Positions 1-34,490 of a stretch of DNA of 34,490 nucleotides are shown one piece after another. Where the stretch lies: the NCBI RefSeq assembly GCF_023264855.1, contig NZ_JAHFUW010000053.1:1-34490 (forward strand), given 5' to 3'. The DNA comes from Herbiconiux sp. (GTDB lineage Bacteria; Actinomycetota; Actinomycetes; Actinomycetales; Microbacteriaceae). A program made the translations under genes and the position numbers. Numbering within the stretch: position 1 is the first letter of the stretch; every line of letters begins with the position of its first letter. Below the pieces are notes generated by a model, which did no database searches, was not told where the DNA came from, and worked only from the letters and a program-made list of their open reading frames with translations.

Positions 1-921
1 GGCGCCGACGCGGCAGCCCGTCTGGCGAGCGCCGCCGGCCGGGCGCGCGACGGCTTCGCCGAGCGCGCCGGCCTCTCCGCGTGGACCTTCGGCGACCTCC
101 CCCGCCACGTCGACACCCATCAGCACGGCGGTGTCATCCGCGCCTACCCCGCGCTCGTCGACGAGAAGTCCTCGGTGGCGCTGCGCCTGATGGCGAGCGC
201 CGAGGAGCAGGCGCGGGCGACCCCGGCCGGGCTGCGCCGCCTCCTGCTGCTCGCGGTGCCGAGCCCGGCATCCTACGTTCGCGAGCATCTCACCCAGAAC
301 GAGAAGCTGCTGCTGGCGACGAGCCCCTACCAGAACGTGAACGCGCTCTTCGACGACGCGATGGCGGCCTGCGCCGACGAGGCCCTGTTCGCGCTGCATC
401 CCGACGGCCTGGTGTGGACCGCCGCCGACTTCGAGGCCGTGCGTGACCGGCTGTCGAAGGCTGTGCTGCCGCTGCTGGACCAGACGATCGCCACCGTGGT
501 GCGCATCCTGAGCGGGGTGCGCGATGTGGAACGCGCCATCAAGTCGGGCACGAGCATGGCGATGCTCCCGGCCATCACGGATGCCCGCGAGCAGCTGGCC
601 GCCCTGGTGCACCCCGGCTTCATCGCCTCCACAGGCATCGCCCGTCTCGGCCACCTCCCCCGCTACCTGGCCGGAATCGTCTACCGCCTCGAAAAGCTCC
701 CCGACAACCCCGCCCGAGACCGAGCCTGGATGACCGAAGTCCAAACCGCCACCACCCGCTACACCGACGCCGGCGGCCGCCTCCCCCTCGCCCCCCACTC
801 CCCGGACACCCTCGCCCACGCCCGCTGGCTCCTGGAAGAACTCCGCATCTCCCTCTTCGCCCAGCCCCTCGGCACAGCCGAACCCGCGTCCCTCCAGCGC
901 CTCACCAAGCTGCTGGCCTGA
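1..921 (+). CDS. hrpA: ATP-dependent RNA helicase HrpA, C-terminal part (5' end outside window)
   Basis: The frame is open from the first base and ends at TGA 919-921, giving 306 residues without a start codon. The first residues contain the run WTFGDLP, then GYPALVDE and SVALRL, followed by LLLLAVPSP; this is the pattern of the DUF3418 region at the C-terminus of HrpA-type DEAH-box helicases. The helicase core (Walker A, DEAH) would lie upstream of the window. HrpA unwinds RNA, and in E. coli it has been linked to processing of fimbrial mRNA and to rescue of stalled ribosomes; the role in actinobacteria is not known to me. Only the C-terminal quarter of a protein of roughly 1,300 residues is visible. 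The stop is followed within 35 bp by repeat copy A, and I see no U-tract terminator. The family call is firm from the motif order; only the partial nature limits confidence. Confidence 0.85.
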   Translation, partial: GADAAARLASAAGRARDGFAERAGLSAWTFGDLPRHVDTHQHGGVIRAYPALVDEKSSVALRLMASAEEQARATPAGLRRLLLLAVPSPASYVREHLTQNEKLLLATSPYQNVNALFDDAMAACADEALFALHPDGLVWTAADFEAVRDRLSKAVLPLLDQTIATVVRILSGVRDVERAIKSGTSMAMLPAITDAREQLAALVHPGFIASTGIARLGHLPRYLAGIVYRLEKLPDNPARDRAWMTEVQTATTRYTDAGGRLPLAPHSPDTLAHARWLLEELRISLFAQPLGTAEPASLQRLTKLLA

Positions 922-955
922 CAAGAGTCCCTCAACAGAAGAGAACGCCCCACAA

Positions 956-1117
956 CGTCTCAGGCCGTACCCAACGACCCAAGGTGAGCGTGTGGCCGAG
1001 GGATGCGACCGTCAGGCCGCGTCCCTCGACCGCGCGCTCACATGTCGCGCTGCGCCGGGCAGGGACCGGCGCAGCCCGCGAGCGACGAGCGAAGCCCGGC
1101 GCCCGCGGCAGCTAGCA
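956..1117 (+). repeat. Dispersed three-hairpin intergenic repeat, copy A
   Basis: The copy starts at the box GTCTCAGGCCGTAC and runs to about GCAGCTAGCA. It has the same three hairpins as copies B, C and D: GTGAGCG/CGCTCAC enclosing CGAGGGA/TCCCTCG, then GCTGCGCCGG/CCGGCGCAGC, then a third stem of 12 positions at 1076-1087 and 1097-1108. In the third stem two base pairs have swapped relative to B-D (G-C to C-G and T-A to G-C) with pairing kept. The inner apical loop has one extra base (GTCA instead of GCA). The copy lies between hrpA and the MFS gene, in the same orientation as both. Spurious reading frames cross it; none looks like a gene. Confidence 0.85.
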
Positions 1118-1124
1118 CCCCAGC

Positions 1125-1130
1125 TAGACT
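1125..1130 (+). promoter_or_regulatory. Probable -10 box TAGACT for the MFS gene
   Basis: TAGACT lies 9 nt before the ATG at 1140 and there is no Shine-Dalgarno sequence in between. This fits a leaderless or nearly leaderless mRNA, though the spacing is longer than the 6-7 nt seen at other genes here. It abuts the end of repeat copy A. Confidence 0.4.
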
Positions 1131-1139
1131 TGTCTGCTT

Positions 1140-2348
1140 ATGAGCAGCTACACCTCCCTCCTCAAGACGCGCGGCGTCGCGCGGATCATCGCTGCTCAAC
1201 TCACCGCCCGTTTCCCGTTCGGGATGCTGTCGCTGGCGTTCCTTCTGCACATCGAGCACACCTACGACAGCTATGGCATCGCCGGGCTCGTGCTCGCCGC
1301 TCTGAGCATCGGGCAGGCGATTGCGGGGCCGGTCACCAGTCGGCTGATGGGGCGCTGGGGCATGCGCCCGGTCATCCTCGTCACCATGATCATCTGCGCC
1401 GCCGCCATCACGTGCATCGCGCTGTTCCCGATGGGGATCGCGGCCGACATGGGTGTGGCGTTCGTCGCCGGACTCACGATGCCGCCCATCCAGCCGGCCG
1501 TGCGCACCATCTACCCCAAGATGGTGAACTCCAAGCAGCTCACTCCCCTGTTCTCGCTCGACGCCTCGGCGCAGGAGATCATCTGGGTGCTCGGCCCGGT
1601 CATCACGACCTTCGTGTCGATCCAGATCGGCACCGTCTGGGGCATCCTGCTCGCCGTCGCGTTCCTGGTGGGCGGCGGCATCTGGTTCCTCTCCAGCCCG
1701 GAACTCGGGCGGGTGCGCATCCCACGGTCCAAGCGCAAGCTCGGCGTGGTGCTGAAGAAGCCGCCGGTTCTGCTGGCCACGATCGTGGGCTTCCTGCTCG
1801 TCGCCACCTGCGCCGCCATCGAGGCCGGCGTCGTGTCGACCTTCGGCGAAGGCGGCGCGGAAGCCGGCATCGTGCTCGCCATCTTCGCGGTCGGGTCGCT
1901 CGCCGGCGGTCTCTCGCTCGGCCACAAGCCGATCGGACCGTGGGCCCTCGCCCGCCGGATGGCGATCGTCTTCGTGGGAACGGCGATCGCCGCCGCCTGG
2001 CTGAACGTGTGGTGGCTGGCCATCATGCTCTTCATCGCCGGCATCGGTATCGCGCCCGCCCTCGCCGTGATGTTCGCGATCGTCTCGTCGAGCGTGCGCT
2101 TCAGCGACACCGCCGAGGCCTACGGCTGGGTCGGCACCGGTCAGCTGATCGGTGCGGCGGTCGGATCGGCCCTTGCCGGCTTCCTGATCGACGGCATCGG
2201 CTCGGTCGGCGCCTTCGTGGTGGCGGCGGTGCTCGCCTTCGTGGGCTTCCTGGTGCCACTGCTGGGCAAGCGCTTCCACCCCGACCTGCGCGGGCGCGAC
2301 GCCAGTCCGCTGCCCGACACGGAACCCGTCGACGCGATCACCGCCTGA
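1140..2348 (+). CDS. MFS transporter
   Basis: The product has 402 residues, the usual length of a 12-helix major facilitator. Hydrophobic stretches run along the whole protein. The segment GPVTSRLMGRWGMRPVIL near residues 62-80 matches the loop 2-3 signature of MFS exporters (a Gly-rich turn followed by the R-x-G-x-R/K-P type motif). The second half begins after a basic cytoplasmic loop, PRSKRKLGVVLKKPP, near residue 200. The C-terminus is hydrophilic. It most resembles small-molecule or drug efflux members; the substrate cannot be read from the sequence. The ATG at 1140 is preferred because the TAGACT hexamer lies just upstream and the first residues run directly into helix 1. The next gene on the strand begins 57 bp after the stop but has its own -10 box, so the two are probably separate transcripts. 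Confidence 0.8.
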   Translation: MSSYTSLLKTRGVARIIAAQLTARFPFGMLSLAFLLHIEHTYDSYGIAGLVLAALSIGQAIAGPVTSRLMGRWGMRPVILVTMIICAAAITCIALFPMGIAADMGVAFVAGLTMPPIQPAVRTIYPKMVNSKQLTPLFSLDASAQEIIWVLGPVITTFVSIQIGTVWGILLAVAFLVGGGIWFLSSPELGRVRIPRSKRKLGVVLKKPPVLLATIVGFLLVATCAAIEAGVVSTFGEGGAEAGIVLAIFAVGSLAGGLSLGHKPIGPWALARRMAIVFVGTAIAAAWLNVWWLAIMLFIAGIGIAPALAVMFAIVSSSVRFSDTAEAYGWVGTGQLIGAAVGSALAGFLIDGIGSVGAFVVAAVLAFVGFLVPLLGKRFHPDLRGRDASPLPDTEPVDAITA

Positions 2349-2350
2349 GG

Positions 2351-2377
2351 GGCCGCTCGCACTGCCCGAGCGGGGCC
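2351..2377 (+). terminator. Hairpin downstream of the MFS gene
   Basis: GGCCGCTCG (2351-2359) pairs with CGAGCGGGGCC (2367-2377) around a 7-nt loop, with two bulged G residues. It begins 2 bp after the MFS stop codon. No T-tract follows, so it may act as a weak terminator or 3' stabiliser rather than a classical intrinsic terminator. Confidence 0.4.
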
Positions 2378-2393
2378 GAGCGGAGCCGCGAGA

Positions 2394-2399
2394 GATAAT
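2394..2399 (+). promoter_or_regulatory. -10 box GATAAT for the aldo/keto reductase at 2406
   Basis: GATAAT ends 6 nt before ATG 2406. This is the spacing expected when transcription starts at or next to the A of the start codon, so a leaderless mRNA is likely. GGAG at 2401-2404 is too close to the ATG to be a good ribosome site. Confidence 0.5.
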
Positions 2400-2405
2400 C
2401 GGAGC

Positions 2406-3248
2406 ATGGTCTCCGCGCTCTCCCCGCTCCTTCCGCTCGTCGACGGCCGCAGCATCCCGCAGCTCGGTCTCGGCGTCTACAAGACGACGGATGCCGAGAG
2501 CGCCGACGCGGTCGACGTCGCGTTGCGCCACGGCTACCGCCTGATCGACACCGCGGCGATGTATCTCAACGAGCAGGGCGTCGGCGCGGGGATGCGGCGC
2601 AGCGGCCTCCCCCGGGAGGAGGTGTTCGTCACAACGAAGGTCTGGCATACCGACAACGGCTACGACAGCACGCTCCGCTCTTTCGACGAGAGCCTCGAAC
2701 GGCTCGGCACCGACTACGTCGACCTGTACATGATCCATTGGCCGGCCCCGGCGAGAGACCGCTACGTCGACACCTGGCGGGCCTTCGAGACGCTCGCCGC
2801 CGACGGCCGGGCGCGCTCGATCGGGGTCGCGAACTTCCACCCGAAGCACATCGAACGACTGCTCGCCGAGACGGTGACGGTGCCCGCGGTCAACCAGGTC
2901 GAACTGCACCCGTGGCTGCCGCAGGCCGAGGTGCGCGCGTTCGACGCGCGGCACGGCATCGTCACGCAGGCCTGGTCGCCGCTGGCCCGCGGCCACGTGT
3001 TCGACGCCGCACACGGCGGCGAGGTGCTCGCCGGCATCGGGCAGAAGCACGGCAAGACGGCCGCTCAGGTCGTGATCCGCTGGCACCTGCAGCTAGGCAA
3101 CGCGGTGATCCCGAAGTCGGTCACGCCCTCACGGATCGTCGAGAACATCGACGTCTTCGACTTCGAGCTGGATGCCGAGGACGTGGCGTTGATCGCGGGG
3201 CTCGAGACGGGCGAGCGTACAGGGGTGGACCCGGACGACCGCAACTAG
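2406..3248 (+). CDS. Aldo/keto reductase, 2,5-diketo-D-gluconate reductase type
   Basis: The 280-residue product has the full (beta/alpha)8 AKR pattern. The catalytic tetrad is visible as Asp48 (in LIDTA), Tyr53 (AMYLNE), Lys78 (VTTKVW) and His111 (MIHWP). The C-terminal half carries WSPLARG and the NADPH-binding run IPKSVTPSRIVEN. This places it in the AKR5-like branch, with DkgA/DkgB and related prostaglandin and diketogluconate reductases, which reduce carbonyl groups with NADPH in the cytosol. The physiological substrate cannot be named. The gene is the typical length and intact. It is convergent with a second, unrelated-branch AKR at 3514-4518, with repeat copy B between the two. Confidence 0.85.
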   Translation: MVSALSPLLPLVDGRSIPQLGLGVYKTTDAESADAVDVALRHGYRLIDTAAMYLNEQGVGAGMRRSGLPREEVFVTTKVWHTDNGYDSTLRSFDESLERLGTDYVDLYMIHWPAPARDRYVDTWRAFETLAADGRARSIGVANFHPKHIERLLAETVTVPAVNQVELHPWLPQAEVRAFDARHGIVTQAWSPLARGHVFDAAHGGEVLAGIGQKHGKTAAQVVIRWHLQLGNAVIPKSVTPSRIVENIDVFDFELDAEDVALIAGLETGERTGVDPDDRN

Positions 3249-3288
3249 GGCGTTGGGGGTCGCGTGGGTGGTTGCTCGTGGGTGACTT

Positions 3289-3472
3289 GTCGGGCTGTGT
3301 TTGTTGCCGGTCGCGCCGGGCTTCGCTCGGCGTGACCGGGCTGCGCCGGTCCCTGCCCGGCGCAGCGCGACATGTGAGCGCGCGGTCGAGGGACGCGGCC
3401 TGCGGTCGCATCCCTCGGCCACACGCTCACCTTGGGGCGGCGAGTACGGCCTGAGACTTCGGGTGCCGGTGG
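3289..3472 (-). repeat. Dispersed three-hairpin intergenic repeat, copy B
   Basis: This copy is on the minus strand between two convergent aldo/keto reductase genes. It matches copy C almost throughout and over a longer span: both share CCACCGGCACCC before the GTCTCAGGCCGTAC box and CACAGCC after the third hairpin. It can serve as the reference sequence: stem CGAGGGA/TCCCTCG, inner stem with GCA loop, second stem GCTGCGCCGG/CCGGCGCAGC, third stem CCGGTC...GACCGG with CGCCG/CGGCG inside. Confidence 0.85.
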
Positions 3473-3513
3473 AAGTGCTGTGCTGGCTGGGATGCCTGCG
3501 GGCCGACCGACGG

Positions 3514-4518
3514 CTACCAGCGGTCGTGGATGGCGTCTCGGAAGTAGCGGTCGTAGAGGTCTTTGACGTTGTCGTCGAGGCCTTCCGGCAGGGGGAGGGA
3601 GCCTGCGGCCGCGTTCGACTCCGCCTGGGCGCGGGAGCGGGCGCCGGGGATGACAGCGGAGACGCCGTCTTGGGCGGCGACCCAGGCGATCGCCGCCGCG
3701 GACGGTGCGACGCCCTCGGGCAGCAGGGAAGCGAACTCGCGGGCGGCGTCGATGCCCTGGGCGAAGTCGACACCTGAGAAGGTCTCCCCCACGTCGAACG
3801 CACTGCCGTCGCGGTTGTAATTGCGGTGGTCGTCGGCCGCGAACTCCGTGTTCACGGTGTACTTGCCGCTCAGCAGGCCCGAGGCCAGCGGCACCCGCGC
3901 GATGATGCCGACACCGGCCTCGCGGGCGGCGGGCAGCACCTTGTCGAGCGGCTTCAGGCGGAAGGCGTTCAGGATGATCTGCACCGTGGCCGTACCCGGC
4001 CGCGCGATCGCCGCCAGCGCCTCGGCGCAGGTCTCCACGCTCACGCCGTAGTTCGCGATCGCCCCCTCCTCGACCAGAACGTCGAGCGCGTCGTAGACCG
4101 CGTCGGTGGAGAACACGGGCGTGGGCGGGCAGTGCAACTGAACCAGGTCGAGCGTGTCGACACCGAGGTTCTGACGGGAGCGGTCGGTCCACGCCCGGAA
4201 GTTGGCGAGCGTGAACTCGGCGGGGTCTTGCGGCCCGCGCCGACCCATCTTGGTCGCCACCGTGATGCCCGACCGGCCGTTCGAGCCGCCCGCAGCATCC
4301 GGATTCTCGCGCAGGAACCGCCCGATCACCCGCTCGCTCCGGCCGTCGCCGTACACATCCGCGGTATCGAAGAAGGTGACCCCGGCGTCGACGGATGCGG
4401 CCAGCACGTCGAGCGCGGCATCCTCGTCGACGTCGCCCCAGTCGGCACCCAGTTGCCAGGTGCCGAGGCCGATGACGGAGACGGATCGGCCGGTACGGCC
4501 TAGAGTTCGCTGCTGCAT
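3514..4518 (-). CDS. Aldo/keto reductase, YajO/oxidoreductase Tas-like branch
   Basis: Starting at ATG 4516-4518 the product has 334 residues. The N-terminus reads RTLGRTGRSVSVIGLGTWQLG, the hallmark of the AKR11/AKR12-type branch. The catalytic residues are Asp51 (FFDTADVYG), Tyr56, Lys90 (ATKMG) and His129 (VQLHCPP). SGLLSGKYT and a C-terminal VIPGARS are also branch-typical. The frame stays open for 46 more residues upstream, but the internal ATG is chosen because homologous sequence begins there and a TAGGGT box lies 7 nt before it. It probably reduces small aldehydes or ketones with NADPH in the cytosol; the substrate is unknown. The gene ends inside the intergenic space holding repeat copy B and is a single-gene transcript as far as I can see. 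Confidence 0.85.
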   Translation of the reverse strand: MQQRTLGRTGRSVSVIGLGTWQLGADWGDVDEDAALDVLAASVDAGVTFFDTADVYGDGRSERVIGRFLRENPDAAGGSNGRSGITVATKMGRRGPQDPAEFTLANFRAWTDRSRQNLGVDTLDLVQLHCPPTPVFSTDAVYDALDVLVEEGAIANYGVSVETCAEALAAIARPGTATVQIILNAFRLKPLDKVLPAAREAGVGIIARVPLASGLLSGKYTVNTEFAADDHRNYNRDGSAFDVGETFSGVDFAQGIDAAREFASLLPEGVAPSAAAIAWVAAQDGVSAVIPGARSRAQAESNAAAGSLPLPEGLDDNVKDLYDRYFRDAIHDRW

Positions 4519-4525
4519 GTCTTCG

Positions 4526-4531
4526 ACCCTA
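4526..4531 (-). promoter_or_regulatory. -10 box TAGGGT for the minus-strand aldo/keto reductase
   Basis: Read on the minus strand, TAGGGT ends 7 nt before the ATG at 4518. No Shine-Dalgarno site of quality lies in between. This is the leaderless arrangement and decides the start codon. Confidence 0.5.
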
Positions 4532-4598
4532 GCCGGGTCGTGCGACACCGGCCCGGTTCCCGTGCCCGAGGGGAGCACGGGTATCCCCCTGCGCACGG

Positions 4599-4624
4599 AA
4601 AAGGGCCCCCGCGATGCGGAGGCC
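4599..4624 (-). terminator. Intrinsic terminator of the 64-aa gene
   Basis: On the minus strand GGCCTCCGC pairs with GCGGGGGCC (one G-U pair) around the loop ATC, and CCTTTTCC follows at once. It lies 42 bp after the stop of the small gene at 4666 and before the next minus-strand promoter at 4526. This is the best canonical terminator in the window. A second small stem, GGCCGG/CCGGCC, lies at 4633-4651 between the stop and this terminator. Confidence 0.65.
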
Positions 4625-4665
4625 GTCGTACCGGGCCGGACGAAACCGGCCGTCACTGCACGCGA

Positions 4666-4860
4666 TCAGTCGCGCAGGGACTCCTTGTAGTCGTTCTTGG
4701 CCTTGGTGGCGTCGCGCTCGGCTTTGGCCTTCTTCACTTCGTGCTCGGCCTTCGCCTCGTCGGCCTTGTCGCTGATGCGTTCCTTCGTGTCGTCGAAGGC
4801 CTCGCCGATCTTCTTGCCCGTGGCCTGCGCGGCATCCTTCGCGTCGTCGATGAAACCCAT
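4666..4860 (-). CDS. Small highly charged helical protein, CsbD/LEA-like composition
   Basis: The 64-residue product starts MGFIDDAKDAAQATGKK and continues almost entirely with Lys, Glu, Asp and Ala, without hydrophobic segments, Cys or Pro. The spacing suggests one long amphipathic helix or a disordered chain, as in CsbD-like and LEA-like stress proteins; I cannot assign it to a named family. The start ATG at 4858-4860 has a strong ribosome site, AAGGAGG, 6 nt upstream. A TACGGT hexamer at 4891-4896 (minus strand) could be its -10 box, giving a leader of about 24 nt. A good intrinsic terminator follows. The isolated, well-signalled unit suggests an abundant, possibly stress-induced protein; that is inference. 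Confidence 0.65.
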   Translation of the reverse strand: MGFIDDAKDAAQATGKKIGEAFDDTKERISDKADEAKAEHEVKKAKAERDATKAKNDYKESLRD

Positions 4861-4890
4861 GACAGCCTCCTTCAGTTCGTGGTGCTCAAC

Positions 4891-4896
4891 ACCGTA
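4891..4896 (-). promoter_or_regulatory. Possible -10 box TACGGT for the 64-aa gene
   Basis: The minus strand carries TACGGT about 30 nt before ATG 4860, leaving a short leader that contains AAGGAGG. No clear -35 was found. Confidence 0.3.
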
Positions 4897-5041
4897 CGAC
4901 GACCGCCCTCCCACCGCTCGAGGATTCCAGCCAGCTCCCAGGCGGCCGTCAGACGACGCGGAGCACCCCGCCGAAGCCTCGCCGCGATAACGAGCGGATA
5001 ACCATCCGGCCACATCCAGCCACCCTCCAGACAAGCGCCAA

Positions 5042-5047
5042 TACGGT
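5042..5047 (+). promoter_or_regulatory. -10 box TACGGT for the DUF4349 lipoprotein gene
   Basis: TACGGT ends 7 nt before ATG 5055 with no ribosome site between them. It supports the ATG at 5055 rather than the GTG at 5046. The space from 4861 to 5041 otherwise holds only the promoter of the small minus-strand gene; I see no other gene in it. Confidence 0.5.
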
Positions 5048-5054
5048 GTGGCAC

Positions 5055-6014
5055 ATGAGACGAATGATCCTCGCATCCGCCGTTGTCGCCGCCGCTCTTC
5101 TGCTCGCCGGGTGCTCCGCCGGCTCGTCATCGTCGTCGTCCGGATCGGGGCCGGTGCAGCTCGCGCAGCCCGATCAGGCCCCGAGCGACTCCTCGGCCGA
5201 GGGTGGTGTCGCGGGCGAAACCGCCGACGGCACGAAGCAGTCGGTCATCACCACCGGCTGGGTCACCATCACGGTCGACGATCCGATCGCCGCCGCTCAG
5301 GATGCGGTCGACCTGGTCGACTCCTTCGACGGCAAGATCGACTCGCGGTCGCAGCAGGTCGGCTCGGATGAGCAGAGTGCGAGCGCGCAGCTGACCGTCC
5401 GCATCCCGGCGAAGGATCTCGATGCCGCGATCGAGAAGCTCGACCAGCTCGGCACGGTCGACTCGGTCTCGCTGCAGTCCAGCGACGTGACCCTGCAGGT
5501 GCGGGATCTGGATGCGCAGATCACGGCCCTGAAAGCATCCGTCGATCGCCTGCTGGCGCTGGTCGACCAGGCCGCCACGACCGCCGACCTGGTGGAGCTG
5601 GAGACCGCGATCTCCGACCGGCAGTCGCAGCTGGACAGCCTCGTCTCGCAGAAGGAGTACCTGGCCGACCAGATCGACTACTCGACGATCACGCTCGACC
5701 TGGTGACCGCGGACACGATCCCCTCGGCGGTGCCCGGTGACTTCTGGAGCGGGCTGGCCACCGGCTGGGCCTCGCTCGGCGCGGCGCTGTCGGGACTGCT
5801 CGTGGTGGTGGGGGTGCTCATCCCCTGGCTGCTGCCGCTCGCGGTGATCGCCGCCGTCGTGGTGCTCGTCGTGGTGCTGGTGAACCGCCGCAAGACGCCG
5901 CCGTCCGGCGGAGCCGGTGGTCCTGGCGGCTCCGGTCGCGGTGGTACGGCTGGCCCCGCCGGTCCGGCTGGTTCCGGCGTCACGGGCTCCGGGGCAGCGA
6001 CCACCTCGCCGTAG
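5055..6014 (+). CDS. DUF4349 domain-containing lipoprotein
   Basis: The 319-residue product begins MRRMILASAVVAAALLLAGC, a lipoprotein signal with Cys20 as the lipidation site. A Ser-rich linker follows. The domain from about residue 70 to 240 has the DUF4349 pattern: a paired beta-strand unit (GWVTITVDDP, QLTVRIPAKDLDAAIEKLDQLG), then a coiled-coil stretch with DLDAQITALKASVDRLLAL and LETAISDRQSQLDSL, then IDYSTITLDLV. One transmembrane segment spans roughly residues 230-275 and is followed by a short basic run and a Gly/Pro/Thr-rich tail. The protein should sit on the outer face of the membrane with its tail inside. DUF4349 has no settled function. The neighbour on the right is a convergent family 3 glycosidase lipoprotein. 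Confidence 0.8.
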   Translation: MRRMILASAVVAAALLLAGCSAGSSSSSSGSGPVQLAQPDQAPSDSSAEGGVAGETADGTKQSVITTGWVTITVDDPIAAAQDAVDLVDSFDGKIDSRSQQVGSDEQSASAQLTVRIPAKDLDAAIEKLDQLGTVDSVSLQSSDVTLQVRDLDAQITALKASVDRLLALVDQAATTADLVELETAISDRQSQLDSLVSQKEYLADQIDYSTITLDLVTADTIPSAVPGDFWSGLATGWASLGAALSGLLVVVGVLIPWLLPLAVIAAVVVLVVVLVNRRKTPPSGGAGGPGGSGRGGTAGPAGPAGSGVTGSGAATTSP

Positions 6015-6043
6015 CACGTGGCGGCGCCGGAACGCGGCGGGCG

Positions 6044-7354
6044 TCAGAGCACGGCGTCCGGATGCTGGCGGAGCCAGAGTTCGCGGCGCAGCTCGAGGTC
6101 GCGTAGCACGGCGTCGTCGACGACCTGCGGCGGGATGGCGCCGGAGCGTACGGCGGCGGCGATCGCCGCGACGAGCGGGGGCATGTCGACGGCCGAGTTG
6201 TACAGCAGCAGGTCGTTGCCGGCGGCGACGGCGGCCACGGCGTTCGCCGTGCGGTCGGCGTAGGCCGGAATGCCGGAGCTCTCGAGCATCAGCAGGTCGT
6301 CTGTCACGGTCACCCCCTCGAAGCCGAGGTCGTCGCGCAGGATGTCGTGCCAGGGCGCCGACAGGGATGCCGGCTGCGCATCGACCGCGCTGTAGACCAG
6401 GTGTCCGAACATGACCAGCTCGGCTCCCGCATCGATGCCCGCCTCGAACGGCGGCGCATCCTGCTGCTGCCACTGCGCGAAGGGCAGCGCGGTCGTGGGC
6501 AGAGAGGTGTGCGAGTCGGCCGGCGTCTCGCCGTGCCCCGGAAAGTGCTTGAGGGTGGAGAACACGCTGCCGCGCTCGGCGTCGACGGCGGCGGCCACGC
6601 GCTCGCTCGCGGCGGCCGGATCGGTGCCGAGCACGCGCTCGTAGATGAACGAGGAAGGGTCGGCGGTCACATCGGCGACGACGCCGAAGTTCACGCTCAT
6701 GCCGGTGGATTCGAGCAGGGCGGCACGCTGGGTGAAGGCCTCGTTCGTCGCCTCGACCGGCGCACCCTTCAGCGTGTCGGCCGCAGCGAAACCGTCGTCC
6801 CCGAGCCGGGCGACGATGCCGCCCTCCTCGTCGATGGCGATCAGGGTTCCGAGCCCCTCGCAGGTCTGCAGCGCCGCGGCGAAGGCCGCGGTCTGGCTGC
6901 TCGGGCCGGGCACGTTGTCGCCGAGCAGCAGCACGCCCGCCGCCTGGTTGGCGGCGAGGTAGGACTGCACGGCCGCGGGATCCGCACCCGGAACGTGCAC
7001 GATGAACATCGAGGCGATCTTCTGCTCGAGCGTCATCGTGCTCAGCCTCATCGAGGCGTACAACCGGATGCGCTCGGCCGCGGAGAGCACCGGGAACGCG
7101 CCGCGCTCCCGGGCCTCCCGAGCAGCGGATGCCGTGGCCCCGGCCGAGCCGCTAGTCGCGGTCGCCGCCCGGTTCGCCAGGTCGCCCTTCGCAGCATCCG
7201 TCGGCCCGGTGCACCCCGCCAGGACGGCGCCGGTCAGCAACGCGCTCAGCCCCGCCGCCGCCAGACGGCCGCCGCGGCGCGGGGTGGGGGCCCCCCGCTC
7301 TCCGGGGCCCGAGGGCTCCCGGAGGCGCGCGAGGACGAGACGTCTCAGAGCCAC
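6044..7354 (-). CDS. Glycoside hydrolase family 3 lipoprotein, NagZ-like
   Basis: The 436-residue product opens with a basic stretch, then LLTGAVLAGC, a lipobox with Cys48. The GH3 barrel covers about residues 100-430. IDEEGG (174-179) and KHFPGHG (269-275) followed by DSH (280-282) are the signatures of beta-N-acetylhexosaminidases of the NagZ branch; the Asp-His pair acts as general acid/base there. The nucleophile is probably Asp352 in VTVTDDLLM. Members hydrolyse terminal N-acetylglucosamine from muropeptides or chitin-derived sugars. Unlike Gram-negative cytosolic NagZ, this one is exported and lipid-anchored, as in other Gram-positive bacteria. The GTG start at 7354 lies 3 bp after the stop of the upstream acyl-CoA-dehydrogenase-like gene, so the two are probably cotranscribed although their roles do not obviously match. 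Confidence 0.85.
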   Translation of the reverse strand: MALRRLVLARLREPSGPGERGAPTPRRGGRLAAAGLSALLTGAVLAGCTGPTDAAKGDLANRAATATSGSAGATASAAREARERGAFPVLSAAERIRLYASMRLSTMTLEQKIASMFIVHVPGADPAAVQSYLAANQAAGVLLLGDNVPGPSSQTAAFAAALQTCEGLGTLIAIDEEGGIVARLGDDGFAAADTLKGAPVEATNEAFTQRAALLESTGMSVNFGVVADVTADPSSFIYERVLGTDPAAASERVAAAVDAERGSVFSTLKHFPGHGETPADSHTSLPTTALPFAQWQQQDAPPFEAGIDAGAELVMFGHLVYSAVDAQPASLSAPWHDILRDDLGFEGVTVTDDLLMLESSGIPAYADRTANAVAAVAAGNDLLLYNSAVDMPPLVAAIAAAVRSGAIPPQVVDDAVLRDLELRRELWLRQHPDAVL

Positions 7355-7357
7355 GAC

Positions 7358-8515
7358 CTAGTCCGGAACCGGACCGAGCAGCGCGTTCGCCACCGTGGAG
7401 TGCGCGGACTCGCCGTCGGACGGATGGAAGATGCCGGCGACGACGTCGCGGTAGAGCCGGCCGAGCTCGCTGGAGTTGGCGATCGCCGAGCCGCCGGACA
7501 CCCGTAGTGCCAGGTCGACGACGACCCGCGCGCTCTCGGTCGCGCGCACCTTGAGGCCGACGAGCTTGGGGAACCAGGCCGCGCCGTGGGCGGCCTGCGC
7601 ATCGACGTCGGCGGCGAGCGCCTCGATCTGCGGCGGCATCGCGTCGTGCAGGATGCCCGCCTCGGCGACCTTCCAGCGGATGTCGGGGTCGTGAGCGTAG
7701 GGCCGGCCGCCCGCTTTCATCGAGGTGCGGCGGTGGGCGGCCTCGACGGCGAGCTCCACGGCCCGCTGACTGATGCCGGTGTACACGGCGGCGACCAGCA
7801 CCTCGAAGTTCGAGAAGATGCCGAAGATCAGCGGGTCGGGGCTCGGCCCCACCGGCAGCCGCCGGAACACGCGAGACGCCGGCGCCTCGGCGCCCTCGAG
7901 GATCGTGGTGTTGCTCTGGCTGGCGCGCATGGCGAGCGTGTCCCAGTCGTGCACCGTGGTGACCCCCGCCGTCGACCGGTCGAGGAAGGCGTGCACGAGA
8001 GCCGGGGCATCCGGATCGGAGTCGTCGCGGCCGAACACGCCGAGCCGCGTCCACACCGGCGAGAGCGACGTGAAGATCTTGGTTCCGGTGAAGCTGTAGC
8101 CGCCGTCGGCCAGCGGATGCGCCTGGGTGCGCGAGTCGAACAGCACCAGGTCGTTGCCGGCCTCGCTGTTGCCGAACGCGAACACCTCACCCGCCACCGC
8201 GTCGTCGAGCACCCAGGCGAGCGAGTCGTCCCCGCGATCGGCGAGCACCTTCGCGACGCCGGTCCACACCAGATGCATGTTGATGGCGAGCGCCGTGGCG
8301 GGCGCCGCGGTCGCGAGCCGCGTCTGCTCCCGAGCCACCCGAGCCAGCCCGAACCCCAACCCACCGGCCTCCACCGGTGCGAACATCCGCAGATACCCGA
8401 CCGCGGTCAGCTCCCGCAGATCCTCCTCCGGAAACGTGTTCTCCCGATCATGAACACCAGCCCGAGACCGGATGCGCGCCAGCAGAGCATCATCGAGAAC
8501 ACTCACTTCGGCCAT
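7358..8515 (-). CDS. Acyl-CoA-dehydrogenase-family flavoprotein
   Basis: The 385-residue product has the acyl-CoA dehydrogenase fold order: an N-terminal helical part with LRMFAPVEAGGLGFG (an aligned version of the P-x-x-x-GG-x-G motif), a middle beta domain with FTGTKIFTSLSPVWTRLGVF and WDTLAMRASQSN, and a C-terminal helical part ending in VSGGSAIANSSELGRLYRDVVAG. The middle motif WDTLAMRAS resembles the W-x-x-x-G-M-R-x-T motif of acyl-CoA dehydrogenases. Relatives include true dehydrogenases and FMNH2-dependent monooxygenases such as SfnB and DszC; the sequence does not let me choose. A GTG at 8521 is also in frame, but ATG 8515 has a TAGCAT box 6 nt before it. The gene is followed by the GH3 gene at 3 bp distance. 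Confidence 0.75.
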   Translation of the reverse strand: MAEVSVLDDALLARIRSRAGVHDRENTFPEEDLRELTAVGYLRMFAPVEAGGLGFGLARVAREQTRLATAAPATALAINMHLVWTGVAKVLADRGDDSLAWVLDDAVAGEVFAFGNSEAGNDLVLFDSRTQAHPLADGGYSFTGTKIFTSLSPVWTRLGVFGRDDSDPDAPALVHAFLDRSTAGVTTVHDWDTLAMRASQSNTTILEGAEAPASRVFRRLPVGPSPDPLIFGIFSNFEVLVAAVYTGISQRAVELAVEAAHRRTSMKAGGRPYAHDPDIRWKVAEAGILHDAMPPQIEALAADVDAQAAHGAAWFPKLVGLKVRATESARVVVDLALRVSGGSAIANSSELGRLYRDVVAGIFHPSDGESAHSTVANALLGPVPD

Positions 8516-8521
8516 GCGCAC

Positions 8522-8527
8522 ATGCTA
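8522..8527 (-). promoter_or_regulatory. -10 box TAGCAT for the acyl-CoA-dehydrogenase-like gene
   Basis: On the minus strand TAGCAT ends 6 nt before ATG 8515. This is the leaderless spacing and favours ATG 8515 over the in-frame GTG at 8521. Confidence 0.5.
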
Positions 8528-8565
8528 CCCACGGCCCCTGACAGTCCCCTCCCCACCAAACACCC

Positions 8566-8750
8566 CCACCGGCACCCAAAGTCTCAGGCCGTACCCGCCG
8601 ACCCAAGGTGAGCGTGTGGCCGAGGGGTGCGAGCGAAGCCCGCGCCCCTCGACCGCGCGCTCACATGTCGCGCTGCGCCGGGCAAGGACCGGCGCAGCCC
8701 GGTCACGCCGAGCGAAGCCCGGCGCGACCGGCAACTAACACAGCCGGACA
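8566..8750 (+). repeat. Dispersed three-hairpin intergenic repeat, copy C
   Basis: The copy lies between two minus-strand genes but reads on the plus strand. Hairpin 1 uses 8608-8614/8658-8664 (GTGAGCG/CGCTCAC), 8621-8627/8645-8651 (CGAGGGG/CCCCTCG) and an inner stem at 8629-8643 with loop GAA. Hairpin 2 uses 8672-8681/8689-8698. Hairpin 3 uses 8699-8710/8720-8731. Relative to copy B, A-T in stem 1 has become G-C and an inner C-G has become G-C, both with pairing kept. The rest of 8522-8800 holds only the promoter of the gene to its left. Confidence 0.85.
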
Positions 8751-8800
8751 CACACGTGACACCTCTAACGCACCATCCCAACGCGCAACCCCCAACGCAC

Positions 8801-9844
8801 CTACCCGCGCGCTTCCAGCTCTCGTACCCTCGGGATCACCTGCTCGGCGAAGCGCTGCATCTCCGCGAGGTGCGGCGAGAACTGCAGCAGCAGCAGGTCC
8901 ACTCCAGCCTCGGAGAACTCCACGATGCGACGCGCCACCTGGTCGGGCGTGCCGATGAGCTCGGGGCGCAGGCCCCGGTTCGACACCGAGTAGTCGCGCA
9001 GGTCGACCTTCTGCTCGAGCTGCGACTTCGAGATGAAGTCCTGGTACGACTCGTAGGCTGCGCCCTCGCGCACGTCGGTGATGCGGTCGAGCTCGGCCTG
9101 CGCCTCCTCCTCGGTGTCGCGCACGATCGCGTACGCGGCCATGCCGAAGGCCGAGAACGGGGTGTCTGAGACCGCGGCACGTCGGGAGGTGAGGTCGGCG
9201 ACCTTGGTGCGCAGCTCATCCGGGGTCCCACCGTGAGTGACGTAGGCGTCGGCGAACCGCGCGATCGCCTGTTTGCCGCCTTCGCTCTCGCCGCCGGCGT
9301 AGATGACGGGCTGCACCTGCGGCTTCGGCTCGAGGTACGTGTTCTCGATCTCGTAGTAGTCGCCCTTGAAGCTGTAGGGCGTCTCGTTCCAGAGGCCCTT
9401 CAAGATCTCGACGAACTCGAGGCTGCGGCGGTACCGGTCGTCGTGCTCACTGAAGATGCCGCCGTACTGCCGCGCCTCCTCGGCCCACCACGCCGACACC
9501 ACGTTCAGCGTGAAGCGGCCGCCGGAGATGTCGTCGATCGTGGCCGCGCGTTTGGCCGCCACGGCCGGCAGGTGGTAGCCGGGGCGGATGGCCGTGAGGA
9601 TCTCGATCCGCTCGGTGACGGCGGCGACCGCCGCGGCCAGCTCCCAGGCGTCCAGGCTCGGTGCCGACTGCCCCTTCACGTCATTGAGGTTCAGCTCGGC
9701 GATCAGGGTGACGTCGAAGCCCACGCGCTCGGCGGTCTGCGCGATCTCCTTCACGTGCTGGAACGTCACCGGGGTGTGCTCGTCGTCGACGTTGCGGAGC
9801 CAGCCGCCGAAAATGGGCGTCCAGTACCCGAAGCGCATAGTCAT
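8801..9844 (-). CDS. LLM-class flavin-dependent monooxygenase
   Basis: The 347-residue product has the luciferase-like TIM-barrel pattern. It begins MRFGYWTPIFGGW after two extra residues, contains KRAATIDDISGGRFTLNVVSAWW (the conserved region that ends the core barrel and binds FMN phosphate), then EHDDRYRRSLEFVEILKGLW, and later PVIYAGGESEGG. These match the alkanesulfonate monooxygenase (SsuD) and dimethylsulfone monooxygenase branch, which use reduced FMN from a separate reductase and O2. The likely role is release of sulfur or carbon from an organic compound; the substrate is not fixed by the sequence. No flavin reductase is seen nearby. The start ATG at 9844 has a TAGACT box 6 nt upstream. 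The neighbouring flavoprotein at 7358-8515 could be a partner, although repeat copy C separates them. Confidence 0.8.
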   Translation of the reverse strand: MTMRFGYWTPIFGGWLRNVDDEHTPVTFQHVKEIAQTAERVGFDVTLIAELNLNDVKGQSAPSLDAWELAAAVAAVTERIEILTAIRPGYHLPAVAAKRAATIDDISGGRFTLNVVSAWWAEEARQYGGIFSEHDDRYRRSLEFVEILKGLWNETPYSFKGDYYEIENTYLEPKPQVQPVIYAGGESEGGKQAIARFADAYVTHGGTPDELRTKVADLTSRRAAVSDTPFSAFGMAAYAIVRDTEEEAQAELDRITDVREGAAYESYQDFISKSQLEQKVDLRDYSVSNRGLRPELIGTPDQVARRIVEFSEAGVDLLLLQFSPHLAEMQRFAEQVIPRVRELEARG

Positions 9845-9850
9845 GGGTCG

Positions 9851-9856
9851 AGTCTA
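9851..9856 (-). promoter_or_regulatory. -10 box TAGACT for the LLM monooxygenase gene
   Basis: On the minus strand TAGACT ends 6 nt before ATG 9844, without a ribosome site between. A second in-frame ATG two codons later is less well placed. Confidence 0.5.
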
Positions 9857-9900
9857 GGAGCGCCCGATCCGGCCCCCCGACCAGCGTTACGCTGCTTTAC

Positions 9901-10058
9901 TGCCGGTCGCGCCGGGCTTCGCTCGGCGTGACCGGGCGGCGCCGGTCCCTGCCCGGCGCCGCGCGACATGTGAGCGCGCGGTCGAACGACCCGGCCTGCG
10001 GTCGGGACGTTCGGCCACACGCTCACCTTGGGGCGGCGGGTACGGCCTGAGACTTTGG
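9901..10058 (-). repeat. Dispersed three-hairpin intergenic repeat, copy D
   Basis: This minus-strand copy is the most diverged in stem 1 and the most informative. The stem is CGAACG/CGTTCG in place of CGAGGG/CCCTCG, and the inner stem is CCCGACC/GGCCGGG in place of TGCGACC/GGCCGCG. Stem 2 has G-C where the other copies have T-A. All these changes keep the pairing. The third hairpin is as in copy B. It lies between two minus-strand genes. Confidence 0.85.
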
Positions 10059-10076
10059 ATGCTCGAACATACGCGA

Positions 10077-10144
10077 CACTTCGGGCGCTCGCCACGCGCC
10101 AGCATTTCGGGCGCTCGCCACGCGCTGGCACTTCGGGTGCTCGG
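10077..10144 (+). repeat. 26-bp tandem repeat, about 2.6 units
   Basis: Units begin at 10077, 10103 and 10129 (the last partial). The shared core is TTCGGGCGCTCGCCACGCGC. Units 1 and 2 differ at only a few positions. The words ACTTCGGGTGC in the last unit resemble the flank of repeat copy B (ACTTCGGGTGCCGG at 3456-3469), so the array may have grown from the end of a dispersed repeat. It ends just before the stop of the carbonic anhydrase gene at 10152. Confidence 0.75.
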
Positions 10145-10151
10145 GGTTGGG

Positions 10152-10676
10152 TCAGGGGGCGGGGAGGATCTCGGCGGCGGCGTGAGCGGCGCTCAGGCGG
10201 AGGTAGGTGGCGGCGTTGGTGCGCAGGGCCGCGCGCTCCTCGTCGGCCAGGGCTCGGCGCACCTTGGCGGGAACGCCGGCCACGAGGGAGCCGGGCGGCA
10301 CGACCGTGCCCTCCAGCACCACGGCGCCGGCCGCGACGAGCGAGCCTGCTCCGATCACGGCGCCGTTCAGCACCGTTGAGGACATGCCGATCAGGCAGTC
10401 GTCCTCGATCGTGCAGCCGTGCAGCACCGCTCCGTGCCCGACGCTCACGCCCGATCCGATTCTCGTGGGGCGGCCGGCGTCGACGTGCACCACCACGTTG
10501 TCCTGCAGGTTCGAGCCCTCGCCCAGGTGGATCGTGTCGCCGTCGGCCCGCAGCACGGCGCCGTAGAACACGCTCGAAGAAGCGGCCAGCGTGACCTGGC
10601 CGATGACGACAGCGGTGGGCGCGACCCACGCCGTCTCGTCGATCTCGGGGGTGTGGCCTTCGTAGCGGATGATCAT
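10152..10676 (-). CDS. Gamma carbonic anhydrase family protein
   Basis: The 174-residue product is a left-handed beta-helix of hexapeptide repeats (for example AVVIGQ, VVVHVD, AVIGAG, TVVPPG). The three zinc-ligand histidines of gamma carbonic anhydrases are present as His64 (VVVHVDAG), His81 and His86 (VGHGAVLHG). Related proteins include Cam, CaiE, PaaY and YrdA. Activity may be CO2 hydration or, as in PaaY, thioester hydrolysis; many members show no measured carbonic anhydrase activity. ATG 10676 is preceded by GAGGAG with 4 nt spacing. Upstream on the same strand lies TAGGCT (10704-10709), giving a leader of about 25 nt. The gene is divergent from the small membrane protein at 10742. Confidence 0.85.
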   Translation of the reverse strand: MIIRYEGHTPEIDETAWVAPTAVVIGQVTLAASSSVFYGAVLRADGDTIHLGEGSNLQDNVVVHVDAGRPTRIGSGVSVGHGAVLHGCTIEDDCLIGMSSTVLNGAVIGAGSLVAAGAVVLEGTVVPPGSLVAGVPAKVRRALADEERAALRTNAATYLRLSAAHAAAEILPAP

Positions 10677-10703
10677 GGGACTCCTCGTCGAGTGGTTCCT
10701 GCC

Positions 10704-10709
10704 AGCCTA
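10704..10709 (-). promoter_or_regulatory. -10 box TAGGCT for the gamma carbonic anhydrase gene
   Basis: TAGGCT on the minus strand lies 27 nt before ATG 10676, with GAGGAG in the leader. It is only 19 bp from the -10 box of the divergent gene, so the two promoters must overlap. Confidence 0.4.
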
Positions 10710-10728
10710 TCCAGGCCTCGCGGGGCAA

Positions 10729-10734
10729 TAGGGT
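10729..10734 (+). promoter_or_regulatory. -10 box TAGGGT for the gene at 10742
   Basis: TAGGGT ends 7 nt before ATG 10742. It overlaps the alternative GTG start at 10733, which would therefore not be on the mRNA. Confidence 0.5.
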
Positions 10735-10741
10735 GGGCAGC

Positions 10742-11143
10742 ATGCAGGATCCGGTCGGCGCGCTCTCGTTGATCCTCGAGCTGTTCAGCTGGATCGGCAT
10801 CGCGGCAGGCCTCGTGCTCCTGGTGGTCGGCCTCGTACGCGGCGCCTTCTTCCGCGGCTGGCGCGAGACGCTCGGCGTGGTCGTGCTCGACGCATCCGGA
10901 GACCTGGTGTACCGCTGGCTCGGCGAAGACGGCGTGCTCTACGAGGCGCCCTCGATCGACGACGACACCCAGGTGCTCGAGCCGGGCGAGGACGTGACGG
11001 TGTACGTGAACCCGCGCGACCCTTCGGTGGGACGGGTCGACGATCCCACGCACGAGGGGCGGGCGCTGCGCACCACAGGCTGGATCCTGCTGGGCCTCGG
11101 CATCGTCGCCGTCGTGGTGCAGTTCGTGCTCCTTTTCCTCTGA
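10742..11143 (+). CDS. Small membrane protein, DUF3592-like
   Basis: The product has 133 residues: a transmembrane segment at about 8-32, a soluble middle part with LVYRWLGEDGVLYEAPSIDDDTQ and VTVYVNPRDPS, and a second transmembrane segment at about 112-133. The order of helix, small beta domain containing a Y-x-P-x-D-P-like stretch, helix resembles DUF3592 proteins, whose function is not known. The ATG at 10742 is chosen over the in-frame GTG at 10733 because of the TAGGGT box. LtrA starts 25 bp after the stop but has its own -10 box. Confidence 0.6.
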   Translation: MQDPVGALSLILELFSWIGIAAGLVLLVVGLVRGAFFRGWRETLGVVVLDASGDLVYRWLGEDGVLYEAPSIDDDTQVLEPGEDVTVYVNPRDPSVGRVDDPTHEGRALRTTGWILLGLGIVAVVVQFVLLFL

Positions 11144-11156
11144 CTCGCTCCGGCCC

Positions 11157-11162
11157 TAGGCT
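11157..11162 (+). promoter_or_regulatory. -10 box TAGGCT for ltrA
   Basis: TAGGCT ends 6 nt before ATG 11169, the leaderless spacing, and no ribosome site is seen. Confidence 0.5.
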
Positions 11163-11168
11163 TCAGCC

Positions 11169-12386
11169 ATGTCGACAGACGGCCCCGCCCGCGCCCTCAG
11201 CGGCATCATCCCGGTGATCCGGATGCGCCCGCGCTCGATCCACGAAGACGGCCGGGTCTCCAGCCCGCTGGAACTGCTCTTCGACCTCACCTTCGTGGTC
11301 GCCGTCTCCTCGATCGTGGGCCAGCTGGCGCACGCCGTCGCCGAAGACCACCTCGCCACCGCGCTGCCGAACTTCCTGATGGTGTTCTTCGCCATCTGGT
11401 GGGCGTGGCTCAACTTCACCTGGTTCGCCTCGGCGTACGACACCGACGACGTGCCCTACCGCCTGCTCACGCTGCTGCAGATGGGCGGGGTGCTCGTGCT
11501 GGCCGCGGGCGTGCCCAGCGCCTTCGGCGAGGGCGACTACTTCTTGATCACGCTCGGCTACCTCATCATGCGCGTCGCCATCATCACGCAGTGGCTGCGG
11601 GCGGCGGTTCAGGATGCCGAAGGGCGGCGCACCGCCCTCCGGTACGCCCTGGCGATCGGCATCGTGCAGGCGCTGTGGATCATCCGCTACTTCACCGTCG
11701 TCGACGTGCCGTTCTGGGTGCAGGTCACCGTGTTCGCCGCCCTGGCGGTGTGCGAGATGACGACCCCGATCTGGGCCGAACGGCACCGCTCGACGAGCTG
11801 GCATCCGCACCACGTGGCCGAGCGCTACGCACTGTTCACCATCATCTTGCTCGGCGAGTCGGTGCTGGCCTCGACCGTGGGCGTGCAGAACGTCATCACG
11901 GCGGGCTCGTCGTCGGGCGAGTTCGTGCTGCTGGCGGCCTGCGGCCTCGCGCTGCTGTTCGGGCTCTGGTGGGTCTACTTCCTCGAACCGGCGCACGACG
12001 GCCTGGAGCGCCGCCGCTCCCGCTCGTTCTTCTGGGGGTACGGGCACTACTGGATCTTCGCGGCCCTCGCCGCCGTCGGAGCAGGCCTCGAGGTCGGCGT
12101 CGACGCGATCGGCCACCACATCGAGGCGCCCACCGTCGTCGTGGCGTACGCCATCGCCGTGCCTGTGGCGGTGTACCTGGTGATGATGTGGGTGCTCTAC
12201 CGCCCGCTGACCGGGCCCACCGTCATCCCGCCGGCCGTCTCGCTGGGCGCCGCCGCCGTCATCCTGCTGCTCCCGCTGACGACCGCCGTGCTGCCGCTCG
12301 GCTTCGTGGTGCTGGCCATCACGCTGGCCGTCGGCCTCGTGGTGGCGCTCACCATCCTGGTCAGGCGGCCACGAGTCGCCGCGTGA
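11169..12386 (+). CDS. Low temperature requirement protein A (LtrA) family membrane protein
   Basis: The 405-residue product has about eleven or twelve hydrophobic segments. The signature near the N-terminus, SPLELLFDLTFVVAVS, is typical for LtrA, as are WWAWLNFTWFASAYDTDD, AERYALFTIILLGESVLA and GYGHYWIFAALAAVGAGLE. LtrA was named from a Listeria mutant that could not grow in the cold; the molecular function is unknown. The gene is intact and of normal length. Its TGA is immediately followed by the complement of the acyl-CoA synthetase stop, so the two convergent genes end back to back in the palindrome TGATCA with no space between them. Confidence 0.8.
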   Translation: MSTDGPARALSGIIPVIRMRPRSIHEDGRVSSPLELLFDLTFVVAVSSIVGQLAHAVAEDHLATALPNFLMVFFAIWWAWLNFTWFASAYDTDDVPYRLLTLLQMGGVLVLAAGVPSAFGEGDYFLITLGYLIMRVAIITQWLRAAVQDAEGRRTALRYALAIGIVQALWIIRYFTVVDVPFWVQVTVFAALAVCEMTTPIWAERHRSTSWHPHHVAERYALFTIILLGESVLASTVGVQNVITAGSSSGEFVLLAACGLALLFGLWWVYFLEPAHDGLERRRSRSFFWGYGHYWIFAALAAVGAGLEVGVDAIGHHIEAPTVVVAYAIAVPVAVYLVMMWVLYRPLTGPTVIPPAVSLGAAAVILLLPLTTAVLPLGFVVLAITLAVGLVVALTILVRRPRVAA

Positions 12387-14117
12387 TCAGGAGGCCGCGC
12401 CCTCGCCCGGCTCGTCGAGCAGCTTCTTGAGCTCGCGCCGCAGCACCTTGCCCACGTTCGACTTGGGCAGCTCGTCGCGGAACAGGATCTTCGTGGGCCG
12501 CTTGTAGCCCGCCAGCTCGCCCTTGAAGTAGGCGCGCAGCTCGTCTTCGGTGAGCGAGTCGTCGGCCTTCACCGCGAAGAGCACCACGGTCTCGCCCGAA
12601 CGGTCATCCGGAACTCCGATCACACCCGCGTCTTTGACCTTCGGATGCTGCATCGCCACCTCTTCGACCTCGCTCGGGTAGACGTTGAAGCCCGACACCA
12701 CCACGAGGTCTTTCTTGCGGTCGACGATGGTGATGTAGCCGTCGTCGCTCATCGTGGCCACGTCGCCGGTGAGCAGCCAGCCGTCTTTCAGCACCTCGGC
12801 GCTCGGCTCGGGCTGGTTCCAGTAGCCCGACATCACCTGCGGGCCGCGCACGCACAGCTCGCCCGGCTCGCCGAGTGCCACCGGGGCGCCGTCTTCACCG
12901 CGCAGCTCGATGTCGGTGGAGGGCAGCGGGAGGCCGATGGTGCCCACCCGCGGGGTGGTCCAGGTGGGGTTCACCGAGACGACCGGCGAGGCCTCGGTGA
13001 GGCCGTAGCCCTCGAGCAGGTCGTGGCCGGTGGCCTCGCGCCAGGCCTTCGCCGTGGCGCCGCGCACGGCCATGCCCCCGGCGACCGAGAGCTTGACGCC
13101 CGAGAAGTCGAGCGCGCGGAACGCCGGCGCATCCAGCAGCGAGGCCGCGAGGGTGCTCACCAGGATGAGCACGCTCGGCTTGGTCTTGGTGAGGGTGCCC
13201 ACGAGGTCGGCGGTGTCGCGCGGATTCGTGATGAGCACGTTGTGCGATCCGTAGGCGAAGAAGGCCAGGCAGTTCACCGTCAGAGAGAAGATGTGGTACA
13301 GCGGCAGGGCCGCGATGACCGTCTCCTGGCCGTCGTGCAGGCGCAGCCGCATCGGCGCCAGCATCTGCGCCTGGTTGGCGATGAGGTTGGCGTGGGTGAT
13401 GATGGCGGCCTTCGTGCCACCGGTGGTTCCGCCGGTGTACTGCAGCAGAGCGGTGTCGCCGCCGGCGATGCTCGGGCGTTTCGCGCTGTCCGGCCGCTGG
13501 TGGTGCTGTCGGCCGGTCGCCACGGCATCCCGGAACGACGTCGTTCCCGTGAGGCCGTTGGCCGGCACCATCTTGCGCACCCGCTTCACCACGAAGTTCG
13601 TGACGACGCGCTTGAGCGGCGGCAGCAGGTCGCCCACCTCGGTGACGATGACGTGCCGGATGCTCGTCTCGGCGAGCACCTTCTCGAGCTTGTCGGCGAA
13701 GTTGGCGAGCACGAGGATGGCGACGGCTCCCGAGTCGACGAACACCTTCTGCATCTCGTGCGCGGTGTAGAGCGGGTTGGCGTTCACCACGACGAGTCCG
13801 GCCTTCAGCGCGCCGAAGACGGCGACCGGATACTGCAGCACGTTGGGCATCTGCAACACGATCCGGTCGCCCTTGGAAAGGCCCAGCTCGCCCAGCAGGT
13901 AGGCGGCGAAGTGGTCGGAGAGCTCGTCGACCTCGCGGAAGCTCAGCACCGTGCCGAGGTTCGAGAAGGCGGGGGCGTCGCCGTGCTTACGGCACGTGCC
14001 GGAGACGAGCTCGCCGACGGTGGCGAACTCGGCTGCACCGATCGTGGGGGCCAGGTCCGGCGAGTAGCTGCTCAGCCACGGGCGGGTCTCGTATGCGTTC
14101 TGCGCCTGATCGTTCAT
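12387..14117 (-). CDS. Long-chain fatty acid--CoA ligase (acyl-CoA synthetase)
   Basis: The 576-residue product (from ATG 14117) is an ANL-superfamily adenylating enzyme. The ATP-binding P-loop YTGGTTGGTK lies at 227-236, LPLYHIFSLT at 271-280, GYGLTEASPV in the second half, then GELCVRGPQVMSGYWNQPE and the hinge region GDVATMSDDGYITIVDRKKDLVVVSG. The catalytic Lys is in LPKSNVGKVLRREL near the C-terminus. It activates fatty acids to acyl-CoA with ATP in the cytosol. The start is uncertain: in-frame candidates are GTG 14171 and ATG 14156, 14141 and 14117. I prefer 14117 because AAGAAGG lies just upstream and typical family N-termini begin there, with a possible -10 TACGGT at 14174-14179. It could supply acyl-CoA for beta-oxidation feeding the glyoxylate shunt encoded further right. 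Confidence 0.85.
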   Translation of the reverse strand: MNDQAQNAYETRPWLSSYSPDLAPTIGAAEFATVGELVSGTCRKHGDAPAFSNLGTVLSFREVDELSDHFAAYLLGELGLSKGDRIVLQMPNVLQYPVAVFGALKAGLVVVNANPLYTAHEMQKVFVDSGAVAILVLANFADKLEKVLAETSIRHVIVTEVGDLLPPLKRVVTNFVVKRVRKMVPANGLTGTTSFRDAVATGRQHHQRPDSAKRPSIAGGDTALLQYTGGTTGGTKAAIITHANLIANQAQMLAPMRLRLHDGQETVIAALPLYHIFSLTVNCLAFFAYGSHNVLITNPRDTADLVGTLTKTKPSVLILVSTLAASLLDAPAFRALDFSGVKLSVAGGMAVRGATAKAWREATGHDLLEGYGLTEASPVVSVNPTWTTPRVGTIGLPLPSTDIELRGEDGAPVALGEPGELCVRGPQVMSGYWNQPEPSAEVLKDGWLLTGDVATMSDDGYITIVDRKKDLVVVSGFNVYPSEVEEVAMQHPKVKDAGVIGVPDDRSGETVVLFAVKADDSLTEDELRAYFKGELAGYKRPTKILFRDELPKSNVGKVLRRELKKLLDEPGEGAAS

Positions 14118-14184
14118 GGCCTTCTTCGGTGTCGTCGGCATCCCGGCCCGCAGCATCGGGTGGGCTCGCACATACCGTACCCGC

Positions 14185-14190
14185 TATCGT
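14185..14190 (+). promoter_or_regulatory. -10 box TATCGT for the 48-aa membrane protein
   Basis: TATCGT ends 6 nt before ATG 14197. It overlaps the promoter region of the divergent acyl-CoA synthetase gene. Confidence 0.45.
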
Positions 14191-14196
14191 CAACTC

Positions 14197-14343
14197 ATGA
14201 TGAATGACGACGACGACGAGCGCCCCGCCGGTTTCATCTCACGCCTGGGCCGTGCCCGCGGGCTGGCCTGGATCGTGATCATCGGGCTGGTCGCCCTGAG
14301 CATCGGCGCGATCTCGGTCGTGATCGTGCTGCAGAACTCCTGA
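14197..14343 (+). CDS. 48-residue single-pass membrane protein
   Basis: The product begins with an acidic run, MMNDDDDERPAG, then a short basic amphipathic piece (SRLGRARG), then one strongly hydrophobic helix of about 22 residues and a five-residue tail ending LQNS. A longer frame starts at 14116, but the earlier part overlaps the acyl-CoA synthetase start on the other strand and has no start signals. The ATG at 14197 has TATCGT 6 nt upstream. I do not recognise a family. The charge pattern suggests the acidic-basic N-terminus is cytoplasmic and the C-terminus outside. Confidence 0.55.
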   Translation: MMNDDDDERPAGFISRLGRARGLAWIVIIGLVALSIGAISVVIVLQNS

Positions 14344-14360
14344 GCGCAGCCCCGCCCGTC

Positions 14361-14552
14361 TCAGGCTTCGTCGGGGGTGGCGTCGTCGAGGAGTTCCTGG
14401 TCCCAGTCCTTGACCGCCTGCTCGGCTTCTTCGCGGGTGTCGAACGGGCCGAGGGACGGGGCCTCGGGGAACTCGTCGGGGTTCAGGTCGGTCGTGACGA
14501 AGTAGGTGACGGTGTCGTCTTGTTCGTGCTCGACGATGCGCAGATCGGTCAT
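14361..14552 (-). CDS. 63-residue acidic hypothetical protein
   Basis: The product begins MTDLRIVEHEQDDTVTYFVTTDL and is rich in Asp and Glu. FDTREEAEQAVKDWDQ resembles the short strand-turn-helix found in small DUF-type proteins that pair a beta strand with one helix. There is no membrane segment or signal. TAGAGT lies 7 nt before the ATG. It is convergent with the 48-aa gene with 17 bp between stops. The function is unknown. Confidence 0.6.
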   Translation of the reverse strand: MTDLRIVEHEQDDTVTYFVTTDLNPDEFPEAPSLGPFDTREEAEQAVKDWDQELLDDATPDEA

Positions 14553-14559
14553 GCTGCCG

Positions 14560-14565
14560 ACTCTA
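14560..14565 (-). promoter_or_regulatory. -10 box TAGAGT for the 63-aa gene
   Basis: On the minus strand TAGAGT ends 7 nt before ATG 14552, the leaderless spacing. Confidence 0.5.
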
Positions 14566-14662
14566 CCGGGCTCGTGAGGGCCGTGCGGATGCCGGGGGCA
14601 CTCGTGCCGCGCACGAGCGCTCCCGGGGCATCCGTTCGGCGCCGTTCGGGATGCGGCGTGCG

Positions 14663-15343
14663 TCAGAAGTCGAAGCCGCCACCGAAGTCGCCGCCACCAC
14701 CGAAGTCGCCGCCGCCGAAGTCACCGCTTCCGCCCGACCAGTCGCCGCCGCCGCCGTCGGCCGAGACGTCACCGGATGCGTCACCCGAGGCATCCGTGCC
14801 GCCCGCGTCACCGCTGCCGTCACCGGAGTCGCCTGAATCTCCCGAGTCGGCCGCCTGGTCGGTGGACGGGCCGGGGAGGAAGGCGCTGACCAGTGCCGAT
14901 CCGATCACGTAGCCGGCGATCGTGCCCATCATCGAGGAGGCGAGCATGCCGCCGAAGCCCATGCCGCCGCCACCGTTGCCGCCGTTCCCGTTCCCGTTGA
15001 AGGAGCGCTCGAGCGTTCCGGGCTGGCGGATCTCGGATCGGGTCGCCGACTGGGCGAGCGAGCGCGGGTCGTCGCCGCGCGGGGCGTCGCCCGCGGGGGC
15101 GTTCGCGCTCAGCTGCTGGAAGAGCAGCTGCCGCTGCTCGGGCGTGAGCTTGGTGAACGCCTCTTCGTGCACCTGCTCGATCGTCTCGGGCGGAGCGGTG
15201 CGCAACAGGTAGCGGTAGCGCTCGACGGCGATCTCGTCGTCGCTTCGAGCGGGGGTCGCGGCGGCCGGCGCGGTGGCGCGGGGCTGCGGCGTGTACTGCG
15301 GCTGCGGTTCTTCTCGGCCTAGCAGTCGGTCGAGGAATCCCAT
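14663..15343 (-). CDS. Hypothetical protein with Gly/Asp-rich C-terminus
   Basis: The 226-residue product begins MGFLDRLLGREEP, followed by a Pro/Gln/Ala-rich linker. Residues about 35-90 form a helical unit (IAVERYRYLLRTAPPETIEQVHEEAFTKLTPEQRQLLFQQL). A short Asn/Gly run leads into a hydrophobic piece, MLASSMMGTIAGYVIGSALVSAFL, that could be one membrane helix or a glycine-zipper segment. The tail is Ser/Asp/Gly repeats ending in (G)DFGGG units. The helical unit with a low-complexity Gly tail is common in actinobacteria, but I know no function for it. The start has GGAG about 9 nt upstream. The frame stays open far upstream through the next gene; that is a readthrough of high-GC sequence and not a fusion. 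Confidence 0.65.
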   Translation of the reverse strand: MGFLDRLLGREEPQPQYTPQPRATAPAAATPARSDDEIAVERYRYLLRTAPPETIEQVHEEAFTKLTPEQRQLLFQQLSANAPAGDAPRGDDPRSLAQSATRSEIRQPGTLERSFNGNGNGGNGGGGMGFGGMLASSMMGTIAGYVIGSALVSAFLPGPSTDQAADSGDSGDSGDGSGDAGGTDASGDASGDVSADGGGGDWSGGSGDFGGGDFGGGGDFGGGFDF

Positions 15344-15417
15344 GGTGATCGCTCCGATCTCAGGCGGCGCCGTGCGCGCCGTCGCTGACGTCCAGTCTCC
15401 CGGAGGCGACTGGAGAA

Positions 15418-16705
15418 TCACTGGGGGCCGGCCACGACCTCGCTGATCGTCTCGGGGCGGAAGCCCTTGCCGAGCAACCACGGCGCCACCCGCCGGATCG
15501 TCGGCACGATCACCCGGAGCGCCGCCCTCTGACCCGCGGTCGGCGGGTTGGCCAGCAGCGGCTTCTCGACCGGCCGCGCGATCGCCCGGTGCAACCGCAG
15601 CTGCACCGCCTGCATCGCGCGCACCGGCGGCAGCCGCCGGTGCTGCACGGCGGCGAGCATCCGCTCGGGCACGATGCCGTCGCGGCCTTCTCGCAGCGCC
15701 TCGACGAGCGTGTTCGCGGTGGCCACAGCATCCTGGATCGCGTAGTTCACCCCCACGCCGAACGCCGGCGACATGGCGTGCGCGGAATCGCCGATGCAGA
15801 GCAGGCCGGGGCGGTGCCACTGCTCGAGGCGGGAGACCTGCACCGAGAGCAGCTTCACCTGGTCCCAACTCTCGAGCGCGCCGACGACGGATGCCAGGGG
15901 CCGGGCCGCCTGGGCTAGCCTGTGCCGGAACGCGTCGAGGCCTTCTCGCCGGATCTGCTCGAAGTGGCCCTTCGGGATCACGGCGCCCGCCTGGTAGTGG
16001 TCGCGGCGGTCGATGGTGAGCACGAACGATCCGTGGTCGATGTAGGCGAGGGTCGACGGCGGCAGACTGGCCGGCTTGGGCAGCGCGAACCAGAGCACGT
16101 CGATCGGGATGCCGAACTCGCGCGGCTTGAGTCCGGTCGCAGCGCGAACGGTCGAGGTGCGGCCGTCGGCGGCGATCGTGAGGCCGGCGCGGATCTCGAC
16201 GTCGCCCGCGGCATCGGTGGCCGTGACCCCGGTGACGGCTGCGCCCGCGCGGCGGACGCCCGTGGCGCTGGTGCTCATCCGCAGGTCGAAGGTCGGGAAC
16301 TCCTGAGCCTTTGCAGCCAGGAAGTTCAGGAAGTCCCACTGCGGCATGAACGCCAGGAAGTCGTCGGGCGCCGGCAGCGCGCCGAAGTCGACGGCGTGGA
16401 TGCGCGTGCCGTTCACGACCACATCGAGCGTGCGCACCTCGCTGTGCGGGATGGTGAGGAACTCGTCGCGGAGCCCCAGCTGCCCGAGCAGCGCAAGGGT
16501 GGAGGGGTGGATGGTGGATGGTGTCGCCGCGGAAGTCGCGCAGGAAGTCGGCGTGCTTCTCGAGCACGACCACCCGCACCCCCGAGCGGGCGAGCAGATA
16601 CCCGAGCATCATCCCGGCGGGCCCGCCGCCCACGATGCACACCTCGGTCTCGACGACGCGCCCGCCGCCGCCCGCGCCGCCCGCGCCTTCCGATTCCCCC
16701 GTCAT
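15418..16705 (-). pseudogene. FAD-dependent monooxygenase (PHBH/UbiH type), broken by a 7-bp duplication
   Basis: From ATG 16703-16705 the reading frame gives a Gly-rich start, then TEVCIVGGGPAGMMLGYLLARSGVRVVVLEKHADF, the FAD-binding Rossmann motif, then FRGDTIH. At that point the frame is lost. The rest continues in another frame, from STLALLGQLGLRDEFL through the second FAD motif, LLCIGDSAHAMSPAFGVGVNYAIQDAVA, to the stop at 15418. Removing one of two adjacent copies of a 7-base unit at 16507-16520 restores GDTIHPSTLALL, exactly what the family shows. The joined product would be about 426 residues, a normal length. It would hydroxylate an aromatic or related substrate using FAD and NAD(P)H. 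The gene may be dead, may switch by slippage, or the extra unit may be a sequencing error. It is not part of a visible pathway. Confidence 0.85.
16507..16520 (+). repeat. Two 7-bp units GTGGATG causing a frameshift
   Basis: Units at 16507-16513 and 16514-16520 are identical and adjacent. On the coding (minus) strand they read CATCCAC twice. One unit too many shifts the monooxygenase out of frame; one unit fewer restores the conserved GDTIHPST motif. Confidence 0.85.
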
Positions 16706-16712
16706 GCGGCTC

Positions 16713-16718
16713 ACTCTA
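16713..16718 (-). promoter_or_regulatory. -10 box TAGAGT for the broken monooxygenase gene
   Basis: TAGAGT on the minus strand ends 7 nt before ATG 16705. It supports this ATG as the original start. Confidence 0.5.
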
Positions 16719-16785
16719 GGGCGCGGCATCCCGCGGCCTCCAGCCCCCGCCGCTCCGTTCGGCCTTCCGCGCGGTTCTCGGGGCG

Positions 16786-16858
16786 GTTCGCTCCAGCGAG
16801 TCTCAGGCCGAGCTCGTGCACTATGGCAGAGGTTCGCTTCAGACTCGCTGGAGTGAAC
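16786..16858 (-). repeat. 73-bp palindromic element E1
   Basis: The ends are inverted repeats: 16784-16803 pairs with 16841-16860 with one G-T pair (core CTCCAGCGAGTCT/AGACTCGCTGGAG). The middle carries CTCGTGCACTATGGC. A second copy, E2, lies 1 kb away in opposite orientation at about 90% identity. Together they flank the nuclease-like gene. The element contains GTCTCAGGCCG, the same 11-mer that opens the A-D repeats. The remainder of 16706-16955 holds the two promoters only. Confidence 0.85.
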
Positions 16859-16943
16859 CGCGTTCGAAATCCGTTCTCCACAGGCCCCGAATCGGCTCTC
16901 CACAGTTCGCCGGACCGACACACGAGCACTGCCAGCCGGCAGG

Positions 16944-16949
16944 CATTCT
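16944..16949 (+). promoter_or_regulatory. Possible -10 box CATTCT for the nuclease-like gene
   Basis: CATTCT ends 6 nt before ATG 16956. It is a poorer match to TANNNT than the others, but the spacing is right and no ribosome site is present. Confidence 0.3.
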
Positions 16950-16955
16950 CTGGGC

Positions 16956-17876
16956 ATGCACGTTCCCGAAGTCCTGTCCCGGATCGGTGGTGTCGCGAGC
17001 ACTGCGCAGTTGGCGGAGCACGGTTGCGGTGCGGCCGAGATCACACGCGCCGTCCGTGTCGGCTCGGTGCTGCGTGTGCGTCGTGGGTGGGTGGCCTTGC
17101 CGTCGGCGCCGGCCGCTGCCATCGCCGCCGTACGAGTCGGCGGCACCGTCAGCTGCATCTCGGTCCTTCGGCCGCTCGACGTGTGGTGCGTGCGTGATCG
17201 ACGACTGCACGTGCGAGTCGGCTCCTCGGCCGGCACCCTCGCATCGCCGTCTGATCGCCGAGTGCCCCTCGAGAACGCGGCGCGGCGCGGCATCGTGATC
17301 CACCGCTCCCGCTGGCCCGCGAGGAGCCCGACAGCAGGCGCACCCGCCGTCGATGACCTGGCAACAGCTCTCCGGCATGCTGTCGTGTGTCAGGGGCGGG
17401 ACGATGCCGTCGGATCGCTCGACTCCGCGCTCAATGGCGGGCTGATCCGGCTGTCCGGCCTCCGCGAGGCATTGAGCCCGTTGCCACTGAGTTATCGGAG
17501 ACTGCTCGATCTCGTCGACGGACGAGCGGACTCGGGCGTCGAGACGAAGGCGCGGCTCGGCCTGCGCGCCGTGAACATCGCCTGCCGCACGCAGGTCGCG
17601 ATCCCCGGAGTGGGAAGCGTCGACCTGCTCGTCGGCGAAAGGCTTGTGATCGAGCTCGACGGTGAAGAGTGGCACGCCGGAAGCGAGGCCTTCGCCGAAG
17701 ACCGGCGGCGCGACCTGCTTCTCGCCGCGCTCGGCTACCGCGTGCTCCGGCTCACGTACCAGCAGGTCATGTATCAGTGGCCGTCCGTGCTGGCCACGGT
17801 GGGCGGGCTGATCGCCGCGCGCGAGCACCACTGGCCCCGCGTCGGCGGAGGCAGCAGTTCACTCCGGCGAGTCTGA
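16956..17876 (+). CDS. AbiEi-antitoxin-like N-terminus with DUF559/Vsr-like nuclease domain
   Basis: The 306-residue product begins with a winged-helix-like part (VLSRIGGVASTAQLAEHGCGAAEITRAVRVGSVLRVRRGWVALP), typical of AbiEi_4-type N-termini. The C-terminal part from about residue 194 has ETKARLGLR, then VDLLVGERLVIELDGEEWH and AFAEDRRRDLLLAALGYRVLRLTYQQVM. This is the DUF559 pattern, distantly related to Vsr and other PD-(D/E)xK nucleases, with Glu196, Asp223 and Glu233/Asp235 as candidate catalytic residues. Such proteins are often many-copy in Microbacteriaceae; their role is not known, and no toxin partner is adjacent here. The last residues, SSLRRV, and the stop codon are supplied by palindrome E2, so the original C-terminus may have been replaced. 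Confidence 0.75.
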   Translation: MHVPEVLSRIGGVASTAQLAEHGCGAAEITRAVRVGSVLRVRRGWVALPSAPAAAIAAVRVGGTVSCISVLRPLDVWCVRDRRLHVRVGSSAGTLASPSDRRVPLENAARRGIVIHRSRWPARSPTAGAPAVDDLATALRHAVVCQGRDDAVGSLDSALNGGLIRLSGLREALSPLPLSYRRLLDLVDGRADSGVETKARLGLRAVNIACRTQVAIPGVGSVDLLVGERLVIELDGEEWHAGSEAFAEDRRRDLLLAALGYRVLRLTYQQVMYQWPSVLATVGGLIAAREHHWPRVGGGSSSLRRV

Positions 17877-17929
17877 GGCGAACCTCAGCCATAGTGCACG
17901 AGGTCGATCTGAGACTCGCTGGAGTGAAC
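17857..17929 (+). repeat. 73-bp palindromic element E2
   Basis: Arms 17857-17874 and 17912-17929 pair with one G-T position. Read on the minus strand it matches E1 with seven differences over 73 bases and no gaps, by hand alignment. The TGA of the nuclease-like gene (17874-17876) lies in its left arm. The sequence between 17930 and 17995 shows no gene. Confidence 0.85.
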
Positions 17930-17995
17930 GGCTCTCGCACCGTGAGCCGGGTGGCTGTCCCGGCTTGCGAGCGGTGCGGCGGCCGGGCGGTGCTT

Positions 17996-18098
17996 CGGGC
18001 GGCGGTGCGTCAGGCGGGCGGGGCGTCAGTTGGGCGGGCGGGGCAGGGCGTCGGGCGGCGTTGCGTCAGGCGGGCGGGGCGGGGCGTCAGGCGGGGAG
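17996..18098 (+). repeat. G-rich imperfect tandem repeat, period 56 bp
   Basis: CGGGCGGCG, TGCGTCAGGCGGGCGGGGCG and related words recur from 17996 and again from 18052. The plus strand contains GGGCGGGCGGGGCAGGG at 18032-18048, four G-runs with 1-2 nt loops, a strong G-quadruplex pattern. The stop codon of the methyltransferase (18087-18089, minus strand) lies inside the array. Confidence 0.7.
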
Positions 18099-19763
18099 GA
18101 GGATCGCGTCGGCGAGGAGGGAGCGGATGCTCGGGAGCAGTTCGGCGGTGAGCGCGGCCTCATCGACCGCGAGCACCTCGGCGAGCGCCCCGCAGATCGC
18201 GCGCACGCTGAGGTCGCCGTCGCAGGTTCCGATGAAGGCCGCGAGGCCGGTGTCCAGCGACACCGAACGGCCGAAGCCTCCGCCCTGGCGGAGGGTCATC
18301 ACGACCGGGTCTTCCTGTCCGGGCCAAAAGTGGCGCTCCTCCGTGATGTCGGAGGCGTACACGAGGGTGGCTCGCAGGAGCGCCTCGTCGTCGTGCCGCA
18401 CCGACCAGTCGTGTCCGTCGAGACAGGCGGCGACGTGGTCGCCCAGGCCGACGGGGTTGCTGCCGAGCCCCTCATCGAGCCGCTCGTAGCGCGCCAGTGT
18501 GGGCGCGCCCGCCGCCGGCCGGCGGAACAGCAGGTACCCGAATCCGACCTCGGTCACTCCACGATCGCGGAAGTCGTCCAGCCACGCGGCGTACAGCGCG
18601 TCGAACGCCGGCGTTCCGGGGCGTGTGCCGCCGTCGCGGATCCAGGTCTCGGCGTAGGTCGGCGCATCCTGCCGCTCCCGCTCGATCACCCAGACGTCGA
18701 GCGCGTGCTCCCCCGATCGGGGAACCCACGAGCGCACCCGCTCGAGCCCGTCCTGCCGGCCGACGGCACCGGATGCAGGGCCGGAGGCCGCAGCGTCACT
18801 GCCCGGTGCCGCCGCAGTGCCGGCCGAAGCCGACGCCGGAACAGCATCCCGGTACTCCCAGTTGCCGAGCAGTTGTGCGATGCCGCCGGGGCGCAAGTGC
18901 GCGCCGAGCTGACGCACCACCGACTCCACGAGCCCATCGCCCACGAGGCCGCCGTCGCGGTACTCGTACAGCGGCACCCCGTCTACCCGAGGCGTGATCA
19001 CGAACGGCGGGTTCGACACGATCCGGTCGAACTGCTCCCCCGCCACCGGCTCGAACAGGCTGCCGTGCCGGAACTCGATCGACTCCACCCGGTTCAGCCG
19101 GGCGTTGAACTCGGCCAGGGCCAGGGCCCGCCGCGAGATGTCGGTGGCTACCACGCGGCGCGCGAACCGGGCCGCGTGCAGGGCCTGGATGCCGCATCCG
19201 GTGCCGAGGTCGAGCACCGAGTCGACCGGGCTGGCGATCATCAGCCCGCTCAGGGTCATGGATGCTCCGCCCACGCCGAGCACGTGGTCTTCGTCGAGCG
19301 CACGACCGAGCGCTCCCTCGCCGAGGTCGGACACGATCCACCAGCTGCCGGCGCCGAGCGAGTCGACGAAACTGTAAGGACGCAGGTCGAGCAGCGCGCG
19401 CACGCGCGAGTCGTCGCCGAACGCCCCGCCGCCGAGCTCTGCGTCTCCGTCGACGATCCCCACGATCCCCAATTCCAGAGCACCCTGCACACCCGTCGCC
19501 GGAAGGGCGCCGCGCAGGTCGGCCACCGTCACCGAGTCGCCCAGCACGAACAGCCGCGCCAGCGTCTCCACAGGCCGGGGCACCGGCCGCTCCCCGTCGG
19601 CCGGCACGGCGAGCCGCCGCTCGAGCTCCCGCCGCGCCGGAAGCGTCTGCCCCCGGAACAGCGCGGCCGCCGCCGACGACCCCCAGATGCCGTCGAGCAC
19701 ATCCACGCGGTAGCGGGCGGCCGTGAGGTCTGCGTGCAGGTGGTCGATCGGTGCGGGGTTCAC
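18087..19763 (-). CDS. Class I SAM-dependent methyltransferase, HemK/RsmC-like
   Basis: The 558-residue product has three parts. Residues about 1-165 form an N-terminal domain with a winged-helix look (VTVADLRGALPATGVQGALELGIV), as in the DUF7059-type domain found before such methyltransferases. Residues 180-310 are the Rossmann methyltransferase: motif I DLGTGCGIQALHAA (185-198), an acidic post-I strand ATDIS, and the catalytic motif IV NPPF (251-254). NPPF/NPPY motifs methylate an amide or exocyclic amine, for example glutamine in release factors or adenine/guanine in nucleic acid. The last 200 residues are a further domain I do not recognise. GTG 19763 begins the conserved part; the frame is open far upstream, antisense to the esterase. 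The target cannot be named. Confidence 0.75.
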   Translation of the reverse strand: MNPAPIDHLHADLTAARYRVDVLDGIWGSSAAAALFRGQTLPARRELERRLAVPADGERPVPRPVETLARLFVLGDSVTVADLRGALPATGVQGALELGIVGIVDGDAELGGGAFGDDSRVRALLDLRPYSFVDSLGAGSWWIVSDLGEGALGRALDEDHVLGVGGASMTLSGLMIASPVDSVLDLGTGCGIQALHAARFARRVVATDISRRALALAEFNARLNRVESIEFRHGSLFEPVAGEQFDRIVSNPPFVITPRVDGVPLYEYRDGGLVGDGLVESVVRQLGAHLRPGGIAQLLGNWEYRDAVPASASAGTAAAPGSDAAASGPASGAVGRQDGLERVRSWVPRSGEHALDVWVIERERQDAPTYAETWIRDGGTRPGTPAFDALYAAWLDDFRDRGVTEVGFGYLLFRRPAAGAPTLARYERLDEGLGSNPVGLGDHVAACLDGHDWSVRHDDEALLRATLVYASDITEERHFWPGQEDPVVMTLRQGGGFGRSVSLDTGLAAFIGTCDGDLSVRAICGALAEVLAVDEAALTAELLPSIRSLLADAILLPA

Positions 19764-19880
19764 TCCCCTATTCAAGCGGCAATCGGATGCCGCGCCGACA
19801 GCCCGAACGACGTCGCAGCCGGGTGCCGACGCCGGGATGACCCCCGAGCAGGTCGCTGTCGGGGGAGCACACCGCCTCGC

Positions 19881-19886
19881 TACAGT
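19881..19886 (+). promoter_or_regulatory. -10 box TACAGT for the carboxylesterase gene
   Basis: TACAGT ends 6 nt before ATG 19893, the leaderless spacing, and decides this start within a long open frame. Confidence 0.5.
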
Positions 19887-19892
19887 GGCCTC

Positions 19893-21557
19893 ATGCCCCG
19901 CGTCACCGCAGATCCGCTCGTCGTCGACACCGCCACGGGAGCCGTGCGCGGCGCTCTCGCCGAAGGGATCCGCCGCTGGCGGGGCATCCCCTACGCCGCC
20001 GTGCCGGTCGGTCCGCTGCGGTTCGTCGCGCCGCAGCCGCCCGAGCCCTGGGACGGCATCCGCGACGCCCTCGCCTTCGGTGACGCGGCCCCCCAGCACG
20101 TCAACAAGGCGGTCACCCTGCCCGACGGCGTCGAGCAGTCCGAAGACTGCCTCACCCTCAACGTGCTCGCGCCGGCCGAGCCCGCCGCAGCCCCCGGTGA
20201 GCCGCTGCAGGACGCCGCGGCCGGGCATCCGGTTCTGGTGTGGATCCACGGCGGAGCCTACTTCGCCGGATCCAGCGCGCAGCCCCTCTTCGACGGAACG
20301 CACCTCGTGCAGAACGGCGACGTGGTCGTCGTCAGCGTGAACTACCGGCTCGGCGCACTCGGCTTCCTCGACTTCTCGGAATGGGCGGATGCCACGGCGC
20401 CCGACACCCGTTTCGACACCAATCTCGGCCTCCGCGACATCCTCGCCGCCCTGCGCTGGGTGCGCGAGAACATCGCGGCGTTCGGCGGCGACCCCGGCAA
20501 CGTGACCCTCTTCGGCGAATCGGCGGGCGGCGGCTGCGTCACGACGCTGCTCACCTCGCCGGCGGCGGCGGGCCTGTTCCACCGCGCGATCGCCGAGAGC
20601 TCGCCCGCCACCTCGGTGTACGGCCGGGAGCGCGCCCGGGCCGTGGCGCGCCGTTTCCTCGGCCTCGTCGGCATCGATCCGGATGCCGTGGACGGCCCGG
20701 CCGACGGCTCTCCCGCGACCCGGCCGACCGGCGCCTCGTCCGATGCGGCCGCATCCGCCAACCCCATTGCCCAGCTCCGGCGGCTCCCCGCCGACCGCCT
20801 CAGCCAGGCGGCGTTCGACCTGATCGGCGCGGTGGCGGCCGACTCCCCCGGAACCCTCGCGATCGCTCCGGTCGTCGACGGCGACATCGTTCCCGAGCAT
20901 CCGATCGACGCCTACCGCGCCGGAACCCAGCTGCCGATTCCGCTGATCATCGGCACGAACCGCGACGAGGCGTCGCTGTTCCGCCTGATGAAGTCGCCGC
21001 TGATGCCGATCACCGAGTCGTCGGTGCACGCCATGTTCGCCGAGATCAAGGCCGAGCGGCCCGACCTCGACGATGCCGAGACGCGGATCGAGACCGCCTA
21101 TCCGCACTTCCCGCAGCACCGCACTCCGGCCGAGCTCTCGCGCGACGCCGGTTTCCGGATGCCCTCGATCTGGCTCGCCGCAGCGCACAGCCGGGTCGCG
21201 CCGACGCGGATGTACCGCTTCGACCACTCGCCGCCCCTGCTGAAACTGCTGGGCATCGGCGCGACGCACGGCGCCGAGATCGCCTATGTGTTCGGAAATC
21301 TGAAGATCGCGAAGAAGGACTTCAGCTTCGACCTGGGCGGGCTCCCCGCAGCCCGCGCGCTCTCGGCGCTGATGCAGCACCGCTGGCTGGCCTACGCCCG
21401 CACGGGCGAGCCGGCCGGCGCCGACGGGTCGCCGTGGCCGCTGTACGACACCGCGACGCGCTCGACGCTGATCTTCGACCACGGCGAGACGGTGGCCGAC
21501 GACCCGGATGCCGCGATCCGCACGGCCTGGGGCGATGAGGTCATCGGCTTCTCCTGA
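19893..21557 (+). CDS. Type B carboxylesterase
   Basis: The 554-residue product matches type B carboxylesterases in length and motif order: GIPYAAVPVGPLRF near the start, EDCLTLNV (84-91), the oxyanion hole WIHGGAYFAGS (117-127), VVVVSVNYRLGALGFL, NLGLRDILAALRWVRENIAAFGGDP and the nucleophile elbow GESAGG with Ser210. The acid residue is probably in the GTNRDEA segment and the His in GATHGAEIAYVF. There is no signal peptide, so the enzyme should be cytosolic. It hydrolyses esters of unknown type. The insert with Ala/Ser/Thr-rich sequence near residues 270-290 is low in complexity. The gene is divergent from the methyltransferase, with 129 bp between starts. Confidence 0.85.
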   Translation: MPRVTADPLVVDTATGAVRGALAEGIRRWRGIPYAAVPVGPLRFVAPQPPEPWDGIRDALAFGDAAPQHVNKAVTLPDGVEQSEDCLTLNVLAPAEPAAAPGEPLQDAAAGHPVLVWIHGGAYFAGSSAQPLFDGTHLVQNGDVVVVSVNYRLGALGFLDFSEWADATAPDTRFDTNLGLRDILAALRWVRENIAAFGGDPGNVTLFGESAGGGCVTTLLTSPAAAGLFHRAIAESSPATSVYGRERARAVARRFLGLVGIDPDAVDGPADGSPATRPTGASSDAAASANPIAQLRRLPADRLSQAAFDLIGAVAADSPGTLAIAPVVDGDIVPEHPIDAYRAGTQLPIPLIIGTNRDEASLFRLMKSPLMPITESSVHAMFAEIKAERPDLDDAETRIETAYPHFPQHRTPAELSRDAGFRMPSIWLAAAHSRVAPTRMYRFDHSPPLLKLLGIGATHGAEIAYVFGNLKIAKKDFSFDLGGLPAARALSALMQHRWLAYARTGEPAGADGSPWPLYDTATRSTLIFDHGETVADDPDAAIRTAWGDEVIGFS

Positions 21558-21610
21558 GGTCGGCGTGCGTGCGGCCTGAGGTCCGCTTGGCGCGATCCGT
21601 CACCGTCGTC

Positions 21611-21619
21611 TGCGACAAT
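21611..21619 (+). promoter_or_regulatory. Possible extended -10 TGCGACAAT upstream of the HAD gene
   Basis: TGCGACAAT has the TGN extension and a fair -10 (GACAAT). It would give a leader of about 70 nt to GTG 21698, which contains the ribosome site GAGGAG at 21684-21689. No convincing -35 is seen. Confidence 0.35.
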
Positions 21620-21697
21620 CGGAGTTCCGCGCCTGCGAAAGCCGGCGCCCGCGCATCCGCGCACCGCTGCTTCCCCATCCGTAGAGGAGACACCCCT

Positions 21698-22459
21698 GTG
21701 ACGACGAACGTCCGCCTGGTCGCTTTCGACCTCGACGACACGCTTGCGCCCTCCAAGGCTCCGCTGGACCCGAAGATGGCCGCGATCCTCGTGCGCCTGC
21801 TCGATGAGGTACCCGTGTGCGTCATCTCGGGCGGTCAGATCGCCCAGTTCCGTTCGCAGCTGATCGCGAACCTGCCCGACTCGCCCGAGCAGCTCGAGCG
21901 CCTGCACCTCATGCCCACCTGCGGAACGCAGTACTACCGCTATGAAAGCGGCGCCTGGCAGCAGGTCTACGCCGAGAACCTCAGCGACGACGAGAAGACG
22001 CGGGCTCAGGATGCGGTGACGGCCAAGGCGAAAGAGCTCGGCTTCTGGGAGACCGACACCTGGGGCCCCGTGCTCGAAGACCGCGGCTCGCAGATCACGT
22101 TCTCGGCGCTCGGGCAGGATGCGCCGATCAGCGCGAAGTCGGTCTGGGACCCGACGGGCGAGAAGAAGGAAGCCCTGCGCGCCGCCGTCGCTCCCCTGGT
22201 GCCCGATCTCGAGGTGCGCTCGGGCGGGTCGACCTCGGTCGACATCACCCGCTTGGGCATCGACAAGGCCTACGGCATGAAGCGGCTGGCCGAGCTGACG
22301 GGCATCCCGCTCGACGCCATGCTCTTCGTGGGCGACCGCCTCGACGAGGGCGGCAACGACTACCCGGTGAAGGCGCTCGGGGTGCCGACGCGAGCCGTCG
22401 AGGGGTGGCACGACACAGCCGCCGTGGTCGAGGAGTTCCTGGCCGCGCGCCAGGGCTGA
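21698..22459 (+). CDS. HAD-IIB family hydrolase (phosphomannomutase/sugar-phosphatase type)
   Basis: The 253-residue product carries HAD motif I as AFDLDDTLAP with Asp11 and Asp13, motif II in VISGGQ, a conserved Lys before the C-terminal part (GIDKAYGMKRLAELTG), and motif IV FVGDRLDEGGNDYP. The cap between motifs II and III is of the C2B type, so substrates are likely sugar phosphates; eukaryotic-type phosphomannomutase shares this layout. The GTG start is chosen for GAGGAG 8 nt upstream and because the protein core begins within six residues. The pentapeptide-repeat gene follows 54 bp after the stop and may be cotranscribed. Confidence 0.8.
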   Translation: MTTNVRLVAFDLDDTLAPSKAPLDPKMAAILVRLLDEVPVCVISGGQIAQFRSQLIANLPDSPEQLERLHLMPTCGTQYYRYESGAWQQVYAENLSDDEKTRAQDAVTAKAKELGFWETDTWGPVLEDRGSQITFSALGQDAPISAKSVWDPTGEKKEALRAAVAPLVPDLEVRSGGSTSVDITRLGIDKAYGMKRLAELTGIPLDAMLFVGDRLDEGGNDYPVKALGVPTRAVEGWHDTAAVVEEFLAARQG

Positions 22460-22513
22460 GCCCACCACCCGCCCGCCGGCCCCACCAGCCGCCGCCCCCG
22501 ACCGAGACCCGCC

Positions 22514-23176
22514 ATGGCCGCCAAGAAGAACTCCCGCGCCCCGCGGATCGACGCGATCCGGCTCGACGGGCTGACCGACGGCGACCCCGCGCTCCTGTCG
22601 CCGAACGAGAACGTGTTCGGCGAGCGATTCTCCGGCGCCGACCTGAGCGGTCTCGACCTCAGCGGCGCCTCGTTCACCGAGTGCGAGTTCCTCGACCTGC
22701 TGGCGCACGAGGCCGACCTGCGCGGAACGAGCTTCGCCGACACCCGCTTCGAGCGGCTGAACGCCCCGATCTTCGCGGCCCCTCGCTCGCGCTTCCGCGA
22801 TGTGAGCATCGAGGCTTCGCGCATCGGATCGGCCGAGTTCTTCGACGCGAACTGGCAGTCGGTGCACCTCGCGAACTGCAAGCTCGGCTACGTGAACCTG
22901 CGCGGTGCGCGGCTGAACGACGTGCTGTTCACCGACTGCACGATCGACGAGCTCGACCTCGGCGACGCCACGGCCACCCGGGTCGCGTTCGCGGGAACCC
23001 GCATCGGCACGCTCGACGTGACCCGCAGCATCCTGAGCGAGGTCGACCTGCGCGCGCTCGAGGTGTCGCAGATCGTGACCCTCGAGGGCCTGCGCGGTGC
23101 GATCATGACCCCCTACCAGATCACCGAGCTGGCGACCGTGCTCGCCCAGCAGTTCGGCATCGTCGTCGAGGACTGA
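22514..23176 (+). CDS. Pentapeptide repeat protein
   Basis: The 220-residue product contains a run of A(D/N)LxG-type pentapeptides: FSGADLSGLDLSGASFTECEF, then ADLRGTSFADTRFERLN, VNLRGARLNDVLFTDCTIDELDL. These form a right-handed beta-helix. The first 40 residues are polar and the last 30 are helical (TPYQITELATVLAQQFGIVVED). Some pentapeptide proteins (MfpA, Qnr) mimic DNA and protect gyrase, but the repeats here are less regular and the function is unknown. No clear ribosome site precedes the ATG. It ends 11 bp before the convergent antiporter stop. Confidence 0.8.
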   Translation: MAAKKNSRAPRIDAIRLDGLTDGDPALLSPNENVFGERFSGADLSGLDLSGASFTECEFLDLLAHEADLRGTSFADTRFERLNAPIFAAPRSRFRDVSIEASRIGSAEFFDANWQSVHLANCKLGYVNLRGARLNDVLFTDCTIDELDLGDATATRVAFAGTRIGTLDVTRSILSEVDLRALEVSQIVTLEGLRGAIMTPYQITELATVLAQQFGIVVED

Positions 23177-23187
23177 CCCTCCAGGCG

Positions 23188-24786
23188 CTACTCGCCGCGG
23201 CGCGGCTTGCCGAGGTTGAGCTCGGTCTCTTCGACGTCGATCTTGGCGAGCACCGATTTCACGGCGCGCTCCTGGTAGCGGCCCTCGGCGCGGGCCTTGA
23301 GCACGGCCTCCCGCTCGGCCGCGATCATCACCCGCCGCAGCCGCGCATAGGCCTTCGCCGGCGGCTCGACACCCTCGTCGGCCGGGTTCTCCAGCGCGTC
23401 GCTGAGGAAGCGGGCGTTCACCCGCAGGCGGTCGACCACGCGCTGCTCCACGGCATCCGTCACCTCGTCGTCGAGCCGGGCCAGCCCGGAGTTCTGCGCC
23501 TCGGCGAGCAGCATGTGCACCTCGGTCTGCTCCTGCGAGAAGTCGGGCGGAGGCAGCTTGAGGCGCCGGATGACGAACGGGAGCAGCGCCCCGCCGAGCA
23601 GCGTGCCCACCACCACGACGAACGCGAGGAACTGGATGAACGCACGGCCGGGCGTCTCTTCCGGCAGCAGGAACACCGCCGCCAGCGTGACCACGCCCCG
23701 GATGCCGGCGACCGACACCGCGATGCCGTTGCGCCAGCTCCACCCGCGATTGCGCAGCCACTGCGGGCCGAAGCGGTAGACGGAGGTGGTGAGCATCATC
23801 CACACGAAGCGGGAGAGGAAGATCGCCAGCAGCAGCACGGCCGAGATCGCCACCGTCGGCCAGACACCCGGGCTGTCGGCGACGGCGCCCTGGAAAATGG
23901 CGAACAGACTCAGCCCGATGAACAGGAACACCGCGTTCTCGAGCAGGAACTGGATGGTGCGCCAGTTCAGCGACTCGGCGATGCGCGCCTCGGCGGTCTG
24001 GATGACGGGCGCCCGGAACCCCAGGTAGAGGCCGGCGACGACCACGGCGAGCACGCCCGATCCGTGCAGCAGCTGCGCCGGGATGAAGGCGATGAACGGG
24101 GTGATCAGCGACAAGCTGGTGTCGAGCACCGGCGCGCGCAGGTGCTTGCGGATGAAGCCGATCACGAACCCCATCACGAACCCGACGCCCACTCCCACGA
24201 CGACCGCGATCACGAACTCGAGCACCACCGCCCAGGGTGTGAGCGGCTCGGCGGAGGGATCCATGCCGATCACGATCCCGGCGATCGCCGCGTTCAGCGC
24301 CACCAGCGCGGTCGCGTCGTTCAGCAGGCTCTCGCCCTCGAGCACGGTCACGAGCCGCCGCGGGAGCTTCAGGCGGCCGGCGATCGCGGTGACGGCCACG
24401 GCATCCGTCGGCGCCACGACCGCGCCGAACGCGAAGGCCGCCGCCAGCGAGATGGCCGGGATGACGAGCCAGGCGGTGAGCCCCACGGTCACCACGGTGA
24501 AGGCGACGAGGCCCACACTCAGCAGCAGGATGCCGTCGCGCCGGGCCCGCACGTCGGCGAACGAGGTGCGGATGGCGGCCGCGTACAGCAGCGGCGGCAG
24601 CAGCCCGTACAGGATGAGGTCGGGCTCGACCTCGATCGTGGGCACCCCGGGGATGAACGACACCACGGCGCCCACCACCACGAGCACGATCGGTGCCGAC
24701 ACGCCCACCCGCCCCGCGACCCCCGTGACAGCCACGGTCACGGCGACGAACGAGACGATCCAGATGATGGTGCCGACCGGGTCCAT
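23188..24786 (-). CDS. Na+/H+ antiporter, CPA1 (NhaP/NHE) family
   Basis: From ATG 24786 the product has 532 residues, about 12 hydrophobic helices in the first 390 and a hydrophilic C-terminal tail with LPPPDFSQEQTEVHML and charged helices. The ion-site region reads FGAVVAPTDAVAVTAI (120-135) and LEGESLLNDATALV (149-162); the Asp of the ND pair and the PTD motif are CPA1 hallmarks. It exchanges cytosolic Na+ or K+ for H+ across the membrane. The frame is open for another 85 residues upstream, but these are basic and unrelated, and CATAAT lies 6 nt before ATG 24786. Upstream lies a set of inverted GGATGGA boxes that could be an operator. Confidence 0.85.
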   Translation of the reverse strand: MDPVGTIIWIVSFVAVTVAVTGVAGRVGVSAPIVLVVVGAVVSFIPGVPTIEVEPDLILYGLLPPLLYAAAIRTSFADVRARRDGILLLSVGLVAFTVVTVGLTAWLVIPAISLAAAFAFGAVVAPTDAVAVTAIAGRLKLPRRLVTVLEGESLLNDATALVALNAAIAGIVIGMDPSAEPLTPWAVVLEFVIAVVVGVGVGFVMGFVIGFIRKHLRAPVLDTSLSLITPFIAFIPAQLLHGSGVLAVVVAGLYLGFRAPVIQTAEARIAESLNWRTIQFLLENAVFLFIGLSLFAIFQGAVADSPGVWPTVAISAVLLLAIFLSRFVWMMLTTSVYRFGPQWLRNRGWSWRNGIAVSVAGIRGVVTLAAVFLLPEETPGRAFIQFLAFVVVVGTLLGGALLPFVIRRLKLPPPDFSQEQTEVHMLLAEAQNSGLARLDDEVTDAVEQRVVDRLRVNARFLSDALENPADEGVEPPAKAYARLRRVMIAAEREAVLKARAEGRYQERAVKSVLAKIDVEETELNLGKPRRGE

Positions 24787-24792
24787 GCCCCC

Positions 24793-24798
24793 ATTATG
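24793..24798 (-). promoter_or_regulatory. -10 box CATAAT for the antiporter gene
   Basis: CATAAT on the minus strand ends 6 nt before ATG 24786, the leaderless spacing; this excludes the longer in-frame starts. Confidence 0.45.
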
Positions 24799-24858
24799 GC
24801 GGCGAGAGGCCCTGCGCCCGACTCCTTCGTATCGCTCGCCGCGTGAGACCACGCGCGC

Positions 24859-24933
24859 AATGGATGGAGCGTCGCACCGTATGCGGAGCCACGCTCCATC
24901 CGTTCGCGCTGCAGGCCCAGAAGTCCATCCGTT
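24859..24933. promoter_or_regulatory. Inverted AAYGGATGGA boxes between antiporter and DUF5701 genes
   Basis: AATGGATGGAGCGT (24859-24872) is the inverted repeat of 24891-24904 over 14 positions with one G-T. The ten bases TCCATCCGTT recur directly at 24924-24933. Three similar boxes between two divergent genes fit an operator array; a hairpin in RNA is the alternative. The rest of 24846-25034 shows no gene. Confidence 0.4.
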
Positions 24934-25034
24934 GAGCGGGCCGGGCACGCTGAGAGTGGTGGGCGGCCTCCGGCGGAATACGGGTTCGGGGCGGGTGGTT
25001 GAGGTGCTCACTGAACGAGAGGCGCACCGCACGC

Positions 25035-25688
25035 ATGTCACTGATCACGCTGAGCGCATCCGCTCCCCCGACGCCGACCGTGAGCGAGCAGCTCGATCGG
25101 CTCGTCGCGCTCGGGCTGCCCGAGGTCGCGGGCATCAGCCCTGAAGAGCTGCGCAGCCACGCGGCCGGGCTGCGCGGGCGGGCCGACTCGGTGCTGGTGG
25201 TGAACCCGTGCATCGCCCCGCCGTCGGCGCTCGCCACCCTGCTCATGCGCGAGAGCAAGCGCGGCTTCGTGGTGGACGACTTCACCGACCTCGACGACTT
25301 CGTGCCCCTCGACGGGCTGGCGCTGCCGGATGCCCCGCTCTACCTCGTGCACGGCATCGAACGAGGCGACGACCTCGCGAACCTGAGTCCGGATGAGGCC
25401 CTGCCGCTGTTGCGCGCCCGCGAGCGCCGGCCGCTCACGGTGAGTGAGGGCATCAGCTGGCTGCTGCAGCAGCCGGATGCGCTGCAGCCGAATCACTGCT
25501 TCATGACGATCGGATCGCGCCGCGGGAGCGCGAAGAACCCCGGCACGCTGGATGCGCGCACCCCCGCCATCTGGATCTCCGGCGGCACGGGCCGCGACGG
25601 CCGCCGCCGCCGCGGTGCCCCGAAGGTCGGCTGGTGCTGGGCGGGCAACCGCCACACCTGGCTCGGCTTCGCCTCGACCCCCGCCTGA
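25035..25688 (+). CDS. DUF5701 family protein
   Basis: The 217-residue product begins MSLITLSASAPP and contains EQLDRLVALGLPEVAG near the start, LVVNPCIAPPSALATLLMRESKRGFVVDDFTDLDDF, YLVHGIERGDDLANLSPDEAL, and a C-terminal part with NHCFMTIGSRRG, PAIWISGG and a WCWAGNRHTWLGFAS ending. This series of motifs is that of actinobacterial DUF5701, of unknown function. There is no membrane segment or signal. GAGAGG lies 12 nt before the ATG, rather far; an in-frame TTG at 24999 is possible but less likely. Confidence 0.7.
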   Translation: MSLITLSASAPPTPTVSEQLDRLVALGLPEVAGISPEELRSHAAGLRGRADSVLVVNPCIAPPSALATLLMRESKRGFVVDDFTDLDDFVPLDGLALPDAPLYLVHGIERGDDLANLSPDEALPLLRARERRPLTVSEGISWLLQQPDALQPNHCFMTIGSRRGSAKNPGTLDARTPAIWISGGTGRDGRRRRGAPKVGWCWAGNRHTWLGFASTPA

Positions 25689-25720
25689 GGCCGCCGGGCA
25701 CCCGCCATTCATCCTCCGCC

Positions 25721-25811
25721 AACGACGGAACGCGCGCCCACATTCGGACTAAGAATCCGTCGTTCACCCCATCGGCCCGTATTCTCCGTAGTTAGTGGGG
25801 CGGATGGGGTG
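25721..25811. repeat. Two further inverted repeats between DUF5701 and aceB
   Basis: AACGACGGA (25721-25729) pairs with TCCGTCGTT (25756-25764). CACCCCATC (25765-25773) pairs with GATGGGGTG (25803-25811). They stand end to end and precede the larger hairpin at 25831-25882. The region between the two convergent stops (25689-25935) contains no gene. Confidence 0.6.
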
Positions 25812-25830
25812 GAGGTTGACGGCGACACGC

Positions 25831-25882
25831 CGCTCGTCCCGAACCGTGGCGGCTTCCGGCGGCGGACGGTTCGGGACGAGCG
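25831..25882. terminator. 17-bp perfect hairpin between convergent genes
   Basis: CGCTCGTCCCGAACCGT (25831-25847) is perfectly complementary to 25866-25882, with an 18-nt GC-rich loop. It lies 54 bp past the aceB stop, reading from the right, and 142 bp past the DUF5701 stop, reading from the left. No T-tract follows on either strand, so it would be a hairpin-only, bidirectional terminator, or the site of a DNA-binding protein. Confidence 0.55.
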
Positions 25883-25935
25883 GGTGGGGTGTGCGGGCGA
25901 GGGGTGAGCGGGTGGGATGGCGGACCGGCGGGATG

Positions 25936-27579
25936 TTACGCCGCGACCTCCTCGCGGGCCGGCGCGGTGTCGACGAGGTAGTGGGCGTAGGCGGGGATCG
26001 TGAGGAAGGTCGGGAAGTCGTCCTCCAGGGCCACCATGCGCACGATGTTCTCGGCGTCGTCGAAACGGTCGGCGAGGGAGCGATCCATCGAGCGCATCAC
26101 GTCGTGCAACACGCCTTCGACGTAGGAGCGTGTGATCGGCGTTCCCGACGTGGTGACGATGCCCTGGCGGATCCACTGCCACAGCTGGGAGCGCGAGATC
26201 TCGGCGGTCGCCGCGTCCTCCATCAGATTGTCGATCGCCGCGGCGCCGACCCCGCGCAGCCAGCTCTCGATGTAGCGGAGGGCTACCGACACGTTCGACC
26301 GCACCCCGGCATCCGTCACCTCATGGGTGATGCCGGAGAGGTCGACCAGTGAGGCCGCCGTCACCGACACCTCGGGCCGCTGCCGCGACACCTGGTTCGG
26401 CCGGTCGCCGAGCACGGCGTCGAACTCCGAGCGGGCGGCTTCGATGAGTCCTGGATGCGCCACCCAGGTGCCGTCGAAGCCGTCGCCGGCCTCGCGGCGC
26501 TTGTCGGCCGCGACCTTCTCGAGCGCCGACGCGGTGACCTCCGGATCGCGCCGGTTCGGGATGAACGCACTCATGCCTCCGATGGCATGTGCCCCCCGCT
26601 TGTGGCAGGTCTGCACCAGCAGCTCGGTGTACGCCCGCATGAACGGCACCGTCATGGTGATCTCGGAACGGTCGGGAAGCACGAAGCTGCGCCCCCGGTC
26701 GCGGAAGTTCTTGATCAGGCTGAAGATGTAGTCCCAGCGGCCGGCGTTCAGCCCGGCAGCGTGATCCTTCAGCTCGAACAGGATCTCGTCCATCTCGAAC
26801 GCCGCCGAGATGGTCTCGATCAGCACGGTGGCCCGGATGGTGCCGTGCGGGATGCCGAGCGCGTTCTCCGAGAAGGTGAACACGTCGTCCCACAGCCGCG
26901 CCTCGAGATGGTTCTCGAGCTTCGGCAGGTAGAAGTACGGGCCGCGTCCGCCGTCGATCAGCGCCTGAGCGTTGTGGAAGAAGTACAGCCCGAAGTCGAC
27001 CAGCGACGCCGAGGCGGCCCGGGTCGAGCCGGCCCGGTCGGTGTACCCGAGGTGCTTCTCCACGAGGTGCCAGCCGCGCGGCCGCATCACGATCGTGGGG
27101 GTTTCGGATGCGGTGACCCGGTACTCCTTGCCGTCGTCGCTCGTGTAGTCGATCCGACCGCGGATGGCGTCGAACAGCGACACCTGCCCGCCGATGACGT
27201 TCGACCAGGTGGGGCTCGTGGCGTCCTCCAGGTCGGCGAGCCACGCCTTCGCGCCGGAGTTCAGCGCGTTGATCGTCATCTTGCGGTCGGTGGGCCCGGT
27301 GATCTCGACCCGGCGGTCTTCGAGGCCGGGGCCGGCGCCGGCGACCTGCCACGTGGCATCCTCGCGGATCGGCGCGGTCTCGGGCAGGAAGCGCAGGTTG
27401 CGGCCGTTCTCGATCGACTTGCGCTGCAGCATCCGCTCGTTCAGGCGCTCCTGGCGGCGGCCGGCGAACTGGTCGTGCAGGCGGGTGAGGAAGTGCAGGG
27501 CCTCGGGCGTGAGGATCTCGTCGAAATGCTCCTGCAGCTCGGCGTGGACGGTGATCTTGGTGGGACGGGGGTGGGACAT
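25936..27579 (-). CDS. aceB: Malate synthase A
   Basis: The 547-residue product is full length for the A isoform of malate synthase, which condenses glyoxylate and acetyl-CoA to malate. Visible family runs include ADLEDATSPTWSNVIGGQ near residue 115, IVMRPRGWHL, GPYFYLPKLENHLEARLWDDVF, RATVLIETISAAFEMDEILFEL (a metal- and substrate-binding region) and GGMSAFIPNRRDPE. The C-terminal part has TWVAHPGL and VSVALRYIESWLRGVGAAAIDNLMEDAATAEISRSQLWQW, which contains the catalytic Asp (LMEDAATAE). AAAGGA lies 8 nt before the ATG. It follows aceA by 39 bp on the same strand, so the two are cotranscribed as the glyoxylate shunt. Confidence 0.95.
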   Translation of the reverse strand: MSHPRPTKITVHAELQEHFDEILTPEALHFLTRLHDQFAGRRQERLNERMLQRKSIENGRNLRFLPETAPIREDATWQVAGAGPGLEDRRVEITGPTDRKMTINALNSGAKAWLADLEDATSPTWSNVIGGQVSLFDAIRGRIDYTSDDGKEYRVTASETPTIVMRPRGWHLVEKHLGYTDRAGSTRAASASLVDFGLYFFHNAQALIDGGRGPYFYLPKLENHLEARLWDDVFTFSENALGIPHGTIRATVLIETISAAFEMDEILFELKDHAAGLNAGRWDYIFSLIKNFRDRGRSFVLPDRSEITMTVPFMRAYTELLVQTCHKRGAHAIGGMSAFIPNRRDPEVTASALEKVAADKRREAGDGFDGTWVAHPGLIEAARSEFDAVLGDRPNQVSRQRPEVSVTAASLVDLSGITHEVTDAGVRSNVSVALRYIESWLRGVGAAAIDNLMEDAATAEISRSQLWQWIRQGIVTTSGTPITRSYVEGVLHDVMRSMDRSLADRFDDAENIVRMVALEDDFPTFLTIPAYAHYLVDTAPAREEVAA

Positions 27580-27618
27580 GTCAGTGGTCCTTTCGAATCG
27601 ATGCGCGGGAGACGCGGA

Positions 27619-28911
27619 TCAGTGGAACTGCTCGGACTCGGTCGAACCCACGAGCGCGAGGGTGGCGCTCGAGGGGTTCAGGGCCGTGGCGATCCGGTCG
27701 AAGTAGCCGGTGCCCACCTCACGCTGGTGTTTCGTGGCGGTGTATCCGTCGGCCTCGGAGGCGAATTCGGCCTCCTGCAGCTCGACGTAGGCGCTCATGT
27801 GCGTCTCGCCGTAGCCGCGGGCGAGGGTGTACATGGAGTGGTTGAGGGCGTGGAAGCCCGCGAGGGTGATGAACTGGAACTTGTAGCCCATCGCCGACAG
27901 GTCGCTCTGGAAGGTGGCGATCTGCGCATCCGTCAGCTTGGATTTCCAGTTGAAGCTGGGGCTGCAGTTGTAGGCGAGCAGCTTGCCGGGGTGCTCGGCG
28001 TGGATGGCCTCGGCGAACCGGCGGGCGAGCTCGATGTCGGGCTCCGACGACTCGACCCAGAGCAGGTCGGCGTAGGGGGCGTAGGCGAGTCCCCGCGAGA
28101 TGACGGTCTCGATGCCGGGGGTGGTGCCGTAGAAGCCCTCCGGGGTACGGGTGCCGTCGAGGAACGGCACGTCGCGGGAGTCGACGTCGCTCGTGATGAG
28201 GTTGGCGGCGAGCGAGTCGGTGCGGGCGATGATGATGGTCGGCACGCCGGCGACATCCGCCGCCAGCCGGGCCGCGTTGAGGGTGCGCACGTGCTGCGCG
28301 GTGGGGATGAGCACCTTGCCGCCCATGTGGCCGCACTTCTTCTCGCTGGCGAGCTGGTCTTCCCAGTGCACGCCCGCTGCGCCGGCCTGGATCATCGACT
28401 TCATGAGTTCGTAGGCGTTGAGCGGGCCCCCGAAGCCGGCTTCGGCATCCGCGACGATCGGCACGACCCATTCCCTTTCGGGCATACCTTCGGCGAACTC
28501 GATCTGGTCGGTCCGCAGCAGCGCGTTGTTGATGCGGCGCACGACGGCCGGCACGGAGTTGGCCGGGTAGAGGCTCTGGTCGGGGTAGGTCTGGCCGCTG
28601 AGGTTGGCGTCGGCGGCGACCTGCCAGCCCGAGAGGTAGATGGCCTTGAGGCCGGCGCGCACCTGCTGCACGGCCTGGTTGCCGGTGAGGGCGCCGAGGG
28701 CGGCGACCCAGCTCGACTCGTCGTGAATCAGATTCCAGAGGTTCTGGGCGCCGCGGGCGGCGAGCGTGTTGTCTTCGGCGACCCGTCCGCGCAGGGCCAC
28801 GACGTCTTCGGCGCTGTAGTCGCGCTGAATGCCGTTCCAGCGGGCGTCGGTCTTCCACGACGTCTCGAGCTCGGCGGCGGTCTGGATCTGGTCTCCGGGG
28901 CGGGTGGTCAT
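27619..28911 (-). CDS. aceA: Isocitrate lyase
   Basis: From ATG 28911 the product has 430 residues, the normal size for bacterial isocitrate lyase, which splits isocitrate into succinate and glyoxylate. The active-site loop KKCGH is at 191-195 with catalytic Cys193. Other family runs are [33 protein letters not shown] (magnesium binding), [22 protein letters not shown] and YNCSPSFNW. The start has GGAG 8 nt upstream. The gene is the first of an aceA-aceB operon and is divergent from the flavoprotein gene at 29148, with 236 bp of shared upstream sequence. Expression is expected to rise on acetate or fatty acids. No RamB, RamA or GlxR-type regulator gene lies in the window. Confidence 0.95.
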
Positions 28912-29147
28912 GACGGGGTGCTCCAATGCGGTCTGCCATCGCAGCGGGAAAAGCTGCTCGGGTTCGACTCTGCGGCCTGCACGACCCGTCTTCGCGGGAT
29001 CCGTCGCCAGAATTGCGGGCGTTCTTCTGCTTTCTCGAAGAAGCGGATGCTCGAGCCGCCCTTTCGTCATTGTCGGTAACAGCGGCGGGAGAACTCGGCC
29101 GGGCCTCCTACCGTGAGCGCAGGTCATCCATCAGGAGAGGGAAGAAC

Positions 29148-30376
29148 GTGACAATCACGGATCCAGTGACACCAGGTCTCGCCGATCGCTGGCAGGACGC
29201 AGCCCGACCGCAGAATAGTGCCGAGTGGATCGCGCGGGCTCAGGAGGTGGCCGACATCCTGGCCGTCGACGCCGTCGAACGCGACCGCGCCAACGCCACG
29301 CCCTCTTGAAGGACTCCGGCCTCGTGACCCTGCTCGGCCCGCGCGAGCACGGCGGCGCCGGCGAGACCTGGGACACGGCGTACAAGGTCATCCGCGCGGT
29401 CGCCCGCGGCGACGGCTCGATCGGCCAGGTGCTCGGCTACCACTACCTGTGGGCCTGGGCCGCGCGCTTGGTCGCCACCGACGAGCAGACCGCCGCGGTC
29501 GAGGAGCTCTACACGAGCAACACCTTCGTCTTCGGCGGCGCGGTCAACCCGCGCGACTCCGATCTGACCATTCGCGACGAGGGCGGCGAACTCGTCTACT
29601 CGGGTCGCAAGTCGTTCTCGACCGGCGGTCAGATCTCCGATCTCACCGTGCTCGAAGGCGTGCTCGAAGGCACCGGGACCCATATCTTCGCGATCGTGCC
29701 GACCGCGCAGGAGGGGATCGTCTTCGCCGACGACTGGGACAGCCTCGGGCAGCGCCTCACCGAGTCAGGCTCCGTCGAGATCCGCGACGTGCGCGTGCCG
29801 TGGGCCGCTGCCGCCGGGTTCGTCGACAAGGCCTTCCAGCCGTTGACGTACAACACCCTCAACGTGCCGGCGATCCAGCTCGTCTTCGCGAACTTCTACC
29901 TGGGCATCGCGCAGGGCGCTCTCGAGACGGCCTCGGCCTACACGCGCACCACGACACGCCCCTGGCCGTACGGGGGCGACGACAAGCAGCACGCCGGCGA
30001 GGAGTGGTATCTGCTCGAAGGTTATGGGGAGCTGCAGTCGAAGCTCTGGGCCGACGAGGCGTTGCTGGATGCCGCGGGCGCGGAGATCAGTGCGGTGCTG
30101 CACGCGCCGCGCGAAGAGCTCACCGAGCGCCGCCGCGGAGAGATCGCCGTGCGGATCGCCGCCGGCAAGCTGCGCATCGTCGAGGACGGGCTGGAGGTGG
30201 CCACGAAGGTCTACGAACTGACCGGTGCCCGAGCATCCGCGAGCTCGGTGGGCCTGGACATCTACTGGCGGAATCTGCGCACGCACAGCCTGCACGATCC
30301 GATCGCCTACAAGAAGCGCGAGGTGGGCGAGTTCGTGCTGCTCAACCAGGTGCCGGAGCCCACCTGGTACACCTGA
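29148..30376 (+). pseudogene. SfnB/DszC-like flavin monooxygenase, frameshifted near 29300
   Basis: GTG 29148, with GGAGAGGG just upstream, opens a 53-residue frame (ADRWQDAARPQNSAEW, then AVDAVERDRANATPS) that stops at 29309. A different frame then carries ALLKDSGLVTLLGPREHGGAG, continuing to TGA 30374-30376 with FVFGGAVNPRDSDL, YSGRKSFSTGG, and TGARASASSVGLDIYWRNLRTHSLHDP. Together they make one acyl-CoA-dehydrogenase-fold protein of about 400 residues of the kind called SfnB or DszC, which oxidise sulfur compounds with FMNH2. In relatives several residues lie between the ATP and the ALLK segments; here they are missing and the frame has slipped, most simply by a small deletion between repeated ACGCC/GCC words. 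The downstream frame has only a poor start of its own. Whether it is a dead gene or an assembly error cannot be told. The 236 bp before it hold the divergent aceA promoter and a TTCTTC/GAAGAA inverted repeat near 29029-29043. Confidence 0.75.
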
Positions 30377-30395
30377 TCGCGTCGGCATCACATCG

Positions 30396-30432
30396 AGGGT
30401 CGCGCCCGCTCACCGCCGGCGGGTGCGACCCT
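30396..30432 (+). terminator. Hairpin after the flavin monooxygenase
   Basis: AGGGTCGCGCCCG (30396-30408) pairs with CGGGTGCGACCCT (30420-30432), 13 pairs including one G-T, around an 11-nt loop. It begins 19 bp after the stop. No long T-tract follows, only GCCGTGTT. It suggests that the cupin gene has its own promoter in 30433-30531. Confidence 0.5.
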
Positions 30433-30531
30433 GCCGTGTTACAGATTCGTGACGCGGGAAAAAATTTCGTGCATTCCTTTGGCGCCTCGGCCACACTGGC
30501 AGCACTGCATCTTTGGAACGAGGGGAACACG

Positions 30532-31008
30532 ATGAGCACGGAAGAAATCATCCTGGGGGATCTGCCGGCCGGAATCGTCCGCGCTGACGAGGCTTTCGGA
30601 GGCCGGGTCTGGAACGTCCTGGGCCACACCTACACGACCAAGATCGAGAGCGCGAACACCTACTCCTGGCTCTCGTTCGACCCCGCCGGCACGGGCGTTC
30701 CGCCGCACGTGCACCCCACGCAGGACGAGTTCATCTACGTCTTCGAGGGCGTCTACACGCTCTACCTCGACGGGCAGTGGACCACCGCCGGCCCCGGCGA
30801 TCTGGTGCAGATGCCCCGCAACCTGCCGCACGCCTACTACAACAAGCAGGACTCGGATGCGAAGTCGCTGTTCTGGGTCAGCCCCGGAGGCAAGCTGGCC
30901 AACCTGTTCAGCCTGCTGCACAATGTCACCGATCCCGACGAGGTGGTTCGCCTGTCCGCCGCCAACGGCGTCGACTTCCTGGCACCGGGCACCGTCGAAG
31001 GCGCGTGA
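30532..31008 (+). CDS. Cupin domain-containing protein
   Basis: The 158-residue product is a single cupin barrel. Motif 1 is HVHPTQDE with His59, His61 and Glu66; motif 2 ends in LPHAYYNK with His100. All four metal ligands are therefore present, so it may be a metal enzyme such as a small dioxygenase or isomerase and not only a sugar-binding fold. GAGGGG stands 7 nt before the ATG. The end overlaps the start of the next gene in GTGA (31005-31008), so the two are translationally coupled and probably act in one pathway. The substrate is unknown. Confidence 0.8.
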   Translation: MSTEEIILGDLPAGIVRADEAFGGRVWNVLGHTYTTKIESANTYSWLSFDPAGTGVPPHVHPTQDEFIYVFEGVYTLYLDGQWTTAGPGDLVQMPRNLPHAYYNKQDSDAKSLFWVSPGGKLANLFSLLHNVTDPDEVVRLSAANGVDFLAPGTVEGA

Positions 31009-31736
31009 CGACGGGCGCAGAAGGCCCGGCGGGCCCCGACCGCCTGCTCCGCTACGGATCCGGCGACGACCAGTACATCGCGTTGTCGCAGCCGAGCGGG
31101 CAGGCGCGGGGCACGCTGGTGCTCATCCACGGCGGGTACTGGCGAGCGCCCTTCACCGCGGAGCTCATGCGCCCGCTCGTGCCCGAGTTCACCTCACGCG
31201 GGTGGCTGGTGGCCAACGTCGAGTACCGGCGGGCTCAGGATGGGTGGGCGGCGACACGGGCTGATCTCACCTCGGCGCTCGCTGGGGCGCGAGCGGCGTC
31301 ATCCGAGCCGCGACTGGCGATCGTCGGGCATTCCGTCGGCGGCCAGCTGGCCCTGCTCGGCGGGGAGGTGGGGGACGCGGTCGTGGCGCTGGCCCCCGTC
31401 ACCGACCTCGTGCGCGGATATCACGAGGGCATCGGAGACGGCGCGGTCGCCGAGTTCTTCGGCGCCGGTCCCGAGGCGATTCCCGAGACGTACGCGTGCG
31501 CATCGCCCCGGGCCCAGGTGCCGCCCCGCGGCGAGGTCGTGGTCGTGCACGGGAGCGATGACGCCCGAGTGCCCGTCGCCCACTCCCGCGACTACCTCGA
31601 GGCCGCCCGGGCGGCGGGTTCCAAGGCGACCCTCCTGGAACTACCCCGGTTGCCGCACCTGGAGGCGATCGCGCCCGACGCACCGCACTGGGATCGCGTG
31701 CACTCCTGGCTGGATCGCTGGCTCGATCACGGGTGA
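31005..31736 (+). CDS. Alpha/beta hydrolase with HGGYW motif, arylformamidase-like
   Basis: The 243-residue product begins at GTG 31005, overlapping the cupin stop by 4 bp. It has the oxyanion motif LIHGGYW (40-46) and the nucleophile elbow GHSVGG with Ser110; the acid is likely in VVHGSDDARVP and the His in RLPHLEAI. HGGYW-type motifs are found in kynurenine formamidases of the AFMID type and in related esterases and amidases. With a metal cupin next to it, aromatic or tryptophan degradation is one possibility; it is inference, as no other kynurenine gene is present. Its last 10 bp overlap the end of the convergent EAL gene. Confidence 0.75.
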   Translation: MTTGAEGPAGPDRLLRYGSGDDQYIALSQPSGQARGTLVLIHGGYWRAPFTAELMRPLVPEFTSRGWLVANVEYRRAQDGWAATRADLTSALAGARAASSEPRLAIVGHSVGGQLALLGGEVGDAVVALAPVTDLVRGYHEGIGDGAVAEFFGAGPEAIPETYACASPRAQVPPRGEVVVVHGSDDARVPVAHSRDYLEAARAAGSKATLLELPRLPHLEAIAPDAPHWDRVHSWLDRWLDHG

Positions 31737-33163
31737 GCCCGGGCGCGACCCGAGGCCGTGCGGTGGATCAGGTGCCGTGCCGCGGCCACGGCTAGTGCCC
31801 GGTCGTGACTGAGCACGAATTCGTAGACACCTTCGGCGTGTCGAGACGGGTCGGTCTCTCGGGCGACGAGCACGGCGGCGAAGTCGGCGGTGAGCACGAC
31901 GATGTCCCATTCCTGAAGCAGGGCGTCTCCCGCCGCGATGGGTGCGACGTGGATCGGACTCGCGTCGAGGGCGGGAGTGGGCCCGTCGACGTGGACCATG
32001 ACGAGAGCACAGTGTTCGGCGAGATCCAGGTAGCGCTTGGAGGCGCCGGGGGTGACATTCGAGGCGTGCTGGAAGGTCGATATGACCACGGCGGAGTCTC
32101 CGCTGGCTCGTGCTCGGGCTTCGAGGAAGATGCTCATCTGCACCAGGAGTGCCCGGTGGGAGGATCGCGGTGCGATGTGTTCGGTGACGACCTCGAACGG
32201 GGAGCGCGCATCCGGATACGCCGCTGCCGGCCGGGCGGTGATCGGCAGTCCGGCCAGGGTGGGGCCGTCGGGCACGCGGGCCGTCGGGCGGCCGAAGTGC
32301 CAGCCCTGGGCGTGCGTCGCACCGAGCGCTTGCGCGGTGACGACGTGCTTGGCGGTCTCGACGCCTTCGGCGATGATGACCACGTCGGTCGTGGAGGCGT
32401 GCGTGTTCAGTGCGGACATGACCCGGGCGATCTCGGCGTCGGGCCTGGCTTGGATCAGCCGCAGGTCGAGCTTGACGACGTCGGGGTCGATGAGCGGAAC
32501 CAGGGCGAGGGATGCGGGGTTCGCGCCGAGGTCGTCGATCGCGATCGCATGACCCTCCGCCCTCGCCTGTTCCACCATCGCGAGGAGTTCTCCGGGCGAT
32601 GAGAGCAAGGCTCGCTCGGTGAGTTCGACGACCACGGGGCTCGCGGGCGGCAGATCGGTGAGAAGCCCCGACTGGAAGGACTCCGGTTCGACGTTGATCA
32701 GGAGGCTGTAGGCGCCGTTCAGAGCGCTGGTGGTCGCGGAACGGAGGGTCGTGTGCCAGCACTCCCGATCGACGTCGACGATCCGCCCAGCCCGGCGAGC
32801 GGTGTCGAACAGAGCCTGGGGAAATCCGGAACCGGGTTCGGGGCCGCGGCGGGTGAGCGCTTCATAGGCGACTGCGGTTCCCGTTCGGAGGTCGACGACC
32901 GGCTGGAAGACCGTCGACAGAGGGGGGATCACGGGGATGGGGCTCTGCACTGCATCCGAGGAGATCCGTCTGCGCTGCTCGAAGGCGATCAGCGGCGCCA
33001 GCCATTCGAACCGGATCGCCTCGGCCCCGTCCGGTTCGAGATCCGGTTCGGACCAGAGCGCGTTGACGAGTTCGGCCAGATCACGCAGGCGCCGATCGGA
33101 CAGGAGCTCGAGGTGCAGTTCTTCGACCGCGGCCCCCCGCGCGAGACGGTTCAACTCCTGCAT
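31727..33163 (-). CDS. EAL-domain cyclic-di-GMP phosphodiesterase with C-terminal DICT domain
   Basis: The 478-residue product has an N-terminal helical part (1-75), an EAL domain (about 80-300) and a C-terminal domain (about 315-460) with the DICT sensory pattern. Phosphodiesterase residues are in place: Glu101-Ala-Leu-Thr-Arg105, Asn157 (LINVEP), Glu180 and Glu183 (VVELTE), Asp210-Asp211 (IDDLG), Lys231 (VKLD), Glu266 (AEGVET) and Gln286 (AQGWHFGRP). So it is probably active and cleaves cyclic di-GMP, with the DICT domain sensing an unknown signal. No GGDEF domain is present. The start has a weak AAGGCGAG ribosome site. It is cytosolic with no membrane segment. The gene is divergent from the DUF3494 surface protein. 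Confidence 0.85.
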   Translation of the reverse strand: MQELNRLARGAAVEELHLELLSDRRLRDLAELVNALWSEPDLEPDGAEAIRFEWLAPLIAFEQRRRISSDAVQSPIPVIPPLSTVFQPVVDLRTGTAVAYEALTRRGPEPGSGFPQALFDTARRAGRIVDVDRECWHTTLRSATTSALNGAYSLLINVEPESFQSGLLTDLPPASPVVVELTERALLSSPGELLAMVEQARAEGHAIAIDDLGANPASLALVPLIDPDVVKLDLRLIQARPDAEIARVMSALNTHASTTDVVIIAEGVETAKHVVTAQALGATHAQGWHFGRPTARVPDGPTLAGLPITARPAAAYPDARSPFEVVTEHIAPRSSHRALLVQMSIFLEARARASGDSAVVISTFQHASNVTPGASKRYLDLAEHCALVMVHVDGPTPALDASPIHVAPIAAGDALLQEWDIVVLTADFAAVLVARETDPSRHAEGVYEFVLSHDRALAVAAARHLIHRTASGRARAHP

Positions 33164-33432
33164 GTGCTCTCGCCTTCGCCGTCGCCCGATGTCCGGTAGC
33201 GGAGGACTCGGGGTCTAGGAGCCAGCCTGATACGGACAGTAACACCGCAGGCCCGCCACCGCCCGTCTCCACCCTCGACGGGGCACCACTCACGACGCGA
33301 TGCGGGGGCTTTTTCCGCTCGATCGTGTCCACGCAGATTGATGCTATTCGTGGCCGAAGACCGTGCCGGATTGATATCCCCGTTTGCCGCTGGGAGACCG
33401 CCTGGAAGCCCCCGAGAACCGCGGCTGAAAGC

Positions 33433-33498
33433 TACTGTCAGGGGCACTCACACCGTGTGAATCATGCTCCGGAGAATTCGGGGATTCTGGAGGGCTTC
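33433..33498 (+). promoter_or_regulatory. Possible promoter, operator and ribosome site of the DUF3494 gene
   Basis: TACTGT (33433-33438) could be a -10 box. The perfect palindrome TCACACCGTGTGA (33448-33460) follows just after the expected transcription start and would suit a repressor. GGAGG (33489-33493) lies 5 nt before ATG 33499. In the rest of 33164-33432 I see a T-run at 33310-33314 after a G-rich stretch and no gene; the promoter of the EAL gene must also be there but is not clear. Confidence 0.35.
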
Positions 33499-34490
33499 AT
33501 GGGAAGCCTCACCGCTCGTCATCGTCCACCCATCGCCACCAGAACCACCAGAACCACGCCGTTCGTGAGGTCGGGGGCGGTGGGTCTGACTCTCGTCGTC
33601 GCTACCGTGTCGATCGCCTGGCTCGGCTCCCAGTCGGCGAGTGCGGCCGCGACATCCGTCGATCTGGGCACCGCCGGCTCGTACTCGGTGCTGGGCGGCC
33701 AATCCGTCACGAACACCGGGCCGAGCGTGCTCTCCGGTGACCTCGGGGTGAGCCCGGGCACCGCCGTGAGCGGGTTCCCACCCGGCCTCGTCGGGGGCGC
33801 CAGCCATGTCGCCGACGCTCAGGCTCTTCAGGCCCAGAGCGACCTCGTCGTGGCCTACGACGCCGCGGCAGGTGAGGCACCCGACGAGAGCATCGCGGGC
33901 GACATCGGAGGAACCACGATCCTCCCCGGCGTCTACAAGGCCGACAGCTCGATCCTGCTCACCGGGCCGCTCACCCTCGATGCCCAGGGCGATCCGGACG
34001 CCGTCTTCGTGTTCCAGATCGGTTCGAGCCTGACCACCGCGACCTCGAGCAGCGTCGTCACGATCAACGGCGCCGACAGCTGCAACGTGTTCTGGCAGAT
34101 CGGGAGCTCCGCCACCCTCGGAACCTCCACCGCCTTCAAGGGCTCCATTCTGGCGCTCACCTCCATCAGCACCGGATCGGGAACGACCATCGACGGACGG
34201 GCCCTCGCCCGGAACGGATCGGTGACGCTGATCAACACCGTCTTCACCGACGCCTCCTGCACCACGACCCCGCCGACCACCGAACCCCCGGAGACCATTC
34301 CACCCGTGACCAACCCGCCGGTCACCAACCCGCCCGTGACGAACCCACCGGTGACCAATCCGCCGGTCACAAACCCACCCGTCACGAACCCGCCAGTCAC
34401 GAACCCGCCGGTCACAAACCCGCCGGTCACGAACCCGCCAGTCACGAACCCGCCGGTCACGAACCCTCCCGTGACCAACCTACCGGTCAC
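33499..34490 (+). CDS. Secreted DUF3494 (ice-binding type) protein, 3' end outside window
   Basis: The frame runs from ATG 33499 to the window edge, 330 residues and still open. A long Sec signal comes first: basic residues, a hydrophobic core (AVGLTLVVATVSIAWLG) and a likely cut at ASA-AT near residue 50. Residues about 52-250 are the DUF3494 domain: VDLGTAGSYSVLGGQSVTNTG, SGDLGVSPG, LPGVYKADSSILLTGPLTLD, VFVFQIGSSLTTAT, SCNVFWQIGSSATLG and GSILALTSI. This beta-solenoid includes ice-binding proteins that stop ice recrystallisation, but many members are adhesin-like with no proven ice binding. Two cysteines sit in SCNVFW and ASCTT and may form a disulfide. From residue 268 on come PPVTN repeats. 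The last visible residues, L-P-V-T, could be the start of a sortase signal. Confidence 0.85.
   Translation, partial: MGSLTARHRPPIATRTTRTTPFVRSGAVGLTLVVATVSIAWLGSQSASAAATSVDLGTAGSYSVLGGQSVTNTGPSVLSGDLGVSPGTAVSGFPPGLVGGASHVADAQALQAQSDLVVAYDAAAGEAPDESIAGDIGGTTILPGVYKADSSILLTGPLTLDAQGDPDAVFVFQIGSSLTTATSSSVVTINGADSCNVFWQIGSSATLGTSTAFKGSILALTSISTGSGTTIDGRALARNGSVTLINTVFTDASCTTTPPTTEPPETIPPVTNPPVTNPPVTNPPVTNPPVTNPPVTNPPVTNPPVTNPPVTNPPVTNPPVTNPPVTNLPV
34300..34490 (+). repeat. 15-bp tandem repeat encoding PPVTN
   Basis: Twelve units of Pro-Pro-Val-Thr-Asn start at 34300 and repeat every 15 bases; a thirteenth reads Leu-Pro-Val-Thr at the edge. Codon choice varies between units (CCA/CCG/CCC/CCT; GTG/GTC; AAC/AAT), so the protein repeat is kept while the DNA has drifted. 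It is a typical cell-wall-spanning stalk. Confidence 0.9.

Follow-up and report, generated by a model that had tools for sequence, protein, structure and literature searches.

Herbiconiux is a plant-associated bacterium. The window, i.e., the whole 34,490-nt stretch of Herbiconiux sp. DNA analysed here, contained a repeat with three hairpins in four intergenic places. The assembly with the window (G000; 4.37 Mb, 95% complete) was compared with 15 other Herbiconiux genomes (16 genomes in all).

The window copies and their family

The window coordinates were taken from a covariance model trained on 35 copies, and the hairpin limits from the columns of a plain MAFFT alignment (A2). Four long-type copies were recognized: (i) copy A (161 nt; 962..1122, plus strand), composed of 5′ arm (962-983), hairpin 1 (984-1041, GTCA loop), hairpin 2 (1050-1074), hairpin 3 (1076-1108), and tail (1109-1122), lay between genes encoding a DUF3418 protein and an MFS protein and ran in the same direction as both; (ii) copy B (3293..3452, minus strand), with hairpin 1 (3374-3430), hairpin 2 (3341-3365), hairpin 3 (3307-3339), and tail (3293-3306), was flanked by two convergent aldo/keto reductase genes; (iii) copy C (8586..8745, plus strand), with 5′ arm (8586-8607), hairpin 1 (8608-8664), hairpin 2 (8673-8697), hairpin 3 (8699-8731), and tail (8732-8745), was antisense to both an acyl-CoA dehydrogenase-like gene and a luciferase-like gene; and (iv) copy D (9889..10048, minus strand), with hairpin 1 (9970-10026), hairpin 2 (9937-9961), hairpin 3 (9903-9935), and tail (9889-9902), lay between a hexapeptide-repeat protein gene and that luciferase-like gene and was co-directional with both.

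All four copies were real, with model scores of 158-176 bits; six further window matches listed by the covariance model were partial, lay inside copies A to D, and were on the opposite strand. The opening GTCTCAGGCCGTAC box and the fixed order of the three hairpins, both described in the initial annotation, were recovered in the four-way alignment, and the GTCTC part of the box was variable, preceding AGGCC in 27/46 copies of G000. The eight double changes counted in the initial annotation were also present by eye: G-C to A-T, G-C to C-G at two pairs, and T-A to G-C in copy D; A-T to G-C and C-G to G-C in copy C; and G-C to C-G and T-A to G-C in copy A, each relative to copy B. Copy D additionally had one broken pair (A-T to T.T) and one one-sided change (T.G to C-G), which the initial annotation had omitted.

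A covariance-model search of the whole 4.37-Mb genome, as the initial annotation had proposed, assigned the window copies to a family of 46 copies (≥49 bits; four weaker matches of 26-33 bits were left out), and BLAST with a single copy as the query listed 42 matches. G000 also carried a second palindromic repeat family. The second model R2 gave 412 matches in 13/15 other Herbiconiux genomes (0-91 per Herbiconiux genome; counted at E ≤ 1e-5, not inspected singly); G001 and G009 had no R2 match, and G009 had one R1 match. The 113 other-species copies used below were drawn from the best matches with R1 scores of ≥43 bits and were not a random sample. Three stems were found in both length types: 147-161 nt in 35 aligned long copies and 137-141 nt in 50 aligned short copies. 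Alignments A3 and A4 were fitted by covariance model and thus lean towards the model; 43/89 and 23/136 rows, respectively, were removed as antisense, partial, duplicate, or lower-scoring matches.

The view that the repeat belongs to no named family held for RNA families: Rfam 15 gave no match in the window, and a search of four loci at E ≤ 1 gave a single 17-bit match, located outside the element. A described RNA was therefore rejected. No description of the Herbiconiux repeat was found in the accessible part of the open-licence literature.

Outside Herbiconiux, a family-wide model gave weak matches in nine genomes (E 7.5e-9 to 5.8e-4), and hairpin 2 plus the tail was the best-fitting part of the three weak matches that were aligned. 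Hairpin 2 and its loop recurred in eight other Microbacteriaceae genera, often adjoining stop codons; hairpin 2 with its loop is common to nine Microbacteriaceae genera in the sample. Genes were called by a custom codon-usage caller rather than taken from annotation, and at least one call beside a hairpin-2 core (at L227) looked doubtful.

Fold, strand, and loops

The covariation test, also proposed in the initial annotation, gave a signal above a phylogenetic null obtained by a custom tree-based script (not R-scape). Predicted base pairs made up 6/6 significant column pairs in the 35 long copies, 7/7 in the 46-copy alignment, and 13/19 in the 113-copy alignment, the other six being one Watson-Crick neighbor in the hairpin-3 stem and five in the hairpin-2 loop region; none of 500 shuffles matched any of five pair measures.

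Mispairs within the stems were biased by strand: GT 100 versus AC 4 and GA 7 versus TC 0 in the 35 long copies, and GA 198 versus TC 3 in the 113 other-species copies, in which GT (98) and AC (114) were both frequent. The strand read 5′-AGGCCGTAC...GGCAGCTAGC-3′ was the one whose fold was mainly kept. C.A/A.C mismatches were conserved in stem 1 and hairpin 3 and would read G.T on the opposite strand, so the strand signal was not uniform. The idea that the folded strand is the messenger of the opposing gene next to it was rejected: T.C and A.C would then be in excess, whereas the G.A counts showed the opposite in both copy sets, and the G.T counts did so in the long type but not in other species. 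Neutral palindrome repair was likewise rejected on loop and mismatch counts.

The loops obeyed a one-way rule. Among loops of 3-5 nt (one of 159 copies was dropped for want of an anchor, and hairpin 3 was scored in 146/158), GNA was found in 96/97 hairpin-1 triloops and 135/144 hairpin-3 triloops, and GNNA in 57/60 hairpin-1 tetraloops, of which 10 were GNRA. A small control of other intergenic Herbiconiux hairpins had no GNA and one TNC among 10 triloops, and one GNNA and one TNNC among seven tetraloops. The accessible part of PMC5815330 described d(GNA) triloops as stable, and more so with a CG closing pair. A fold kept on one strand and loops of the GNA/GNNA type rather than GNRA point to single-stranded DNA (ssDNA) more than RNA, and it is this loop rule by which RNA and DNA are told apart here; the conserved C.A mismatches do not fit this picture. 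ViennaRNA energies did not separate GNA/GNNA loops, GNA triloops being about equal to nearly all others.

Gene ends, shared junctions, and candidate enzymes

The 46 copies of G000 lay between convergent (24) or tandem (21) genes, with none between divergent genes and one unassigned. The background was taken from the window plus 49 loci, most of which came from other species and had, for the most part, been picked for holding the element: its element-free neighbor pairs were 53 convergent, 182 tandem, and 73 divergent, and its pairs with the element were 24, 22, and 2, respectively. The initial annotation had argued from inconstant orientation relative to genes; orientation was indeed variable in tandem pairs (nine co-directional and 12 counter-directional copies), but placement was far from random (24/45 convergent, none divergent). 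Where the opposing gene was the 3′ neighbor, the 5′ neighbor was convergent in 24/36 (G000) and 73/94 (other species) cases, compared to 106/288 background gene ends. The 3′ tail often overlapped the opposing gene's stop codon, and copies clustered at gene 3′ ends. Both neighboring genes were directed against the folding strand in 12/46 copies of G000. A head-to-head partner accompanied 50/113 other-species copies versus 2/46 in G000, and a 5′-arm partner lay close upstream in 13/159 copies. The GGCC arm was followed by TTTTT in 12/159 copies, and a simple T-run terminator was rejected on this count; the ATGTCGC linker and tail had no T run in the 35 aligned long copies.

The same junctions were occupied in several species, often by head-to-head pairs, and at least 17/46 junctions of G000 were occupied in another species, a pattern more in line with copies that stay in place for long than with copies that jump often. 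The best genome-mate was closer than the positional counterpart in 100/119 comparisons, although picking the best mate among many copies favors mates; with aligned letters only, G000 copies shared a median of 86.6% mutually versus 83.2% with 18 counterparts, so part of the gap reflected long versus short type. A copy thus resembles others of its own genome more closely than it does the copies found at its position in other species. Close counterpart sites (38/66 pairs kept, those differing by >4 nt being dropped) had eight double kept changes in eight element pairs. At site B, seven other Herbiconiux genomes had no R1 match and R2 scores of at most 17.8 bits; these relatives carried other sequences there. 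Neither a precise insertion site nor a target duplication could be fixed.

PF01797 (Y1, RAYT), PF07282 (TnpB), and PF00078 (reverse transcriptase) had no match in the 95% complete G000 assembly. PF01797 was matched in 1/16 genus genomes, namely G001, which had one hairpin-2 core and no R1/R2 match; reverse transcriptase was matched in G009, G001, and G007 only, the former two being those without an R2 match. RAYT/IS200 mobilization from within the genome and a TnpB-linked element were rejected by the absence of PF01797 and PF07282 from G000, and reverse-transcriptase spread by the distribution of its matches. The initial annotation had offered selection on the fold or copying through a structured intermediate: covariation above the null and the 0/500 shuffles supported this pair of options, whereas self-copying as such gained no support, these searches having found no enzyme and at least 17/46 junctions being occupied in another species.

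Explanations and likeness to known systems

We tentatively prefer, at somewhat under even odds, a REP-like, dispersed, strand-specific gene-end hairpin repeat that is spread or homogenized by an ssDNA process. The kept strand, given its GNA/GNNA loops, would be used as folded ssDNA that may become exposed during replication or transcription, and a putative cellular enzyme would recognize the fold and copy or convert the element between sites. Gene ends would be the main places where copies are tolerated, and transcription that comes from the other side is probably also impeded by the hairpins there. The main rival, which we consider possible but doubtful, is a transcription barrier at convergent gene ends, i.e., a terminator/insulator useful to the host: the folding strand would be convergent read-through RNA just before its antisense entry into the opposing gene, and transcription would be stopped there. 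It would account for the convergent enrichment, the continued occupation of junctions across species, the double kept changes at close counterpart sites, the GGCC-TTTTT copies, and the presence at L051 of a hairpin with runs of A and of T in place of hairpin 3. However, neutral tolerance of convergent spacers would also yield the placement bias, few copies have a T run, 12/46 copies have both neighboring genes against the folding strand, the loops obey GNNA rather than the GNRA rule of RNA, and R2 matches are absent from two genomes of the genus, G001 and G009 (one R1 match in G009).

The same loop rule also speaks against a structured non-coding RNA, each copy giving a small or 3′-derived RNA that would bind a protein; compensatory changes and strand-specific wobble pairs agree with it, but with no Rfam match and dozens of similar copies adjoining different genes, it seems improbable. 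Functionless palindrome maintenance, in which replication template switching would let one arm rewrite the other and mimic compensatory change, appears very improbable: whole stem blocks do change together (alignments, by eye) and G000 has another palindromic family, but arm copying would erase or invert the one-way GNA loops as well as the T.G and tandem G.A mispairs that have been kept. A new class is possible, though less likely than not: stop-codon-anchored Microbacteriaceae DNA hairpins whose sequence-specific ssDNA core, hairpin 2, would lie antisense at gene ends, would have grown into the three-hairpin form in Herbiconiux, and would be spread or homogenized by an enzyme that acts on ssDNA hairpins and differs from RAYT, TnpB, and reverse transcriptase. 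Sequence alone was enough to read the folding strand, the stop-codon anchoring, and, from the loops, DNA as the likely nucleic acid, and 46 copies, several hundred sister-species matches, and both occupied and unoccupied junctions make the dispersal and transcription hypotheses directly testable.

Integron attC sites have R and L boxes and the integrase IntI; bidirectional intrinsic terminators have a gene-end location, GC-rich hairpins, and a T run. The repeat resembled the latter in gene ends, GC-rich hairpins, and T runs in a few copies, but it differed in the rarity of such runs, its 160-nt conserved multi-hairpin body, and a fold kept mainly on one strand. The subterminal hairpins of IS200/IS605-type elements and of their non-autonomous derivatives are likewise strand-specific ssDNA with conserved mismatches (accessible part of PMC8266576), but G000 had neither PF01797 nor PF07282, and the ends of the repeat were not fixed.

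REP/BIME elements, in the accessible part of PMC3733652, are dispersed extragenic palindromes, often head-to-head, in mostly convergent or unidirectional spacers, and REPINs, by the sources accessible in part, are dispersed palindromes often in head-to-head pairs; the Herbiconiux repeat was similarly extragenic and multicopy, with convergent and unidirectional spacers and opposite-orientation pairs. It differed from REPs in size (about 138-161 nt with three hairpins versus a 20-40-bp palindrome), in the overlap of its 3′ tail with opposing stop codons, and, relative to GTAG-class REPs with their RAYT, in having no Y1 match in G000. No GTAG/CGTC tag was found at the foot of any of the three hairpins (alignments, by eye); read on its reverse strand, the 5′ arm of many copies contained CGTC at a distance of 7 nt from hairpin 1. 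It also had GTAC beside GGCC, which changes to GTAG if the arm has CTAC (CTACT in 20/159), and pairing there involves only a head-to-head partner. The phyla for which tagged REPs are named in the accessible part of that survey do not include the group of Herbiconiux, and its main text does not contain the word "actinobacteria" (PMC3733652). CGTC-class REPs likewise have no associated transposase (same part of PMC3733652); the Herbiconiux repeat bears on how palindromes without a transposase spread.

Copies and architecture of the repeat

The four intergenic copies of the initial annotation were confirmed as real by four-way alignment and covariance model, at window positions 962–1122 (plus strand, copy A), 3293–3452 (minus, copy B), 8586–8745 (plus, copy C), and 9889–10048 (minus, copy D). 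All were long-type members of a genome-wide repeat family: the genome-wide model search proposed there yielded 46 copies (matches scoring at least 49 bits) in the 4.37-Mb assembly, and BLAST with a single copy as query gave 42 matches in the same genome. The long type, about 160 nt in length (MAFFT alignment of 35 copies), displayed the 5′-to-3′ structure 22-nt 5′ arm (AGGCCGTACTCGACGACCCAAG)–hairpin 1–linker ATGTCGC–hairpin 2 (loop GCAGGGA)–hairpin 3–tail GGCARCWARCACAGC. The short type (136–141 nt; 85 of the 113 sister-species copies) had a reduced hairpin 1, and hairpin 3 was missing, or swapped for a different hairpin, in some copies.

About 2.8 units of a 26-nt tandem repeat (window 10072–10143) immediately adjoined copy D; elsewhere, a GTCTCAGG-bearing direct repeat lay upstream of a repeat copy (locus L004), and a Herbiconiux ginsengi locus (L192) harbored three tandem 5′-arm matches at 77-nt spacing. 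The window also contained (i) another dispersed palindrome, roughly 79 nt long, at 16783–16861 and 17854–17932, for which BLAST gave 56 matches genome-wide, often counting both strands of one place, and (ii) a 15/45-nt tandem array at 34269–34490, running to the contig end and probably lying inside a repetitive protein gene.

Pairing, loops, and strand asymmetry

In line with the compensatory stem changes claimed in the initial annotation, a covariation test above the phylogenetic background (tree-based null with substitutions per branch held constant; significance at E<0.05) gave six significant column pairs in the 35 long copies, all six being predicted base pairs. Under the same null, predicted base pairs made up 7 of 7 significant pairs in the 46-copy set and 13 of 19 in the 113 other-species copies, the remaining six comprising one Watson–Crick neighbour in the hairpin-3 stem and five pairs inside the exchanged hairpin-2 loop region. 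In a plain MAFFT alignment of the 35 long copies, 19 of 45 predicted pairs had kept double changes and 98.7% of cells were paired; none of 500 shuffles, which ignored relatedness, came up to the real alignment on any of the five measures used. At positional counterparts, with tandem G.A scored as broken, double kept, one-sided kept, and broken changes numbered 8, 11, and 12 for close counterparts (8 element pairs; mean flank identity at least 88%) and 173, 25, and 119 for more distant ones (30 element pairs); thus, element pairing was kept, though imperfectly.

The non-Watson–Crick pairs were one-sided between strands: on the element plus strand, G.T occurred 100 times versus 4 for A.C in the 35 long copies, and G.A 198 times versus 3 for T.C in the 113 other-species copies. 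In each of the three hairpins, G.A and A.G cells fell on adjacent pairs. Counter-signals, however, were seen by eye on the alignments: a kept C.A mismatch in stem 1 and a kept A.C or C.A in hairpin 3, two pairs under the loop, both being G.T if read on the opposite strand; A.C (114) and G.T (98) were about equally frequent in the 113 other-species copies.

In hairpin 1 (158 scored copies overall), 96 of 97 triloops were GNA; of the 60 tetraloops, 57 were GNNA (third position pyrimidine in 47 and purine in 10). Hairpin 3 had GNA in 135 of 144 triloops. Other intergenic hairpins in a small control did not follow this rule (GNA 0 and TNC 1 among 10 triloops; GNNA 1 and TNNC 1 among 7 tetraloops). 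For an RNA fold, GNRA loops would be expected. Stable d(GNA) triloops, better with a C-G closing pair, are described for DNA (PMC5815330). The loops therefore suggest that the fold would act as single-stranded DNA.

Gene-end placement, distribution, and turnover

With neighbours taken from our own gene caller, the 46 copies of this genome comprised 24 between convergent genes, 21 between tandem genes (9 co-directional and 12 counter-directional), none between divergent genes, and one with no called 5′-side gene; the 113 other-species copies (best R1 covariance-model matches of at least 43 bits) comprised 73 convergent, 36 tandem, 2 divergent, and 2 unassigned. Neighbouring genes with no element between them, counted over 430 kb of sequence from the genus, formed 53 convergent, 182 tandem, and 73 divergent pairs; relative to this background, the present genome showed a convergent excess (Fisher p 5e-6) and a divergent deficit (p 2e-6). 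The opposing-gene stop codon lay −20 to +15 nt from the model 3′ end in 93 of 159 copies, 37 of these stops falling within the conserved tail, and TAG was overused (54 of the 93 versus 101 of 311 background genes). A head-to-head partner accompanied 50 of the 113 other-species copies and 2 of the 46 here.

R1 matched 15 of the 16 Herbiconiux genomes; among 44 genomes from elsewhere, a single one matched, over 39 nt (E 9.7e-4). All 51 stretches from an exact pattern scan of an 84,980-species collection were titled Herbiconiux, 'Microbacteriaceae bacterium 3FA27C10', or 'Corynebacterium-like bacterium B27'. The hairpin-2 core CGCCGGGCRGGGACCGGCG was spread wider than the whole repeat: of 199 Microbacteriaceae genomes examined, 21 contained it, representing 9 of 85 genera with Herbiconiux counted, and the reversed CGCCGGGCRGGGACCGGCG control matched none of the 199. 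In an order-wide sample, one or two cores were present in 5 of 274 genomes outside Microbacteriaceae and none in the 22 other Microbacteriaceae members. An opposing gene ended 2–34 nt from the core in 14 of 26 core loci (2–12 nt in 12 of the 14), some loci overlapping and one coming from genome G001; the proteins ending there are presumably ordinary cellular ones (e.g., Era, peptide deformylase, and GlmM). Tandem cores were observed in loci L231 and L250 of genome G186 (five, 44-nt spacing) and locus L234 of G212 (two, 34-nt spacing).

The second covariance model, R2 (E≤1e-5), gave 46 matches in this genome and 91, 71, 43, 34, 33, 29, 25, 24, 23, 16, 15, 7, 1, 0, and 0 in the other 15. At least 17 of the 46 junctions were also occupied in another species; across all genomes, copy pairs with both flanks in common were in the same orientation in 66 cases and inverted in 67, and a single junction across six genomes held a lone copy on one or other side, or a pair. 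Of 119 comparisons, each setting the best of many mates against one counterpart, 100 placed the genome-mate closer than the copy at the corresponding position. In this genome, median identity among copies was 81.9% (nearest 92.5%) versus 60–85% to counterparts with gaps counted, and 86.6% (nearest 94.9%) versus 83.2% on aligned letters only; such similarity fits concerted evolution or repeated replacement. The copy B junction, between two aldo/keto reductase genes, gave no R1 match and at most 17.8 bits with R2 (in G002) in seven other species; in G004 and G008 (loci L085 and L086), it held several units of a different short repeat around GACTTGACACAAG.

Candidate mechanisms and comparison with REPs

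The reading considered most likely, albeit tentatively, is REP-like dispersal or homogenisation: the repeat would fold as single-stranded DNA, a putative enzyme would spread or homogenise the copies, and gene ends would be the places where copies are tolerated. Searches of this assembly for the Y1 transposase, TnpB, and reverse transcriptase families were negative. Ranked second, and possible if doubtful, is a transcription barrier against convergent read-through, a role that the repeat may play in addition to being dispersed. Two further explanations fit less well than dispersal and barrier: a regulatory RNA, which is unlikely, and a fold left as a template-switch artefact, which is very unlikely.

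Searches of open-licence papers listed no description of the repeat, and the Herbiconiux pangenome paper (PMC10011130) did not use 'transpos', 'insertion sequence', 'mobile', or 'palindrom' in its main text. The repeat failed the size, tag, and transposase tests and was therefore not classed as a REP, but it resembled REPs, as described in PMC3733652 and PMC8266576, in placement, pairing, and strand-specific folding.
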